From positions 620,001 to 684,000 of the forward strand of contig NZ_CP113065.1 in NCBI RefSeq assembly GCF_026625825.1: a stretch of DNA of 64,000 nucleotides, in the 5' to 3' direction. Of the stretch, positions 1 to 64,000 are shown piece by piece (position 1 is the first letter of the stretch; each line of letters opens with the position of its first letter). Below the pieces are notes generated by a model. That model searched no databases and was not told the DNA's origin. It saw only the letters and a program-made list of their open reading frames with translations. A program made the position numbers and the translations under genes. This stretch comes from Pseudoxanthomonas sp. SL93. GTDB lineage: Bacteria; Pseudomonadota; Gammaproteobacteria; Xanthomonadales; Xanthomonadaceae.

Positions 1-122
1 CCGGCCTGCGCCAGCACCTTGTGCAGTCGCTCTTCAAGTCGCTGGGTGTCGGGGGTTTCAGCGCTTTCGCCGCGCTTCAGCGACAGCTTGCCGAGGGAGG
101 GTTTTTTCGGGGTGTTGCTCAT
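1..122 (-). CDS. rluB: 23S rRNA pseudouridine synthase RluB, N-terminal 40 residues only
   Basis: Only the first 40 codons are in the window; the gene continues past its left edge. The visible protein starts MSNTPKKPSLGKLSLKRGE and reaches EERLHKVLAQAG, the start of the S4 RNA-binding domain in RluB/RsuA-type pseudouridine synthases. The start codon overlaps the scpB stop codon (ATGA), so it is the last gene of a scpA-scpB-rluB unit, an arrangement common in gammaproteobacteria. The catalytic domain is not visible, so RluB rather than another RsuA-family member rests partly on context. Confidence 0.8.
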   Translation of the reverse strand, partial: MSNTPKKPSLGKLSLKRGESAETPDTQRLEERLHKVLAQA

Positions 123-967
123 TGTTTCTGCTCCGACGGTGCCCGGTCTTCCTGGTCGGAATCTGCGGCGTCGTCATCTTCGGGTTGAGGTTCATCGCCG
201 GAAGCGTCTTCGGCCTGGTGGCCGGCTTCCGTCGGGGTGTCGTCTTCCTCTTCATCGCCTGCTGGCGGTGAAGCGTGTTCGTTCATGCCGGCATCCGTTC
301 CGTCGGCGTCCATGTCGTCCGCATCGCCGTCTTCCGCTGTCGCGGCGTGTCCGTCATCCTCCGGATCATCCACCGTGTCGCCGCTGGCGATGCTGACCGG
401 GAGCGGTGCGCCGTCCAGGGGCAACTGCGGTTCCAGCTCGCCGATGTCCTTCAGTTCGGACAAGGGGGGGAGCTCATCCAGGCGCTTCAGGCCGAAGTAG
501 TCCAGAAAGCCCTTGGTGGTGCCGAACAGCGCCGGCTTGCCGGGCACGTCGCGATGGCCCACCACGCGGATCCACTCGCGCTCTTCCAGGGCTTGGATGA
601 TGTTGCTGCTGACGGCCACGCCACGGACCTGTTCGATCTCGCCGCGGGTGATCGGCTGGCGGTAGGCGATCAGCGCCAGGGTTTCCAAGGTGGCACGGGT
701 GTAGCGGGTCTTGCGCTCGGTCCACAGGCGCGCGACCCAGGCATGCACGTCTGCCTTCACCTGGTAGCGGAAGCCGGAGGCGACTTCCACCAGTTCCACG
801 CCGCGGTCGGCGCAGTCCTCTGCCAGCTGGTGCAGGGCCTGCTCCACGCTGTCCGGCGGCGCGGGCTCGTCCTCGGGGAACAGGCCGTGCAGCTGCGCCA
901 GCGTCAGCGGCTGGGTGGCCGCCATCAGGGCGGCTTCCACGATGCGGTTGATGAGCGATTGATCCAT
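119..967 (-). CDS. scpB: Segregation and condensation protein ScpB
   Basis: ScpB is the winged-helix (kite) subunit of the SMC-ScpAB condensin complex, which binds ScpA and helps chromosome compaction and segregation. The 282-residue product has the two winged-helix domains at about 1-75 and 90-165; the second contains the typical TLETLALIAYRQPITRGEIE and a GRP-like RDVPGKPALFGTT stretch. Residues from about 190 to the end form a very acidic, low-complexity tail rich in D, E and A, longer than in most ScpB proteins. It lies 57 bp after scpA and overlaps rluB. The partner smc is in the same window at 25574. Confidence 0.95.
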   Translation of the reverse strand: MDQSLINRIVEAALMAATQPLTLAQLHGLFPEDEPAPPDSVEQALHQLAEDCADRGVELVEVASGFRYQVKADVHAWVARLWTERKTRYTRATLETLALIAYRQPITRGEIEQVRGVAVSSNIIQALEEREWIRVVGHRDVPGKPALFGTTKGFLDYFGLKRLDELPPLSELKDIGELEPQLPLDGAPLPVSIASGDTVDDPEDDGHAATAEDGDADDMDADGTDAGMNEHASPPAGDEEEDDTPTEAGHQAEDASGDEPQPEDDDAADSDQEDRAPSEQKQ

Positions 968-1024
968 TCGGTTCTGTCGTTCTGGTTATGGGGTGCCGCG
1001 GCATGGCGCCCGGCGACCGGAAAG

Positions 1025-1930
1025 TCACTCAGCGTCGTTGGCGGCGTCGCTGTCGTCGAACTCGCTGTTGAACTGCAGCGGCTCGTTGGTGTTGTTCAGG
1101 GCCAGCGACTTGACGTAGATGGGCGCCAGCGGCGCTTCCTGCACGATGTCCAGCAGCTGTTCCTTGGCCAGTTCCAGCATGGCCAGGAAGGTGACCAGCA
1201 CCCCCAGCTTGCCTTCCTCGGCGGTGAACATGCTTTCGAAGCGGTGGAACCTGCCGTCCTCCAGCCGCGTCAGCACGTCACCCATGCGCTGGCGCACGCT
1301 GAGCGCCTCGCGCTTGATCGCGTGGCCGGTGAACAGCTCAGCGCGCTTCAGCACGTCGTACAGCGCCAGCAGCATTTCCTTCAGTTCCACCGGCGGCGGC
1401 AGTTTCACCGAGGCCCGGTCCGGCACATGCGCCTGCACCGGCGTGGTGTCGCGATCCTGCCGGGGCAGGCTGTCCAGGTCCTCGGCGGCCTGCTTGAAGC
1501 GTTCGTATTCCTGCAGGCGGCGCACCAGCTCGGCGCGCGGATCGCCTTCTTCGCCTTCCTCCGACACCGGGCGCGGCAGCAGCATCCGTGACTTGATCTC
1601 GGCCAGGATCGCGGCCATCACCAGGTACTCGGCCGCCAGTTCGAACCGCAGCTCCTGCATCACATTGATGTAGTCCACGTACTGCCGGGTGATCTCGGCG
1701 ACGGGGATGTCCAGGATGTCCAGGTTCTGCCGGCGGATCAGGTACAGCAGCAGGTCCAGCGGGCCCTCGAACGCGTCGAGGATGACTTCCAGCGCGTCCG
1801 GCGGGATATACAGGTCCTGCGGGATCTGCAGCACGGGCTGACCATGCACCACCGCCAGCGGCATTTCCTGCTGCTGCGGATGCGTGGACTGGGTTTGCGG
1901 ATTCGCGTCGGACGCGAGTTCGGAGCTCAT
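1025..1930 (-). CDS. scpA: Segregation and condensation protein ScpA
   Basis: ScpA is the kleisin subunit that bridges the SMC head domains and recruits ScpB. The 301-residue protein has the family landmark FEGPLDLLLYLIRRQNLDI near residue 55, then AEYLVMAAILAEIKSRMLLP, and a C-terminal winged-helix region ending with FLAMLELAKEQLLDIVQE before a short acidic tail. The ATG at 1930 was preferred to the in-frame TTG immediately before it. It is the first gene of the minus-strand scpA-scpB-rluB group. No strong Shine-Dalgarno sequence precedes it. Confidence 0.95.
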   Translation of the reverse strand: MSSELASDANPQTQSTHPQQQEMPLAVVHGQPVLQIPQDLYIPPDALEVILDAFEGPLDLLLYLIRRQNLDILDIPVAEITRQYVDYINVMQELRFELAAEYLVMAAILAEIKSRMLLPRPVSEEGEEGDPRAELVRRLQEYERFKQAAEDLDSLPRQDRDTTPVQAHVPDRASVKLPPPVELKEMLLALYDVLKRAELFTGHAIKREALSVRQRMGDVLTRLEDGRFHRFESMFTAEEGKLGVLVTFLAMLELAKEQLLDIVQEAPLAPIYVKSLALNNTNEPLQFNSEFDDSDAANDAE

Positions 1931-2317
1931 CAAGAAGAAGCCGTAATGCTATTCATATCGCCATGGGGCAAGCGGTGCGCGGCAAGGGCGGCGCGATCCG
2001 GTCATGCGCAAAACAACACTCGAGTGCGTCGCAGGGCGAACGCGTCCCTTACATCAACCAGCAAAGCACACCGCACAGGGCGGACAGCGAGGAGGTCGTC
2101 GGGCGCGGGCGGTGGGGGGCAGCGAATCGGTCGTCCCGGGCCCATTCCGTGTTTCGGGGGCTTGTGGGGTGCGCCGGTGTCAGTCGGTGTATCCCCTGGA
2201 CGGGCCGCTGCTTCCGGCCGTGCAATGGATCAAGAGTAAGCGCTGGCAGGGGCGCTGTCCAGCACCGACAGGGTGGGCCGCACGTACAATTCAGGCTTGA
2301 GCCTTGGGAGTAGACAC
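1931..2317. other. Intergenic region between scpA and the YciI-like gene
   Basis: This 387-bp divergent spacer must hold the promoters of the scpA group and of the yciI-bolA pair. I see no convincing gene, hairpin or clear promoter hexamers. The short open frames across it have no family resemblance and look like GC-driven chance frames. Confidence 0.5.
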
Positions 2318-2617
2318 ATGTGGTATGCCATTGAAGGGTATGACGCGGCCGACGCCCTGCCGAAGCGGCTGGCGGCCCGCCCGGCGCATCTGGCCCGCCT
2401 GACCGCCCTGCGGGACGAGGGTCGCCTGCTGCTGGCCGGCCCCTGTCCGGCCATCGATGCGGAGGATCCGGGCCCGGCCGGCTTCAGCGGCAGCATCGTG
2501 ATCGCCGAGTTCGACTCGCTGGACGATGCACGCGCCTGGGCCGACGCCGACCCTTACGTGGAAGCCGGTGCGTATGCGCGGGTGGACGTGCGGCCGTTCC
2601 GCAAAGTCCTGCCATGA
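2318..2617 (+). CDS. YciI family protein
   Basis: A 99-residue single-domain protein of the YciI/YCII family (ferredoxin-like alpha+beta dimers of poorly known function). It shows the family pattern [36 protein letters not shown] and a central [28 protein letters not shown] stretch. The ATG at 2318 is preceded by a purine-rich ribosome site (GGGAG at 2306-2310) and gives the usual length; the upstream ATG adds residues outside the domain. The stop overlaps the bolA start (ATGA), so the two are translationally coupled. A yciI-bolA neighbourhood is common in Xanthomonadaceae. No catalytic role is claimed. Confidence 0.9.
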
Positions 2618-2883
2618 GCCGCGTCGACCGCATCCGTGCCGCCCTGGAGGACGCCCTGCAGCCGCAGGCCCTGGACGTCATCGACGACAGCCACCGGCAT
2701 GCCGGCCACGAAGGGGCCCGTGACGGGCGGGGGCACTTCACCGTGCGGATCGTCAGTGACGCGTTCGCCGGCAAGCTGCCCTTGGCCCGCCACCGGGCGG
2801 TGTACGCCGCCCTGGGCAACATGATGGAGACGGATATCCACGCGCTGTCGATCGAGGCCCGGACGCCGTCGGAAGCCCGCTGA
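2614..2883 (+). CDS. bolA: BolA family protein
   Basis: An 89-residue BolA/IbaG-type protein. BolA proteins partner monothiol glutaredoxins in iron-sulfur cluster trafficking, and some also act in envelope and morphology control. The class II KH-like fold is seen in the run [20 protein letters not shown], the conserved [29 protein letters not shown] and a C-terminal [11 protein letters not shown]. The SHRHAGHE stretch holds the histidines that ligate clusters in the family. It overlaps the yciI-like gene by 4 bp and is followed by about 110 bp before the glucosidase gene. The exact BolA subtype cannot be told from sequence alone. Confidence 0.9.
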
Positions 2884-2947
2884 GCCTGCCGCCCGGCCTG
2901 TGCGGCCGGATCGCGCATGCGCCCATCGTTGGGTAGCCAGCACGGAC

Positions 2948-2961
2948 TGGAAACGTTTACA
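2948..2961. promoter_or_regulatory. Putative LacI-family operator upstream of bglX
   Basis: TGGAAACGTTTACA differs at one position from the perfect palindrome TGTAAACGTTTACA and lies 30 bp before the bglX start. The same pattern recurs at 5375, 6497, 9647 and 22780. A central CG inside an inverted repeat is typical of LacI-family operators. The likely regulator is encoded at 5432. Confidence 0.65.
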
Positions 2962-2991
2962 TTCGCGGCCTGACTGCCTGGGAGGGCGCTC

Positions 2992-5274
2992 ATGCCCCGG
3001 ATTGCCAACCCCCACCCCGCACGCCGCCGCGGCGTCATTGCGCCCTTGATGCTTGCCGCGCTGCTGTCCGCCAACGTCGCCGCTGCCTCTCCATCCACCC
3101 CTGACCGGTCGGCCGAAAAGGCCTTCGTGGATGCGCTGATGGCCAGGATGACCGTCGAAGAGAAGCTGGGCCAGCTGAACCAGCCATCCGGCGTGGGCAA
3201 CAACACTGGCCCGGCCGCGATGGCCGGCAGCGAGGACCAGATCCGCAAGGGCGCGATCGGTTCCTACCTGGGTACGCAGGGGGCGGTGCTGACGTGCCGG
3301 CTGCAGCGGATCGCGGTGAAGGAGTCGCGGCTGGGCATCCCGCTGCTGTTCGGCTACGACGTGATCCACGGCCACCGCACCGTCTTCCCGGTTCCACTGG
3401 GGGAGTCGTCCAGCTTTGACCCGGTCGAAGTCCGGAACGCCGCGCGCGTGGCCGCGGTGGAGGCGTCGGCGCACGGCATCCACTGGACCTATGCCCCGAT
3501 GGTGGACATCGCGCGCGATCCGCGCTGGGGCCGCGTGGTCGAAGGCGCCGGCGAGGACCCTTATCTCGGGTCGGTGCTGGCGGCGGCGCGCGTGCGCGGG
3601 TTCCAGGGCGATGACCTGGCCGCGCCCGATACCGTCATGGCGACCGCCAAGCATTTCGTGGCCTATGGCGCGGCCGAAGCGGGTCGCGACTACAACGTGG
3701 CCGACATCTCCGAGCGCACGCTGCGCGAACTGTACCTGCCCCCGTTCAAGGCCGCGGTCGATGCCGGCGCGCAGTCGATGATGGCGTCGTTCAACGATGT
3801 CGCCGGCGTGCCGATGCATGCCCATCGCGCGTTGATCGAAGACCTGTTGCGCAAGGAGTGGGGCTGGGATGGCCTGATGGTCAGCGACTACACCGGCGTG
3901 ATGGAGCTGATGCCGCACGGCGTGGCGGCCACGCCCGAGGACGCGGGCAGGCTGGCGCTGCGCGCGGGCGTCGATGTGGACATGGTCAGCCAGATCTATG
4001 TCAACGATCTTCCCGCTGCGGTGAAAGCCGGCCGCGTGCCGATGGAGCAGGTGGACGCGTCGGTGCGTCGCGTGCTCAACGCCAAGTACCGGCTTGGACT
4101 GTTCGATGATCCGTTCCGCTACTGCTCGGACGATGGCGCCCGCGAGCGCGCGCTGACGCTGACGCCCGCGCATCGCGAGGCCGCGCGACGCATGGCGCAG
4201 AAGTCGCTGGTGTTGCTGGAGAACGAAGGCAACGTGCTGCCGTTGTCCAGGTCATTGCGCACGCTGGCGGTGATCGGGCCGCTGGCCGACCATCAGCGCG
4301 CGATGCTGGGCAACTGGGCCGTGGCGGGGCGCGAGGAAGACGCGGTGACGCCGCTGGACGGCCTGAAGGCCGCGCTGGGCGACGGCACCCGCTTGATCGT
4401 GGCCAAGGGCGCCGACATCGACAGCACGGATACGTCCGGTTTCGACGCAGCCCTCCGGGCAGCGAAGCAGGCCGATGCCGTGGTCATGTTCCTGGGTGAA
4501 CACCCCGACATGAGCGCGGAAGCGAACAACCGCACGTCGCTCGACCTGCCCGGCGTGCAGCAGGAACTGGCGCTTGCGGTGGCGGCCACCGGCAAGCCCG
4601 TGGTCGTCGTCCTGTTGAACGGGCGGCCCTTGTCGATCGGGGCGCTGCAGGGCAGGGTGCCCGCGATCCTGGAAGCATGGTTCCCCGGCGTGGAGGGTGG
4701 CCATGCCATCACCGATGTATTGTTTGGCGACGTCAATCCGTCGGCGAAGCTCCCGGTCACCTTCCCGCGCAACGTGGGTCAGGTGCCCATCTACTACGCG
4801 CACAAGAACACCGGTCGACCGCCGCGCGAAAGCGAGAAGTACACCAGCAAGTACCTCGACGTGCCGTGGACACCGCTGTATCCCTTCGGTCACGGCCTCA
4901 GCTACACCACGTTCCGTTACGACGCGCCCGTCGTGCAGCACGCGAAACTGGACCTGCCGTTGCAGCCGCAGCAGGTCAGCGTGCGCGTCACCAATACCGG
5001 GGCGCGGGCCGGCGTGGAAGTCGTACAGCTTTACGTGCGGGATGACGTGGCCAGCGTGACCCGGCCGGTGAAGCAGCTGCGCGGGTTCCAGCGCGTCGCC
5101 CTGGCGCCCGGCGAATCCCGGACGGTCACCTTTACCCTGGGCTTCGAGGATCTGGCGCTGTACGACCTCGACATGAAGCGCGTTGTCGAGCCAGGCACCT
5201 TCACGGTGTTCGCAGGGGGCAGCTCGGATACGGTGCTGCAGGCGCAGTTCGAAGTGGAAGCACCGCGCCGCTGA
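2992..5274 (+). CDS. bglX: Periplasmic GH3 beta-glucosidase (BglX type)
   Basis: A 760-residue glycoside hydrolase family 3 enzyme that should release glucose from beta-linked gluco-oligosaccharides in the periplasm. A Sec signal peptide covers about residues 1-33 (basic start, hydrophobic LMLAALLSANVAAA). The N-terminal TIM-barrel domain includes VEGAGEDPYLG, ATAKHFVAYGAAEAGRDYN and the nucleophile motif GLMVSDYTGVMEL with Asp299. It is followed by the alpha/beta sandwich domain and a C-terminal fibronectin III-like domain with YPFGHGLSYTTF. Length and order match BglX. It lies just before lacI and near a GH144-type gene, consistent with acting last on short beta-glucans; sophorose is a plausible but unproven substrate. 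Confidence 0.93.
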   Translation: MPRIANPHPARRRGVIAPLMLAALLSANVAAASPSTPDRSAEKAFVDALMARMTVEEKLGQLNQPSGVGNNTGPAAMAGSEDQIRKGAIGSYLGTQGAVLTCRLQRIAVKESRLGIPLLFGYDVIHGHRTVFPVPLGESSSFDPVEVRNAARVAAVEASAHGIHWTYAPMVDIARDPRWGRVVEGAGEDPYLGSVLAAARVRGFQGDDLAAPDTVMATAKHFVAYGAAEAGRDYNVADISERTLRELYLPPFKAAVDAGAQSMMASFNDVAGVPMHAHRALIEDLLRKEWGWDGLMVSDYTGVMELMPHGVAATPEDAGRLALRAGVDVDMVSQIYVNDLPAAVKAGRVPMEQVDASVRRVLNAKYRLGLFDDPFRYCSDDGARERALTLTPAHREAARRMAQKSLVLLENEGNVLPLSRSLRTLAVIGPLADHQRAMLGNWAVAGREEDAVTPLDGLKAALGDGTRLIVAKGADIDSTDTSGFDAALRAAKQADAVVMFLGEHPDMSAEANNRTSLDLPGVQQELALAVAATGKPVVVVLLNGRPLSIGALQGRVPAILEAWFPGVEGGHAITDVLFGDVNPSAKLPVTFPRNVGQVPIYYAHKNTGRPPRESEKYTSKYLDVPWTPLYPFGHGLSYTTFRYDAPVVQHAKLDLPLQPQQVSVRVTNTGARAGVEVVQLYVRDDVASVTRPVKQLRGFQRVALAPGESRTVTFTLGFEDLALYDLDMKRVVEPGTFTVFAGGSSDTVLQAQFEVEAPRR

Positions 5275-5374
5275 TGGTGCGTTGCGGCAAGGTCGCTGCC
5301 GTTCGACGCGACGTGCAAGTGATTGAAAACAAAGCCTGTGTGACGTGAAATAACGCAGGCTTTACACGTTTCCG

Positions 5375-5388
5375 TGAAAACGGTTACA
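5375..5388. promoter_or_regulatory. Putative LacI-family operator upstream of the lacI-type gene
   Basis: TGAAAACGGTTACA lies 43 bp before the regulator's start codon and is identical to the site at 22780. Its place suggests autoregulation. It could also act on bglX read-through, since only 157 bp separates the two genes. Confidence 0.65.
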
Positions 5389-5431
5389 GTCCGCGCCACT
5401 TGCAGCAGTCATCACCGCGGAGGGGCGGGGA

Positions 5432-6463
5432 ATGGCGCGAACAGCGGTCACCATCAAGGATGTTGCGCGCGAAGCCCGGGTATCCGTGGCGACGGTGTCG
5501 CGTGCCTTGAACGGCCACGAGAACGTCGCCGAATCCGTCCGCCAACAGGTGCTCGCCACCGCGGACCGCCTACGCTACCAGCCGCACGCGGCTGCCCGCA
5601 GCCTCAGCAGCCGCCGCACCCAGACCATCGGCGTCGTGCTGCCGGACCTGTACGGCGAATTCTTCTCCGAACTGATCCGTGGCATCGACCAGGTCGCCCG
5701 CGCGCGTCGCCAGCATCTGCTGGTGTCCAGCTACCACGGCCATCCGGAAGAGCAGGGCGAAGCCCTGCGTGCCATGCGCGGTCGCGTGGACGGTCTGCTG
5801 GTGCTGTCGCCGTATACGGATCGCCCTGGTTTCCTGGTGGACAACCTGCCCTCGGCATTGCCTGCCGTGCTGATCAACACGCACCTGCCGGATTCGCCGT
5901 ACCCGGCGCTCAGCGTGGACAACTATGGTGGCGCGACCACGATCGTGGCGCACTTGGCGCAGGTCGGTCACGGCACCATCGCGTTCATCGGCGGACCGCG
6001 GGACAACTTCGATGCGCGCGAGCGCCTGCGCGGTTACCGCGATGCGCTGTCGCAGCACCTGGGAGACGCGAAGCCGATGGAATACGACGGCGATTTCAGC
6101 GAGGCCTCCGGCTACGAAGCGGGCAAGCGCATCCTGGCGGAGCGCGTACGTCCGCACGCGGTGTTCGCGGCCAACGACATGATGGCGCTGGGTTGCCTGT
6201 ATGCCTTCAACGAAGCGGGCGTGCGCGTGCCGGACGACATCGCGCTGGCCGGTTTCGATGACATTCCGCTGGCGCGCTTCGTTCACCCCACCTTGACCAC
6301 GATGCGGGTCAGTATTGCGGAGTTGGGTGGCCAGGCCATGAGCCGGTTGCTGGACACCATCGATTCCGACGGCGAACGCGTCGCGGCGTCATCCACGTTG
6401 ACTCCGGAACTGATCGTGCGGGCATCGAGCGCAGTAAAGGGTGCGGGAAAAGCATCCGCGTAG
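5432..6463 (+). CDS. LacI-family transcriptional regulator of the sugar locus
   Basis: A 343-residue LacI/GalR repressor. The N-terminal helix-turn-helix and hinge helix are clear: TIKDVAREARVSVATVSRAL at residues 7-26, then RYQPHAAARSLSSRRT. The remainder is a periplasmic-binding-protein-like effector domain with QTIGVVLPDLYGEFFSELI, VDGLLVLSP, AVLINTHLP, GTIAFIGGP, HAVFAANDMMALGCL and VPDDIALAGFDDIPLARF. It sits between bglX and the receptor gene and is flanked by near-identical 14-bp operators, so it probably represses both and itself. The effector is unknown; a glucoside or short beta-glucan is likely from context. Confidence 0.93.
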   Translation: MARTAVTIKDVAREARVSVATVSRALNGHENVAESVRQQVLATADRLRYQPHAAARSLSSRRTQTIGVVLPDLYGEFFSELIRGIDQVARARRQHLLVSSYHGHPEEQGEALRAMRGRVDGLLVLSPYTDRPGFLVDNLPSALPAVLINTHLPDSPYPALSVDNYGGATTIVAHLAQVGHGTIAFIGGPRDNFDARERLRGYRDALSQHLGDAKPMEYDGDFSEASGYEAGKRILAERVRPHAVFAANDMMALGCLYAFNEAGVRVPDDIALAGFDDIPLARFVHPTLTTMRVSIAELGGQAMSRLLDTIDSDGERVAASSTLTPELIVRASSAVKGAGKASA

Positions 6464-6496
6464 CGGGCCAGGAGTTTGGTTTTTTTTGACTGTAGA

Positions 6497-6510
6497 TGTA
6501 ACCGATTACA
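6497..6510. promoter_or_regulatory. Putative LacI-family operator upstream of the TonB-dependent receptor
   Basis: TGTAACCGATTACA matches the TGTAAnCGnTTACA pattern in all fixed positions. A possible -35 hexamer TTGACT lies at 6486-6491, so the operator would fall in the promoter spacer, but the -10 element is unconvincing. The receptor start codon is 50 bp downstream. Confidence 0.65.
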
Positions 6511-6560
6511 CATTGCTCCAGAAAGCAACCAGAACGAAAGATCCTTTGGAGGGAGAGGCT

Positions 6561-9500
6561 ATGAATCGTCACACACACACGAAGTACCGCCCCAACCGCA
6601 GCCTGCTGGCCTGCGCGCTGGCCAGCTGCATGGTCATCGCCGCGCCGCAGGTGTTGGCTCAGTCGACGGCTGCGACCATCCGTGGCCAGGTGTCAGCGGA
6701 TTCCGCGCCCGCCACGGGAGCGAGCGTTACAGCGACCAATGTGGCTACCGGCCTGACACGTAGCGTGCAGACCAATGCCAACGGCAGCTATTCGTTGGGC
6801 GGCTTGCCGCCGGGTACGTACCGCATTGATGTGACGGCCGGAGGCCAGACCAATTCGCAAAACGTGACCGTGGCCGTCGGTCAGACGGCGACCTTGAACC
6901 TGGGTGTTGGCGGTGTTGCAGAATCCGCGACGCAAGGCGCGGCTACAACCCTGGATACTGTGTCGGTGACGGCTGTCCAGTTGTCGGAGACGAAGACGTC
7001 GGAAGTCGCGACGTACGTCAGTCAGAAACAGATTGAGGCGCTGCCGCAGAATTCGCGCAACTTCTTGGCCTTTGCCGACATTGTTCCCGGTGTCGTGTTC
7101 ACTACTGGTTCCGAGGGTTCCAGTTCGATTCGAAGCGGTGCGCAGTCTTCCGCTTCGATCAATGTCTTCATCGATGGTGTTGGACAGAAGGACTACGTAC
7201 TGAAAAGCGGCATCACTGGACAAGACTCAAGTCGGGGCAACCCGTTTCCGCAACTCGGCATCTCCGAATACAAGGTCGTTACCTCCAATTACAAGGCGGA
7301 GTACGACCAGCTGAGCAGCGCGGCGATCACCGCCGTGACCAAGTCCGGTACCAATGAGTTTCACGGCGAGTTCTTCTGGGACAACGTCACCAGCGACTGG
7401 GTGGCGGACACGATCCGCGAAGCCGATGGCCGCGACAACAAGGCCGATACCCGGGACGAGCAGTACGGCTTTTCGCTGGGTGGACCCATCGTGAAGGATA
7501 GCCTCCACTTCTTCTTCGCGTATGAGGCAAAGGATCGTAGCGACGCACGTCAGGTGGATCCCGGTCGCCAGTTCGAGATAGAGGACCTGCCCGCCCAGTT
7601 CCAGGAAGAAGCGCGTTCCACCACCAACGCGCCGTTCAAGGAAGATCTCTACTTCGGCAAGATCAGCTGGACGCCGGGCGATGCGCACTTGGTCGAGCTG
7701 ACGGCGAAGCGTCGCGAGGAGGATGAAACCACCAACATCGGTGGCGTGAATCTTGGCTCGTATGCCACCCTGAAGACAGGTGAAGAAACGCGCGTCGATC
7801 TGCGCTACCAGTACAGCGCCGATACATGGCTTAACGATGCGCACATCACTTATGAGGATGCAAACTTCGCACCGCGTCCGTTGAACACCGACATCGGCTA
7901 CCGATTGTTGATTCCTCGCATCGGTGAGGAGAACAACAATAATCCTGCCATGGAGGAAATCATCAACCGCGGGGGCGGTGGCGACTTCCAGAATAAGGGG
8001 CAGAAGGGTTACTCGATCCAGAACGATTTCACTTTCACGGGTTGGCAAGGCCATACGTTGAAAGCAGGCATCAAGTACAAGGATATTGATCTGTCCGCGT
8101 TCGAGCAGAGCCCTTACTCGCCGCAGTTCCGCTACGATTTCCTGCGCAGCTTGGATGTGCCTTACTTCGTTCAGTTCACGGCGTCGGGGAATGGCTACCC
8201 GACATCGGTTGAGTCCAGCGCCAAGCAGTTCGGCATCTATCTTCAGGACGACTGGGAGGTCAATGAGCACCTGACCCTGAACATGGGCCTCCGCTGGGAT
8301 TACGAGAAGAACCCCAGCTATGAAGACCACGTAACTCCGGCTGCGCTGGTTTCGGCCCTGCAGGCGTGGCCCAACATCAACAATGCCAACGTCGACTACG
8401 ACTACAACGATTACATCAGTACGGGCAATAACCGCGATGCGTTCAAGGATGGCTGGCAGCCGCGCGTCGGCTTCTCCTATGATCTCAATGGCGATCAGCG
8501 GCACGTGATATTCGGCGGAGCAGGGCGGTCCTACAATCGAAACCAGTTCGACTATCTCTCCTATGAGAAGTATCGTCTGGCCTTCCAGCGCTACGAGTAT
8601 CAGTTCAATACGCCTGGCCACACCTGCGCGCCTAACCCGGCGACGAACTGTTACAACTTCGATCCCAGTATGCTGGATCCGGCGGTGCTCGCTGCCATGG
8701 CGGCGGCCAACCCAAACAACGGCGCTGAAGTATTCCTGCTGAACAACGATATCAAGACGCCTTATTCCGACCAGTTCAGCTTGGGCATGCGGAATGCCTT
8801 CGAGCTGTTCGGCATCGATTGGAGCTCTTCGGTCACCCTGCTGCGGATCGAAAGCAAGGACGGCATCCTGTGGACGATGGGAAACCGCTACCCGAACGGC
8901 GAGTTCCGCAGCAATCCGGCGCTTGATTGGGGTGGCCAGCCATGGGGTGAACAGTTGCCTGGCTGGGGCCGTTTCTTCATAGGGAACAACGCGGTCGAAA
9001 CCACGCTCAATTCTCTCCTTGTTTCGCTGGAAAAGCCGTACACCCGCCAGTCCGGTTGGGGAATGAGCCTGGCTTACACCTATAGTGATGCGGAAGAAAA
9101 CCGCAGCAACTCCGACCAGTTCTCCTTCGACTACCCAAACCTCGACAATGTGTCGTTCACGAGCGCGCTCGGCGTGCCCGAGCACCGTTTGGTCATGACG
9201 GGCATCCTGGATTTCTGGGGTTTCACGGCGTCCGGCAAGTTGACACTGGCCACGCCGAAGTATGTAGAGGCCATCAACTGCTATGACACGACGGCACCGG
9301 GCAATTGCTATTTCGACCCATTCAAGCCGGACACCACGCTGGGCTTTAAACAGTTCGACATGGCATTGCAGCGTGAGTGGGATACGGGGACCGACCTGAA
9401 GTTCCGTGTCAGGGCGGACGTACTGAACGTATTCAACTGGCGCAACGTGCTTCCGTCGGAATACGCCAACTGGCGGGGTTTCGATGGCAACCCGGATCCG

Positions 9501-9578
9501 AACTACGGTAATCGTACGGGTGACTCGATCGAACGGCCCACCCGAACCTTCAAGCTGTCCTTCGGTCTGAGCTGGTAA
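6561..9578 (+). CDS. TonB-dependent receptor, Oar-like, with carboxypeptidase-regulatory N-domain
   Basis: A 1005-residue outer-membrane transporter. A signal peptide covers about residues 1-34, ending APQVLAQ. Residues 35-115 form a carboxypeptidase-regulatory-like (transthyretin-type) domain with NANGSYSLGGLPPGTYRIDV. A plug domain follows, including SQKQIEALPQNSRNFLAFADIVPGV, and a long beta barrel ending in a terminal aromatic residue (KLSFGLSW). The ATG at 6561 follows a strong GGAGGGAGAGG ribosome site; earlier in-frame codons would run through the operator. The putative operator and neighbouring hydrolases and ABC importer suggest outer-membrane import of glucan oligosaccharides. Codon use is somewhat less GC-rich than in the hydrolase genes. 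Confidence 0.93.
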   Translation: MNRHTHTKYRPNRSLLACALASCMVIAAPQVLAQSTAATIRGQVSADSAPATGASVTATNVATGLTRSVQTNANGSYSLGGLPPGTYRIDVTAGGQTNSQNVTVAVGQTATLNLGVGGVAESATQGAATTLDTVSVTAVQLSETKTSEVATYVSQKQIEALPQNSRNFLAFADIVPGVVFTTGSEGSSSIRSGAQSSASINVFIDGVGQKDYVLKSGITGQDSSRGNPFPQLGISEYKVVTSNYKAEYDQLSSAAITAVTKSGTNEFHGEFFWDNVTSDWVADTIREADGRDNKADTRDEQYGFSLGGPIVKDSLHFFFAYEAKDRSDARQVDPGRQFEIEDLPAQFQEEARSTTNAPFKEDLYFGKISWTPGDAHLVELTAKRREEDETTNIGGVNLGSYATLKTGEETRVDLRYQYSADTWLNDAHITYEDANFAPRPLNTDIGYRLLIPRIGEENNNNPAMEEIINRGGGGDFQNKGQKGYSIQNDFTFTGWQGHTLKAGIKYKDIDLSAFEQSPYSPQFRYDFLRSLDVPYFVQFTASGNGYPTSVESSAKQFGIYLQDDWEVNEHLTLNMGLRWDYEKNPSYEDHVTPAALVSALQAWPNINNANVDYDYNDYISTGNNRDAFKDGWQPRVGFSYDLNGDQRHVIFGGAGRSYNRNQFDYLSYEKYRLAFQRYEYQFNTPGHTCAPNPATNCYNFDPSMLDPAVLAAMAAANPNNGAEVFLLNNDIKTPYSDQFSLGMRNAFELFGIDWSSSVTLLRIESKDGILWTMGNRYPNGEFRSNPALDWGGQPWGEQLPGWGRFFIGNNAVETTLNSLLVSLEKPYTRQSGWGMSLAYTYSDAEENRSNSDQFSFDYPNLDNVSFTSALGVPEHRLVMTGILDFWGFTASGKLTLATPKYVEAINCYDTTAPGNCYFDPFKPDTTLGFKQFDMALQREWDTGTDLKFRVRADVLNVFNWRNVLPSEYANWRGFDGNPDPNYGNRTGDSIERPTRTFKLSFGLSW

Positions 9579-9583
9579 CAACG

Positions 9584-9636
9584 ACCCGGAAGCCGGCAGA
9601 TGCTGCAAGGCATCTGCCGGTAACCGGGTTTCTTTT
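9584..9636 (+). terminator. Rho-independent terminator after the receptor gene
   Basis: A perfect 11-bp stem CCGGCAGATGC/GCATCTGCCGG (9593-9620, 6-nt loop) is extended by ACCCGG/CCGGGT pairing at 9584-9589 and 9624-9629, followed by TTTCTTTT. It should separate receptor transcription from the downstream GH144/ABC operon. Confidence 0.8.
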
Positions 9637-9646
9637 CACGTAAACT

Positions 9647-9660
9647 TGTAAACGGTTACA
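9647..9660. promoter_or_regulatory. Putative LacI-family operator at the start of the GH144/ABC operon
   Basis: TGTAAACGGTTACA is a full match to TGTAAnCGnTTACA. Its last base is the A of the first in-frame ATG of the following gene, which supports the TTG at 9675 as the real start. Repressor binding here would block the whole 9675-17571 operon. Confidence 0.7.
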
Positions 9661-9674
9661 TGCAGGAAATCGCC

Positions 9675-11318
9675 TTGAAAAAGCATGTCAAACGCCAGCG
9701 CGTCCTGTGGCTTTCCGGGCTCGTGCTGACGCTCCTCCTGGCAGCTTGCCAGAGGGCGCCCGAGCCGGCGGCGGCGCCTGCCGCTCCACCCGCAGCGACC
9801 ACGCCCGTGGCGGCCAAACCCGAGCCGCCGGCGAAGCCCGAGTTGCCGCCGCTGTTCCGCGACATCGAGCGCCGCACGTTCCAGTTCTTCTGGGACACCA
9901 CCAACGAAATGAACGGGCTGACCCCCGACCGGTATCCGTCGCGACCGTTCGCCAGCATCGCTTCGGTAGGCTACGCATTGACGGCGTATCCGATCGGCAT
10001 CGAGAACGGATGGGTGAGCCGCGGCCAGGCCGTGGACCGCACGCTGACCACGCTGAAGTTCTTCCGCGACCTCCCATCCGGGCCGCAGGCGACGGGCAAG
10101 GGCGCCTACAAGGGTTTCTATTACCACTTCCTCAACATGGACACTGGGCACCGCTACGACAGCTGGGTGGAACTGTCCAGCGTGGACACCTCGCTGCTGA
10201 TGATGGGCGTGCTGTTCGCCCAGTCCTACTACGACCGCGACGACCCGCGCGAGAAGGAGATCCGCGAACTCGCCGACACCCTCTACAAGCGCATCGACTG
10301 GACCTTCCTGCAGAAGAACAAGCCGCTGGTCGCGATGGGCTGGTTCCCGGAAAGCGGCATCATCCCGCATGACTGGAAGGGCTACAGCGAAGCCATGATG
10401 GTCTACGTGCTGGCGATGGCCTCGCCGACGCATCCGGTGGAGCCGGAAGCGTGGGAAGTGTGGACGCGCAGCTACGGCGAGCTCTGGGGCGTGTTCCAGG
10501 GCCAGGAGTACCTGACGTTCGCGCCGCACTTCGGGCACCAGTACAGCCATGTCTGGATCGACTACCGCGGCATCCAGGACGCGTACATGCGCGAGAAGGG
10601 CATCGACTATTTCGAGAACAGTCGCCGCGCCACGTACGCCCAGCGCGCCTACGCCATGGAGAACCCGATGAAGTGGCGCGAGTACGGCGAGAACGTGTGG
10701 GGCCTGACTGCCAGCGACGGTCCGCAGCAGACGCTGCAGGAATACCGCGGCGAACAGCGCCAGTTCCGCCACTACTCGGCGCGCGGCGCGGGTTTCCGCG
10801 AGAACTTCGATGACGGCACCATCGCGCCGACCGCCGCCATCGCGTCGCTGCCGTTCGCGCCGGAGATCGTCATCCCGGCCACCGAGGAAATGCACAAGCG
10901 CTACGGCGACTACCTGTATTCCAGCTACGGCTTCCTGGACTCGTTCAATCCCAGCTTCGACTACGACATCCCGCTGAAGACCGGACGCATCGTGCCGGGC
11001 AAGGGCTGGGTGGCCAGCGACTACATCGGCATCGACCAGGGCCCGATCCTGGCGATGATCGCGAACTACCGCAACGGCTTCGTCTGGGAAGTGATGAAGA
11101 AGAACCCCTACATCCGCGACGGCCTGGAGAAGGCCGGCTTCCAGGGCGGCTGGCTGCAGGCGAAGAAGGGCGAAAAGACCGGCGCGGCCGACAATGCCGA
11201 GCAGGCCCGGCAGGCCGATCCCGAAGCGGCCGCGGCACGTGCGCTGGGCAGTGCCGAGTCGCGCGCCCACCAGGCGGCGCAGCCCGAGGCACCGCCGCGT
11301 ACACAGCAGCCGCAGTAA
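9675..11318 (+). CDS. GH144-type (glucoamylase-like) lipoprotein, probable beta-1,2-glucanase
   Basis: A protein of about 547 residues with a lipoprotein signal (KKHVKRQRV, hydrophobic core, lipobox LLAAC), an Ala/Pro-rich linker, and a domain of the family often labelled glucoamylase-like, to which GH144 endo-beta-1,2-glucanases belong. Landmarks are DIERRTFQFFWDTTNEMNGL, PFASIASVGYALTAYPIG, YYHFLNMDTGHR, VDTSLLMMGVLFA and AMVYVLAMASPTHP-like helices. I chose the TTG at 9675, with AGGA at 9664-9667, over the ATG at 9660, which lies in the operator and lacks a ribosome site. Placed with a GH3 glucosidase and an importer, beta-1,2-glucan cleavage is the best guess; substrate is unproven. Confidence 0.85.
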   Translation: MKKHVKRQRVLWLSGLVLTLLLAACQRAPEPAAAPAAPPAATTPVAAKPEPPAKPELPPLFRDIERRTFQFFWDTTNEMNGLTPDRYPSRPFASIASVGYALTAYPIGIENGWVSRGQAVDRTLTTLKFFRDLPSGPQATGKGAYKGFYYHFLNMDTGHRYDSWVELSSVDTSLLMMGVLFAQSYYDRDDPREKEIRELADTLYKRIDWTFLQKNKPLVAMGWFPESGIIPHDWKGYSEAMMVYVLAMASPTHPVEPEAWEVWTRSYGELWGVFQGQEYLTFAPHFGHQYSHVWIDYRGIQDAYMREKGIDYFENSRRATYAQRAYAMENPMKWREYGENVWGLTASDGPQQTLQEYRGEQRQFRHYSARGAGFRENFDDGTIAPTAAIASLPFAPEIVIPATEEMHKRYGDYLYSSYGFLDSFNPSFDYDIPLKTGRIVPGKGWVASDYIGIDQGPILAMIANYRNGFVWEVMKKNPYIRDGLEKAGFQGGWLQAKKGEKTGAADNAEQARQADPEAAAARALGSAESRAHQAAQPEAPPRTQQPQ

Positions 11319-11399
11319 GCTTGTTCCATGCTCCACGACGCGCCCGCACCGTTCTCTCCAGCACGCATCAGGTACTTCTCCGGTGGAAGGAGGTACTTG

Positions 11400-12683
11400 G
11401 TGCGCTGCTGTCTGGTGCTGGCCGTGGTGGCGATGAGCGTCGTCGTGGCGGGCTGTTCGCGCAAGGCCGACGACCGACAGGTGGTGACGTTCTGGGTGAT
11501 GGGCTACGAAGGTGAGGTGGTGGCCAGGCTGCTGCCGGAGTTCGAGCGCCAGAACCCGGGCATCCGTGTGGACCTGCAGAGCATTCCCTGGCTGTCCGCA
11601 CACGAGAAGCTGCTGACGGCGTTCGCTGGCGAGGCGCTGCCGGACGTCAGTCCGATCGGCAATACTTGGATTCCAGAATTCGCCGCGCTCGGCGCACTGG
11701 AGCCACTGGATGACGAGATCAACGCCACGGCCGGCTTCGACGCGGGCGATTACTTTCCGGGCGTGTGGGATACCGGCGTGGTCGACGGGCGCACCTACGC
11801 GGTGCCGTGGTACGTGGAAACCCGGCTGCCTTTCTACCGCCGCGACATGCTGGCCAGGGCCGGCATCGACAAGGTGCCGGTCAGCTGGGACGAGTGGCGC
11901 ACGGCCATGCAGGCGGTGAAGCAGCAGGCGGGCGAGGGCAACTACGCCATCCTGCTGCCGCTCAACGAGTTCGAACCGCTGCTCAGCCTGGCGGTCCAGC
12001 AGCCCGAGCCGCTGCTGCGCGACGGTGGCCGCTACGGCAATTTCCGCAGCGCGGGCTTCCGCGAGTCGCTGGGGTTCTACAAGGAGATGTTCGACCGGGA
12101 GTGGGCGCCGGTGGTCACCAACAACCAGATCTCCAACGTGTGGGACGAATTCGGCAAGGGATTCTATTCGTTCTACATCTCCGGCCCCTGGAACATCGCC
12201 AAGTTCAAGGAGCGCCTGCCGGCATCGCAGCAGCAGGACTGGATGACGATGCCATTGCCGGGACCGGACGGACCGGGGGCGTCGTTGGCCAACGGCACCA
12301 GCTTCGTCGTGTTCAAGGATTCCCCGAACAAGGCGGCCGCCTGGAAGCTCATCGCCTATCTCTCGACCCCGCAGGTGCAGGCGCGCTTCCACGCGCTGAC
12401 CGGGGACCTGCCGCCGCGCCGTTCGCCGTGGCTGACGCCGGCGCTGGCCAACGACCCGCATGCCAGGGCGTTCCGTGAGCAACTGGAGCGCGCGGTATCC
12501 ACGCCCAAGGTGCCGGAGTGGGAGCGCATCGCCACCGAGATGCGCCTGCTGGGCGAACAGGTGGCCAATGGCCGCATGACCGTGGACCAGGCGGCGGAAG
12601 AACTCGACCGTCGCACCGACCGCATCCTGGAGAAGCGCCGCTGGATGCTGGACCACGCGCAAGGCGCGGGAGCGGCACGATGA
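11400..12683 (+). CDS. Sugar ABC transporter substrate-binding lipoprotein
   Basis: A family 1 extracellular solute-binding protein of 427 residues. Starting at GTG 11400, after AAGGAGG at 11388-11394, it gives a short lipoprotein signal with lipobox VVAGC (Cys19). The mature part has VVTFWVMGYEGEVVARLLPEFERQNPGI, SPIGNTWIPEFAALGALEPLDD and TSFVVFKDSPNKAAAWKLIAYLS, as in maltose/oligosaccharide-binding proteins. An upstream ATG at 11328 would add 24 residues before the signal and looks wrong. The stop overlaps the first permease gene (ATGA). It probably captures oligosaccharides produced by the neighbouring glucanase. Confidence 0.92.
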   Translation: MRCCLVLAVVAMSVVVAGCSRKADDRQVVTFWVMGYEGEVVARLLPEFERQNPGIRVDLQSIPWLSAHEKLLTAFAGEALPDVSPIGNTWIPEFAALGALEPLDDEINATAGFDAGDYFPGVWDTGVVDGRTYAVPWYVETRLPFYRRDMLARAGIDKVPVSWDEWRTAMQAVKQQAGEGNYAILLPLNEFEPLLSLAVQQPEPLLRDGGRYGNFRSAGFRESLGFYKEMFDREWAPVVTNNQISNVWDEFGKGFYSFYISGPWNIAKFKERLPASQQQDWMTMPLPGPDGPGASLANGTSFVVFKDSPNKAAAWKLIAYLSTPQVQARFHALTGDLPPRRSPWLTPALANDPHARAFREQLERAVSTPKVPEWERIATEMRLLGEQVANGRMTVDQAAEELDRRTDRILEKRRWMLDHAQGAGAAR

Positions 12684-13558
12684 AGCGCTCGCTGGCCGGG
12701 TGGCTGTTCGCGGCGCCTGCGCTGACGGTGATCGTGGTCTTCTTCGGCTTGCCGGTACTGGCCGCGCTGGCGCTCAGCCTCACCGATTTCGACATCTATG
12801 CGCTGGCCGACCTCGGCAACCTGCGCTTCGTCGGCCTCGACAACTACATCGGCCTGCTGCAGAACCCGATCTTCTGGAAGTCGCTCGGCAACACGCTGTA
12901 CTTCGTCGTGGTCGGCGTGCCGCTGTCCGTGGCGCTGTCGCTGGGCGCCGCGCTGCTGCTGCATTCGCGGCTGGGCCGGTTCAAGGGCTTCTTCCGCACG
13001 GCGTTCTTCGCCCCCGTGGTGACCACGGTGGTGGCGGTGGCGGTGATCTGGCGTTACCTGTTCCATACCAAGTACGGGCTGGTGAACTGGGGGCTGTCGT
13101 GGCTGGGCATCGATCCCATTGACTGGCTGGGTGACCCGACGTGGGCCATGCCCACCATCATCCTGTTCGCCGTGTGGAAGAACTTCGGCTACAACATGAT
13201 CATCTTCCTGGCCGGCCTGCAGAGCATTCCAGAAGATTTGTACGAAGCCGCGCGCATCGATGGTGCCTCACGTTGGGCACAGTTCCGCCACATCACGCTG
13301 CCGCAGCTCGGCCCCGTGCTGCTGCTGGTCGGCATCCTGACCATGGCCGGCTACTTCCAGTTGTTCGCCGAACCCTACGTGATGACGCAGGGCGGTCCGC
13401 TGGAGAGCACCAAGAGCGTGCTGTACCTGATGTACGAAGAAGGCTTCAAGTGGTGGAACCTGGGCAATGCGTCCGCGGTGGCGTTCCTGCTGTTCGTGCT
13501 GATGACCGTGGTGACCACCGGCCTGCTGTGGTTCGCGCGCAAGCGGGGCGTGGAATGA
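12680..13558 (+). CDS. Sugar ABC transporter permease (MalF/UgpA type)
   Basis: A 292-residue inner-membrane permease of the carbohydrate-uptake CUT1 family. It begins MKRSLAGWLFAAPALTVIVVFFGLPVLAALALSLTDF and has about six membrane segments. The EAA loop that docks the ATPase is visible as EDLYEAARIDGASRWAQFRHITLPQL. It overlaps the binding-protein gene and the next permease gene by 4 bp each, so the three are translationally coupled. There is no ATPase gene in this operon; the likely partner is the MsmK-type ATPase at 22930. Confidence 0.93.
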   Translation: MKRSLAGWLFAAPALTVIVVFFGLPVLAALALSLTDFDIYALADLGNLRFVGLDNYIGLLQNPIFWKSLGNTLYFVVVGVPLSVALSLGAALLLHSRLGRFKGFFRTAFFAPVVTTVVAVAVIWRYLFHTKYGLVNWGLSWLGIDPIDWLGDPTWAMPTIILFAVWKNFGYNMIIFLAGLQSIPEDLYEAARIDGASRWAQFRHITLPQLGPVLLLVGILTMAGYFQLFAEPYVMTQGGPLESTKSVLYLMYEEGFKWWNLGNASAVAFLLFVLMTVVTTGLLWFARKRGVE

Positions 13559-14376
13559 ACCGGCGCGTGGCTTCCGTCATCGTCAACAGCCTGCTGGTCG
13601 GCTTGGCCGTCATCAGCCTGGGGCCGCTGCTGTGGATGCTGTCGGTGTCCTTCATGCAGACCGGCGAGGCGGGGCACTTCCCGCCACCGCTGCTGCCGGA
13701 TGCACCCACGCTGCACAACTACCGCGAGCTGTTCGTGCGTGCCGGCATGGGGCGTTACCTGCTGAACAGCTTCATCGTGTCCACCAGCGTGATGCTGCTG
13801 TCGCTGCTGTTCAACACCATGGCCGGTTACGCGTTCGCCAAGCTGCGCTTCAAGGGACGCGACCGGACGTTCCGGGCCCTGCTGGCGGCCCTGGTGATCC
13901 CCGCGCAGGTGGCCATGATGCCGTTGTTCCTGCTGCTGAAGCAGATGGGGCTGGTCAACACGTACGCCGGCGCCATCGTGCCCGGCATGGCGGCGATTTT
14001 CGGCATCTTCCTGGTGCGCCAGTACGCGCGGTCGATTCCCGACGAACTGCTGGAAGCCGCGCGCATCGACGGTGCCGGCGAAGCCCGTATCTTTTTCCAG
14101 ATCGTCCTGCCGGGGCTCAAGCCGATCCTGGTGACGCTGGCGATCTTCAGTTTCCTCGGCGCATGGAATGATTTCATGTGGCCGCTGATCGTGCTGAGCG
14201 ATGACACCCTGCAGACGCTGCCGGTCGCGCTGGCGTCGCTGTCGCGCGAGCACGTGATGGACTACGAACTGATGATGGCCGGCTCGGTCGTCACCATCCT
14301 GCCGGTGCTGCTGCTTTTCCTGGTGCTGCAGCGCTATTACATCCAGGGTCTGTTGCTGGGCAGCGTGAAAGGCTGA
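13555..14376 (+). CDS. Sugar ABC transporter permease (MalG/UgpE type)
   Basis: A 273-residue second permease of the CUT1 importer, with six predicted membrane segments and the EAA loop PDELLEAARIDGAGEARIFFQIVLPGLKP, followed by the typical AWNDFMWPLIVL and QTLPVALASL. It starts with ATGA overlap to the previous permease. The following hydrolase gene begins 37 bp after its stop, so it is probably in the same transcript. It pairs with the 12680 permease to form the membrane channel. Confidence 0.93.
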   Translation: MNRRVASVIVNSLLVGLAVISLGPLLWMLSVSFMQTGEAGHFPPPLLPDAPTLHNYRELFVRAGMGRYLLNSFIVSTSVMLLSLLFNTMAGYAFAKLRFKGRDRTFRALLAALVIPAQVAMMPLFLLLKQMGLVNTYAGAIVPGMAAIFGIFLVRQYARSIPDELLEAARIDGAGEARIFFQIVLPGLKPILVTLAIFSFLGAWNDFMWPLIVLSDDTLQTLPVALASLSREHVMDYELMMAGSVVTILPVLLLFLVLQRYYIQGLLLGSVKG

Positions 14377-14412
14377 GCCTGCCGCGCGTCGACCGTTGTC
14401 GGAGACGAAAAC

Positions 14413-17400
14413 ATGACGTTGTCCTTTTCCCGCCTTGCGGCTGGCGCGATGCTGCTGCCGGTCGCCGCGTTGGCCACCGCCGCCGAACCCGTCCGCGTCC
14501 TCGACGCATTCGACGACGCATCGGCGTGGCGCGTGGTGACCTCCAACCAGGTCAGCGGTGCCATCCGCATGGCCGATGGCGTGGAGGGCAAGGCGATCTG
14601 CCTGGACTACGACTTCAACGGTGTTTCGGGCTATGCGGGCATCCAGCGCGACCTGCCGCTGACGTATCCCGGCAACTTCGAGTTCGGCTTCCAGCTTCGT
14701 GGCGACTCGCCGCGCAACGACCTGCAGTTCAAGGTGGTGGATGCCAGCGGCGACAACGTGTGGTGGGTCAACCGCCCGAAATACGAGTATCCGAAGGCGT
14801 GGACGCCGGTGCGCTACAAGCAGCGCCACATCGACAAGGCCTGGGGGCCTGATCCGGACCGCGTGCTGCGCAAGAGCGCGAAGCTCGAGTTCACCGTCTA
14901 CAACAATGCGGGTGGCAAGGGCTCGGTCTGTTTCGACCAGCTGACGTTCCAGGCGCGGCCGGTGGATGACGGCGCGCCGCTGAAGGGCAGGGCGAGCGCA
15001 TCGGCAGCGTTTCCCGCCGGTGCGGCGGCCCTGGCCGTGGATGGCAGCACGGAGACGGCCTGGTCGGCGGACCTGCAGGGTGAAGTGGATCCGCAGATCA
15101 CGCTGGATCTCGGCAAGCCCCGCGAGTTCGGCGGGCTCGTCGTGCGCTGGAAGCAGGGACAGCACGCATCTGACTATCTGGTGCAACTCTCCGACGACGG
15201 CGTCCGCTGGCGCGATGTCCGCACGGTGGTGGACGGTAACGGCGGCGACGACTACCTCGCGCTGCCGGAGAGCGAAGCGCGCTACGTCCGGTTGCTCATC
15301 GGCGATGGCCCGGGCCGCGCATTCGCGTTGGCCGAACTGGAGGTCAAGCCGCTGGCATTCGCGGCGCATACCAACGACTTCATCAAGGCGATGGCCGCCG
15401 GATCGCCGAAGGGATGGTTCCCGCGTGGATTCAGTGGTGAACAACCCTACTGGACCATCGTGGGTCTGGATGGCGGCCGCGAACAGGGCCTGATCGGCGA
15501 GGACGGTGCGGTCGAGATCGCCAAGGGCGGCATCAGCATCGAGCCGTTCGTGCAGGTGGACGGCCGATGGGTAGGGTGGGCCGACGTGCAGGTGTCGCAG
15601 TCGTTGCAGGACAACTATCTGCCGATCCCCACCGTCACCTGGAAACACGCCGGGTTCGCGCTTTCCACCACTGCGTTCGCCGCGGGAAGGCCGGGCGACT
15701 CGCGCGTGGTCGCGCGCCATCGCCTGACCAACACCGGCACCACCTCGCGCGACTACGTGCTGGCGCTCGCCATGCAGCCGTGGCAGGTCAATCCTCCCAG
15801 CCAGTTCCTCAACACGACGGGCGGCTTCAGCCCGATCAACGCCATCACCGTGCGCGATGGCGTGGCCAGCGTGAATGGCCGCGACAGCGTACGCTTCATG
15901 CGTCCGGACGCCGCCCTGGCTTCGCGTTTCGATGCAGGCCTGATCCGCGAGCGGCTGGCGTCGATGGATACCGAAACCCGCGACGGCGACGCGCACGTGG
16001 TTGGCGAAGCGGACGGACTGGCGTCCGCCGCCGTGCTGTACCGGATCACGCTCGCACCCGGGGAGAGGCGCGACGTGGAGTGGGTGGCCCCGCTGGAGGG
16101 CGTGCTGCCCGCAAGCCTCGATGCCGAGCGGGACCAGCAGGCGACGGCGGCAATGTGGCGCGCCAAGCTCGGTGAGATGAAGCTGCAGGTGCCGGCCGAA
16201 GGGCAGCCCGTCGCGGACACGCTGCGCACGGCGCTGGCGCACATGCTGATCTCGCGCATCGGTCCGCGCCTGCAACCGGGCACGCGTTCGTATTCGCGCA
16301 GCTGGATCCGCGACGGCGCGATGATTTCCGAGGGACTGCTGCGCCTGGGACGGCCGGAGGTGGTGAAGGAATATGTCGACTATTACGCGCCCTACCAGTT
16401 CGAGAACGGCAAGGTGCCGTGCTGCGTGGACGACCGCGGCAGCGATCCGGTGCCGGAGAACGACAGCCACGGCGAGCTGATCTTCAACATCGCCGAGTAC
16501 TACCGCTATACCGGCGACAAGGCGTTCCTGCGGAAGATGTGGCCGCACGTGCAGGGCGCCTTCGCCTACATGGACGAACTGCGCCTCAGCGAGCGCACCG
16601 AGGCCAATCGTGCCGTCAATCCGGCCTTCTTCGGCATGATGCCGGCTTCGATCAGCCACGAAGGCTATTCGGCCAAGCCGATGCATTCGTACTGGGACAA
16701 TTTCTGGGCGCTGCGGGGCTACAAGGACGCGGTCGAAGTGGCGGATGCGCTGGGCGAGACCGCCGCGTCGAAGCGGATGGCCGCGTCGCGTGACCAGTTC
16801 CGCGATGACCTTTACGCGTCGTTGCGTGCGGCCACGAAACTGCACGGCATCACGTATCTGCCAGGCGCAGCGGAGATCGGCGATTTCGACCCGACCTCGA
16901 CCACCATCGCGCTGGCGCCGGGCGGGGAGCAGGGCAAGCTGCCGTCCGACCTGCTGCACGGCACGTTCGAACGCTACTGGACCGAGTTCGTGCAGCGTCG
17001 CGATGGCCAGCGCGCATGGAAGGACTACACGCCCTACGAGTGGCGCAACGTGGCGGCGTTCGTAAGGCTGGGTTGGCGCGAGCGTGCGTGGGAGGCCGTG
17101 GATTTCTTCTTCAAGGATCGCGCGCCGCAGGCGTGGAACCAGTGGGCCGAAGTGGTCTCGCGTACGCCGCGCACGCCGTTCTTCGTCGGCGATCTGCCGC
17201 ATGCGTGGGTGGCGTCGGATTTCGTGCGCTCGGCGCTGGACATGTTCGCCTATTCGCGCGAACGGGATGACAGCATCGTGCTGGCCGCCGGGGTGCCGGT
17301 GGCGTGGCTGGACGGGGAGGGCATTGCGCTGGACGGACTGCGCACGCCGAGCGGCATCCTTGCTTACTCGCTGCGCCGGGCTGGGAACGAGGTGCTGCTC

Positions 17401-17571
17401 GAAGCGAAGACGGGCCTGGCGTTGCCCGCGGGTGGGCTGGTGCTGCCATGGCCCTATGAAGGTGCGCCCGGCGAGACCCGCGTCAACGGCGAGCCTGCGC
17501 AGTGGAGGGATGGCGAATTGCGCATCAGCACGTTGCCGGCGCGGGTGAGCGTGCGCATCGAGCAGCCGTGA
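14413..17571 (+). CDS. Large secreted six-hairpin glycoside hydrolase with discoidin domain
   Basis: A 1052-residue secreted protein with a signal peptide over about residues 1-23. Residues about 30-185 look like a carbohydrate-binding beta sandwich, and 190-320 form an F5/8 type C (discoidin) domain (LAVDGSTETAWSAD, ITLDLGKPREFGGLVVRWKQG). Residues about 590-960 form an alpha/alpha six-hairpin catalytic region with SRSWIRDGAMISEGLLRLG near 629, DSHGELIFNIAEYYRYTGDKAFL and HSYWDNFWALRGYKDA, resembling GH15/37/63/133-type clans. A short beta domain closes it. The family number and substrate cannot be set by eye. It is the last gene of the importer operon. Confidence 0.8.
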   Translation: MTLSFSRLAAGAMLLPVAALATAAEPVRVLDAFDDASAWRVVTSNQVSGAIRMADGVEGKAICLDYDFNGVSGYAGIQRDLPLTYPGNFEFGFQLRGDSPRNDLQFKVVDASGDNVWWVNRPKYEYPKAWTPVRYKQRHIDKAWGPDPDRVLRKSAKLEFTVYNNAGGKGSVCFDQLTFQARPVDDGAPLKGRASASAAFPAGAAALAVDGSTETAWSADLQGEVDPQITLDLGKPREFGGLVVRWKQGQHASDYLVQLSDDGVRWRDVRTVVDGNGGDDYLALPESEARYVRLLIGDGPGRAFALAELEVKPLAFAAHTNDFIKAMAAGSPKGWFPRGFSGEQPYWTIVGLDGGREQGLIGEDGAVEIAKGGISIEPFVQVDGRWVGWADVQVSQSLQDNYLPIPTVTWKHAGFALSTTAFAAGRPGDSRVVARHRLTNTGTTSRDYVLALAMQPWQVNPPSQFLNTTGGFSPINAITVRDGVASVNGRDSVRFMRPDAALASRFDAGLIRERLASMDTETRDGDAHVVGEADGLASAAVLYRITLAPGERRDVEWVAPLEGVLPASLDAERDQQATAAMWRAKLGEMKLQVPAEGQPVADTLRTALAHMLISRIGPRLQPGTRSYSRSWIRDGAMISEGLLRLGRPEVVKEYVDYYAPYQFENGKVPCCVDDRGSDPVPENDSHGELIFNIAEYYRYTGDKAFLRKMWPHVQGAFAYMDELRLSERTEANRAVNPAFFGMMPASISHEGYSAKPMHSYWDNFWALRGYKDAVEVADALGETAASKRMAASRDQFRDDLYASLRAATKLHGITYLPGAAEIGDFDPTSTTIALAPGGEQGKLPSDLLHGTFERYWTEFVQRRDGQRAWKDYTPYEWRNVAAFVRLGWRERAWEAVDFFFKDRAPQAWNQWAEVVSRTPRTPFFVGDLPHAWVASDFVRSALDMFAYSRERDDSIVLAAGVPVAWLDGEGIALDGLRTPSGILAYSLRRAGNEVLLEAKTGLALPAGGLVLPWPYEGAPGETRVNGEPAQWRDGELRISTLPARVSVRIEQP

Positions 17572-17594
17572 ACCAGGCGCGCGAGTCGAGACAG

Positions 17595-17678
17595 GTGGGA
17601 GCGACCTCGGTAGCGACCGCGCGCAAGCGTTTGTTGAAGCCCGGACGCCGTCCGGCGGAAGACCGAGGTCGCTTCCAC
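17595..17678. repeat. Inverted REP pair, variant type
   Basis: GTGGGAGCGACCTCGG at 17595-17610 and its inverted copy CCGAGGTCGCTTCCAC at 17663-17678 face each other across 52 bp. It is a diverged relative of the GTAGGAGCGACGT pairs elsewhere in the window. The pair can fold into a hairpin just after the glycoside hydrolase gene and might act as an operon terminator. Confidence 0.75.
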
Positions 17679-17744
17679 AGGTCAGCACCGGCGTCGTTGC
17701 CTGATGGAGGTACAGTAACGGCAACGGATGGCTGACTCGCCCAC

Positions 17745-18425
17745 ATGCCTGGACCGGACGCTCCTTCGCTGCCTGTTTGGCCCCTGCCTCTGCTGATCGC
17801 GCTGCTGTTCGTCGTGGCGGCGCATGCGGCCTACCTGTTGTCGATCCAGGCCGGCCACGTCCCTGCCTGCGTGCCGTATGTGGACGGCTGCGTCTCGATC
17901 AGCCGCGCTGCGCGGCATGGGGTGGGAAACCATCTCTTCCGGTTGCTGGTGATTCCCTGTGCGGTGCTGCACGCGCTGGTGTGGCTGCTGGCGCACCGCT
18001 GGTTGCGCGGCGGCCGCTGGATGTCCGTGCTGGGCGTGGGTTCGGCCATCGCGCTTGCCGTCTATGCGACCTTCCTCGGCACCGAGGGCGAGGCTTACCG
18101 CTTCCTGCGCCGTTATGGCGTGGTGGTGTATTTCGGCTTCGGCTATCTGGCGCAGCTGGCGCTGATGCGCCGTGCGTCGCGGACGCAGGCACTGTCGGCC
18201 CGCGTCATCGCCGCCATGTCGTGGGTTTCCATCGCGATGCTGATGATGGGCATCGGGAATGTCGTGGCGGGGCTGGTACTCGCGGATCCGCTGGCGAAGG
18301 ATCGCTGGGAGAACGTCTTCGAGTGGTGGCTCGGCCTGCTGATGGTCGGCTGGCATGCCGTGCTGGCGGCCGGTTGGCGGCAGAAGGGCTTGGTAGTGAA
18401 CGTCCAGGCCCATGATCCCCGGTAG
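17745..18425 (+). CDS. Frag1/DRAM-like integral membrane protein
   Basis: A 226-residue membrane protein with about six hydrophobic segments. The stretch VPYVDGCVSISRAARHGVGNHLFRLLVIPCA after the first segment resembles the first loop of the Frag1/DRAM/Sfk1 group of membrane proteins, whose bacterial roles are unknown. It is flanked by REP pairs on both sides and has no obvious operon partner. Its stop codon TAG (18423-18425) is supplied by the GTAG that opens the following REP element, so the C-terminus may have been reset by the repeat. The family call is by pattern only. Confidence 0.7.
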   Translation: MPGPDAPSLPVWPLPLLIALLFVVAAHAAYLLSIQAGHVPACVPYVDGCVSISRAARHGVGNHLFRLLVIPCAVLHALVWLLAHRWLRGGRWMSVLGVGSAIALAVYATFLGTEGEAYRFLRRYGVVVYFGFGYLAQLALMRRASRTQALSARVIAAMSWVSIAMLMMGIGNVVAGLVLADPLAKDRWENVFEWWLGLLMVGWHAVLAAGWRQKGLVVNVQAHDPR

Positions 18426-18563
18426 GAGCGACGTGAGTTGCGACCGCACGAATTGAGCGTCCTTGCATGTCGGTCAGCGCGCCACACTCAGGCTGGTGCA
18501 CTTTCATGACGCTCTGTTGCTACGGAGTCTCACGGCCTTGGTCGCGACTTACGTCGCTCCTAC
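18422..18563. repeat. Inverted REP pair (GTAGGAGCGACGT type)
   Basis: GTAGGAGCGACGTGAGTTGC begins at 18422, and an inverted copy runs from 18541 to 18563 (ending GTCGCTCCTAC). Each copy carries a small hairpin (GCGAC/GTCGC around a 4-nt loop) after a GTAG head, the layout of REP elements mobilised by RAYT transposases. It lies between the Frag1-like gene and eda, which converge here. Confidence 0.85.
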
Positions 18564-18573
18564 AGAAAAAACG

Positions 18574-19230
18574 TCAGCGGCGCACGCTCTGGACGATGGC
18601 GGCGGCCTTGGCCGAGCTCTCGGTGACCTTGTCCCACTCTCCCTTGTCGAGCCATGCCTTCGGCACCATCCAGGAACCGCCGATGCACACCACGTTGGGC
18701 TGCGACAGGTACTCGGCAGCCGTGTCTTCGGTGATGCCGCCGGTGGGGCAGATCTTCAGGTCGGACAGGGGACCGGCAAGGCCTTTCAGCATCGCCAGGC
18801 CGCCCACGGCGGTGGCGGGGAACAGCTTGCATACGCGAAAGCCGCGCGCCATCAGCGAGAGCAGTTCGGTCGGCGTGGCGGCGCCTGGGACGACGGGTAC
18901 GTCGGCCTTGGCCAGGGCTTCCGCCATGTCCGGCGGCGTGCCGGGCGTGACCAGGAAATCCGCCCCCGCGGCGATGGACTGCTCCATCTGCTCGACGGTC
19001 AGCACCGTGCCGGCGCCGATCACGATGCCAGGCAGTTCCTTCTTCAGCATCGCCAGCGCTTCCATCGCCACCGGCGTGCGCAGCGTCAGCTCGATGGCGG
19101 GCAGGCCGCCCTTCAGCAGCGCCTCGGATACCTTGCGCGCTTCATCCAGCGTGTGGACGGTGACGACCGGCAGGATGCCGGCGGCGCGGAGGAGGGATTC
19201 GGCTTTCTGCTGGTGGGCTTGGATGGTCAT
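18574..19230 (-). CDS. eda: KDPG/KHG aldolase (Entner-Doudoroff)
   Basis: A 218-residue 2-dehydro-3-deoxyphosphogluconate aldolase that splits KDPG into pyruvate and glyceraldehyde 3-phosphate in the cytoplasm. The class I aldolase residues are visible: Glu in PAIELTLRTPVA, the Schiff-base Lys in RVCKLFPATAVGG, plus GAGTVLTVEQMEQSIAAGADFLVTPG and CPTGGITEDTAAEYL. It is the last gene of the minus-strand glk-edd-eda series. A REP pair fills the 123-bp gap from edd, and another REP follows its stop. Confidence 0.95.
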   Translation of the reverse strand: MTIQAHQQKAESLLRAAGILPVVTVHTLDEARKVSEALLKGGLPAIELTLRTPVAMEALAMLKKELPGIVIGAGTVLTVEQMEQSIAAGADFLVTPGTPPDMAEALAKADVPVVPGAATPTELLSLMARGFRVCKLFPATAVGGLAMLKGLAGPLSDLKICPTGGITEDTAAEYLSQPNVVCIGGSWMVPKAWLDKGEWDKVTESSAKAAAIVQSVRR

Positions 19231-19255
19231 GGGGGCAAGTGTCGCGATTCGTATT

Positions 19256-19318
19256 GTGGGAGCGACGTGAGTCGCGATCGACGTCAGGTGGAAGCTTCGC
19301 GACTTGCGTCGCTCATAC
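19256..19318. repeat. Inverted REP pair between edd and eda
   Basis: GTGGGAGCGACGTGAGTCGC starts at 19256, and an inverted, slightly diverged copy ends at 19318 (GCGTCGCTCATAC). The arms are only about 16 bp apart, so a long hairpin could form in the edd-eda intercistronic RNA and affect relative expression or mRNA stability. Confidence 0.8.
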
Positions 19319-19353
19319 AGAAATGATGTCCAGAAGAAGAGCCTGCTTCGACG

Positions 19354-21264
19354 TCACGCATCCTTGGCTTCATGCGGCGCTTCCGCGGCATGCGCGGCAT
19401 CGCCAAGCTCGTATTCGGCGTCGTATTCCCAGGTGCCGTCGTGGTGCGGCAGGCCACAGGATATCGACAGGCCACCCTGGTCGGCCGGCGTCACCACGTC
19501 GCGGCTTACCGCGAACAGGTTGCGGCCGATGTCCAGCGCTGCCGGCGTGGTGTTGGGGGCCAGCTCGCGGCGCTCCCATTCGGCCGCATCGACCAGAGCC
19601 TCCAGCGTGCCGGCTTCCGCATCCAGGCGCACGATGTCGCCTTCGCGAAGCTTGCCGATGGGTCCGCCGCGGGCAGCTTCCGGGGTCAAGTGGATGGCCG
19701 CGGGAATCTTGCCCGAAGCGCCGGACAGGCGGCCATCGGTCACCAGCGCCACGCGCCGGCCCTGGTTCTGCAGCAGGCCCAGCAGCGGCGCCAGCGAATG
19801 CAGCTCCGGCATGCCGTTCGCGCGCGGGCCCTGGTAACGCACCACCGCGATGAAATCCTGCGGCAGGGCGCCGGCGGCGTGCAGCTTGTTGAGCGCACGC
19901 GGGTCATCGACGACGACCGCGGGGGCTTCGATGAAACGGTACTCGGGCTTCACCGCCGAGGTCTTGATCAGCGAGCGGCCCAGGTTGCCGCGCAGCAGGC
20001 GAAGCCCGCCCTGCGGTTCGAACGCGCGCGACACCGGGCGCACGACGTCTTCGTCCGCGCTCTGCGCCACGCCGGGTGCGTAGGCCAGCTGGCCATCCTG
20101 CAGGCGTGGCTCGTCGCCGTAGGCACGCATGCCGCCCGGCACGATCGTCGGCAGGTCATGCATCAGGCCCGCATCCAGCAGTTCGCGGAAGACCAGTTGC
20201 GTGCCGCCGGCGGCGGCGAAGCGGTTCACGTCGGCTTCGCCATTCGGATAGACGCGCGCCAGCAGCGGCACGGTCTGCGAGATCAGGTCCATGTCGTCCC
20301 ACGTCAGCACCACGCCGGCGGAGCGCGCGACGGCGATCCAGTGGATGGTGTGGTTGGTGGAACCGCCGGTGGCCATCAGCGCCACCATGGCATTGACGAT
20401 GGCGCGCTCGTCGATCAGCTGCCCGATGGGACGGTAATCATTGCCCAGGGCGGTGATGCGCAGCGCGCGTTCGGCGGCGGCGCGGGTCAGCACCTCGCGC
20501 AGCGGCTGGTCGGGATTCACGAACGAGGTGCCCGGCAGTTGCAGGCCCATCGCTTCCAGCAGCACCTGGTTGGAATTGGCGGTGCCGTAGAACGTGCAGG
20601 TACCGGGCGCGTGGTAACTGGCGGCTTCGGCTTCCAGCAGTTCTTCGCGCGTGGCTTCGCCGGCGGCGTAGCGCTCGCGGACTTCCGCCTTCTTCTTGTT
20701 GGGGATGCCGGGCGTCATAGGACCCGCGGGCACGAACACGGCCGGCAGGTGGCCGAACGCCAGCGCGCCGATCAGCAGCCCGGGCACGATCTTGTCGCAC
20801 ACGCCCAGGTACAGCACCGCGTCGAACATGTCGTGGCTCAGCGAGATCGCCGTGGCCTGCGCGATCACGTCGCGCGAGAACAGCGACAGCTCCATGCCCG
20901 GACGGCCCTGGGTGACGCCATCGCACATCGCCGGCACGCCACCGGCCACCTGCGCCGTCGCGCCCAGATTGCGGGCGACCTGGCGGATGATGTCGGGGTA
21001 GAACTCGAACGGCTGGTGCGCCGACAGCATGTCGTTGTACGCATTGATGATGCCCAGGTTGGGCGTCACGTCCGCGCGCAGCCGTCCCTTGTCGGTGGGC
21101 CCGCAGGCGGCGAACGCATGCGCCAGGTTGCCGCAGCTCAGGCGCGAGCGCTGGGGACCGTCGCGATGCGCCGCATCGATGCCTTCAAGATAGGCGCGGC
21201 GCAGCGGTGCGCTGCGCTGGCGGATGCGTTCGGTGACTTCTTGGATGCGCGGATGCAGGCTCAT
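19354..21264 (-). CDS. edd: Phosphogluconate dehydratase (Entner-Doudoroff)
   Basis: A 636-residue IlvD/Edd-family iron-sulfur dehydratase converting 6-phosphogluconate to KDPG. The expected motifs are present: CGPTDKGRLRADVTPNLGIINAYNDML, GGVPAMCDGVTQGRPGMELSLFSRD, LGVCDKIVPGLLIGAL, PGTCTFYGTANSNQ and VTDGRLSGASGKIPAAIHLTPEA. The cysteines in the CDG, VCDK and PGTC contexts are the usual cluster ligands. Length is normal for Edd (about 600-640). It lies between glk and eda on the same strand, with about 240 bp between it and glk. The gene encoding 6-phosphogluconolactonase is not in this window. Confidence 0.96.
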   Translation of the reverse strand: MSLHPRIQEVTERIRQRSAPLRRAYLEGIDAAHRDGPQRSRLSCGNLAHAFAACGPTDKGRLRADVTPNLGIINAYNDMLSAHQPFEFYPDIIRQVARNLGATAQVAGGVPAMCDGVTQGRPGMELSLFSRDVIAQATAISLSHDMFDAVLYLGVCDKIVPGLLIGALAFGHLPAVFVPAGPMTPGIPNKKKAEVRERYAAGEATREELLEAEAASYHAPGTCTFYGTANSNQVLLEAMGLQLPGTSFVNPDQPLREVLTRAAAERALRITALGNDYRPIGQLIDERAIVNAMVALMATGGSTNHTIHWIAVARSAGVVLTWDDMDLISQTVPLLARVYPNGEADVNRFAAAGGTQLVFRELLDAGLMHDLPTIVPGGMRAYGDEPRLQDGQLAYAPGVAQSADEDVVRPVSRAFEPQGGLRLLRGNLGRSLIKTSAVKPEYRFIEAPAVVVDDPRALNKLHAAGALPQDFIAVVRYQGPRANGMPELHSLAPLLGLLQNQGRRVALVTDGRLSGASGKIPAAIHLTPEAARGGPIGKLREGDIVRLDAEAGTLEALVDAAEWERRELAPNTTPAALDIGRNLFAVSRDVVTPADQGGLSISCGLPHHDGTWEYDAEYELGDAAHAAEAPHEAKDA

Positions 21265-21506
21265 GGGCGTAGGGCTGGGCTGCAGAAGTAGCGTGCATTC
21301 TGCATGTCATGGCGGAAGAAAGCCGCAAGCGGGGCCGCCGCGATGGATTCCGACAGGCGGAACGGGGCGGCGCGGGACGACGGCGAAGGCATGCTGCTTT
21401 GTACTTGCTTTGCGCCATGCGCGAAAGTCACCAAAGCAAGACCAGTCTCTGGCGCGGGACAGGCGTGCTGCATTGCAGCGGCCGCGCGCCATCCCGCAGG
21501 GTCCGT

Positions 21507-22502
21507 CTACCTGGCCGGACCGAAGAACTCCACCGCGTACGCGGCCGCGCCCAGCAGGCCGGGGCGGGGATGCATGTTGGCCAGCGTCGGCACGCGCGCC
21601 ATCGCGGGCGAGAAACGCCCCTTGTGTTCGAACCGCTGGCGGAAGCCGGAATGCTGCAGCGAACCCAGCAGCTTGGGTACCAGGCCGCCGGTCAGGAACA
21701 CGCCATCCCACGCGCCGGTGGTCAGCACCAGGTCACCGGCAATCGCACCGAAGACCGCGCAGAAGACGTCCAGCGTGCGCACGCAGCGCGGATCGCCTGC
21801 GGCCGCGCGTGCGGTGACATCCTTGGGTTCCAGCGGGCCGCCGGGATCTTCCCCGGCGATCTCGCTGAGCGCGCGATACAGGTTGACCAGGCCCGGGCCG
21901 CAGATCAGGCGCTCGTTGGAAACGCGGCCGAACTGCGAGGACAGGATTTCCAGGATGCGGATTTCCTCGGGCGTACCCGGCGGAAAGCTGACATGGCCGC
22001 CTTCGGTCTCCAGCGGATAGGCACGCCCGTCGCGGATGACCAGCGCGGCCACGCCCAGCCCGGTGCCCGGGCCGATCACTGCGTACGTGCGCGGGACCGA
22101 CAGCGGTGCCGGCGACCACTGCGCGCCGCCGATGGCCACCACATCCTTGGGTGTCAGCAACGATACCGCCATCGCCTGGGCGGCGAAGTCATTGACCAGG
22201 CGCAGGCCATCGAAGCCGAGTGCCTGGCGGGTGCGCGCCACCGAAATCACCCACGGGTGGTTGGTGATGCGGGCTTCGTCGCCATCCACGCGGCCGGCAA
22301 CGGCAAAGATGCCGTTCTGCGCACTGGCGCCGGTTTCATCCAGGTAATGCTGGGCGGCATCGGCCAGCGAGGGAAAGTCGGCGACGGCGAACTCGCGCAC
22401 GCTGTCGTCAAGCAAGGGCGCCGCGGCATGCGTGTCGGCCAGCGCGAAGCGCGCATTGGTGCCGCCGATGTCGGCGAGGAGCACGCGATCGGCGCTGCTC
22501 AT
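21507..22502 (-). CDS. glk: Glucokinase
   Basis: A 331-residue glucokinase (hexokinase-fold, bacterial Glk type) that phosphorylates glucose with ATP. It shows VLLADIGGTNARFAL (ATP phosphate-binding), NHPWVISVARTRQAL, RLVNDFAAQAMAVSLL with the catalytic Asp, VIGPGTGLGVAALV and LETEGGHVSF. The ATG at 22502 is preceded by AGGAAG and gives the usual length; a longer frame upstream lacks family sequence. It heads the minus-strand glk-edd-eda series, so glucose freed by BglX can enter the Entner-Doudoroff route. It diverges from the ABC ATPase gene at 22930. Confidence 0.95.
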   Translation of the reverse strand: MSSADRVLLADIGGTNARFALADTHAAAPLLDDSVREFAVADFPSLADAAQHYLDETGASAQNGIFAVAGRVDGDEARITNHPWVISVARTRQALGFDGLRLVNDFAAQAMAVSLLTPKDVVAIGGAQWSPAPLSVPRTYAVIGPGTGLGVAALVIRDGRAYPLETEGGHVSFPPGTPEEIRILEILSSQFGRVSNERLICGPGLVNLYRALSEIAGEDPGGPLEPKDVTARAAAGDPRCVRTLDVFCAVFGAIAGDLVLTTGAWDGVFLTGGLVPKLLGSLQHSGFRQRFEHKGRFSPAMARVPTLANMHPRPGLLGAAAYAVEFFGPAR

Positions 22503-22929
22503 GCGGAAAACTTCCTGTTCGAGGCGTCGGGGCTTCCGAAAGTGATCCGCTGCATTCGCCTGGCTGGTCCTCTGTTGCCGGTCGTGGGCCACGTCATGTG
22601 GGCGGCGCATGATAGCGCGCGGTTTGACCGCCTGCGTGCCGCGTCGCCGGCATATGCGCCATGCGTATACGTATGCGCATTTCGGGCATGGGGCGTTGCA
22701 TGGAGGAACGGCGTCAGCAGTGTCGGCGGCAGGGACATGGCGAGGGAAGGCGTGCGCCGACACGCGCCGGCTTGCGTTGTGAAAACGGTTACATGGCAGA
22801 ATAGCGCAACTGCCCCGGCCACGGAACGGGCGGCGCAGCAACAGCGGTGCCTGACCAGGGCCCGCCTGCAACCGGGAGGGGCCCGGCGGCAGTGACCACC
22901 ACAACGGGCACGCCCCGACCGGAGAAACC
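22503..22929. other. Divergent regulatory region between glk and the ABC ATPase gene
   Basis: This 427-bp spacer holds no gene that I recognise. It contains the LacI-type operator at 22780-22793 and a second, unrelated near-palindrome of 20 bp, ATGCGTATACGTATGCGCAT, at 22661-22680 (two mismatched pairs). The latter is closer to glk and could be a site for another regulator. Confidence 0.55.
22780..22793. promoter_or_regulatory. Putative LacI-family operator upstream of the ABC ATPase gene
   Basis: TGAAAACGGTTACA is identical to the site before the lacI-type gene at 5375, 17 kb away. It lies 137 bp before the ATPase start and 278 bp from the divergent glk start. It links the remote ATPase to the importer operon. 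Confidence 0.65.
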
Positions 22930-24015
<1,086 letters not shown>

Positions 24016-24035
24016 CGGCGCGGCAACCCGCAAAG

Positions 24036-24067
24036 AAAAAGGGAGGCCTCGCGGCCTCCCTTTTTTA
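24036..24067. terminator. Bidirectional Rho-independent terminator
   Basis: The stem GGGAGGCC/GGCCTCCC (24041-24060, loop TCGC) is flanked by A-rich sequence on the left and a T run (24061-24066) on the right. It lies between the convergent ATPase gene and aromatic aminotransferase gene and can serve both. Confidence 0.9.
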
Positions 24068-24084
24068 TGGGCCGGCGAGCCAGG

Positions 24085-25287
24085 TCAGCCGCGGCTGACC
24101 GCGTAGACCGCTGCCGCCACCTTGTCGATGTTCTGCTGGTTCAGCGCGGCCACGCAGATGCGGCCGGTGCCGATGGCATAGATGGCGTACTCCTCGCGCA
24201 GCCGGTCCACCTGGGCCTTGCTCAGGCCCGAGTACGAGAACATGCCCGCCTGCTGCTGGATGAAACCGAACTCCGGCGCGCCCAGCGCCGCCAGCTTGCC
24301 CACCAGCGCCGCGCGCAGGCCGTGGATGCGCTCGCGCATGCCGCCCAGTTCCTGTTCCCAGCGGCCACGCAGTTCATCGCTGCCCAGCACGCCGGCCACC
24401 AGTGCGCCACCGTGGTTGGAAGGGCTGGAGTAGTTGGACCGGATGGTGCGCTTGATCTGCGACAGCACGCGCTTGGACTCGTCGCGGTCGGCCGAGACGA
24501 TCGACAGCGCGCCGACGCGTTCGCCGTACAGCGAGAACGACTTCGAATACGAGTTGGCCACCACGAAGGCCGGCAGGCCCGAGTCGGCGAACAGGCGGAT
24601 CGACTGCGCGTCCACGTCCGGTCCCTGGTCGAAGCCCTGGTAGGCCATGTCGATGAAGGGCAGCAGGTTGCGCGCCTTCACCAGGTCGACCACCTGCGTC
24701 CACTGTTCCGTGGTCAGGTCGACGCCGGTCGGGTTGTGGCAGCAGGCATGCAGCAGGACCACGGTGCCGGGCTCCAGTGCCGCCAGGTCGGCCAGCATGC
24801 CGGCGAAGTCCAGGCCATGCGTGGCAGCGTCGTAATAGCGGTAGTCCACCACGTCGAATCCCGCCGTGGCGAAGACCATGCGGTGGTTTTCCCAGCTGGG
24901 GTTGCTGATGGCGATCTTCGCGTCGGGCAATGCGCGCTTCAGGAAATCCGCGCCGATGCGCAATGCGCCGCTGCCACCGATGGTCTGCGCGGTGACCACG
25001 CGACCGGCCGCCAGAATGGCCGAATCCGCGCCGAACACCAGTTTCTGGGTGGCCTGGTTGTAGGCCGGCAGGCCGTCGATCGGCACGTAGCCGCGCGGCT
25101 TGGCCTCGGCGGCGAGCGCCTGCTCGACCTCGCGGACGGTATCGAGCAGCGGAATGCGGCCCTGTTCGTCGTAATAGATGCCTACGCCCAGATTGACCTT
25201 GCCGGGGCGGGTATCGGCGTTGTACGCCTCGGTCAGCCCCAGGATCGGATCGCCCGGGACGAGTTCGACGGATGCAAAAAGAGACAC
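24085..25287 (-). CDS. tyrB: Aromatic amino acid aminotransferase (TyrB/AspC family)
   Basis: A 400-residue class I PLP-dependent aminotransferase of the aspartate/tyrosine group, acting in Phe, Tyr and Asp transamination. Motifs are KVNLGVGIYYDEQGRIPLL, YVPIDGLPAYNQATQKLVFG, the ligand stretch LLHACCHNPTGVDLT, the PLP-lysine motif NSYSKSFSLYGERVGAL and the C-terminal GTGRICVAALN. Its length is the usual 395-400. It converges with the ABC ATPase gene across a shared terminator and diverges from smc. TyrB versus AspC specificity is not certain from sequence alone. Confidence 0.92.
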   Translation of the reverse strand: MSLFASVELVPGDPILGLTEAYNADTRPGKVNLGVGIYYDEQGRIPLLDTVREVEQALAAEAKPRGYVPIDGLPAYNQATQKLVFGADSAILAAGRVVTAQTIGGSGALRIGADFLKRALPDAKIAISNPSWENHRMVFATAGFDVVDYRYYDAATHGLDFAGMLADLAALEPGTVVLLHACCHNPTGVDLTTEQWTQVVDLVKARNLLPFIDMAYQGFDQGPDVDAQSIRLFADSGLPAFVVANSYSKSFSLYGERVGALSIVSADRDESKRVLSQIKRTIRSNYSSPSNHGGALVAGVLGSDELRGRWEQELGGMRERIHGLRAALVGKLAALGAPEFGFIQQQAGMFSYSGLSKAQVDRLREEYAIYAIGTGRICVAALNQQNIDKVAAAVYAVSRG

Positions 25288-25573
25288 GGATGTGGACCGT
25301 TATGAGGGAGGAGGGGGAGTGAAGCGGCCTGCGATCCTAGCAGGCGCGGGCGACGTCGTGGCTGCGTCCCGGGCCCTGCCGCGGCGCTGGCCCGCGGGTC
25401 CGGCAGGCCCGGGCAGAGCACGGCAGGGGCGGCTATACTCATTCGTTGGTGCGGCCAAGGCCGTGCCGGATTGTCATCCAGATCAATGGCTTGGCATTCC
25501 AAGCTCATCCCATTTAACACTTGCGGCAGCGCGCCGGCCCAGCCCGGTCGCGGTGCCCGGAAGACACCGCCGC

Positions 25574-28500
25574 ATGCGCCTTTCCACCATCAAGCTGTCC
25601 GGTTTCAAATCCTTCGTCGACCCCACGGTGCTGCACCTGCCGACCAACATGACCGGCGTGGTCGGTCCCAACGGTTGCGGCAAGTCCAACATCATCGACG
25701 CGGTGCGCTGGGTGATGGGCGAAAGTTCGGCCAGCCGCCTGCGCGGCGATTCGCTGACCGACGTGATCTTTTCCGGCTCGGCGGCGCGCAAGCCGGTGTC
25801 GCAGGCCTCGGTGGAGCTGATCTTCGACAACAGCGACCACACCATCAGCGGTGAATTCGCCGCCTTCAACGAGATCTCGGTCCGGCGCCTGGTCAGCCGC
25901 GACGGCCAGAGCAGCTACTACCTCAACGGCACCAAGTGCCGCCGCCGCGACATCACCGACCTGTTCCTCGGGACCGGCCTGGGCCCGCGCAGCTACTCGA
26001 TCATCGAGCAGGGCATGATCAGCCAGATCATCGAGGCGCGCCCGGAAGACCTGCGTATCTACCTGGAAGAGGCCGCCGGCATCTCCAAGTACAAGGAGCG
26101 CCGCAAGGAAACCGAGACCCGCATCCGCCACACCCGCGAGAACCTCGACCGCTTGGGCGACCTGCGCGAGGAGATCGGCAAGCAGCTGGAACACCTCAAG
26201 CGCCAGGCCAAGCAGGCCGAGCAGTACCAGGCCCTGCAGGAAGAGCGCCGGGTGAAGGACGCCGAATGGAAGGCGCTGGAGTTCCGCGGCCTGGATGGCA
26301 GGCTGCAGGGCCTGCGCGAAGGCCTGTCGCAGGAAGAGACCCGCCTGCAGCAGCTCATTGCCGAGCAGCGCGAAGCCGAACGCCACATCGAGACCGACCG
26401 CCTGAAGCGGGAGGAGAGCGTCGAGGCGCTCAACAAGGCACAGGGCGAGGTCTACCAGGTCGGCAGCACGCTGGCCCGCATCGAACAGCAGATCCAGCAC
26501 CAGCGCGAGCTGGGCGACCGCCTGAAGAAGGCCCGCGACGAAGCCCACAACGCGTTGCAGGAACTCGGCCAGCACATCAGCGGCGACGAGACCCGCCTGA
26601 ACGTGCTGCGCGAGTCCGTGGCCGACGCCGAGCCGCAGCTTGAACAGCTGCGCGAAGACGACGTGTTCCGCCAGGACGCCCTGCGCGAAGCCGAGACCCG
26701 CCTGTCCGACTGGCAGCAGCGCTGGGAAACCCACAGCCGCGAATCCGCCGAGGCCTCGCGCGCCGGCGATGTCGAGCGCACCCGCGTGGACTACCTGGAC
26801 CGCCAGGGCTTCGAAGCCGAGCGCCGCCGCGAAGCCCTCGCCAGCGAGCGCGCCGGGCTGGACCTGGACGCCCTGGCCGCTGCGTTCGAACAGCTGCAGG
26901 TGCAGCACGACACCCAGAAGGAATCGCTGGAAACCCTTACCGAGCAGGTCGAGGCACGCAAGCAGGGCGCCGCCGACGTGCAGGAGCAGCAGCGCGCCAC
27001 CCAGACCGAGCTGTCCGACGTGCGCAAGCGCACGCAGGAAGCCCGCGGCCGGCTGTCGTCGCTGGAAACGCTGCAGCATGCCGCGCTGGGCCAGGAGCAG
27101 GGTGCCGCAATGACCTGGCTGAAGGCGCGCGGGCTGGACAATGCGGCGCGCGTCGGCGAGAAGCTCACCGTCGAGCCGGGCTGGGAAAACGCCGTGGAAG
27201 GCGCCCTCGGCCAGCTGATCGAAGGCGTGCTGGTCGATGCCCCCGAAGCCCTGGTCGACGCACTGGGCGAACTGGGCGATGGCCGCATCGCGCTGGTGTC
27301 GGACGACCGCGGCGACGTCAGCTTCGCGCCGACGTCGCTGGCCGCGAAGGTGCAGGGCCCGGCCGCGATCCGCCGCCTGCTGGCCCGCCTGCACGTGGCC
27401 GAAGACCTCGCCGAGGCCCGCCGCCTGCAGTCGCAGCTGGGCGAAGGCGACTCCGTCATCACCCGCCACGGCGAACGCTTGGGCGCCGGCTGGGTGCGCG
27501 TGCTGCGCTCCGGTGCGGCCAAGCAGGGCGCCCTGCTGCGCGAGCGCGACATCCAGACGCTGCGTGGCGAGATCGAAACCCTGCAGGCGCGCGAAGCCGA
27601 GCTGGAACACCGCCTCGCCACGCTGCGCGACCAGTTGCTGGCCGCCGAGCAGCAGCGGGAGGACGCGCAGCGCGCGCTCTACATGGCCCACCGCAGCGTG
27701 TCCGAACTCGCCGGCCAGCTGCAGAGCCAGCAGGGGCGGGTGGATTCCACCCGCACCCGCATCGAACGCATCGACGGTGAAATCGCGCAGCTGGTCGAGA
27801 CCCTCGATGCCAGCCGCGAGCAGGCCCGCGAAGCGCGCATGAAGCTGGAAGACGCGGTGACCCGCATGGGCGACCTGGAAGCGACCCGGCAGGCGCTGGA
27901 AGCCGAGCGCCGCCAGTTGGTCGAAGCGCGCGACCAGGCCCGCGAAGCGGCCCGCGCGTCGCGCGACGCCGCGCATGCGCTGGCGCTGACCCTGGAATCA
28001 CAGCGCGCCCAGATCGTCTCGCTGAGCCAGGCGCTTGACCGCATGGGCGGTCAGCGCGGCCAGCTGGATTCGCGACTGGAAGAACTGACCCTGCAGTTGA
28101 ACGAAGGCGATTCGCCGGTGCAGGAACTGGAAGCCCAGCGGCAGGCCGCACTGGAGCACCGCGTCACCGCCGACCGCCTGCTGACCGAGGCGCGCGCCGC
28201 GCTCGACGCCATCGACAACGACCTGCGCCAGTATGAGCAGACCCGCCACCAGCGCGACGAGCAGGCCCTGGCCCAGCGCGAACGCATCTCGCAGCGCAAG
28301 CTCGACCAGCAGGCGCTGGCGCTGAAGGCCGAACAGCTGTCCGAAGCCGTCGTCGCCGGCGGCTTCGTGCTGCAGGACGTCATCAACACGCTGCCCGAGG
28401 TGGCCGACATCCGCGAATGGGAGCAGGCCGTCACCCAGATCGACGGCCGCATGCGCCGCCTGGAGCCGGTCAACCTGGCGGCCATCCACGAGTACGGCGA

Positions 28501-29077
28501 AGCCAGCCAGCGCGCCGAGTACCTGGAAGCGCAGAACATCGACCTGACCACCGCGCTGGAAACGCTGGAAGACGCCATCCGCAAGATCGACCGCGAGACC
28601 CGTGGCCGCTTCAAGGACACCTTCGACCGCGTCAACGCCGGCGTGCAGCAGTTGTACCCGCGCCTGTTCGGCGGCGGCCATGCCTACCTGGAACTGACCG
28701 GCGAAGACCTGCTGGATACCGGCGTGGCCATCATGGCGCGCCCGCCCGGCAAGCGCGTGTCCAACATCTCGCTGCTGTCCGGCGGCGAGAAGGCGATGAC
28801 CGCGGTCGCGCTGGTCTTCGCCATCTTCCAGCTCAACCCCGCGCCGTTCTGCCTGCTGGACGAAGTCGATGCACCGCTCGACGAAGCCAACGTGGGCCGC
28901 TTCACCAACATGGTGAAGGAGATGAGCGAGAAGGTGCAGTTCCTGTTCGTCAGCCACAACAAGGCGACCATGGAAGCCGCACACCAGCTCAGTGGCGTTA
29001 CCATGCGCGAGCCCGGTGTCAGCCGACTGGTGTCGGTCGACCTGGAAGAGGCCGCGCGCCTCGCCGGGGCTGCGTGA
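25574..29077 (+). CDS. smc: Chromosome segregation protein SMC
   Basis: A 1167-residue structural maintenance of chromosomes ATPase, core of the SMC-ScpAB complex. The N-terminal head has MRLSTIKLSGFKSFVDPT and Walker A GPNGCGKSN (about 31-39). Long coiled coils flank a hinge at about 510-640 (WENAVEGALGQLIEGVLVDA). The C-terminal head has the signature NISLLSGGEKAMTAVALVFAIF (about 1065-1085) and Walker B PFCLLDEVDAPLDEANVGRF. I chose the ATG at 25574 because the SMC head begins exactly there; the frame is open about 130 codons further upstream with unrelated sequence. The partners scpA and scpB lie at the other end of the window. Confidence 0.97.
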   Translation: MRLSTIKLSGFKSFVDPTVLHLPTNMTGVVGPNGCGKSNIIDAVRWVMGESSASRLRGDSLTDVIFSGSAARKPVSQASVELIFDNSDHTISGEFAAFNEISVRRLVSRDGQSSYYLNGTKCRRRDITDLFLGTGLGPRSYSIIEQGMISQIIEARPEDLRIYLEEAAGISKYKERRKETETRIRHTRENLDRLGDLREEIGKQLEHLKRQAKQAEQYQALQEERRVKDAEWKALEFRGLDGRLQGLREGLSQEETRLQQLIAEQREAERHIETDRLKREESVEALNKAQGEVYQVGSTLARIEQQIQHQRELGDRLKKARDEAHNALQELGQHISGDETRLNVLRESVADAEPQLEQLREDDVFRQDALREAETRLSDWQQRWETHSRESAEASRAGDVERTRVDYLDRQGFEAERRREALASERAGLDLDALAAAFEQLQVQHDTQKESLETLTEQVEARKQGAADVQEQQRATQTELSDVRKRTQEARGRLSSLETLQHAALGQEQGAAMTWLKARGLDNAARVGEKLTVEPGWENAVEGALGQLIEGVLVDAPEALVDALGELGDGRIALVSDDRGDVSFAPTSLAAKVQGPAAIRRLLARLHVAEDLAEARRLQSQLGEGDSVITRHGERLGAGWVRVLRSGAAKQGALLRERDIQTLRGEIETLQAREAELEHRLATLRDQLLAAEQQREDAQRALYMAHRSVSELAGQLQSQQGRVDSTRTRIERIDGEIAQLVETLDASREQAREARMKLEDAVTRMGDLEATRQALEAERRQLVEARDQAREAARASRDAAHALALTLESQRAQIVSLSQALDRMGGQRGQLDSRLEELTLQLNEGDSPVQELEAQRQAALEHRVTADRLLTEARAALDAIDNDLRQYEQTRHQRDEQALAQRERISQRKLDQQALALKAEQLSEAVVAGGFVLQDVINTLPEVADIREWEQAVTQIDGRMRRLEPVNLAAIHEYGEASQRAEYLEAQNIDLTTALETLEDAIRKIDRETRGRFKDTFDRVNAGVQQLYPRLFGGGHAYLELTGEDLLDTGVAIMARPPGKRVSNISLLSGGEKAMTAVALVFAIFQLNPAPFCLLDEVDAPLDEANVGRFTNMVKEMSEKVQFLFVSHNKATMEAAHQLSGVTMREPGVSRLVSVDLEEAARLAGAA

Positions 29078-29141
29078 GCGTGCTTCATATGAGCGTGCTC
29101 CAGGTGAGCGTGATCCATTCCCACTGCCGGAGAAAACACTA

Positions 29142-29876
29142 GTGTCCGACATGGCCATGCTTCGTTTCGGGATCATCATCGCCGGCGCCCTGCTGGTGAT
29201 CGCGATCTTCTTCTTCGGCCGCCCCAAGAAGCCCAGCCAGGGCCGGCGGCTTGAACCCAGTGAGCGCGACAATGCACGCGTCGAGCCCAGCCTGCCGGGC
29301 GACGATGGCGCCGAGCAGGTGCAGGACTACAGCGACGACAACGTCCGCCAGCCGGAACTCGGCCTGGCCGGCGGCACGCCAGTCGCCAATGCCGACAGCG
29401 ACCTGGGCAAGCGTCCCAACCAGGATTTCGACAAGATCGTCTCGCTGTACGTGGCGGCCAAGGCCGGGCACATGCTGCGCGGCGAGGACATCGTGGTCGC
29501 GGCAGAAAAGACGGGCCTGACCTTCGGCCACATGAATGTGTTCCACCGCCTGGTGGAAGGCCACCCCGAGCGCGGCCCGGTCTTCAGCATGGCCAACATC
29601 ATGCAGCCGGGCAGCTTCGACATGGCCAACATCCGCACGCTGGAAACCCCGGCCATCGCCTTCTTCCTGACCCTGCCGGCGCCGATGACCGCGCTGGAAG
29701 CCTGGGAGAAGCTGGTGCCCAACGTCGAGCGCATGGCCGAACTGCTCGGTGGTGTGGTCCTCGACGACAGCCGCAACACCCTCGGCCGCCAGCGCATCCA
29801 GCACATCCGCGAAGAACTGCGCGCCTACGACCGCCAGCATGAAGCGCCGCCGCTGACGAAGGCGCCGCGGTGGTGA
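29142..29876 (+). CDS. zipA: Cell division protein ZipA
   Basis: ZipA anchors the FtsZ ring to the inner membrane. The 244-residue protein has an N-terminal membrane segment (LRFGIIIAGALLVIAIFFFG, about 7-26), a charged linker, and the C-terminal FtsZ-binding domain from about residue 97 (FDKIVSLYVAAKAGHMLRGEDIVVA, HMNVFHRLVEG, VFSMANIMQPGSFDM, ETPAIAFFLTLPAPM). The start is the GTG at 29142, preceded by CGGAGA, giving VSDMAMLRFG, the usual start in this family's Xanthomonad members. It follows smc by 64 bp. ligA, normally next, is displaced by 5.3 kb. Confidence 0.93.
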   Translation: MSDMAMLRFGIIIAGALLVIAIFFFGRPKKPSQGRRLEPSERDNARVEPSLPGDDGAEQVQDYSDDNVRQPELGLAGGTPVANADSDLGKRPNQDFDKIVSLYVAAKAGHMLRGEDIVVAAEKTGLTFGHMNVFHRLVEGHPERGPVFSMANIMQPGSFDMANIRTLETPAIAFFLTLPAPMTALEAWEKLVPNVERMAELLGGVVLDDSRNTLGRQRIQHIREELRAYDRQHEAPPLTKAPRW

Positions 29877-29914
29877 GGGCGAGTTGGCATAGTTTGGCGA
29901 GCAAAGACAACTTG

Positions 29915-30358
29915 ATGCGTAGATTCTTCCTGGTCGGCTTGTTGTTTGTCTCTTATCCCTCTTATGCCAAGGAGCCGACGTCTCTTGGGCAGGGAAGGTA
30001 CATGTTGACGGATCAGAATTTCACGGTCTTCGGGAGCCCTGAGAAGATCGTTGCGAAGTTGACGAGACAGGCCCACGAGTTCTGCAAGGGCCAAACTGGG
30101 AACGAAGCTTACTTGCTGGGTGCAGATGGCTCTGAAGCAGTGCCTGGCGAAGTGCACAGCAGCGGCGTGCTGAAACGTGGTGCGCAGGGGGCAACCGGAA
30201 CCATCCAGTTCCGTTGTGAAATTCCTGAAAAAGAATCCACCAGTTCCAAGCGTGACATTTACACAGAGCTTCCCAAGTTGAAGGCATTGCTCGACTCTGG
30301 AGCCATTACTCAAGCAGAGTACGACGATCAGAAGCGCAAGTTGTTGGAGCAGCAATAG
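29915..30358 (+). CDS. Secreted SHOCT-domain protein
   Basis: A 147-residue exported protein. The ATG at 29915 gives a compact signal peptide MRRFFLVGLLFVSYPSYAKE. The centre has no clear family (YMLTDQNFTVFGSPEKIVAKLTRQA, two cysteines at HEFCKG and FRCEIP that could pair). The C-terminal 30 residues, LPKLKALLDSGAITQAEYDDQKRKLLEQQ, are a typical SHOCT helix pair, a short module thought to help oligomerisation. Its base composition is clearly less GC-rich than zipA before it, suggesting transfer. It marks the left end of the accessory block between zipA and ligA. Confidence 0.8.
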   Translation: MRRFFLVGLLFVSYPSYAKEPTSLGQGRYMLTDQNFTVFGSPEKIVAKLTRQAHEFCKGQTGNEAYLLGADGSEAVPGEVHSSGVLKRGAQGATGTIQFRCEIPEKESTSSKRDIYTELPKLKALLDSGAITQAEYDDQKRKLLEQQ

Positions 30359-30459
30359 CAGATAGGTTGGAATGAGCGAATCCAAATACAGCATCTGCTG
30401 CTGTCTTTCAGATTTACTTAATGAGGGCTTGACGATATTCACGCGTCATAGGCGAGGGT

Positions 30460-30496
30460 GATGGGTATCGTTTCGCTTCACCCATCCTACGGCTAC
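30460..30496 (-). repeat. Single REP-like element, GTAGGATGGGT type
   Basis: Read on the minus strand, this is a hairpin with arms GATGGGT and ACCCATC (30460-30466, 30480-30486) and a GTAG head at 30493-30496. It is a different type from the GTAGGAGCGACGT pairs and occurs singly, in the AT-richer gap before the DUF2200 gene. Confidence 0.6.
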
Positions 30497-30534
30497 CTTA
30501 GATCACTTCAGCGCGTGCTTTTGGAGGAATGACG

Positions 30535-30882
30535 GTGTCTGCCCGCCGCATCTTCACCACCCCCTTCGCCAGCGTCTATCCGCTTTACGTGCAGAAGGCC
30601 GAGCGCAAGGGACGCACCAAGGCGGACGTCGATGAGGTCATCCGCTGGTTGACCGGCTACGACCAGGCGGGGCTTGATCGACAGATCAGCGCCAGGACCG
30701 ACTTCCAGACCTTCTTCGCCGAAGCGCCCCGGCTTCATCCCCATGCGGCTTTGATCAAGGGCATCGTCTGCGGCGTCCGCGTCGAGGACGTGGACGATCC
30801 GTTGATGCAGAAGATCCGCTACCTCGACAAGCTGGTGGATGAGCTGGCGAAGGGGAAGGCGATGGAAAAGATCCTGCGCTGA
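30535..30882 (+). CDS. DUF2200 family protein
   Basis: A 115-residue cytoplasmic protein matching the DUF2200 family: [38 protein letters not shown], then [48 protein letters not shown]. Its function is unknown. The GTG at 30535 is 7 nt after GGAGG (30523-30527); the ATG at 30529 is only 1 nt after it and is less likely. It has no recognised link to its neighbours, though the toxin-like gene follows after 36 bp on the same strand. Confidence 0.85.
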
Positions 30883-30918
30883 CATCGTGTTGGGATGTGG
30901 CGGCTTTACCATGCCCGC

Positions 30919-31305
30919 ATGGACAGAGAACCCGACGTGCCCGTCGCAACACGCCCCATCCATCGCGGCGACATCTTCTGGGTGGCGGCCGATGAATCCC
31001 GTGGCTCGATTCCCGGCGTGCCGCACCCGCATGTCGTCGTGCAGGACGATGTCTTCAACCAGTCGCGCATCTCGACCGTCGTGGTCTGCGCACTCAGCTC
31101 CAACCTCAATCGCGTGTCGGAACCCGGCGTGGTGCTGCTGGATGCGGGCGAGGGCGGGCTGGCACGGCAGAGCGTGGTGATCGCGTCGCAGATATCGTCG
31201 CTCTACAAGCACCGCCTGCAGGACCACATCGGGCGCCTGAGCGACCAGCGGGTGGATCAGGTGATTGCGGCGCTCCGCTTCCTGCAGGCCTCTTTCCTCC
31301 GCTGA
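30919..31305 (+). CDS. MazF/PemK-like endoribonuclease toxin without obvious antitoxin
   Basis: A protein of 128 residues of the PemK/MazF/CcdB-fold family, whose members usually cleave mRNA. It shows RPIHRGDIFWVAADE, the conserved GVPHPHVVVQDDVFNQSR, VVVCALSSNLNRV and SVVIASQISSLYKHRL near the end. An in-frame ATG at 30895 would add eight residues; neither start has a good ribosome site. MazF-type toxins normally sit after a small antitoxin gene, but the gene upstream encodes a DUF2200 protein. It may be a solitary or repurposed member; toxicity is not shown by sequence. Confidence 0.78.
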   Translation: MDREPDVPVATRPIHRGDIFWVAADESRGSIPGVPHPHVVVQDDVFNQSRISTVVVCALSSNLNRVSEPGVVLLDAGEGGLARQSVVIASQISSLYKHRLQDHIGRLSDQRVDQVIAALRFLQASFLR

Positions 31306-31393
31306 GCGCGACATCCGCGCGCCGCACTGCGCGCGCTCCGCATGGCATTCCGACCAGCGGCGGCGGCAAACCCCGCCACTTGCCAGCCATCGC

Positions 31394-31423
31394 TTGACAT
31401 GCAGGTATTCACCTGCATATTAT
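31394..31423 (+). promoter_or_regulatory. Sigma-70 promoter with palindromic operator for the ArsR-type regulator
   Basis: A -35 TTGACA (31394-31399) and -10 TATTAT (31418-31423) are 18 bp apart. A perfect inverted repeat, ATGCAGGT-ATTC-ACCTGCAT (31399-31418), fills the spacer exactly. A repressor bound there would cover the promoter. The regulator gene begins 23 bp after the -10. Confidence 0.85.
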
Positions 31424-31446
31424 CCCGCCGTACACGAAGGTAGCGG

Positions 31447-31761
31447 ATGGACATCGACAAGGTTTTCAAGGCACTGGGCGATCCGACACGGCGGAGGCTG
31501 CTCGACCTGCTGTGCGACAAGAACGGGCAAACGCTCGGGCAACTCTGCGAGCAGCTGGACATGGCGCGGCAATCGGTGACCCAGCACCTCGGCCTGCTCG
31601 AGGCCGCCAACCTGGTGAGCACGGTCTGGCGCGGCCGGGAAAAGCTGCATTTCATCAATCCCGTGCCGCTGCACGACGTCTACGAACGCTGGGTGCGGAA
31701 ATTCGAACGCCAGCGCCTCAGCCTGCTGCACGACCTGAAGAAGGAACTCGAAGGAGAATGA
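31447..31761 (+). CDS. ArsR-family transcriptional regulator
   Basis: A 104-residue winged-helix regulator. The DNA-binding core is clear: VFKALGDPTRRRLLDLLCDKNG, TLGQLCEQLDMARQSVTQHLGLLEAANLVSTVWRGREKLHFIN. It lacks the cysteine metal-binding box of arsenic sensors and belongs to the branch often paired with SRPBCC/AHSA1 proteins. The next gene encodes such a protein. The preceding promoter carries a perfect palindrome, so autorepression is likely. The inducing signal is unknown. Confidence 0.93.
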   Translation: MDIDKVFKALGDPTRRRLLDLLCDKNGQTLGQLCEQLDMARQSVTQHLGLLEAANLVSTVWRGREKLHFINPVPLHDVYERWVRKFERQRLSLLHDLKKELEGE

Positions 31762-31763
31762 GC

Positions 31764-32228
31764 ATGAGCAACGAAAAGACCTGCTTCGTCTACGTGACCT
31801 ACATCCGCTCGACCGCGGAAAAGGTGTTCGAGGCCATCACCCAGCCCGGCATCGCACGGCGTTACTGGGGCCACGAGAACGTCTCCGACTGGCAGCCCGG
31901 CTCGGCCTGGCAGCACGTGCGTGCCAGCGAGCCGCACACGGTGGAACTGGTCGGCAAGGTGGTCGAGAGCGTGCCGCCGACGCGCCTGGTCATCACCTGG
32001 GCGAACGCGTCGCAGGCCGACGATCCCGGCGCCTACAGCCGCGTGACGTTCGACATCGTGCCGTACGAGGACATGGTGCGGCTGACCGTGACGCATGACG
32101 AGCTCGAGGCCGGCAGCGGCATGGCCAACGGCATCCAGAAGGGCTGGCCCATCGTGCTGTCCAGCCTGAAGTCCCTGCTGGAAACCGGGCAGGGCATGGA
32201 CGTCTTCGCCAAGCCGAAGGCCGCGTGA
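31764..32228 (+). CDS. SRPBCC (AHSA1-like) family protein
   Basis: A 154-residue START/Bet v1-like (SRPBCC) protein: FVYVTYIRSTAEKVFEAITQPGIARRYWGHENVSDWQPGSAWQHV, then PTRLVITWA, RVTFDIVPYEDMVRLTVTHDEL and GWPIVLSSLKSLLETG. These small-ligand pocket proteins frequently sit behind ArsR regulators, and their ligand is generally unknown. The ATG at 31764 is 7 nt after AAGGAG (31751-31756); the ATG at 31758, overlapping the arsR stop, is too close to it. The pair forms a two-gene operon. Confidence 0.9.
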   Translation: MSNEKTCFVYVTYIRSTAEKVFEAITQPGIARRYWGHENVSDWQPGSAWQHVRASEPHTVELVGKVVESVPPTRLVITWANASQADDPGAYSRVTFDIVPYEDMVRLTVTHDELEAGSGMANGIQKGWPIVLSSLKSLLETGQGMDVFAKPKAA

Positions 32229-32247
32229 GTCGGAGCGGGGCGAGCCC

Positions 32248-32988
32248 ATGGATATCGGCATCATCGGTGCTGGCAACATCGGCTCCACCCTGGCGCGAAG
32301 GCTTGCCAAGGCAGGCCACGCCGTCCGCATCGCCAACTCACGCGGGCCGGAAACTCTGGCGCGTCTGGCCGAAGCGACCGGTGCACAGGCGGTGTCGTTG
32401 CGCGACGTCGCGCGCGGGGTGGACGTCGTCATCCTTTCGATTCCCTTTGGCCGGCTGCCGGCCTTGAGGGAATGCATCGCCCCCTTGCCGGATGACGTGG
32501 TGGTGGCCGACACCTCCAACTACTTTCCGGTCCGCGACGGACACATCGCCGCCGTTGACGAAGGTCAGGTCGAGAGCCTGTGGGTCTCCTCCCAGATCGG
32601 CCATTCCGTCATCAAGGCGTGGAACAGCCTCCTGGCCGTCAGTCTGCAGGACAACGGCCTGCCCAAAGGGACCGAAGGACGCATCGCGCTGCCCGTGGCG
32701 GGCGACGATCGCGCGGCCAGGCAGCTCGTCATGCGGCTGGTGGAGGACACCGGCTTCGACGCCGTCGATGCCGGTCCGCTTGCCGAGTCGTGGCGGCAGC
32801 AACCCATCACCCGCGCCTACTGCTCGGACCTCACGGCGGACAGGTTGCGGGCCGCCTTGCTCGCGGCCGACCGCGCCCGGGCACCGATCGTGCGCGAGGA
32901 CATGGTGAAGGCGTTCATGGCGCTGGGGGACGCGATCACGACCGACGACGTCGTGCGCCTGCACCGGACGGCCAGCGCCCACGCATGA
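32248..32988 (+). CDS. NADP oxidoreductase, coenzyme F420-dependent-like (NAD-binding)
   Basis: A 246-residue Rossmann-fold protein starting MDIGIIGAGNIGSTLARRLAKAGHAVRIANSR, with a dinucleotide-binding GxGxxG motif and an Arg after beta 2 suggesting NADP(H). It continues with GVDVVILSIPFGRLPAL, VVVADTSNYFP and VKAWNSLLAVSL. The family is that of NADPH-dependent F420 reductase/pyrroline carboxylate reductase-like proteins; in bacteria without F420 its substrate is unknown. It starts 19 bp after the SRPBCC gene and may be cotranscribed. Confidence 0.82.
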   Translation: MDIGIIGAGNIGSTLARRLAKAGHAVRIANSRGPETLARLAEATGAQAVSLRDVARGVDVVILSIPFGRLPALRECIAPLPDDVVVADTSNYFPVRDGHIAAVDEGQVESLWVSSQIGHSVIKAWNSLLAVSLQDNGLPKGTEGRIALPVAGDDRAARQLVMRLVEDTGFDAVDAGPLAESWRQQPITRAYCSDLTADRLRAALLAADRARAPIVREDMVKAFMALGDAITTDDVVRLHRTASAHA

Positions 32989-33016
32989 AACGAACCCATC
33001 CGACCACGGAGTCCAC

Positions 33017-33433
33017 ATGACCCTGTCCTACACCGGCGGCTGTGCGTGCGGCGCGATCCGCTACACCACGCCGCATGCGCCCGTCTTCCAGAACCTCTGC
33101 CAATGCCGCGACTGCCAGCGGCGCAGCGGCACCGGCCATGGCGCCTGGCTGACCTTTCCCGGACGCGAAGCGATGGCCATCACCGGGGAAGCCACGCACT
33201 GGCAGGTCGCGGGCGACAGCGGCAACGCCAAGGTGCATGCCTTCTGTCCCGCCTGCGGAACGCCGGTCTACCTGCTCTTCAAGGCGATGCCGGACATGAT
33301 CGCGGTCGCGGCCGGCAGCCTGGATGATCCCGGTCGCTTCACGCCCGGCGCGCTCACCTACGCGTCCCGTGGGCTGGCCTGGGACACGGTCGATCCGTCG
33401 TTGAAGACGTTCCAACGGATGCCCACGGCATGA
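33017..33433 (+). CDS. GFA family zinc protein
   Basis: A 138-residue GFA/CENP-V-type zinc protein. It has cysteine motifs GGCACGAIRY, NLCQCRDCQRRSGTGHGAW and AFCPACGTPVYLL, which bind two zinc ions in the family. Members were named for glutathione-dependent formaldehyde activation, but most have no proven activity. The stop overlaps the start of the phosphatase-like gene (ATGA). A second, divergent GFA protein is encoded two genes later at 33792. Confidence 0.9.
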   Translation: MTLSYTGGCACGAIRYTTPHAPVFQNLCQCRDCQRRSGTGHGAWLTFPGREAMAITGEATHWQVAGDSGNAKVHAFCPACGTPVYLLFKAMPDMIAVAAGSLDDPGRFTPGALTYASRGLAWDTVDPSLKTFQRMPTA

Positions 33434-33795
33434 TGCAACGCATGGATGCCAGGCCCCGCAACGTCCTCTTCATCTGCACCCAGAACCGCCTGCGCAGCCC
33501 GACGGCGGAGCAGGTGTTTGCGGACTGGCCGGGCATCGAGACGGCGTCCGCCGGATTGGGCAACGATGCGGAAGTCCCGGTCTCGCCCGAACTGCTGGCC
33601 TGGGCGGACCTGGTTTTCGTGATGGAGAAGGTGCACCGTACGCGCCTGTCCGCCAAGTTCGGTCGCCACCTCAACGGCAAGCGGGTGATCTGCCTGGATA
33701 TCCCCGACGACTACGAATTCATGGATACCTTGCTCATCCGGTTGCTCAAGCAGAAGGTGACGCGGTTCCTGCCCACCCATGCGAGCGACGAATGA
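33430..33795 (+). CDS. Low-molecular-weight phosphotyrosine phosphatase-like protein
   Basis: A 121-residue protein with the phosphatase P-loop near its start: NVLFICTQNRLRSPTAEQVFADW contains C-x5-R-S. This resembles the short LMW-PTP branch with CTQN(K/R)LRSPTAE, which includes proteins of unknown substrate. It then has ETASAGLGNDAEVPVSPELLAWADLVFVMEKVHRTRL and ends with VICLDIPDDYEFMD, where the family's general-acid Asp is expected. It overlaps GFA genes at both ends (ATGA), forming a tight three-gene unit. Phosphatase activity is inferred from the P-loop. Confidence 0.85.
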   Translation: MMQRMDARPRNVLFICTQNRLRSPTAEQVFADWPGIETASAGLGNDAEVPVSPELLAWADLVFVMEKVHRTRLSAKFGRHLNGKRVICLDIPDDYEFMDTLLIRLLKQKVTRFLPTHASDE

Positions 33796-34151
33796 ACCGC
33801 CCCCTGCAGACCCACACCGGCCGCTGCCATTGCGGCGCCGTGCGCTTCGAGATCGACACCGATTTCCCCGAACTGACCCGGTGCGACTGTTCCATCTGCC
33901 GCAAGAAGAACGCCTTGATGGTGAAGGTGCACGAAAGCGCCTTCCGCCTGCTGGCCGGCGAAGACGCGCTGACCGACTACCAGTTCCACACCCGCACCGC
34001 CCACCATTACTTCTGCAAGGTGTGCGGAATCTATCCGTTCCACCGCAAGCGCGTGACCCCCGACTACTACGGCATCAACGTCTACTGCCTGGACGACTTC
34101 GATCCCGACGGCATCCCGGTGCGGATGACGGTGGGCGCGGGCATGCCGTGA
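33792..34151 (+). CDS. GFA family zinc protein, second copy
   Basis: A 119-residue protein of the same fold as the one at 33017 but clearly divergent. Its zinc motifs are TGRCHCGAVRFEI, LTRCDCSICRKKNALM and HHYFCKVCGIYPFHRKR. It ends with GINVYCLDDFDPDGIPV. Start overlaps the phosphatase-like gene (ATGA). The arrangement GFA, phosphatase-like, GFA with overlapping reading frames suggests co-translation and perhaps a shared role, which the sequence does not reveal. Confidence 0.88.
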   Translation: MNRPLQTHTGRCHCGAVRFEIDTDFPELTRCDCSICRKKNALMVKVHESAFRLLAGEDALTDYQFHTRTAHHYFCKVCGIYPFHRKRVTPDYYGINVYCLDDFDPDGIPVRMTVGAGMP

Positions 34152-34174
34152 GCACGCTCCGCTAGACTGCGGCC

Positions 34175-34717
34175 ATGTGCCGCTTCGTCACCGCCGTTCT
34201 GCCCGCCAGTGCGCCGATTGCCGCGCTGGATGCGCTTGCGCGTGCGCATGGCAGGCAGCTCCGTCCGCTGGCAAGCCCGTCGGTGCAGGGGCAGCTGGTG
34301 GCCGGCGAGGCCTATTTCCTGACGACGCTCGGCGAATGCGATTGCGGTGGGCCGCTGGGTCGTGGACGTTCTTCGCAGACGACCGACTGGGACGAGAAGG
34401 CGCGCCGACTGGCGCTCAAGGGCTGGAGTCTGGCCAAGGTGGCGCGCGCGCTGGGCCAGAAGCGGGCGCACGCGGACGCGGATGCCGGGGCGGAGGCGCG
34501 ACGCGTCGACGAGGCGATGGCGACGTGGGTGGCCTACATCAAGAACATGCTGCAGTCCGGCCATGTGCGTGAACTCGGCCTGCTGCTCCACCAGTACCGC
34601 GGTCCGCTGGACGAAGACGTGACCCTCCGCGAACGCCGCCGCGTCAAAGTGACCGCAGCGCTGCCCGAGGTCCTGCGCGACCTGGACGAGGACGTGCTGT
34701 ATCTGTTCCACGCCTGA
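34175..34717 (+). CDS. Hypothetical protein with CxCGGPLG motif
   Basis: A 180-residue predicted cytoplasmic protein I cannot place in a named family. It starts MCRFVTAVLPASAPIAAL and has a short glycine/cysteine motif GECDCGGPLGRG near residue 55. A helical middle follows (WDEKARRLALKGWSLAKVARALGQKRAH, then VDEAMATWVAYIKNML), ending EVLRDLDEDVLYLFHA. Its frame shows normal codon bias and a clear ATG, and it follows the GFA gene by 23 bp on the same strand. The CDC pair might bind metal. It is the last gene before the 21-bp array. Confidence 0.6.
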   Translation: MCRFVTAVLPASAPIAALDALARAHGRQLRPLASPSVQGQLVAGEAYFLTTLGECDCGGPLGRGRSSQTTDWDEKARRLALKGWSLAKVARALGQKRAHADADAGAEARRVDEAMATWVAYIKNMLQSGHVRELGLLLHQYRGPLDEDVTLRERRRVKVTAALPEVLRDLDEDVLYLFHA

Positions 34718-34762
34718 TCTGACCCGCATCGGGCGTTCCACGGGCCGTGTCTCTCACACTTG

Positions 34763-35093
34763 CCATCGGGAGATGGCACTCGGAGCTCCATCAATGGAGC
34801 TCGGAGCCCCATCGGCCGGGCTCGGAATCCCATCGATCGAGCACGCGAGCCCCGTCGATGGCTTCCTGAGCTCCATCGACGGCTTTCGGAGCTCCATCGA
34901 TCACATTCCGAGCTCGATCGATGGAGCACGTCAGCCCCATCGATCACATTCCGAATGCCATCGATGGCTTCCTGAGCCCTATCGATCGGGCTTTGAGAGC
35001 CATCGATGGCACTCAGAGGGCCATCGATGGAGCAGGTGAGCCTTGCGGTTGGGATTCCGAGCTCCATCGATGGAGCTCCGAGGGCGATCGGCC
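34763..35093. repeat. Degenerate 21-bp-period tandem array of CCATCGATGG-type palindromes
   Basis: About 15 units recur, with the core A of CCATCGAT found near 34790, 34811, 34832, 34875, 34896, 34917, 34939, 34960, 34981, 35002, 35023, 35066 and 35087. Spacings are 21 or 22 bp, about two helical turns. Units carry GAGC/GCTC flanks; the one at 35059-35078 is a perfect 20-bp palindrome, GAGCTCCATCGATGGAGCTC, and the first has one mismatch. The array fills most of the 476-bp gap between the last accessory gene and ligA. Open frames through it encode only 7-residue repeats because 21 is a multiple of three. Confidence 0.85.
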
Positions 35094-35184
35094 GCCAGCG
35101 GACCCGGCAACGCCACGCGACGGAGGGCAGGGACCGTCCCCCACCCGCCGGCGTTGCGCCTTCCCTCACGGCGCGGGGCTTTAG

Positions 35185-37536
<2,352 letters not shown>

Positions 37537-37554
37537 GGAGGCGCCCGCTCCCCT

Positions 37555-37672
37555 GTAGGAGCGACGTAAGTCGCGACCGCACGCCGACAGTGCCATGGAC
37601 CTTCAACAGAAGCGCGGTGAGGACGCTGCACGGGAGGCGAGGTCTTCCGGTCGCGACTTACGTCGCTCCTAC
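37555..37672. repeat. Inverted REP pair (GTAGGAGCGACGT type)
   Basis: GTAGGAGCGACGTAAGTCGC begins at 37555 and its inverted copy ends at 37672 (ACGTCGCTCCTAC). The two arms are nearly perfect complements over 25 bp. It lies between ligA and epmA; the right arm ends 12 bp before the epmA start codon, so a hairpin could interfere with epmA translation. Confidence 0.88.
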
Positions 37673-37684
37673 AAGGTGCATGCG

Positions 37685-38656
37685 ATGACCTGGCAACCCT
37701 CCGCCTCGATGGACGCCCTGCGCCTGCGCGCCTCGCTCAACCGGCTGGTTCGCGAATTCTTCCATGCGCGCGACGTGCTGGAAGTCGAGACGCCGATCAT
37801 GTCGCGCGCCGGCAACACCGACCCGAACATCGCGTCGTTCTCGCTGGAGTTCTCCGGTCGCACCGACGGCGCGCCGCGCAGGCGTTGGTTGCGCACCTCA
37901 CCGGAGTTCCCGTTGAAACGCCTGCTGGCCGCGGGCGTCGGCGACTGCTACGAACTGGGGCGGGTGTTCCGCGATCGCGAGGCCGGCGGCCGGCACAACC
38001 CCGAGTTCACCATGCTGGAGTGGTACCGCGTGGGCTGGACGCTGGCGCCGCTGATCGATGAAACGGTAGCGCTGGTGCAGGCGGCGCTGGCGTTGATCGG
38101 GCGGGAGGCGACGGTTACGCGTCTGAGTTTCCGCGACCTTTACGCGCAGCGCCTGGGCTTCGATCCGATGACGGCCGAGCTGGACGTAGTCCGCAACGCG
38201 GCGGCCGGCATCGCCATCGACGGCGAAGGCCTGACCCGCGACGACTGGCTGGACCTGCTGATGACGCACGTGCTGCAACCGGGCTTCGGCCGGGACGAGA
38301 TCCTGGTTGTGCACGACTATCCGGTCACGCAGTCGGCACTGGCGCGCGTGGTGGAGCGCGACGGCGTGCCGGTGGCGGAGCGGTTCGAGCTGTACCTCGG
38401 TGCGCTGGAGCTGGCCAACGGTTATCACGAGCTCACCGATGCGGTGGAGCAGCGGGTGCGGTTCGAACGCGATGTGGTCGTGCGGCAGGCACGGGGCGAC
38501 ATCGCGCCGCCCATCGACGCCGCGCTGCTGGACGCCTTGGCGCACGGGATGCCGGCGTGCTCGGGCGTGGCGCTGGGGGTGGACCGCCTGCTGATGGCGA
38601 TGCGGGACACGCCACGGATCGCGGACGTGCTGGCGTTCGATTTCGGTCGAGCCTGA
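37685..38656 (+). CDS. epmA: Elongation factor P lysine lysyltransferase EpmA
   Basis: A 323-residue class II lysyl-tRNA-synthetase paralogue (GenX/PoxA) that attaches lysine to EF-P, helping ribosomes through proline stretches. It lacks the tRNA anticodon-binding domain of LysRS, as expected. Motifs are EFFHARDVLEVETPIMSRAGNTDPNI, WLRTSPEFPLKRLLAAG, CYELGRVFRDREAGGRHNPEFTMLEWYR (motif 2), ELANGYHELTDAVEQRVRFE and GVALGVDRLLMAM (motif 3). The ATG at 37685 is the first in the frame that follows the REP pair and starts just before the family region. Confidence 0.93.
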   Translation: MTWQPSASMDALRLRASLNRLVREFFHARDVLEVETPIMSRAGNTDPNIASFSLEFSGRTDGAPRRRWLRTSPEFPLKRLLAAGVGDCYELGRVFRDREAGGRHNPEFTMLEWYRVGWTLAPLIDETVALVQAALALIGREATVTRLSFRDLYAQRLGFDPMTAELDVVRNAAAGIAIDGEGLTRDDWLDLLMTHVLQPGFGRDEILVVHDYPVTQSALARVVERDGVPVAERFELYLGALELANGYHELTDAVEQRVRFERDVVVRQARGDIAPPIDAALLDALAHGMPACSGVALGVDRLLMAMRDTPRIADVLAFDFGRA

Positions 38657-38766
38657 AAGCAGGCACAACGGAATCGCGCGCGCGGATTCGTGCAAACGGT
38701 TTCTTGGGTTCATGTTCATGATGCCGTCGTAGATTCGTCATCAACACAACCAACGAAGGAATCGAG

Positions 38767-39510
38767 ATGAGCCGCCAGGTGATGTTTTCGCTGATGCTGG
38801 GTGGATTGTCGGCCGTGGGGCTGTCGTCGGCGCAGGCCGCGCCGCAGTACGGCAACAACGGCTACGGCGGCGACGTGGTGCGCTGCGAATCCAACGATGG
38901 CCGCTACCGCCAGTGCGCCATCGACACGCGCGGCGGCGTGCAGCTGACGCGCCAGTTGTCCAGCTCGCGCTGCGTGGAAGGCCGCACCTGGGGCTATGAC
39001 CGTGGCGGCATCTGGGTGGACGAGGGTTGCCGGGCGGAATTCCGCACGCGCGGCGGTGGCTACGGTGGCGGATATGGCGGCGGCTATGGCACTGGCCAGA
39101 CGCTGCGCTGCGAATCCGACGACGGCCGCACGCGCCGCTGCGCGGTGTCCTCGCGCAGCCAGGTGCAGCTGGTGCGCCAGCTTTCGAAGGCGCGCTGCAG
39201 CGAAGGCTACAGCTGGGGCCGCGAGCGCGATGCCATCTGGGTGTCGCGTGGGTGCCGTGCGGAGTTCGCGGTGAACGGACGCGGCAACGGCAACTGGGGC
39301 GGCGGTGGCTGGCAGGGCAGCCAGGGCCAGGTGTTCCGCTGCGAATCCGATGACGGTCGCGAGCGCTTCTGCCAGACCGGCGGCCAGCGCAGCGTGCAGC
39401 TGGTGCGCCAGCTTTCCCGCTCGCCCTGCGTCGAGGGCCGCACGTGGGGCAGCGATCGCCGCGGGGTGTGGGTGACGCAGGGCTGCCGCGCGGAGTTCCG
39501 CAGCTGGTGA
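38767..39510 (+). CDS. Secreted DUF3011 protein with three repeats
   Basis: A 247-residue exported protein with a signal peptide over about residues 1-26 (ending SSAQA). The mature part has three copies of a roughly 55-residue DUF3011 unit: [53 protein letters not shown] and two close variants, joined by Gly/Tyr- and Gly/Asn/Trp-rich linkers. Each unit holds four cysteines that could form disulfides. The fold suggests a lectin-like or wall-associated role, unproven. An imperfect match to the sugar-locus operator upstream (38691-38704) is probably chance. Confidence 0.85.
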
Positions 39511-39559
39511 GTTCCGGGGCTGGAACGGTGCGCTCACGGCGGGCCGGTACAATGGCGGC

Positions 39560-40618
39560 ATGAACGACGCCATCGACTACGCCCGCTACGACCACATCCG
39601 TCCGATCCGCTGGACCGGCAATGCGCTGGAACTCCTGGACCAGCGCAAGCTGCCGTTCGTGGTCGAGTATCTCAGCTGCACGACCAGCGACGAGGTGGCC
39701 GCGGCCATCCATGACCTGGCCGTGCGCGGCGCACCGGCCATTGGCATCGCGGCGGCGTGGGGCGTGGTGCTGGCCTCGCGCGACGTGCTGGCCGCCACCC
39801 CGGCCGAGGCGCTGGAGAAACTGGAACCCGCGCTGCAGCGCCTCAACGATGCGCGCCCCACCGCGGTGAACCTGGCCTGGGCGCTGGCGCGCATGCGCGC
39901 GGCATTGAAGACGGCCGGCACCGACTGGCGTGGCGTGCTGGAACTGGAAGCACTGGCCATCGCCGAGGAAGACCTGGCCGCCAACCGCCACATGGGTGCG
40001 CTGGGTGCGGCGCTGATTCCGGATGGCAGCGGGGTGCTGACCCACTGCAATACGGGTTCGCTGGCCACGGCGGGGTTCGGGACCGCGCTGGGCGTGATCC
40101 GCGCCGGCGTGGCGCAGGGCCGCATCGACCGCGTCTACGCCGGCGAAACGCGGCCTTGGCAGCAGGGCGCGCGCCTGACCGCATGGGAACTGCTGCAGGA
40201 TGGCATCCCGGCAACCCTGATCGCCGACTCGGCGGCATCGCACCTGATGAAGACCGGTGCGGTGCAGTGGGTCATCGTGGGCGCGGACCGCATCTGCGCC
40301 AACGGCGACACCGCCAACAAGATCGGTACCTACCAGCTGGCGATCGCCGCGCGCCACCATGGGGTGGGCTTCATGGTGGTGGCGCCGTCGTCTACCGTGG
40401 ACATGGCCACGCCCAACGGCGATGCCATCCACATCGAGGAACGCGACCCGGCCGAGCTGTACGGCGTGGGCGGCGCGCGCAACGTGGCGGAGGGCGTGCC
40501 GGCCTGGAACCCCGTCTTCGACGTCACCCCCGCGGCGCTGATCGATGCCATCGTCACTGAGAAGGGCGTGATCGAGCGCCCCGACGAGGCGCGCATGCGG
40601 GACGCCTTTGGCGGTTGA
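39560..40618 (+). CDS. mtnA: S-methyl-5-thioribose-1-phosphate isomerase
   Basis: A 352-residue MtnA, the methionine-salvage isomerase converting methylthioribose 1-phosphate to the ribulose form. It is related to eIF2B. Typical motifs are [86 protein letters not shown] and [16 protein letters not shown]. The catalytic Cys is in HCNTGS and the catalytic Asp in VGADRI. It stands alone between the DUF3011 gene and a cyclase gene; no other salvage gene is in the window. Confidence 0.95.
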
Positions 40619-40825
40619 TGCCCGGTCGCCGGGTACGCGCGGCACGCTGCAATATGCCGCCCTGCGTCACCGATGGCCGCCCTCGGGCCGTGCCGAGTGC
40701 AGCCTGCGCTCGCCCGTTGCGCGCCCGCATGCACGCAACGCTGACCGTATCGTGACGGCGATGCTTCATTCCGGTGCATGGCATGGCGCTTGCATCGCAC
40801 CGGCCATGTCGCCCAGGAACCGCGC

Positions 40826-41974
40826 ATGAGCGCCCGCGTTGCCACGTCCGGAGCACCCACCTTCCACAGCCTGGCCCAGCGGCTGGGCTGGGCGGTGTCG
40901 CGCCGGTCGACGCGCGACCTGACCCCGGCGGAAAAGCACGACCTGATGCTGGCGCAAATCCGCGCCACGCGGCCCATCGTCAGCGGTGTGCTGCTGTGCG
41001 GTGCGGTGCTGCTGTCGCTGACCGGCCTGTTCGAACTGGCCGGGGTCACCCCGTCGATCGGCTATCCCTGGTGGCTGGTGCAGCTGGCCGCCCTCGGCGT
41101 GGGTGGCTGTGCGCTGGGCGTGACGCGCCTGACCGACTGGCGTCAGCGCCTGGCGCTGACCATGCTGGCCACGCTGCTGATCGGCGTGTTCATGAGCATG
41201 CCGCTGCCCGGCTCGGTGGGGCAGCTGGCGCTGCGTGCCGGCCTGTTCCAGCTGCTGCCGCTGGCCTTGATGGCGCTGATGGTGCGCCCGGCGTCGTTGC
41301 TGGCGCTGGCGGTGCTGATCGTGTCGATGGCCTACGCGCGCATCGTGGTGCACGGCGCGCCCGGTACCGGCAGTGCGCTGTACTGGCTCTACACGCTGAC
41401 CACGATCGGCTTCGGCACGGTGCTGGCCGGCTTCCGCACGGACTTCGCGGTGTCGGCGTGGCGCATGCGCCGCCGCCTGATGCTGCAGGCCTATACCGAC
41501 GAGCTGACAGGCCTGTTGAACCGGAGCGGCTGGAACGACCGTGCCGCCCACGCGCATGCCTCCGCGCAGGCCGACCTGTCGCCGCCGGCGGTGGTGTTCT
41601 TCGACATCGACCACTTCAAGGTCATCAACGACCGCCTGGGCCACGAAGGTGGCGACGCGGTGCTGCAGCGGCTGGGCGGCATCCTGAAGGCGCGCGTGGC
41701 GGACGAAGGCTGTGCCGCGCGCATCGGCGGCGAGGAGTTCGCGGTGCTGCTGAACGGCAGAAGCGCGGCGGCAGCCGTACAGTTTGCTGAACGGGTCCGG
41801 GCGGAATTCGCCAAGGCCTCCGCTGGCCTGCAGGCCACCCTGTGCGCAGGCGTGGCGCACCACCGGGCGGGCGAGAGCCTGCGTGAACAGATGCGCCGTG
41901 CGGACATGGCCCTGTACGCGGCAAAGCATGCCGGGCGTGACCGTACCGTGGTCGCCCCCGCGCTGAATACCTGA
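40826..41974 (+). CDS. Membrane diguanylate cyclase (GGDEF)
   Basis: A 382-residue inner-membrane protein with about six hydrophobic segments (residues about 45-205) and a C-terminal GGDEF domain. The active motif is RIGGEEFAVLL, an accepted GGEEF variant, with YTDELTGLLNRSGW at the domain entry and VVFFDIDHFKVINDRLGHEGGD for metal and GTP binding. No RxxD inhibitory site is evident. It should make cyclic di-GMP. The ATG at 40826 follows CAGGAA and was preferred to 40778. A phosphorelay cluster starts about 110 bp downstream. Confidence 0.9.
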   Translation: MSARVATSGAPTFHSLAQRLGWAVSRRSTRDLTPAEKHDLMLAQIRATRPIVSGVLLCGAVLLSLTGLFELAGVTPSIGYPWWLVQLAALGVGGCALGVTRLTDWRQRLALTMLATLLIGVFMSMPLPGSVGQLALRAGLFQLLPLALMALMVRPASLLALAVLIVSMAYARIVVHGAPGTGSALYWLYTLTTIGFGTVLAGFRTDFAVSAWRMRRRLMLQAYTDELTGLLNRSGWNDRAAHAHASAQADLSPPAVVFFDIDHFKVINDRLGHEGGDAVLQRLGGILKARVADEGCAARIGGEEFAVLLNGRSAAAAVQFAERVRAEFAKASAGLQATLCAGVAHHRAGESLREQMRRADMALYAAKHAGRDRTVVAPALNT

Positions 41975-42084
41975 ACAAGTAATCGCGATTCCTTTCGGGA
42001 TTTTCCTGCGTTAGCATGCCTGTCACACCTGTGATGGGCAGGGTGCTTGTCGGCGCCCCCATCGCTTCCACGACGAAGGGGACC

Positions 42085-43887
42085 ATGACGGAACATTCCG
42101 CCCGCTACGCCTGGGGCAAATGGCGATTGCCCGCGATGGGCGTGCTGATCCTGCTGATCGTCGTGGCCCCGGTCATCATGCTGCAGCAGCTGTCGCGGAC
42201 CAATCTGGCCGCCGCCGATGCCGTCGCCCACACCCACCAGGTGGAAGCGACCGTGCTCGCGTTGGCGCTGGATGTCCGCGAGGTGGAGTCTTCCGCCATG
42301 CTGATCGCACTGGGTGTGGACCATCCCTTGGCGCGCGAGCGGCTGGTCACCGGCCGGGCTTCGATGCCGGAGAAATTCAAGGCGCTGGTCGAACTGACGA
42401 CCGACAATCCCGAGCAGCTGGTGCTGGTCGGCCGCCTGCGCGAACTGGTGGACGCGCGGCTGGAGGTCATCGACCAGCTGCTGGTGGCGCCCGAGAATTA
42501 CCGGGGTGTAGTGGTGGCGCCGCTGGCCACCCGTTTCCCGATACGCGGCCTGCTGAACCAGATCCTGGACAACGAACGCGCGCTGCTGGCGCAGCGGACG
42601 CATGACTCCATGAAGCAACGCCAGCGGGCAGACTGGCTGCGGATGGCTGCCCTGGGCGCCCAGCTGCTGCTGCTGTCGCTGGTACTGATGTCGCTGGGCC
42701 GCCAGGTGGCACGCCGGCTGGCGGCCGAGAAGCAGACCGCGCAGGCCAGCCAGCGCGCGATGGTGGTGCTGGATACCGTGCGCGAACCCATCGTGCTGCT
42801 GGATGCCGAGCAGCACATCCAGATGCACAACACCGCCTTCGCCGAACTGTACGGGCTGGCGCCCGGCCAGAAGGCCGGCAGCCTGGACGAGCTGGGCAAC
42901 GCCTGGCAGGACCGCGTGATGCGGCAGCGGCTGGGCGACGTGCTGGCGCGTGGCCGCGAGCTGTGGGACTACGAACTGCAGCAGGACACCGCCGACGGCC
43001 TGCGCCGCACCGTGCTGGTGAATGCACGCCGCATGCCGCTGCCGGAAGGCGAGGACCACGCCGTGCTGGTGACGGTCAGCGACATCTCGCTGCAGAAGAC
43101 CGCACAGCAGGAAATCGCCGCGCTCAACCAGCAACTGGAAGGCAAGATCGAACAGGTGTCGGAAGTGAACCGCGAGCTGGAAGCCTTCAGCTATTCGGTA
43201 TCGCACGACCTGCGCGCGCCGTTGCGCCACGTGGCCGGTTTCTCCGACAAGCTGTCGCGCCACCTGGGCGACGCTGCGGACGAAAAGAGCCGCCATTACC
43301 TGGAGGTCATCGGCAATTCCGCGCGCCGCATGTCGCAGCTGATCGACGACCTGCTGGTCTATTCCCGCCTGGGCCGCAGCGCGCTGCGCCTGCAGGCCGT
43401 GGACATGCAGTCGCTGGTGGCCGAGGCGCGCGCCATGCTGGATGCCAATGCATCGTCCGATGGCAGCACCACGCGGGTCGAGTGGCGCATCGCGCCGATG
43501 CCCATCGTGGTGGCCGACGAGAACATGATGCGGCAGGTGTGGGGCAACCTGCTGGGCAACGCGGTGAAGTACAGCAGCCAGCGCGAGCGCGCGGTGATCG
43601 AGGTCGGCCACGAACTGCAGGACGATGGCAGCCACCACTTCAGCGTGCGCGACAACGGCGCCGGCTTCGACATGGCCTATGCCGGCAAGCTGTTCGGCGT
43701 GTTCCAGCGCCTGCACAAGGCCAGCGACTTCCCCGGCACCGGCATCGGCCTGGCCAGCGTGCGCCGCGTGCTGAGCCGCCATGGCGGCCGCATCTGGGCC
43801 GAATCCACGCCTGACCAGGGCGCCACCTTCCACTTCACCCTTCCCGCGGCGCTCGATGCGTCGCCCTCCCGAGAACGAAACGCATGA
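42085..43887 (+). CDS. Membrane sensor histidine kinase with CHASE3-like and PAS domains
   Basis: A 600-residue sensor kinase. It has a first membrane segment ([16 protein letters not shown]), a periplasmic helical CHASE3-like domain (about 40-185), and a second segment ([17 protein letters not shown]). A PAS domain follows ([24 protein letters not shown]), then a coiled coil and a HisKA domain with [19 protein letters not shown] (His about 373). The HATPase has [41 protein letters not shown] and [12 protein letters not shown]. The ATG at 42085 follows GAAGGGGA. The stop overlaps the response-regulator gene (ATGA). Its architecture resembles phytochrome-type kinases that pair with Rcp1-like regulators. 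Confidence 0.92.
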
Positions 43888-44324
43888 GCGACATCCGCAC
43901 CATCCTGCTGGCCGAAGACAGTCCGGCCGATGCCGAAATGGCGATCGACGCGCTGCGCGATGCCAACCTGGCCAATCCCATCGTGCATGTCGAGGATGGC
44001 GTGGAGGCGATGGATTACCTGATGCGCCGCGGTGCCTACAAGGATCGCGCCGAAGGCCTGCCGGCGGTGCTGCTGCTGGACATCAAGATGCCGCGCATGG
44101 ATGGCTTGGAAGTACTGCAGGCGATCCGCGCGGAGGATTCCCTGAAGCACCTGCCGGTGGTGATCCTGTCCTCGTCGCGCGAAGAGAGCGACCTGGCCCG
44201 CAGCTGGGACATGGGCGTGAATGCCTACGTCGTGAAGCCGGTGGACATCGAGCAGTTCTTCCTGGCGGTGAAGACGCTGGGGCGCTTCTGGGCCGTCATC
44301 AACGAAATTCCCAACAAGGGTTGA
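43884..44324 (+). CDS. Single-domain response regulator (Rcp1-like)
   Basis: A 146-residue lone receiver domain: ILLAEDSPADAEMAIDAL (acidic pocket), VLLLDIKMPRMDGLEVLQAI with the phosphoacceptor Asp, VVILSSSREESDLARSWDMGVNAYVVKPVD with Ser and Lys switch residues. It has no output domain. It overlaps the sensor kinase gene by 4 bp and precedes the hybrid kinase gene by 4 bp, so it probably carries phosphate between the two kinases in a relay. Confidence 0.93.
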   Translation: MSDIRTILLAEDSPADAEMAIDALRDANLANPIVHVEDGVEAMDYLMRRGAYKDRAEGLPAVLLLDIKMPRMDGLEVLQAIRAEDSLKHLPVVILSSSREESDLARSWDMGVNAYVVKPVDIEQFFLAVKTLGRFWAVINEIPNKG

Positions 44325-44328
44325 TCCC

Positions 44329-45837
44329 GTGCCATTGAACGGCCACTCACTGGGTCCCGTGCGCATCCTGCTGGTGGAGGATTCGTACGAGGATGCCGAA
44401 CTGCTGATGGAACAGCTGCTCGACGCCGGGCTGGATGCGTCGTTCACGCGCGTGGAGGATGGCGCCAGCCTGCGCGCCAGCCTGCGGGACGAGACCTTCG
44501 ACCTGGTGCTGTCCGACCTGGACCTGCCGGGGTTTTCCGGTTTCCAGGCGCTGGAGATCCTGAAACAGCACGATCCGTCCATGCCGTTCGTGTTCTTCTC
44601 CGGCACCATCGGCGAGGAAGCCGCGGTCAACGCGCTGCAGAAGGGCGCCAGCGACTACGTGCTGAAGCACAACCCCGTGCGCCTGCCGTCGGCGGTGGCG
44701 CGCGCCATCCGCGAGGCGCGCAGCGAGCGTGAGCGCGAACGCGCCGAACGCGAACTGATGCGTTCGCAGCGGCTCGACTGCCTGGCGATGCTGGCGGCCG
44801 GCCTGAGTCACGACCTGCGCAACATCCTGCAGCCGCTGCTGATCGTGCCGGACCTGCTGTCGACCTACAGTGACGACCCCAAGATCCTGCGCCTGGGCGC
44901 GGTGATCTCCGAGAGCGGCAAGCGCGGGCACGAGATGGCCGATTCGATGCTGTCGTTCGTGCGCGGGTCGCGCAAGGCCAGCGAGAGCATCAGCGTGGCG
45001 TCGCTGTTCCGCGCCGTGCAGCTGCTGCTGCAGGGCAGCCTGACGCGCAAGGTGCAGCTGGACGTGGTGATGCCGCCCGAAGACCTGCTGATCGAGGGCA
45101 ACTACACCGAGTTCCAGCAGTGCCTGATCAACCTGTGCCTCAACGGCATCCAGGCGATGGCGGAGAACGGCGGACGGTTGCTGCTGTCGGCCGAGCGCGT
45201 CACCGATGAGCAGGGTGGCGACAGCGTGGTGGTGCGGGTGCAGGATGCAGGCACGGGGATGGACGAAGCCACGCAGCAACAGCTGTTCACCCCGTTCTTC
45301 ACCACCAAGTCCACCGGTACCGGACTGGGCCTGATGTCGTGCAAGCGCATTGTCGAGGCGGCCAAGGGCCGCATCGTGGTGGAAAGCGAAGTAGGGCGCG
45401 GCACCACCTTCCAGATCCACCTGCCGGTGCACGCGCCGGTCGATGCCCATGCCGATCCGCACCATGATTTCCTGGATGGCGAGGGACGTCGCATCCTGCT
45501 GGTGGACGGCGATGCGACCCGTCTGTCGTTGCTGGGCAATGCCTTGGCCAGCCAGGGCTATGACCCGATGATGGCGCTGGACGGCGCGCAGGCGTTGCAG
45601 CAGACCGCACGCGACGGCATGCCCGCCTTGGCCGTGATCGATCAGGACATCATGCTGATCTCGGCGGCCGACGTGCTGGCCTCACTCCGCAATGCGGGTT
45701 TCAGTGGGCCTGTGGTGCTGTTGCAGGATCATCCCGAAGCGGTGACGGCCGCCGGTTGCCACGCGGTCATCACCAAGCCGGTGCAGGTCAACGAACTTTT
45801 CACCATCATCGAAGAAGCGCTGGGGACGCGGGCCTGA
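44329..45837 (+). CDS. Hybrid REC-histidine kinase-REC protein
   Basis: A 502-residue cytoplasmic protein with no membrane segment. It has an N-terminal receiver (RILLVEDSYEDAELL, VLSDLDLPGFSGFQ, GASDYVLK), a kinase core with the phospho-His motif MLAAGLSHDLRNILQPL, and an HATPase (LINLCLNGIQAMAENGGRLL, VQDAGTGMDEATQQQLFTPFFTTKSTGTGLGL). A C-terminal receiver follows (RRILLVDGDATRLSLLGNAL, LAVIDQDI, VITKPVQ), where the second acidic pocket has DGD. It is the last of three coupled signalling genes. It likely receives phosphate from the upstream pair; its output is unknown. Confidence 0.9.
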   Translation: MPLNGHSLGPVRILLVEDSYEDAELLMEQLLDAGLDASFTRVEDGASLRASLRDETFDLVLSDLDLPGFSGFQALEILKQHDPSMPFVFFSGTIGEEAAVNALQKGASDYVLKHNPVRLPSAVARAIREARSERERERAERELMRSQRLDCLAMLAAGLSHDLRNILQPLLIVPDLLSTYSDDPKILRLGAVISESGKRGHEMADSMLSFVRGSRKASESISVASLFRAVQLLLQGSLTRKVQLDVVMPPEDLLIEGNYTEFQQCLINLCLNGIQAMAENGGRLLLSAERVTDEQGGDSVVVRVQDAGTGMDEATQQQLFTPFFTTKSTGTGLGLMSCKRIVEAAKGRIVVESEVGRGTTFQIHLPVHAPVDAHADPHHDFLDGEGRRILLVDGDATRLSLLGNALASQGYDPMMALDGAQALQQTARDGMPALAVIDQDIMLISAADVLASLRNAGFSGPVVLLQDHPEAVTAAGCHAVITKPVQVNELFTIIEEALGTRA

Positions 45838-45864
45838 GGCCCGCGTCGCCCGACATGCGTTCGA

Positions 45865-46191
45865 TCAGGCGTGCAGCGCGCGGTTGGCGGGCTTCAACCG
45901 CTGCCACACTTCGCGCATGATCGGCTGGGCGCGGTACCAGCCGATCGGCGTGGACGGCGAATAGCGTTCCAGGCGCGCACGCAGGGCGGGGGCGACTTCC
46001 TCGAACTCCTGCCGGTGGTGCAGCAGGTACCCGTCGTAACCCACCTTGATGCAGGTTTCCAGGTCGTTGATGGTCGCGCCGACCACCTGGAACGTGTTCT
46101 CGTGCATGCGTGTCTTCCAGTACGCAAGTTCGGCATCGATATCCACGATCTGCGCGGTTGCATCGGTATTGCGAAATTGACGGCTTCCCAT
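45865..46191 (-). CDS. Hypothetical protein, small paralogue family, copy 1
   Basis: A 108-residue predicted cytoplasmic protein, mostly helical and of no named family that I recognise. It aligns with the product of the next gene upstream on its strand (46308-46766). Shared features are VDIDAELAYWKTRM, TCIKVGYDGYLL, EEVAPALRARLER and a C-terminal I-x-W-Y-x-A-Q-P-I-M-x-x-V-W-x-R-L. The clean ATG and codon bias support a real gene. Convergent with the hybrid kinase gene, 27 bp apart. Confidence 0.7.
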   Translation of the reverse strand: MGSRQFRNTDATAQIVDIDAELAYWKTRMHENTFQVVGATINDLETCIKVGYDGYLLHHRQEFEEVAPALRARLERYSPSTPIGWYRAQPIMREVWQRLKPANRALHA

Positions 46192-46307
46192 GACTCACCC
46201 CTGTGGCTGTGTGGACGACGTGGGGTGATTCTTGGTTTCGCGAAGTGAGTGTTAAGTGAAATAAAGGCCCATTTAACCCGCAAGTAACGCCGCGAGGGCT
46301 TTTTCAT

Positions 46308-46766
46308 TCACCTTTGCAGAGACTGCGTGAACGTCGTGGGGCGCGATCCGGTGTCGTTCTGCTGCAGCGCCGCCGCCACGATGCTGCGCTCATCGAGTGC
46401 ATCTTCGATCCGGAGGATCGAGGAGCGCCCGGCATTCTGCAGCGAGGCGCCGAGCCGCCGCCAGACGGCCCTGAGGATCTCCTGCGCCACCGGCCAGTCC
46501 AGGCGCATGGCCGATACGACGTTGCGCTCGTAGCGTGTTGCCAGTGACGGCATCAGGTCTTCCAGCGCATCGTGCGGCGAGAGCAGGTAGGTGTCGTAGG
46601 CGAACTTGAGGGTGGGCACGTAATGCCGGAAGGCGACGCCATTGCGATGGAATGCCTGCTGTGCGTAGTGCTGCTCCCAGAACCTCAATTCGGCCTGGAT
46701 GTCGATCACCGCGCAGGCCGGGCAGGCTTGCAACGTCCTGGGGTGGGCTTCGTCCAGAGGCACCAT
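46308..46766 (-). CDS. Hypothetical protein, small paralogue family, copy 2
   Basis: A 152-residue relative of the 45865 product. Shared blocks are VIDIQAELRFWEQHYAQQAF, TLKFAYDTYLL, LEDLMPSLATRYER and LDWPVAQEILRAVWRRL. About 40 further residues (SSILRIEDALDERSIVAAALQQNDTG) extend the C-terminus. The N-terminal CPAC could bind metal. I start at the ATG at 46766, preceded by GGAG at 8 nt; a longer frame upstream has no family sequence. Function unknown. Confidence 0.65.
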   Translation of the reverse strand: MVPLDEAHPRTLQACPACAVIDIQAELRFWEQHYAQQAFHRNGVAFRHYVPTLKFAYDTYLLSPHDALEDLMPSLATRYERNVVSAMRLDWPVAQEILRAVWRRLGASLQNAGRSSILRIEDALDERSIVAAALQQNDTGSRPTTFTQSLQR

Positions 46767-47059
46767 GGTGTCCGCTCCATGCAGCAAGGCCTGGCAGCGG
46801 AGGATGGGGGTGGAATGCGTGCCTCGGTGCGATGCCGGTCGCATCAGGCGTTTGCCGCATGGCCTTCGGGTCGCTTGGGCCCTGGGCATTTCCCTCATTC
46901 GCCATGCGCTTGCACGGCGAATCCCATCGCGTTGCCTGGTCTTGTTATCGCCCCCTGCCTAGCTGTGTACGGCAGGGGACGGGACAAGCGGACACCGTAT
47001 GTCGATTATTTTTCCTTCGAGTAGAGCGCTTTCCCTGACAAGGCGGCCGGTGGTACGGC

Positions 47060-47458
47060 TCAGTGCAGGCGGGGAACACGCGTGTCGTGATGCTCGCCCG
47101 GTTCCTGCCCATGCTCATCCAGCCAACGCCAGGCCTCGCACAGCATCGTGCGCGCCACCGGCCAATCCGGCCCGGCATCGCCGCTGAGCTGCTCCCACTG
47201 GTCTTCCAGCCGGGCTTCGGTCTGCAGGTCGAGCGCCCTGTCCTGGTCGGTGTGCGTGGCCACGGCAAGCGCGTAGGCACGGCATGCGTCTTCCCACGCC
47301 ACGTCGGGATGCAGGCGCACGCGGCGACGGAAGTCGTGGGCGCTGAAGGCCGCGAAGTCGTCGGTGCCATCCACGGCGGGCATGAACGTGGTGGACGAGG
47401 TGCGCACGCGCGCCCGTTGCAGGGATTCCAGGCGTTCACGGTAGAGGATGCGATTCAT
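47060..47458 (-). CDS. Hypothetical protein, small paralogue family, copy 3 (divergent)
   Basis: A 132-residue hypothetical protein, the most divergent of the three. The common C-terminal block is visible as PDWPVARTMLCEAWRWLDE, matching LDWPVAQEILRAVWRRL in copy 2. The middle (FRRRVRLHPDVAWEDACRAYALAVATHTDQD) corresponds in position to the tyrosine-rich block of the other two. It diverges from the helicase gene at 47649, leaving a 190-bp shared control region. No function can be assigned. Confidence 0.65.
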   Translation of the reverse strand: MNRILYRERLESLQRARVRTSSTTFMPAVDGTDDFAAFSAHDFRRRVRLHPDVAWEDACRAYALAVATHTDQDRALDLQTEARLEDQWEQLSGDAGPDWPVARTMLCEAWRWLDEHGQEPGEHHDTRVPRLH

Positions 47459-47648
47459 GGCAGGGGCTCATGCTGGGGTGATGCCGTGATATCGCCTGGC
47501 GGGTTACTTGACCGTGAGAAAAGCGTAGCCCGCGCGTCACAACACTGACCGGCGCTTCATGCGCCTGAATGCCCACGGCGCACCTGCGTCTCACCGGTTG
47601 CGACGCGGGTGCGATCTGATGCGGCGTCTCTCACCACGAACCCTTCCC

Positions 47649-50069
47649 ATGCCTGGCCAGACGTCCCTGTTGCGACACCTTGAAACGGAAGCATCGCTGC
47701 TTCCTTCGCGTACCGGGGACGGCACCGCATTGGCGGCGCGCCTGGCCGCGAAGTACCACGACCGGGTGACCGGGACATTCCTCATCCCGGGCCGTGAAGG
47801 CTCCTATGCCGAACTGCCCGGCGACCTGCCGCCGGCGCTCGCCCGGGCCTTGCGCATGCGTGGCATCGAACGGCTGTATTCGCACCAGGCCGAGGCCTGG
47901 CAGCAGGCGCAGGCGGGCGCGCACCTGGCGGTGGTCACGCCGACCGCATCGGGGAAGTCGCTGTGCTACACGCTGCCGGTGGTGGCGTCGGCGCTGTCGC
48001 GCAAGGGCAAGGCGCTGTACCTGTTCCCGACCAAGGCGCTGGCGCAGGACCAGGTGGCCGAACTGCTGGACCTGAGCAAGGCGGGCGAGCTGGGACTGAA
48101 GGCCTTCACCTTCGACGGCGATACCCCGGGGGATGCGCGCCAGGCGATCCGGCTGCATGGCGATATCGTGGTCAGCAACCCGGACATGCTGCACCAGGCC
48201 ATCCTGCCGCACCACACCAAGTGGGCGCAGTTCTTCGAGAACCTGCGCTACGTGGTGATCGACGAAGTGCACACGTACCGCGGCGTGTTCGGCAGCCACG
48301 TGGCCAACGTGCTGCGGCGCCTGAAGCGGGTGTGCGCGTTCTACGGCAGCACGCCGCAGTTCATCGTCTGCTCGGCCACCATCGGCAATCCACAGGCGCA
48401 TGCGGAAGCGTTGCTGGAACTGCCCGTGCATGCGATCACCGAATCCGGCGCGCCCACCGGCGACAAGCACGTACTGCTGTGGAATCCGCCGGTGGTCAAT
48501 CCCGACCTGGGCCTGCGGGCATCCGCGCGCTCGCAGAGCAACCGCATCGCGCGGCTGGCGATCAAGGCCGGCCTGAAGACGCTGGTGTTCGCGCAGTCGC
48601 GCACGATGGTGGAAGTGCTGACCAAGTACCTGAAGGACGTGTTCGACCACGACCCGCGCAAGCCGGCGCGCATCCGCGCGTATCGCGGCGGCTACCTGCC
48701 CACCGAGCGCCGTGACGCCGAGCGCGCGATGCGCGACGGACGCGTGGACGGCATCGTCTCCACTTCCGCGCTGGAGCTGGGCGTGGATATCGGCAGCCTG
48801 GACGCGGTGGTGCTGAACGGGTATCCGGGTTCCATCGCGGCGACCTGGCAGCGCTTCGGCCGCGCCGGGCGCCGCCAGCAGGCGTCGCTGGGCATCCTGG
48901 TGGCCAGTTCGCAGCCGCTGGACCAGTACGTGGTGCGGCATCCGGAGTTCTTCGCCGACAGCCCGCCGGAGCACGCGCGCATCGCGCCCGACCAGCCGAT
49001 GATCCTGCTGGACCACGTGCGCTGCGCAGCGTTCGAACTGCCATTCCTCGCCGGCGAGCCGTTCGGGCCGGTGGATCCGTCACCGTTCCTGCAGCTGCTG
49101 GACGAGGACAGCGTGGTGCATCGTGAAGGCGACCGCTACGAGTGGATCGCCGACAGCTATCCGGCCAACGCGGTCAGTCTGCGCTCGGTGGCGGACGGCA
49201 ACTTCGTGGTGGTCGACCGCACCGATGGTCGCCAGGTGATCATCGCCGAAGTGGATTTCAGCGCCGCGCCGCTGACGTTGTACGAAGGCGCGATCCACAT
49301 GATCCAGTCCACGCCGTACCAGGTGGAGCGGCTGGACTGGGAAGGGCGCAAGGCCTACGTCACCCGCACCCATGTGGACTACTACACCGACGCGATCGAC
49401 TACACCAAGCTGAAGGTGCTGGAGCGTTTCGACGGCGGCATCGCCGGGCAGGGCACGTGCCACCACGGCGAGGTGCACGTGGTGCGGCGCGTGGCCGGCT
49501 ACAAGAAGATCCGCTACTACACGCACGAGAACATCGGCTACGGCCCGGTGAACCTGCCGGACCAGGAGATGCACACCACCAGCCTGTGGTGGCAGCTGCC
49601 GCCGGCACTGCTGGAGTCGGCGTTCGAATCGAGGCAGGAAGCGCTGGATGGCTTCCTCGGCGCCGCCTACGCCCTGCACATCGCCGCCACCGTCGCCGTG
49701 ATGGCCGAAGGCCGCGACCTGCAGAAGGCGGTAGGCGACGGCGACGGTGCCTGGTTCGCCCTGCCGGACACGAAGGGCCGCGGACAGTTGCGGGGAACGG
49801 AAAGCCAGGTGCTGTCGCCGGTATCGGGCGAACGTTTCGTGCCCACCGTCTACCTGTACGACAACTATCCCGGCGGCATCGGCCTGAGTGAACCGCTGTG
49901 GCGGCGACAGCGCGAGCTGGTACACCGTGCCTCGCAGCTGGTGTCGGCGTGCGACTGCAAGGCGGGCTGTCCCGCGTGCGTGGGGCCGGTGCTGGCGGTG
50001 GACGAGGACGCCGCCACCACACCGCGCGCATTGGCCACGCGCGTGCTGCAGCTGCTGGATGCCGCATGA
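47649..50069 (+). CDS. mrfA: DEAD/DEAH-box helicase with DUF1998-type C-terminus (MrfA/YprA-like)
   Basis: An 806-residue superfamily 2 helicase. It shows LYSHQAEAWQQAQAG (Q-motif-like), Walker A VVTPTASGKS (about 95-104), VIDEVHTYRG (Walker B, DEVH), CSATIGNP, and helicase C motifs STSALELGVDIGSLDAVVLNGYPGS and QRFGRAGRRQQ. A C-terminal region ends in a four-cysteine cluster, CDCKAGCPAC (about 768-777). This is the architecture of Bacillus MrfA, a 3'-5' helicase that repairs mitomycin C damage with the MrfB exonuclease. The next gene encodes an MrfB-like nuclease. An ATG at 47619 is an alternative start; neither has a good ribosome site. Confidence 0.85.
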   Translation: MPGQTSLLRHLETEASLLPSRTGDGTALAARLAAKYHDRVTGTFLIPGREGSYAELPGDLPPALARALRMRGIERLYSHQAEAWQQAQAGAHLAVVTPTASGKSLCYTLPVVASALSRKGKALYLFPTKALAQDQVAELLDLSKAGELGLKAFTFDGDTPGDARQAIRLHGDIVVSNPDMLHQAILPHHTKWAQFFENLRYVVIDEVHTYRGVFGSHVANVLRRLKRVCAFYGSTPQFIVCSATIGNPQAHAEALLELPVHAITESGAPTGDKHVLLWNPPVVNPDLGLRASARSQSNRIARLAIKAGLKTLVFAQSRTMVEVLTKYLKDVFDHDPRKPARIRAYRGGYLPTERRDAERAMRDGRVDGIVSTSALELGVDIGSLDAVVLNGYPGSIAATWQRFGRAGRRQQASLGILVASSQPLDQYVVRHPEFFADSPPEHARIAPDQPMILLDHVRCAAFELPFLAGEPFGPVDPSPFLQLLDEDSVVHREGDRYEWIADSYPANAVSLRSVADGNFVVVDRTDGRQVIIAEVDFSAAPLTLYEGAIHMIQSTPYQVERLDWEGRKAYVTRTHVDYYTDAIDYTKLKVLERFDGGIAGQGTCHHGEVHVVRRVAGYKKIRYYTHENIGYGPVNLPDQEMHTTSLWWQLPPALLESAFESRQEALDGFLGAAYALHIAATVAVMAEGRDLQKAVGDGDGAWFALPDTKGRGQLRGTESQVLSPVSGERFVPTVYLYDNYPGGIGLSEPLWRRQRELVHRASQLVSACDCKAGCPACVGPVLAVDEDAATTPRALATRVLQLLDAA

Positions 50070-50989
50070 GCATCAGCCTGGAAAAGCTGCAGCGGCTGCG
50101 CCACCAGGCGGGGCAGGGTGCCACGCCGCGCCGGGTCGGCATCGACACGGCACGGGATGCGTTCGCCACGGCGGATGTGCCGCCGCCGCCGCCGCCGCAT
50201 GATCCGCTGCCGGCGCTTCGTCGCATGCTGGGCCTGCGCGAAAAAGCGCTGCCGCGCCCGCCGCTGCATGCCCGTGACCGGGCGCTGCCCGGCCAGGAAA
50301 TCGCGCCGGGCGTCCTGCTGCTGGAACAGGTGCTGCCCTTCGATGACGTGCCGGTGCACGTGGACGGCACGTTCGCGCGCTGCGACCCGATGCCCACGGC
50401 CGGCATGCTGCTGTTCGACACGGAGACCACGGGCCTCTCCGGTGGCACCGGCACGCGCGCCTTCATGATCGGTGCGTCGGATTTCGTGCCGGGCGGATTG
50501 CGTGTCCGCCAGCTGCTGATCACCCATCTTTCCGCCGAGCCGGCGATGCTGCGCGCGTTCGCCGGCTGGCTGGGCGAAGACACACGCCTGGTCAGCTACA
50601 ACGGCCGCTGCTACGACGCCCCGCTGCTGGCAACGCGTTATCGGCTGGCGCGGATGGGCACGCCGCTCGCCGGCATCGATCACCTCGACCTGCTGTTCCC
50701 CACGCGTCGCCGTTATCGCGGCGTGTGGGAGAACTGCCGGCTGGCCACCATCGAGCGCAATGCACTGGGCATCGTGCGGGAGGATGACCTGCCGGGCTCG
50801 GAAGCACCGGGCGCCTGGCTGCAGTATCTGCGCGGTGGCGACGCCGGCCTGCTCAGGCGCGTGCTGCTGCACAACTTCCAGGACGTGGTGACGCTGGCGC
50901 GGCTGCTCGTGCATCTGGCCGAGGGCCCGCCGGATGCTGGCATCGACACACTGCCCGGTCTGCGGCCGGAGAAGCGCGAAACCGACTGA
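50066..50989 (+). CDS. mrfB: RNase H-like exonuclease (MrfB/YprB-like)
   Basis: A 307-residue protein with an RNase H-like (YprB-type) exonuclease domain. DEDD-type acidic residues appear in MLLFDTETTGLSGGTGTRAF, in LVSYNGRCYDAPLLATRY, in HLDLLFPTRRRYRG and in HNFQDVVTLARLL. The N-terminal 100 residues are proline-rich and variable. It overlaps the helicase gene by 4 bp (ATGA), so the two are co-translated. In Bacillus subtilis MrfA and MrfB act together in a UvrABC-independent excision pathway. Lacking the C-terminal TPR region of some YprB proteins, it may act differently. Confidence 0.82.
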   Translation: MSISLEKLQRLRHQAGQGATPRRVGIDTARDAFATADVPPPPPPHDPLPALRRMLGLREKALPRPPLHARDRALPGQEIAPGVLLLEQVLPFDDVPVHVDGTFARCDPMPTAGMLLFDTETTGLSGGTGTRAFMIGASDFVPGGLRVRQLLITHLSAEPAMLRAFAGWLGEDTRLVSYNGRCYDAPLLATRYRLARMGTPLAGIDHLDLLFPTRRRYRGVWENCRLATIERNALGIVREDDLPGSEAPGAWLQYLRGGDAGLLRRVLLHNFQDVVTLARLLVHLAEGPPDAGIDTLPGLRPEKRETD

Positions 50990-51123
50990 CATCGGCCTGC
51001 CGGTACGATGGTGATATAACTTTTGCTGCGATATAAAGGCCATAGATCGGCCGCGGACACGCGGAGCCCCTCTGTCCGCGTCGGGATCATGGGCAGGTCA
51101 CGGATCAGCCTGGGAGATCGCGG

Positions 51124-51738
51124 GTGCTGCATGTCCTGTACATCGTGGCGATCATCGCCGAGGCCATGACGGCGGCGCTGGTGGCCGGACGCAAGCAGAT
51201 GGACTGGTTCGGCGTCTGCGTGGTGGCATCCATCACCGCGCTGGGCGGTGGCACCGTCCGCGACGTGCTGCTGGGGCATTACCCGCTGACGTGGATCAGG
51301 CATCCGGAATACCTGGTGGTGACGGTGGTGGCGGCACTGGCGGTGGCTTTCATCGCGCCCTACATGCGTCGCCTGCGCAAGGTGTTCCTGACGCTGGACG
51401 CGGTGGGGCTGGTGGTCTTCACGATCATCGGCTGCAACGTCGCGCTGGCACTCGAGCTGCCGCTGCTGATCGTGGTGGTGGCCGGCATGGTGACCGGCTG
51501 CGCAGGCGGCGTGCTGCGCGACCTGTTGTGCGGCCAGGTGCCGCTCCTGTTCCAGAAGGAACTGTATGCCAGTGTTTCCCTGCTGACCGGCGCGCTGTAC
51601 CTGGCACTGGGGCGGACGCCACTGCTGCATGACGCGGTGGTGGCCATCGCGATGGTGGTCGGGTTCGTGGTACGCATGCTGGCGATACGCTACGAATGGA
51701 ACATGCCACGCTTCGTCTACCGTTCCGAATGGGATTGA
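51124..51738 (+). CDS. TRIC-like cation channel family membrane protein (YadS/UPF0126)
   Basis: A 204-residue membrane protein with seven predicted segments and two inverted UPF0126 repeats. The hallmark glycine motifs are ITALGGGTVRDVLLG and TGCAGGVLRDLLCG. Bacterial TRIC homologues form trimeric monovalent-cation channels. The start is a GTG at 51124, preceded by GGGAG about 9 nt upstream. It ends 28 bp before the patatin gene, which may be cotranscribed. Confidence 0.92.
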   Translation: MLHVLYIVAIIAEAMTAALVAGRKQMDWFGVCVVASITALGGGTVRDVLLGHYPLTWIRHPEYLVVTVVAALAVAFIAPYMRRLRKVFLTLDAVGLVVFTIIGCNVALALELPLLIVVVAGMVTGCAGGVLRDLLCGQVPLLFQKELYASVSLLTGALYLALGRTPLLHDAVVAIAMVVGFVVRMLAIRYEWNMPRFVYRSEWD

Positions 51739-51766
51739 CCATGCCGCTGCAAGGAGCGATGCGCCG

Positions 51767-54023
51767 ATGACACGAGGGTTTCCCCGTTGGTTGATGGCCG
51801 CGTTGTTGATGGTCCCCCTGCAGAGCCTGGCGCAGGCATCGGCGGAATCCGTTGCCGCGCCGACCACCGTGGCGGATGCACGCCCGCGCACCTGTCTGGT
51901 GCTGGGGGGCGGTGGTGCGCGTGGCGCCGCGCATATCGGCCTGCTGAAGGTGCTGGAGCGCGAGCGCATTCCAGTGGACTGCATCGTGGGTACCTCGATG
52001 GGCGCTATCGTCGGCGGTCTGTATGCCACCGGCTACACCGCCGACGAGATCGAGGCCGTGCTGGACCGCATCGACTGGAATGCCGTGCTGCGCGACAAGC
52101 CGCCGCGCAACGAGCGCAGCATGCGCCGCAAGGAAGACGACCTGCGCCTGCTGGGTGGCGCGGAAGTGGGGCTGCGCGACGGCAAGATCTCTTTCCCGCG
52201 CGGCATCATCCAGGGCCAGAAACTGGAAATGCTGCTGCGCCGGTTGTTGCTGCCGGCCTGGGAGGTACAGGATTTCGATGACCTGCCCATTCCGTTCCGG
52301 GCCATCGCCACCGACATCGTCACTGGCGAAAAGGTGGTGTTCGAGCAGGGCGATCTGGCGATGGCGATCCGCGCCAGCATGTCGGTGCCCGGGGTGTTCG
52401 CCCCGGTAAGGGTGGACGGGCGGCTGCTGGTGGATGGGGGCGTGGTCGACAACGTGCCCATCGACGAACCCCGCAAGCTGGGTGGGCAGCGGCTGATCGT
52501 GTCGCGGGTGGGTTCGCCGCTGATGACCGAAGAACAGCTCAGCTCGCCACTGGCGATCAGCCACCAGATGGCCAACGTGCTGATGAAGAAGGAAGTCGAA
52601 GCGCAGATCGCCACGCTAGGTACGGAGGACCTGCTGATCACGCCGGCACTGGGGGACATGGGCAGCCAGGATTTCAACCGCTCTCCCCAGGCCGTGGCCG
52701 TGGGGCAGCAGGCAGCGGAACAGTCATTGGCTGCCCTGCAGCGTTACCGCGTGGACGAGGATGCGTACGCACGGTTCGCGCAGCGCCACCGGCCACCGGC
52801 TTATGAGGCGCCCATCGTGGCATTCGTCGATGTCGTGCGCGGTGGCACGCGCACGGCGCGTTATGTCGAGCAGCGGATGGCGCAGCATGTCGGAAAGCCT
52901 CTGGATGTCCCGCAGGTCGAGCGCCAGTTGGCCAACGCCTACGGCGAAGGCCGCTATGAACAACTGCAATGGCGACTGGCCGAACGCGAGGGGCGCCATG
53001 GCATCGTGGTGGCACCGCAGGACAAGCACTGGGGCCCTGACTTCATCCATTTCGCATTGCGGCTGTCGGATGATTTCGACGGCTACAGCAACTACCAGCT
53101 GATCGCCGAGATGACCCGTACCGGCCTGAGTGAGCAAGGCGGGGAACTCAAGTTCCGGTTGGGCTTGGGTGAGGTGGAGGAACTGTTCGCCGAGTGGTAC
53201 CAGCCCATGGGCGCGCGCGGTCGCCATGCAGTCTCGGCCTATGCCGACTATCGCGCCACCGATCAGGACCTGGCGCTGTACGGCCATGGTGCGTTTGCGC
53301 AGTTGCGCTACAGCCAGTGGCTGGGCGGGTTGCGCTGCGTATTCGCCGCATCCGGACTGGGAGGGCGCATTGTTCGTGGAGCGCGGCCAGGAGCGGCTGC
53401 GCCTGGACGTGGGCGATCCGTCGGTGCTGGGCAACTATCGCGCCTCGCTCGGCAGCCTGGGCGTGCAGCTCCGGCACGATTCGATCGACAGCTCCGCATT
53501 CCCGCGCCACGGACATCGTCTCTCGCTGATCCACCAGCAGTTCCTGTCCTCACTGGGATCGGACACCGCCGCCAGCGTCAGTCGGCTGCAGTGGGACGGG
53601 GCGTGGTCGCACGGCGAGAACCGCTGGCTGGGCGGGTTGCGAGCCAGTTCGTCGCACGATGGGGATGCATTGTTGGCCACTTACGGGTTCCTCGGTGGGC
53701 TGGGAAACCTGTCGGGCTATCCGGAGGAGGGCATCTTCGCGCCGCAGACTGCACTGGCGCGCATGGTCTATTACCGCCGCGTGGCGCATGCCGACTCACT
53801 GCTGTCGATTCCGGTCTATCTGGGCGGAAGCCTGGAGTGGGGCGGCTTCTGGCGCCGTCGTGAGGACGTCAGCGTGGACGACATGCTGGGGGCGGGCAGC
53901 GTATTCGTCGGCGCGGACACCTTCCTCGGACCGATCTTCCTGGGCTATGGTCGTGCCGAGGGCGGGCAGGATTCGTTCTACCTGACGTTCGGATCGCTGC
54001 TGCGCACGCTGGATGGATTCTGA
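51767..54023 (+). pseudogene. Patatin-like phospholipase with outer-membrane barrel, frameshifted
   Basis: Two adjoining reading frames together encode about 750 residues of a PlpD/type Vd-like protein. The first has a signal peptide (WLMAALLMVPLQSLAQA), a patatin domain with oxyanion LVLGGGGARGAAHIG, nucleophile GTSMGAIVGG and dyad DGGVVDN, then a POTRA-like part (VDVVRGGTRTARYVEQRM) and the start of a beta barrel. Near 53330-53341 the frame shifts: LRYSQWLGGL ends one frame and YSPHPDWEGALFVERGQERL resumes in the next, continuing to the barrel end LTFGSLLRTLDGF. One extra base (or two missing) explains it. It could be a sequencing error; if real, the barrel and surface export are lost. Confidence 0.85.
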
Positions 54024-54036
54024 CCGGAGCATTGAC

Positions 54037-55095
54037 ATGAGCGAACTTGCTGGCCGCAAGAGCACACGCCGAAGGACCTGGCGCCTCGCCTGCGTGGCGC
54101 TGGCCATGTTGGCCGGGTCGGCGATGGCGGCCGTTCCGTTCTGGGGCGCGCGTGAATCCAGTCCCGTGCAGACCGCGCCGTCGGCGCTGAAGCCGGGCGA
54201 ATGGGTGTGGAACGCCTCCGCGGCGCCGGCTGGCCCGATCGCCGTGGTGGTCAGCCTGACCGAACAGCGCGCCTACGTGTATCGCAACGGCGTGCTGATC
54301 GGCACGACCACGGTCAGCACCGGGCGCCAGGGCCACGAGACGCCGACAGGTGTCTTCACCATCCTGCAGAAGGACAAGGACCACCATTCCAGCATCTACA
54401 ACCAGGCGGCCATGCCGTACATGCAGCGGCTGACCTGGGGCGGCGTCGCGCTGCATGCGGGCGGCCTGCCGGGGTATCCGGAATCGCATGGCTGCGTGCA
54501 CCTGCCGTCGGCGTTCGCCGCGGAACTCTTCGCCGTCTCGCCGATGGGCATGACGGTGGTGATCGCCGAACAGGGACGCTCACCGGAAGACCTGGTGCAT
54601 CCCGCCGCGCTCGCGCCGTTGGCGCCGGGCAGCGGCGAGCCCGTGGCCACGCCGCTGCTGGAGCAGGGCCAGGCGTGGCGCTGGCAGCCCGAGCTGTCGT
54701 TGCAGGGGCCCGTGTCGATCATCCTGAGCGGCGCCGACCGTCGCATCGTGGTGCTGCGCAATGGGGTGGAAATCGGTCGTGCGGGCATTACGTTGCGCGA
54801 CCCTGCCACGCCGCTCGGCACGCACGTCTACGTGTTGAAGCAAGCCGACGCCACGCAGGCGGCGGGGGGTACCTGGAGTGCGATCGGCGTACCGGGCAAC
54901 ACGGCCGAAGAAGGGCGCGTGCTGGACAAGCATGCGATCGACCGTGTCAGCGTGCCGCCCGCCTTCGTGCAGCAGGTGGCCGCGCAGTTGCCGGCGGGCA
55001 CCACGTTGCTGGTGACCGATCACCCCATGCTGCCTGGCGAACACGCCGCACCGCGCGCGGTACTCGATTCGGAACCCGCCGACAGCAGCCACTGA
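54037..55095 (+). CDS. L,D-transpeptidase (YkuD) family protein
   Basis: A 352-residue exported protein with a signal or anchor segment (LACVALAMLAGSAMAAV, about 14-30) and a YkuD catalytic domain: AVVVSLTEQRAYVYRNGVLIGTTTVSTG, GVFTILQKDKDHHSS and the active-site PGYPESHGCVHLPSAFA with Cys153 and its His. The usual Arg after SHGCV is His here. The enzyme should form 3-3 peptidoglycan cross-links or attach proteins to the wall. The C-terminal half repeats a YkuD-like beta pattern (VSIILSGADRRIVVLRNGVEIGRAGI) without a catalytic motif. The ATG at 54037 follows CCGGAG. It lies 13 bp after the frameshifted patatin gene. Confidence 0.88.
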   Translation: MSELAGRKSTRRRTWRLACVALAMLAGSAMAAVPFWGARESSPVQTAPSALKPGEWVWNASAAPAGPIAVVVSLTEQRAYVYRNGVLIGTTTVSTGRQGHETPTGVFTILQKDKDHHSSIYNQAAMPYMQRLTWGGVALHAGGLPGYPESHGCVHLPSAFAAELFAVSPMGMTVVIAEQGRSPEDLVHPAALAPLAPGSGEPVATPLLEQGQAWRWQPELSLQGPVSIILSGADRRIVVLRNGVEIGRAGITLRDPATPLGTHVYVLKQADATQAAGGTWSAIGVPGNTAEEGRVLDKHAIDRVSVPPAFVQQVAAQLPAGTTLLVTDHPMLPGEHAAPRAVLDSEPADSSH

Positions 55096-55317
55096 CGCCG
55101 GTCCGCGCATGCGTGTCCGGGCAGCGGTCAAATATTGACCACGCTGTCGGGGATTGACCGACAGCCCGGCGCGCAGAGTGTGAAGCGCTGCTCAGTCCTT
55201 CACGCGGGCGTTCAAGAACTCCCGGGGGTGGCCGACAACCTTGCTAGATTTCATCGGGAACGGATGCCGCGGGTTGGCATCCGCCGTGGTTGCACGAACG
55301 ATCCAAGGGGAAATGCT

Positions 55318-56445
55318 TTGCGTATTCTGTACGTTGGCGATACCGGCTGCCTGCCGCCAGACCTGACTGACTATATCGGCGACATGGGCGACGAATGGAC
55401 GGTGGACGTGGTCGCCGATGGCAATGCCGCCATCTTCGCCGTGGCCAACAGTCCGGTGGACGTGGTGATGACGGGGCCTGCATTGCCCGACCTCCCGCCC
55501 GCGACGCTGCTGGGCCAGATCCGCACGCTGCGCCCGGAAACCATCCGCATCGCCCTGCTGGAAGGCGACGGCGACAGCCTGGCCGCGCCGATCAAGCTGA
55601 TCGGCGTGGCGCACCGTTTCCTGCCGCTGCCGCTTTCCTCGGAAACCGTGCTGGAAGCGATCCACAGCCTGGAAGAACTGCGCGACCTGCTGGACAGTCC
55701 GCGCCTGCGCCGTGCCATCGGCCGCGTCGAACACCTGCCGTCGCCGCCGCACCTGTACTTCGCGCTGACCCGCGCACTGGAAGAGGACGAAGGCACCGCC
55801 GGCGACATCGCCACGCTGGTGGCCGGCGACCCCGCCATCGCCGCCAAGGTGCTGCAGCTGTGCAACTCGGCGTACTTCTCCAACGGACGCGCCATCACCG
55901 ACCTGCGCGCGGCCGTGACGCGACTGGGCCTGGGCACGCTGCGTGACCTGGTACTGGCCAGCGAAGTCTTCTCGATGAAGACCGCCGCCAATGTCGACCG
56001 CGCCGCGCTGCAGCAGCGCGCGTTGCTGGCGTCGCGGCTGGCGGCGAAGATCCTGCCGCGCACCAGTTCCGAACTCGGCGCCACCGCCGCGCTGCTGGCC
56101 GACATCGGCCTGCTGCTTCCCGGCGTGCGCGACGAACGCGACCCGCCGTCCACCGACGGCAGCGTGGACGACCGCCCGGGCCACACCGAAGCCGGCGCCT
56201 ACCTGCTGGGCCTGTGGGGCCTGCCGATGCCGATCGTGGAAGCAGTGGCATTCCATCGCCAGCCGCAGCGTTCCAGCCTGCGCAGCTTCTGGGTGCCGGG
56301 TGCGGTGCACGTGGCCGGTGCATTGGCCAGCAACGAACCGGTCGACGAGGCCTACCTCAAGTCCTTGGGCGTGCTGGACCAGTTGCCCAACTGGCGCCAG
56401 TTGGCCGAAACCCTGCTGGACCGCGTGGAAGGGCAGGCCGCCTGA
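55318..56445 (+). CDS. HDOD-domain protein with degenerate receiver
   Basis: A 375-residue protein. I start at the TTG at 55318, giving MRILYVGDTGCL after AAGGGGAAA; the upstream in-frame extension has no family sequence. Residues 1-125 look like a receiver fold, but the phosphoacceptor site reads VVMTGPALPD, with no Asp in the expected place, so phosphorylation is unlikely. Residues about 140-330 form an HDOD domain (HLPSPPHLYFALTRALEED, IAAKVLQLCNSAYFSN, LRAAVTRLGLGTLRDLVLASEVF), a non-catalytic HD relative common in signalling. It precedes the SOS operon by about 90 bp. Confidence 0.88.
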   Translation: MRILYVGDTGCLPPDLTDYIGDMGDEWTVDVVADGNAAIFAVANSPVDVVMTGPALPDLPPATLLGQIRTLRPETIRIALLEGDGDSLAAPIKLIGVAHRFLPLPLSSETVLEAIHSLEELRDLLDSPRLRRAIGRVEHLPSPPHLYFALTRALEEDEGTAGDIATLVAGDPAIAAKVLQLCNSAYFSNGRAITDLRAAVTRLGLGTLRDLVLASEVFSMKTAANVDRAALQQRALLASRLAAKILPRTSSELGATAALLADIGLLLPGVRDERDPPSTDGSVDDRPGHTEAGAYLLGLWGLPMPIVEAVAFHRQPQRSSLRSFWVPGAVHVAGALASNEPVDEAYLKSLGVLDQLPNWRQLAETLLDRVEGQAA

Positions 56446-56520
56446 CCTCGGCGGGCGCCGACGGGCGCCCGCCAGCACATCGCCTTCCATCGGGCCAGTC
56501 TCGTATCCAGCGACGGAAGG

Positions 56521-56536
56521 GTGTACAAATGTACAC
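56521..56536. promoter_or_regulatory. LexA2-type SOS box
   Basis: GTGTACAAATGTACAC is a perfect inverted repeat and lies 2 bp before the lexA2 start codon at 56539. Its GTAC-N4-GTAC core resembles the LexA2 motif GTAC-N4-GTGC known from Pseudomonas putida, and differs from the canonical CTG-N10-CAG box. It should control the whole lexA2-imuA-imuB-dnaE2-alkB unit. Confidence 0.85.
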
Positions 56537-56538
56537 CC

Positions 56539-57144
56539 ATGCACCCCGTCGACCTCCCTCCCCAACGTGCCGCCGTCCTGGCCTTCCTGCGCCGGGAGCT
56601 GGCGGCCGGGCGCGCGCCCAGCCTGGCGGACATCGCCGAGGCCTTCGGCTTCGCCTCCCGCAATGCCGCGCAGAAGCACGTGCAGGCGCTGGTGGCCGAT
56701 GGGCTGCTGGAGCAGGCGCCCGGCCAGAAGCGCGGCCTGCGCCTGCCCGGCGGCACCGCCGACCTGCTGCCGCTGCCCGTGCTGGGCCGGGTGGCCGCGG
56801 GCCAGCCGATCGGGGCCGACATCGGCCTGGATGAGCAGCTCTGGCTGGACCGCCGGCTGTTTTCGCCGCAGCCGGATTACCTGCTGAAGGTGCAGGGCGA
56901 TTCGATGATCGACGACGGCATCGTCGACGGCGACCTGGTCGGCGTGCATCGAACGCCCGATGCGCGCGATGGGCAGACCGTCGTGGCCCGCATCGACGGC
57001 GAACTGACCATCAAGCGCCTGCAGCGCGAGCGCCGCCGCATCCGCCTGCTGCCGCGCAATCCCGCGCATGCGCCCATCGACGTGCAGCCCGGGCAGGACT
57101 TCGCCATCGAAGGCGTGTACTGCGGCCTGGTAAGGCGAGGCTGA
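56539..57144 (+). CDS. lexA2: LexA-family SOS repressor (LexA2 type)
   Basis: A 201-residue LexA paralogue. The N-terminal winged helix (LPPQRAAVLAFLRRELAAGRAPSLADIAEAFGFASRNAAQKHVQAL) is followed by the S24 autocleavage domain: cleavage-site region LPVLGRVAAGQPIGAD, catalytic Ser in KVQGDSMIDDGI and Lys in ARIDGELTIKRL. It should represses this operon until RecA filaments trigger self-cleavage. A GTG upstream at 56521 lies inside the operator and is not a likely start. The main lexA/recA locus is not in this window. imuA starts 1 bp after its stop. Confidence 0.93.
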   Translation: MHPVDLPPQRAAVLAFLRRELAAGRAPSLADIAEAFGFASRNAAQKHVQALVADGLLEQAPGQKRGLRLPGGTADLLPLPVLGRVAAGQPIGADIGLDEQLWLDRRLFSPQPDYLLKVQGDSMIDDGIVDGDLVGVHRTPDARDGQTVVARIDGELTIKRLQRERRRIRLLPRNPAHAPIDVQPGQDFAIEGVYCGLVRRG

Positions 57145-57145
57145 C

Positions 57146-57772
57146 ATGGGCGCGGTGGTCGCCCTCGACACGCTGCTGGCCGCGCGCACGCTGTGGCACG
57201 CCGGCCGCAGCGCGGCCATCGCCGCCGATGGCGAACCCACCGGCCACGCCGCGCTCGACGCGTTGCTGCCGCAGGGCGGCTGGCCCCGGCGCGCGTTGAC
57301 CGAGCTGCTGCTGCCTGCCGACGGGGTGGGCGAACTGGCGCTGCTGCTGCCCACACTGGCGCGGATGACGCAGGCGGGCAGCACGGTGGCGCTGATCGCA
57401 CCGCCGTACATTCCGTATGCACCCGCCTGGCAGGCCGCGGGCGTGGACCTGGCCTTGCTGGAAATCGTGGAAGCCACGCCGCGCGATGCGTTGTGGGCGT
57501 TCGAACAGTGTCTGCGCAGCGGCGCCTGCGCCGCCGTGCTGGGTTGGCCGGTGCATGCCGACGGGCCTGCGCTGCGTCGCCTGCAGGTGGCGGCCGACAG
57601 CGGCGAATGCCTGGGCTTCGCGCTGCGTGACCGCCGCCATGCGGCCAATCCGTCGGCGGCCGCGTTGCGCGTGGAGGCCACCCGCGACGCGCAGGGCGGC
57701 ACGCACTGGCAGGTGCGCAAATGCCGCGGGGGCCCGGCGCCCGCGCAGTCGTTCGCGCTGGTCGCGCATTGA
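57146..57772 (+). CDS. imuA: Translesion synthesis-associated protein ImuA
   Basis: A 208-residue ImuA, a RecA/SulA-like scaffold of the mutasome. It starts MGAVVALDTLLAARTLWHAG and has LPQGGWPRRALTELLLPADGVGELALLLPTLARMTQAGSTVALIAPPYIPYAPAWQAAGV, typical of the family, with no intact Walker A. ImuA is needed with ImuB and DnaE2 for damage-induced mutagenesis in bacteria lacking UmuC/D. It lies between lexA2 and imuB with 1- and 9-bp gaps. Confidence 0.93.
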   Translation: MGAVVALDTLLAARTLWHAGRSAAIAADGEPTGHAALDALLPQGGWPRRALTELLLPADGVGELALLLPTLARMTQAGSTVALIAPPYIPYAPAWQAAGVDLALLEIVEATPRDALWAFEQCLRSGACAAVLGWPVHADGPALRRLQVAADSGECLGFALRDRRHAANPSAAALRVEATRDAQGGTHWQVRKCRGGPAPAQSFALVAH

Positions 57773-57781
57773 GGCGCGCGC

Positions 57782-59200
57782 ATGCTCTGGGCCTGTGTAC
57801 TGCTGCCGCAGCTGGCGCTGGACGCCGTCCTCCGGCGTCTGCCTGATCCCGACGCGCCGCTGGCGCTGGTCGGTGGCGCCGTGCAACTGCGTACCCTGCA
57901 GGCGGTGAATGCCGCGGCCGCGCAGGCGGGCCTGCGGACCGGCATGCGGCTGACGGCGGCGCATGCGCTGCTGCCGGAGTTCGCGATGGTCGAATATGAC
58001 CCCACGGCCGAAGCGCGCTGGCAGCGTTTCCTCGCCGCGTGGGCATACCGGCACAGCTCGCTGGTCAGCGCGCAGTGGCCGGGCTGCCTGGTGCTGGAGG
58101 TGCGCGCCAGTTTCCGCCTGCTGGGGCCATGGCCGCGCATCGAGGCACGCTTGCGCGAGGAACTCGGCGCGCTGGGTTTCCAGCATCGCCTCGCCCTGGC
58201 GCCCACGCCGCGCGCGGCGCATGTGTTCGCCGGCCTGCGCGACGGCCTGGCGGTGATGCAGCCGGCGGCGATGGCGGACATGCTGGACCGCGTGCCGGTG
58301 CGGCGCGCGCGCCTGCCGAACGACGCCGGCGAGCGCCTGCACCGCATGGGCATCCGCGACCTGCGCACGCTGCGTGGGTTGCCGCGCGACAGCCTGCGCC
58401 GCCGCTTCGGCCTGCCGGTGCTGGAACACCTGGATCGCCTGTACGGCCAGGCCGACGATCCGCTGGCGTACTACGCGCCGCCGGACCACTTCGACGCGCG
58501 CATCGAACTCGGCTACGAGGTCGAGAACCACATGGCGTTGCTGTTCCCGTTGCGCCGCCTGATCGGTGATCTGTGCACCTATCTGTCCATCCGCGATGGC
58601 GGCGTGCAGCGTTTCGTACTGCGGCTGGAACACGAGGAAGGCCACACCGATGTCGAAGTGGGCCTGCTGGCCGCCGAACGCGAACCGGCGATGCTGTTCG
58701 AGCTGACCCGCAACCGGCTGGAACGGGTGCAGATCGCGCAGCCGGTGGTGGGCGTGCGCCTGCTGGCGCGCGAGCTCCCGCCGTTCGTGCCGGCCGCGCG
58801 TGACCTGTTCGATACGCGACCGCAGCAGCAGTTGCCATGGCCGCAGCTGCGCGAACGCCTGCGTGCGCGCCTCGGCGACGAGGCGGTCCATCGCGTGGCG
58901 CCCGGCGGCGATCCGCGTCCGGAACGTGCGTGGCGGCGAGTGCAGGGCGATGGCGGCCGCATCGAACAGGCGCCGGTACGTCCGCCACGCCCGACCTGGT
59001 TGCTGCCGCAGCCGGTGCCGCTGCGCGACCCGCAACCGCGCATCGTTTCCGGCCCCGAACGACTGGAAAGCGGCTGGTGGGACGGCGAGGATGCGCGCCG
59101 CGACTACTACGTGCTGGAAACCTCGCAGGGCCAGCGTGCGTGGGCGTTCGCGCCGCCGGGCGAGCAGGGCGGCTGGATGCTGCACGGATGGTTCGCGTGA
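57782..59200 (+). CDS. imuB: Y-family polymerase-like protein ImuB
   Basis: A 472-residue inactive Y-family polymerase that bridges the beta clamp and DnaE2. The N-terminus reads [20 protein letters not shown] in place of the catalytic DxDxFYASVE motif, and other acidic residues of the active site are also replaced, as expected for ImuB. The finger/palm and little-finger parts include [31 protein letters not shown] and [22 protein letters not shown]. The C-terminal region ([18 protein letters not shown]) is variable in the family. The stop overlaps the dnaE2 start by 4 bp (GTGA). Confidence 0.93.
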
Positions 59201-62200
59201 GCTGGGACGATGCGGTGGATGGCGTGGATCGCGACACGCCCGGCGGTCGCCCGCCCCGCGCGTGGGAAGTGGCGCAGCGGTTGCGCCGCCATGCCGCCGC
59301 CAACGACGATGGCCCCCAGGAAGATGCCTGGCCGGCCTATGCGGAATTGCATTGCCTGTCGGATTTCTCGTTCCTGCGTGGTGCGGCCAGCGCGGAGGAA
59401 CTGTTCGAGCGCGCGCGCGATCTCGGCTATGAAGCACTCGCGATCACCGACGAATGCTCGCTCGCCGGCATCGTGCGCGGTTGGGAAGCCGCGCGTGCGA
59501 CAGAGCTGAAACTCATCGTCGGCAGCGAGTTCACCCTGGTGTGCGGACTGAAGTGCGTCCTGCTGGTGGAAACCGCCGCCGGCTACACGCGCCTGTGCGA
59601 GCTCATCACCACCGCCCGGCGCGCCGTCGACAAGAAGGGCTACCGGCTGACGCGGCAGGAGGTGGAACGCATCCTCTCCGATGTCGATCCCGCGGTCTGT
59701 GGCCTGTTCGCGCTGTGGCTGCCATCCCCCGGCATCGACGATGCGCAGGGGCGCTGGCTGCAGTCGGTATTCGGCGATCGCGCGCACCTGGCGGTGGAAC
59801 TGCACCGCGAGCAGGACGATGCGGCGCGACTGGCGCGCCTGCTCGAAAGCGCGGCACGCCTGGGGATGGTGCCGGTGGCCGCCGGCGACGTGCACATGGA
59901 CGTGCGCCGGCGCCGCGCCCTGCAGGACACGATGACGGCGATCCGGCACGTCACGCCGCTGGCCGAATGCGGTGAGCACCTGTTCCGCAATGGCGAGCGC
60001 CACCTGCGCACGCGGCGGGCGCTGGGCAACATCTATCCACGCGCACTGATCGACGCCGCGGTGGATCTGGCGCGGCGCTGCAGGTTCGACCTCAAGCGCG
60101 ATATCCATTACCGGTACCCTGCTGAACTCGTTCCCGAAGGCCACACGCCCACCACGTGGTTGCGCGAACTCACGGAGCGGGGCATGCGCGAGCGTTGGCC
60201 GGAGGGTCCGTCACCTGCCATCGTGAAGCAGATCGACGGCGAGCTCGCCCTGATCGAAGAACTCCAGTACGAGGCGTTCTTCCTCACGGTGTGGGACATC
60301 GTGCGTTTTGCCAAGGAGCAGCACATCCTCTGCCAGGGACGTGGTTCATCGGCGAACTCCGCGGTCTGCTTCGCATTGGGCATCACCGTGGTCAATCCCG
60401 CCGAAAGCCGCCTGCTGATGGCCCGTTTCCTGTCGAAGGATCGCGGCGAGCCGCCGGATATCGACGTGGACTTCGAGCACGAACGCCGCGAGGAAGTGCT
60501 GCAGTACGTCTACACCAAGTATGGCCGGCGCCGCGCCGCGCTGGCCGCCACCGTGATCCGCTACCGCGGCAAGAGCGCGGTGCGCGACGTGGCCAAGGCC
60601 TTTGGCCTGCCGCCTGACCAGATCGCGCTGCTGGCCGACTGCTACGGTTGGGGCAACGGCGAGGCGCCGATGGAGCAGCGGCTGCGCGAGGCGGGCTTCG
60701 ATCCCGAAAACACGCTGATCCGGCGCGTACTGGCAGTGACCGACCAGCTGCGCGACCACCCGCGCCACCTCTCGCAGCACGTGGGCGGCTTCGTGATCGG
60801 GGATGCGCCGCTGTCGACGGTGGTGCCGGTGGAGAACGCTTCGATGGATGACCGCACCATCATCCAGTGGGACAAGGACGACCTGGAGACGATGGGCCTG
60901 CTCAAGGTCGACTGCCTGGCGCTGGGCATGCTGACCTGCATCAGGAAGGCGGTGGACCTGGTGGAGAAGCATCGTGGTTTCCGCCTGGATCTGGCCAGGC
61001 TGCCGAACGACGATGCGAAGACCTTCGAGATGATCCAGGCCGCCGACACCGTCGGCGTGTTCCAGATCGAGTCGCGCGCGCAGATGAGCATGCTGCCGCG
61101 GTTGAAGCCGGACAAGTACTACGACCTGGTGGTGGAAGTCGCCATCGTGCGGCCCGGCCCGATCCAGGGCGGCATGGTCCATCCCTACCTGCGCCGGCGG
61201 CAGGGCAAGGATCCGGTGACCTATCCCTCCGAGGGCGTGAAGGACATCCTGGGGAAAACGCTGGGCATCCCCCTGTTCCAGGAACAGGTGATGGAACTGG
61301 TGATCCATGCCGGCTACACACCCTCGCAGGCCGACGGCCTGCGCCGCTCGATGGCGGCCTGGAAGCGCGGCGGCGACATGGAGCCGCATCGCCTGCGCAT
61401 CCGCGAGCTGATGCTGGGGAAAAACTACTCCCCGGAGTTCATCGACCAGATCTTCGAACAGATCAAGGGGTTCGGTTCCTACGGATTCCCGCAGAGCCAT
61501 GCGGCCTCGTTCGCCAAGCTGGTCTACATCAGCTGCTGGCTGAAGCGGCACGAGCCGGCGGCCTTCGCGTGCGCGCTGCTCAACGCGCAGCCGATGGGGT
61601 TCTACTCGCCCAGCCAGATCGTGCAGGACGCACGCCGTGGACAGGGCGGCCGGGTGTCCATCGAGATCCGGCCGGTCGACGTCACCGTCAGTGACTGGGA
61701 CAACACCCTGGAAGGCGGTCATGCGCGCCGGGGTGTCGACGATGGCGGACAGGCGGCGCTGCGGCTTGGGTTCCGGCAGGTGGGCGGGCTGTCGGAGGAG
61801 GCCGGCAAGGCGATCATGGCCGCGCGGGCGCTACGCCCGTTCGTCGATGTGCGCGACCTCTGCCTGCGGGCCAGGCTCGACGAGAAGGCGCGCAACGCAC
61901 TGGCGGAAGCGGGCGCACTGCAGGCGCTCGCCGGCCATCGCCACGCCGCACGCTGGGCGGTTGCCGGCATCGAACGGCAGCGCCCGTTGCTGCCCGGCAG
62001 TCCGGACGAGGACGTGATCGCGTTGCCGGCACCTACGGTGGGCGAGGACGTCACCTCGGATTACCGCACGACCGGACTGACGCTGGGCGAGCATCCGCTG
62101 TCCTTGCTGCGCGAACGCCTGCGGCGGCAGCGCGTGGTCGATTCGCAACAACTGCGCGGGTTGCCGCCCGGGCGGGGCGCGTTCGCGGCCGGCATCGTCA

Positions 62201-62454
62201 CCCAGCGGCAGCGGCCGGCCACCGCGAAGGGCACCATCTTCGTCACGCTGGAGGACGAGCACGGCATGGTCAACGTGGTGGTGTGGTCGCACGTGGCGCT
62301 GCGCGACCGCAAGGCGCTGCTTGGCGCGCGGCTGATGGCGGTACGCGGCCGTTGGGAACAGGTGGACGGCGTTTCCCACCTGATCGCACGCCGGCTGGAG
62401 GATTTCAGTCACCTGCTGGGCGAGATCCAGCCCGGTTCCCGCGACTTCCACTGA
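59197..62454 (+). CDS. dnaE2: Error-prone DNA polymerase DnaE2 (ImuC)
   Basis: A 1085-residue C-family polymerase used for translesion synthesis. The PHP domain opens with [39 protein letters not shown]. Polymerase landmarks are [80 protein letters not shown], and [34 protein letters not shown]-terminal OB fold includes [20 protein letters not shown] use the GTG at 59197, which overlaps the imuB stop; the ATG at 59188 would add three residues. DnaE2 lacks the beta-clamp motif of DnaE1 and depends on ImuB. Confidence 0.96.
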
Positions 62455-62460
62455 TCCGGC

Positions 62461-63054
62461 ATGCGTGCGCTGACGGCCCTCACCGACGATCTCTTCGCCC
62501 CGGCGATGCACCAGCTGGTGCATGACGACCAGGGCGGCATCCGCTACTGGCCGGGCGCCATCGACGCGGAGACGGCGCAGCGCTGGTTCGACCTGCTGCA
62601 TGCACGCGCGGCCTGGACGCACCTGCAGCGCCCGATGTACGACCGCATCGTCGACGTGCCGCGGTTGCTGGCGAACTATGCCGTGGAGGCGCTGCCGGCC
62701 GACCTGCCGCTGGCGTCGCTGCTGGCCTGCGTGCAGGCGAGGGCGCCTGCACCGTACTCGCGCATCGGCATGAACCTCTACCGCGACGGCCACGACAGCG
62801 TGGCCATGCACGGCGACAAGCTGCACACGCTGGCGGCCGGGCATCCGATCACGCTGGTCTCGCTGGGCGCGCCGCGGCGCATGCTGATCCGTGCCCGTGA
62901 TGGCGCGCGCGAAACGCTGGCGGTGGACCTGGAACCGGGCAGTGTGCTGTCGATGAGCCACGCCTCGCAGAGCACGCACGAGCATGGCATTCCCAAGACC
63001 CGGCGCGATCAGGGTCCGCGCATCAGTGTGGTGTTCCGGCTGCGGCCGGCTTGA
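62461..63054 (+). CDS. alkB: AlkB-family 2-oxoglutarate/Fe(II) DNA repair dioxygenase
   Basis: A 197-residue AlkB-like oxygenase that should demethylate alkylated bases. The metal-binding set is seen as MHGDK (HxD, with His and Asp) and HEHGIPKT (distal His), followed by RISVVFRLRP with the 2-oxoglutarate Arg. PYSRIGMNLYRDGHDSVAMHGDK is typical of the AlkB/ALKBH2-3-like group with nucleotide-recognition lid. It starts 6 bp after dnaE2, so it lies in the LexA2-controlled unit rather than in an Ada regulon. A REP pair follows. Confidence 0.9.
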   Translation: MRALTALTDDLFAPAMHQLVHDDQGGIRYWPGAIDAETAQRWFDLLHARAAWTHLQRPMYDRIVDVPRLLANYAVEALPADLPLASLLACVQARAPAPYSRIGMNLYRDGHDSVAMHGDKLHTLAAGHPITLVSLGAPRRMLIRARDGARETLAVDLEPGSVLSMSHASQSTHEHGIPKTRRDQGPRISVVFRLRPA

Positions 63055-63064
63055 GGGAAGCCGT

Positions 63065-63181
63065 GTAGGAGCGACGTGAGTCGCGACCGTGCATAGTCGT
63101 GGCCCGGAACGCATCTGGAGCGCGCTCGAACGAAGTTTCATGGCTCACCGAGCGTGCGGTCGCGACTCACGTCGCTCCTAC
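63065..63181. repeat. Inverted REP pair (GTAGGAGCGACGT type)
   Basis: GTAGGAGCGACGTGAGTCGC starts 11 bp after the alkB stop and the inverted copy ends at 63181. The arms are complementary over about 25 bp. It separates convergent alkB and flgL and may help end the SOS operon transcript. Confidence 0.9.
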
Positions 63182-63191
63182 AGAAAAGCAG

Positions 63192-63218
63192 AAAAAAAAG
63201 CCGCGAGGGAATCGCGGC
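63192..63218 (-). terminator. Rho-independent terminator of flgL
   Basis: On the minus strand, the stem GCCGCGA/TCGCGGC (63200-63206 with 63212-63218) is followed by a run of eight T (A run at 63192-63199 on the plus strand). It lies 40 bp past the flgL stop. Confidence 0.88.
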
Positions 63219-63257
63219 GCAAGGGCAAGGACTGCTTGAAAAGGGGGTGCGCCGTCG

Positions 63258-64000
63258 TCAGCCCATCAGCTTGAACAGCGACAGCGACTGCATCTGCATG
63301 AACACGGTCTGGGCCGCCTGCAGCGCGGTGTTCTCCATCTCGTAACGCCCGATGGCCTCGGCCCAGTCCAGGTCGCGCAGCGTGGACAGCGTGCCTTTCA
63401 GGGTGATGCTGTTGGCTTCGCGCAGCGCGGCGGCGTCATCGATGGCCGACAGTTGGGCACCACCGCTGGCGCGCGCATCGATCATCCTGCCCTGGGCGGT
63501 GGCGACGTCGCGCATCGCGCTCTGCAGCCCGTTCTGCATGGCGGCGCGCTGCGCATCGGTGGTGGGATTGCTTTCCAGCGTGGTGATCAGGCCCTGCACG
63601 GTCGCGAAGATGTCGCGCGTGCCGGCCGGGCCGACAGAAAAGCTGTCGCCCGCCGCCGGCTGTCCGTCGATCTTCATCTGCACGCCGGCAAACGCGATGC
63701 TCTCGCCCTTGGTGTAGGTGCCGCTGGCGACCAGGGCGTTGCCGGCGTCGCGGACCTCGTAGGTGCCGGGCGCGGTGAAGTTGAGCTGGTAGCTGCCGCC
63801 GGTCCAGGTGCTGGTGTTGGTGACGCTGAAGTCCATCAGCAGGCCGGTGCCGGTATTGCCGGCCGCGGCGCTGCCATCGATGCGCCCATCGCCCGTGCGC
63901 AGGCGGATGAAGACCTCGCTGCCGGGGAGGGTGTCGGACACGAACATGTCCGGCGCCACTTCCACCTGCCGCTGGGTCTGGTCGCCGCTGTAGATCACGC
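63258..64000 (-). CDS. flgL: Flagellar hook-filament junction protein FlgL, C-terminal part
   Basis: The C-terminal 247 residues of FlgL (HAP3) are visible; the start lies beyond the right edge. FlgL joins the hook to the filament and is exported through the flagellar pore. The middle domain includes VFIRLRTGDGRIDGSAAAGNTG and YQLNFTAPGTYEVRDAGNALVASGTYTKGESIAFAGVQMKIDGQPAAGDSFSVGPAG. The C-terminal helical D0/D1 segment ends ALQAAQTVFMQMQSLSLFKLMG, like flagellin ends. The open left end of the frame continues to base 64000. Flagellar neighbours are outside the window. Confidence 0.92.
   Translation of the reverse strand, partial: VIYSGDQTQRQVEVAPDMFVSDTLPGSEVFIRLRTGDGRIDGSAAAGNTGTGLLMDFSVTNTSTWTGGSYQLNFTAPGTYEVRDAGNALVASGTYTKGESIAFAGVQMKIDGQPAAGDSFSVGPAGTRDIFATVQGLITTLESNPTTDAQRAAMQNGLQSAMRDVATAQGRMIDARASGGAQLSAIDDAAALREANSITLKGTLSTLRDLDWAEAIGRYEMENTALQAAQTVFMQMQSLSLFKLMG

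Follow-up and report, generated by a model that had tools for sequence, protein, structure and literature searches.

What is a dense run of palindromic units, following one another at 21 or 22 bp, doing in front of the gene for NAD-dependent DNA ligase (ligA) in Pseudoxanthomonas sp. SL93? A sequence-only reading had described about 15 units at 34763-35093; the array itself was upheld on re-examination, with its extent corrected to 34762-35100 and its unit number to 16. All coordinates refer to the window, that is, the whole 64,000-nucleotide stretch analysed, which corresponds to positions 620001-684000 of the chromosome, a single contig of 3,845,069 bases. Plasmid maintenance, which that reading had raised, is therefore inapplicable to an array on this 3.85-Mb contig.

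Layout of the array at ligA

The features of the locus are as follows.

34175-34717, + strand: gene of 180 aa, with its stop codon 45 nt upstream of the array
34752-34761, + strand: boundary motif TCTCACACTT at the left edge of the ligA array
34762-35100, no strand: palindrome array, 16 dyad-symmetric units with steps of 21/22 bp
34783-34802, no strand: near-perfect 20-bp palindromic unit GAGCTCCATCAATGGAGCTC
35059-35078, no strand: perfect 20-bp palindromic unit GAGCTCCATCGATGGAGCTC
35194-37536, + strand: ligA (NAD-dependent DNA ligase), with its ATG at 35194

The units start at 34762, 34783, 34804, 34825, 34847, 34868, 34889, 34910, 34932, 34953, 34974, 34995, 35016, 35038, 35059 and 35080, giving steps, in order, of 21, 21, 21, 22, 21, 21, 21, 22, 21, 21, 21, 21, 22, 21 and 21 bp. 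Identity at a lag of 21 reaches 0.548 in the array, compared with 0.260 +/- 0.025 in 2000 letter shuffles (maximum 0.358), and the top identity at lags 20-22 among 2519 other segments of the 64 kb is 0.435, within a long open reading frame (ORF). The second-strongest lag 20-22 signal of the window, at 27826-28206, lies in the long ORF 25178-29077 and is probably a protein repeat. Dyads with at least 8 of 9 complementary pairs occur 4 times in 335 positions of the ligA array, against a background of 0.00036 per position. Of the repeated core reported earlier, the period and the dyads stand, as does the perfect palindrome at 35059-35078, but the exact core CCATCGATGG is present only 4 times (ATCGAT 9 times) and three units (34762, 35038 and 35080) are degenerate. 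Across 178 units from 12 arrays (six from this genome and six ligA arrays of relatives), the consensus is GAGCCCCATC|GATGGCNYTCC, which is dyad-symmetric. The units run end to end and the spacers are not unique, in agreement with the earlier statement that this is not a CRISPR.

The flanks show features of their own. At the edge matching 34752-34761, the ligA arrays of relatives mostly carry TCTCACAT or a near variant. The 180-aa gene, without matches in Pfam and NCBIfam, is present at 8 of 10 array-bearing ligA loci (not found at L147 and L157) and diverges fast, with 50-90% identity among relatives. On the other side, TAGAAT at 35182-35187, just 5' of the ligA ATG, is kept in 11 of 11 aligned sequences, the present one included; judged by eye, it suggests a promoter between the array and ligA, and its position in 35182-35193 suggests that the ligA transcript may be nearly leaderless. 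A sigma-70 scan called no promoter between the array and ligA. Coding was rejected as an explanation, with no ORF of at least 100 aa confined to the ligA array and 22-bp steps that break the reading frame; on the antisense strand, a long ORF does run across it.

Recurrence at fixed gene borders and across the family

The ligA array is real but not a single feature. A three-unit, sequence-only model (R1, built on 31 sequences) detected six arrays in this genome (G000), near 655, 1090, 1356, 2091, 3102 and 3738 kb (E <0.01), in a search that scored 150 of 2204 first-look candidates and could miss arrays with other letters. These six occupy sites A-F, four of which are common to sister species, and two further sites, G and H, were found in related genomes. 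The sites, defined by homology of flanking proteins, are given below with the distance from stop codon to array, taken from this genome for A-F, from G008 for G and from G015 for H.

Site A, before ligA: arrays at 10 among the best 30 ligA loci, that of this genome included (38 genomes searched, 37 with a match, best 30 loci kept); 45 nt
Site B, before pckG: arrays in 13 genomes, this one included; 23 nt
Site C, beside a VOC-family gene: arrays in 5 genomes, this one included; 104 nt
Site D, from an endonuclease/exonuclease/phosphatase (EEP)-family gene to an M16 peptidase gene: arrays in 7 genomes, this one included; 5 nt
Site E, after tex: array in this genome only; 53 nt
Site F, after clpB: array in this genome only; 190 nt
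Site G: arrays in 6 genomes; 46 nt
Site H: arrays in 4 genomes; 23 nt

Names for pckG, clpB and the EEP family come from NCBIfam matches (the last below its cut-off), and the VOC, M16 and tex genes are what we take them to be from their translations. Six borders (A, B, C, D, G and H) thus carry arrays in at least two genomes, and recurrence at fixed gene borders in sister species indicates that the arrays are old and vertically inherited. Since arrays adjoin unrelated genes at seven other sites in this or sister genomes, the link to ligA that had been proposed is unlikely to be specific. Among LigA loci of at least 84% identity (n=9), eight are from named Pseudoxanthomonas and one from a Luteimonas metagenome-assembled genome. 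P. mexicana DSM 17121 (L009) has neither the ligA array nor the 180-aa gene, and G020 retains remnants of 2 units at ligA and 3 units elsewhere (L222), besides an additional short array of 5 units at site D. Three more arrays (L236, L241 and L248) were placed at none of sites A-H.

The gene borders share an arrangement. At 8 of 8 sites the array adjoins the 3' end of a gene on one side, with the stop codon 5-190 nt away (at most 104 nt at 7 of 8); six sites are co-directional, two convergent and none divergent, an avoidance of divergent borders that is not significant alone with eight sites. At five of the six co-directional sites the array lies closer to the stop codon before it than to the start codon after it, site F being the exception. 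Gene context was called with a crude ORF caller, and three sites were checked with ORF lists.

Several side observations concern these arrays. They are rather evenly spaced along chromosomes, the smallest gap being about 267 kb in this genome (3.85 Mb) and 522 kb in G015 (4.23 Mb), with few arrays in each. The array at site E (L226, 1089.6-1089.9 kb of contig C1) is made of superunits, each 85 bp long and composed of four different 21/22-bp units, one of which has ATGTGAGA, and traces of the superunit occur at C and D. The sequence TCTCACATT is found repeatedly within arrays other than that at ligA, and TCACA/TGTGA half-motifs, often located in it, reach a density of 5.44 per kb across 47 arrays and their flanks, versus 0.22 per kb in the window. 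These halves occur in arrays at sites A and C-H in this and related genomes, are absent from the 13 site-B arrays, and mostly take a single orientation per site. The CRP/Clp operator motif is TGTGA-N6-TCACA; despite the frequent halves, 0 exact sites and 1 one-mismatch site were found in the 20118 bp of those 47 arrays and flanks, and this candidate was rejected.

Beyond the close relatives, R1 at E <= 1e-3 gave matches in 23 genomes of the family out of 297. A second model, R2, was built on 34 sequences (loci from other genera together with some own-clade arrays) and has the consensus nAGCGCCATCGATGGCGCTnn. At E <= 1e-4 it found matches in 19 of the family's 54 genera, in 54 genomes out of 395. 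The other 341 show no match at this threshold under strict filters, so the array is dispensable. Lag analysis of 16 loci (15 of them from other genera) recovered 21-bp arrays in 13, the failures being L191, L198 and L196 (best lag 42, with an identity of only 0.41), and 13 of 14 loci passed a second check, some of them overlapping the first set. The period is thereby confirmed in 12 of the 19 genera, the present one included, the other seven being model matches alone. Arrays of other genera are written in other letters, such as GGACGTCATCGATGAGGTTCC, GAAGCGCATCGATGGGGTTGC and AAGCGTCATCGTTGACGGTCA. A class-wide draw of 369 genomes gave R2 matches only in G000 and in one of the 368 others; the locus of this weak match (L282) failed the lag test. 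Arrays without a CATCGATG-like core would escape both models, and the actual spread may therefore exceed what they show. Phage and plasmid records gave no blastn match, which led to rejection of a mobile element, and the one two-core pattern tested had no exact match in viral contigs.

Foldability and hairpins

Short palindromes just behind stop codons invite comparison with REP/BIME elements, and one alternative is that the arrays act as BIME/REP-like hairpins, in 3' untranslated RNA or as cruciform or single-stranded DNA, serving as a two-sided transcription stop or a shield of mRNA 3' ends. The stop codons at 8 of 8 sites, the lack of divergent borders and an extreme foldability favour it: RNA folds of the ligA array score z -11.7 and -13.2, and 48 of 48 arrays (L236 and L241 dropped) fold below mono-shuffles. 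Column shuffles that keep period and consensus still leave 46 of 48 below (mean z -3.15), while after half-unit reshuffles the real arrays fold hardly better (mean z -0.31, 30 of 48 below zero). The strong gain over column shuffles and the near absence of one over half-unit shuffles indicate that the arms act as an alphabet of half-sites that occur on both strands and have no fixed partner. A half-unit thus hardly prefers its own partner, which counts against hairpins; the excess of within-unit pairing is small (5.65 versus about 5.35 of 10), with p <0.05 in 2 of 15 single arrays.

More specific folds were also rejected. Per-unit hairpins with compensating changes, prompted by symmetric core changes in L010, show half-unit pairing hardly above permutation, and a single giant hairpin across the array has a best-centre complementarity of 0.43-0.69, no more than the dyad consensus gives. 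A conserved RNA fold received an unfavourable RNAalifold covariation term of +1.4 in 11 ligA sequences, some of them near duplicates and with an uncertain alignment at the 3' end. Moreover, the sense strand is less foldable than the antisense in 32 of 47 arrays (three unassigned arrays dropped), and together with the missing covariation gain this speaks for a role at the DNA rather than the RNA level. No intrinsic terminator (stem-loop plus T run) was matched in 34100-35400 at the ligA site, and hairpins need no strict two-turn spacing. Taken together, hairpins are a rather unlikely explanation. Rfam returned six animal miRNA matches and one flg-Rhizobiales match, all far below gathering scores and judged to be chance.

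Like REP/BIME, the arrays are made of short palindromic units, are intergenic, often follow gene 3' ends and are strongly foldable. Unlike them, they nearly lack the tag (1 GTAG/CTAC and 7 CGTC/GACG in the 1843 bp of the six arrays in this genome), occupy six detected places rather than hundreds, recur at fixed orthologous sites and keep a strict 21-bp phase; nor does any array lie near the two Y1_Tnp (RAYT-like) genes of this genome (C1 467079-467405, with an internal stop, and 2582415-2582693). The SMAG repeats of Stenotrophomonas maltophilia are GTAG-tagged, palindromic and intergenic, in very many dispersed single or paired copies. They share with the arrays the bacterial family and the character of palindromic intergenic repeats, but their dispersed, tagged copies do not form helix-phased arrays (the SMAG paper is cited in PMC3733652).

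Spacing, letters and the likeliest function

Helical phasing, already claimed for the ligA array, extends to the whole set. Among 757 steps in 50 arrays, which are not independent because orthologs share steps by descent, 633 measure 21 bp, 99 measure 22, 14 measure 23, 3 measure 20, 5 measure 14, 2 measure 28 and 1 measures 29. The 746 steps of 21, 22 or 23 bp have a mean of 21.17, that is, two turns of 10.58 bp, and the eight of 14, 28 or 29 bp lie at array ends or form compensating pairs. Steps of 22 or 23 bp return mostly every 4-8 units and so keep the register from drifting; in five arrays, four of them at site B and one at G, the regular part is made of 21-bp steps throughout. The 20 arrays outside the clade gave 251 steps of 21, 17 of 22 and 3 of 20 bp under a procedure that allowed 20-22 only.

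Against this regularity, one alternative is a neutral relic, an old drifting tandem repeat that is occasionally re-homogenised by unequal exchange. Letter drift is indeed close to the neutral rate: in ten close ortholog pairs the divergence is alike in arrays (487/3249) and adjacent spacers (213/1225), and at site B it exceeds that at four-fold sites of pckG (0.317 versus 0.192 mismatches, with loose unit anchoring). Letter constraint is accordingly weak, array letters evolving about as fast as the adjacent spacer and at B faster than four-fold sites, with core columns changing less than arms (0.174 versus 0.266, in 20 pairs that were selected to have equal steps and an identity >0.68). Local re-homogenisation is visible at site B of G000 and G022 as a 42-bp alternation, judged by eye, and in the superunits of site E, where identity rises to 0.79 at unit distance 4 (weaker superunits at C and D); many species without a detected array also suit a relic.

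The phase behaves differently from the letters. In the same ten pairs, drawn from sites A, B, C, D, G and H, off-phase gaps number 10 per 487 mismatches in arrays versus 40 per 213 in adjacent 3' spacers (OR 0.11, p 4.6e-12), the spacers being an imperfect neutral control that is shorter and may contain promoters. Over 12 settings (gap penalties, sites D/H dropped) the odds ratio stays below 1 (0.08-0.28), with p from 2.9e-13 to 0.16 and below 0.05 in 10 of 12; under the stiffest gap penalty, significance is lost without site D (p 0.054) or without D and H (p 0.16). Part of the array gaps in one pair of equal steps (L207/L251) are compensating sets (3 and 3). Such a scarcity of off-phase indels stands against a relic, as tandem repeats usually gain indels. 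So does the near absence of 20-bp steps (3 of 757) beside common 22-bp ones, in a calling procedure that penalised all steps but 21 alike. Unit-to-unit identity is nearly flat, at 0.53-0.56 from unit distance 1 to 8 in 47 arrays, as expected for sites each held to a consensus and not for recent copies; it drops slightly, from 0.58 to 0.54, in the 20 arrays outside the clade. Other genera, finally, keep the form with different letters. A neutral relic is thus unlikely. The outcome that the sequence-only reading had regarded as damaging, a one-off microsatellite losing its period, was looked for in close relatives; the period is kept there while the letters change.

A strong gyrase site comprises about 130 bp of phased GC/AT variation, and the arrays resemble such sites and BIME-2 in being intergenic, helix-phased and partly palindromic. 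Bendable DNA that gyrase or a nucleoid protein wraps, as a transcription-independent, BIME-2-like strong gyrase site, would suit arrays downstream of genes with steps near 10.6 bp per turn and the E. coli precedent (PMC6379681: a gyrase motif whose phased GC variation has a period of 10.75, and BIME-2 acting as strong gyrase sites). It is improbable, as AT/GC phasing is weak in the arrays: in the ligA array the AT periodicity near 10.5 bp does not stand out (power 2.8, against a background mean of 1.9 and maximum of 8.0), and 3 of 49 arrays (L241 dropped) exceed every background segment. The median best period is 10.54, at low power. DNA curvature, earlier offered as a possible explanation of the phasing, was rejected as well, the wedge-model value of the ligA array lying at the 11th percentile of the window.

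The observations describe a non-coding element of the chromosome, inherited vertically and mostly 230-470 bp long, with its dyads on one helix face and a position just after transcription units. We tentatively propose as its likeliest function that a dimeric DNA-binding protein docks on it in fixed helical phase, just 3' of transcription units; the sequence at ligA is compatible with dimeric-protein binding. With about 16 dyad sites two helical turns apart, all dyads would face one side, and a dimeric or oligomeric protein of the family could dock on this lattice with loose demands on letters and strict demands on spacing. Once docked, it might oligomerise into a nucleoprotein block or wrap, and such a block directly 3' of a transcription unit would act as a topological or transcriptional boundary. 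Iteron and operator arrays at plasmid origins or partition sites likewise place tandem protein sites about two helical turns apart; the present arrays differ in being chromosomal, several per genome, dyad-symmetric and letter-tolerant, and the ligA array has ligA and the 180-aa gene, not a rep gene, as neighbours and no match in plasmid records.

Two arrays of one genome (L197 and L280 in G282) differ in consensus letters, so a single sequence-specific protein fits less well. The weak letter constraint, the many family genomes lacking a match, the dependence of the indel deficit on sites D and H under the stiffest gap penalty and the slight drop of identity with unit distance outside the clade also count against the docking model. 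A changed protein specificity across all arrays of G017 was rejected, its pckG array lacking, by eye, the new core of its ligA array. It is possible, if doubtful, that the arrays form a family-wide class of Xanthomonadaceae boundary elements, in which selection would act on helical register and dyad symmetry and not on sequence, with a protein reading the spacing while letters differ by genus and array.

Titles and abstract openings in the open-licence literature yielded no description of such arrays, and the evidence points to an unrecognised structural DNA element. Because its form is conserved more than its sequence, it is easily overlooked by alignment and motif searches. Selection on spacing with drifting letters is unusual for non-coding DNA; if it holds, these arrays would provide a test bed for how a protein reads helical phase and for the borders of bacterial transcription units.
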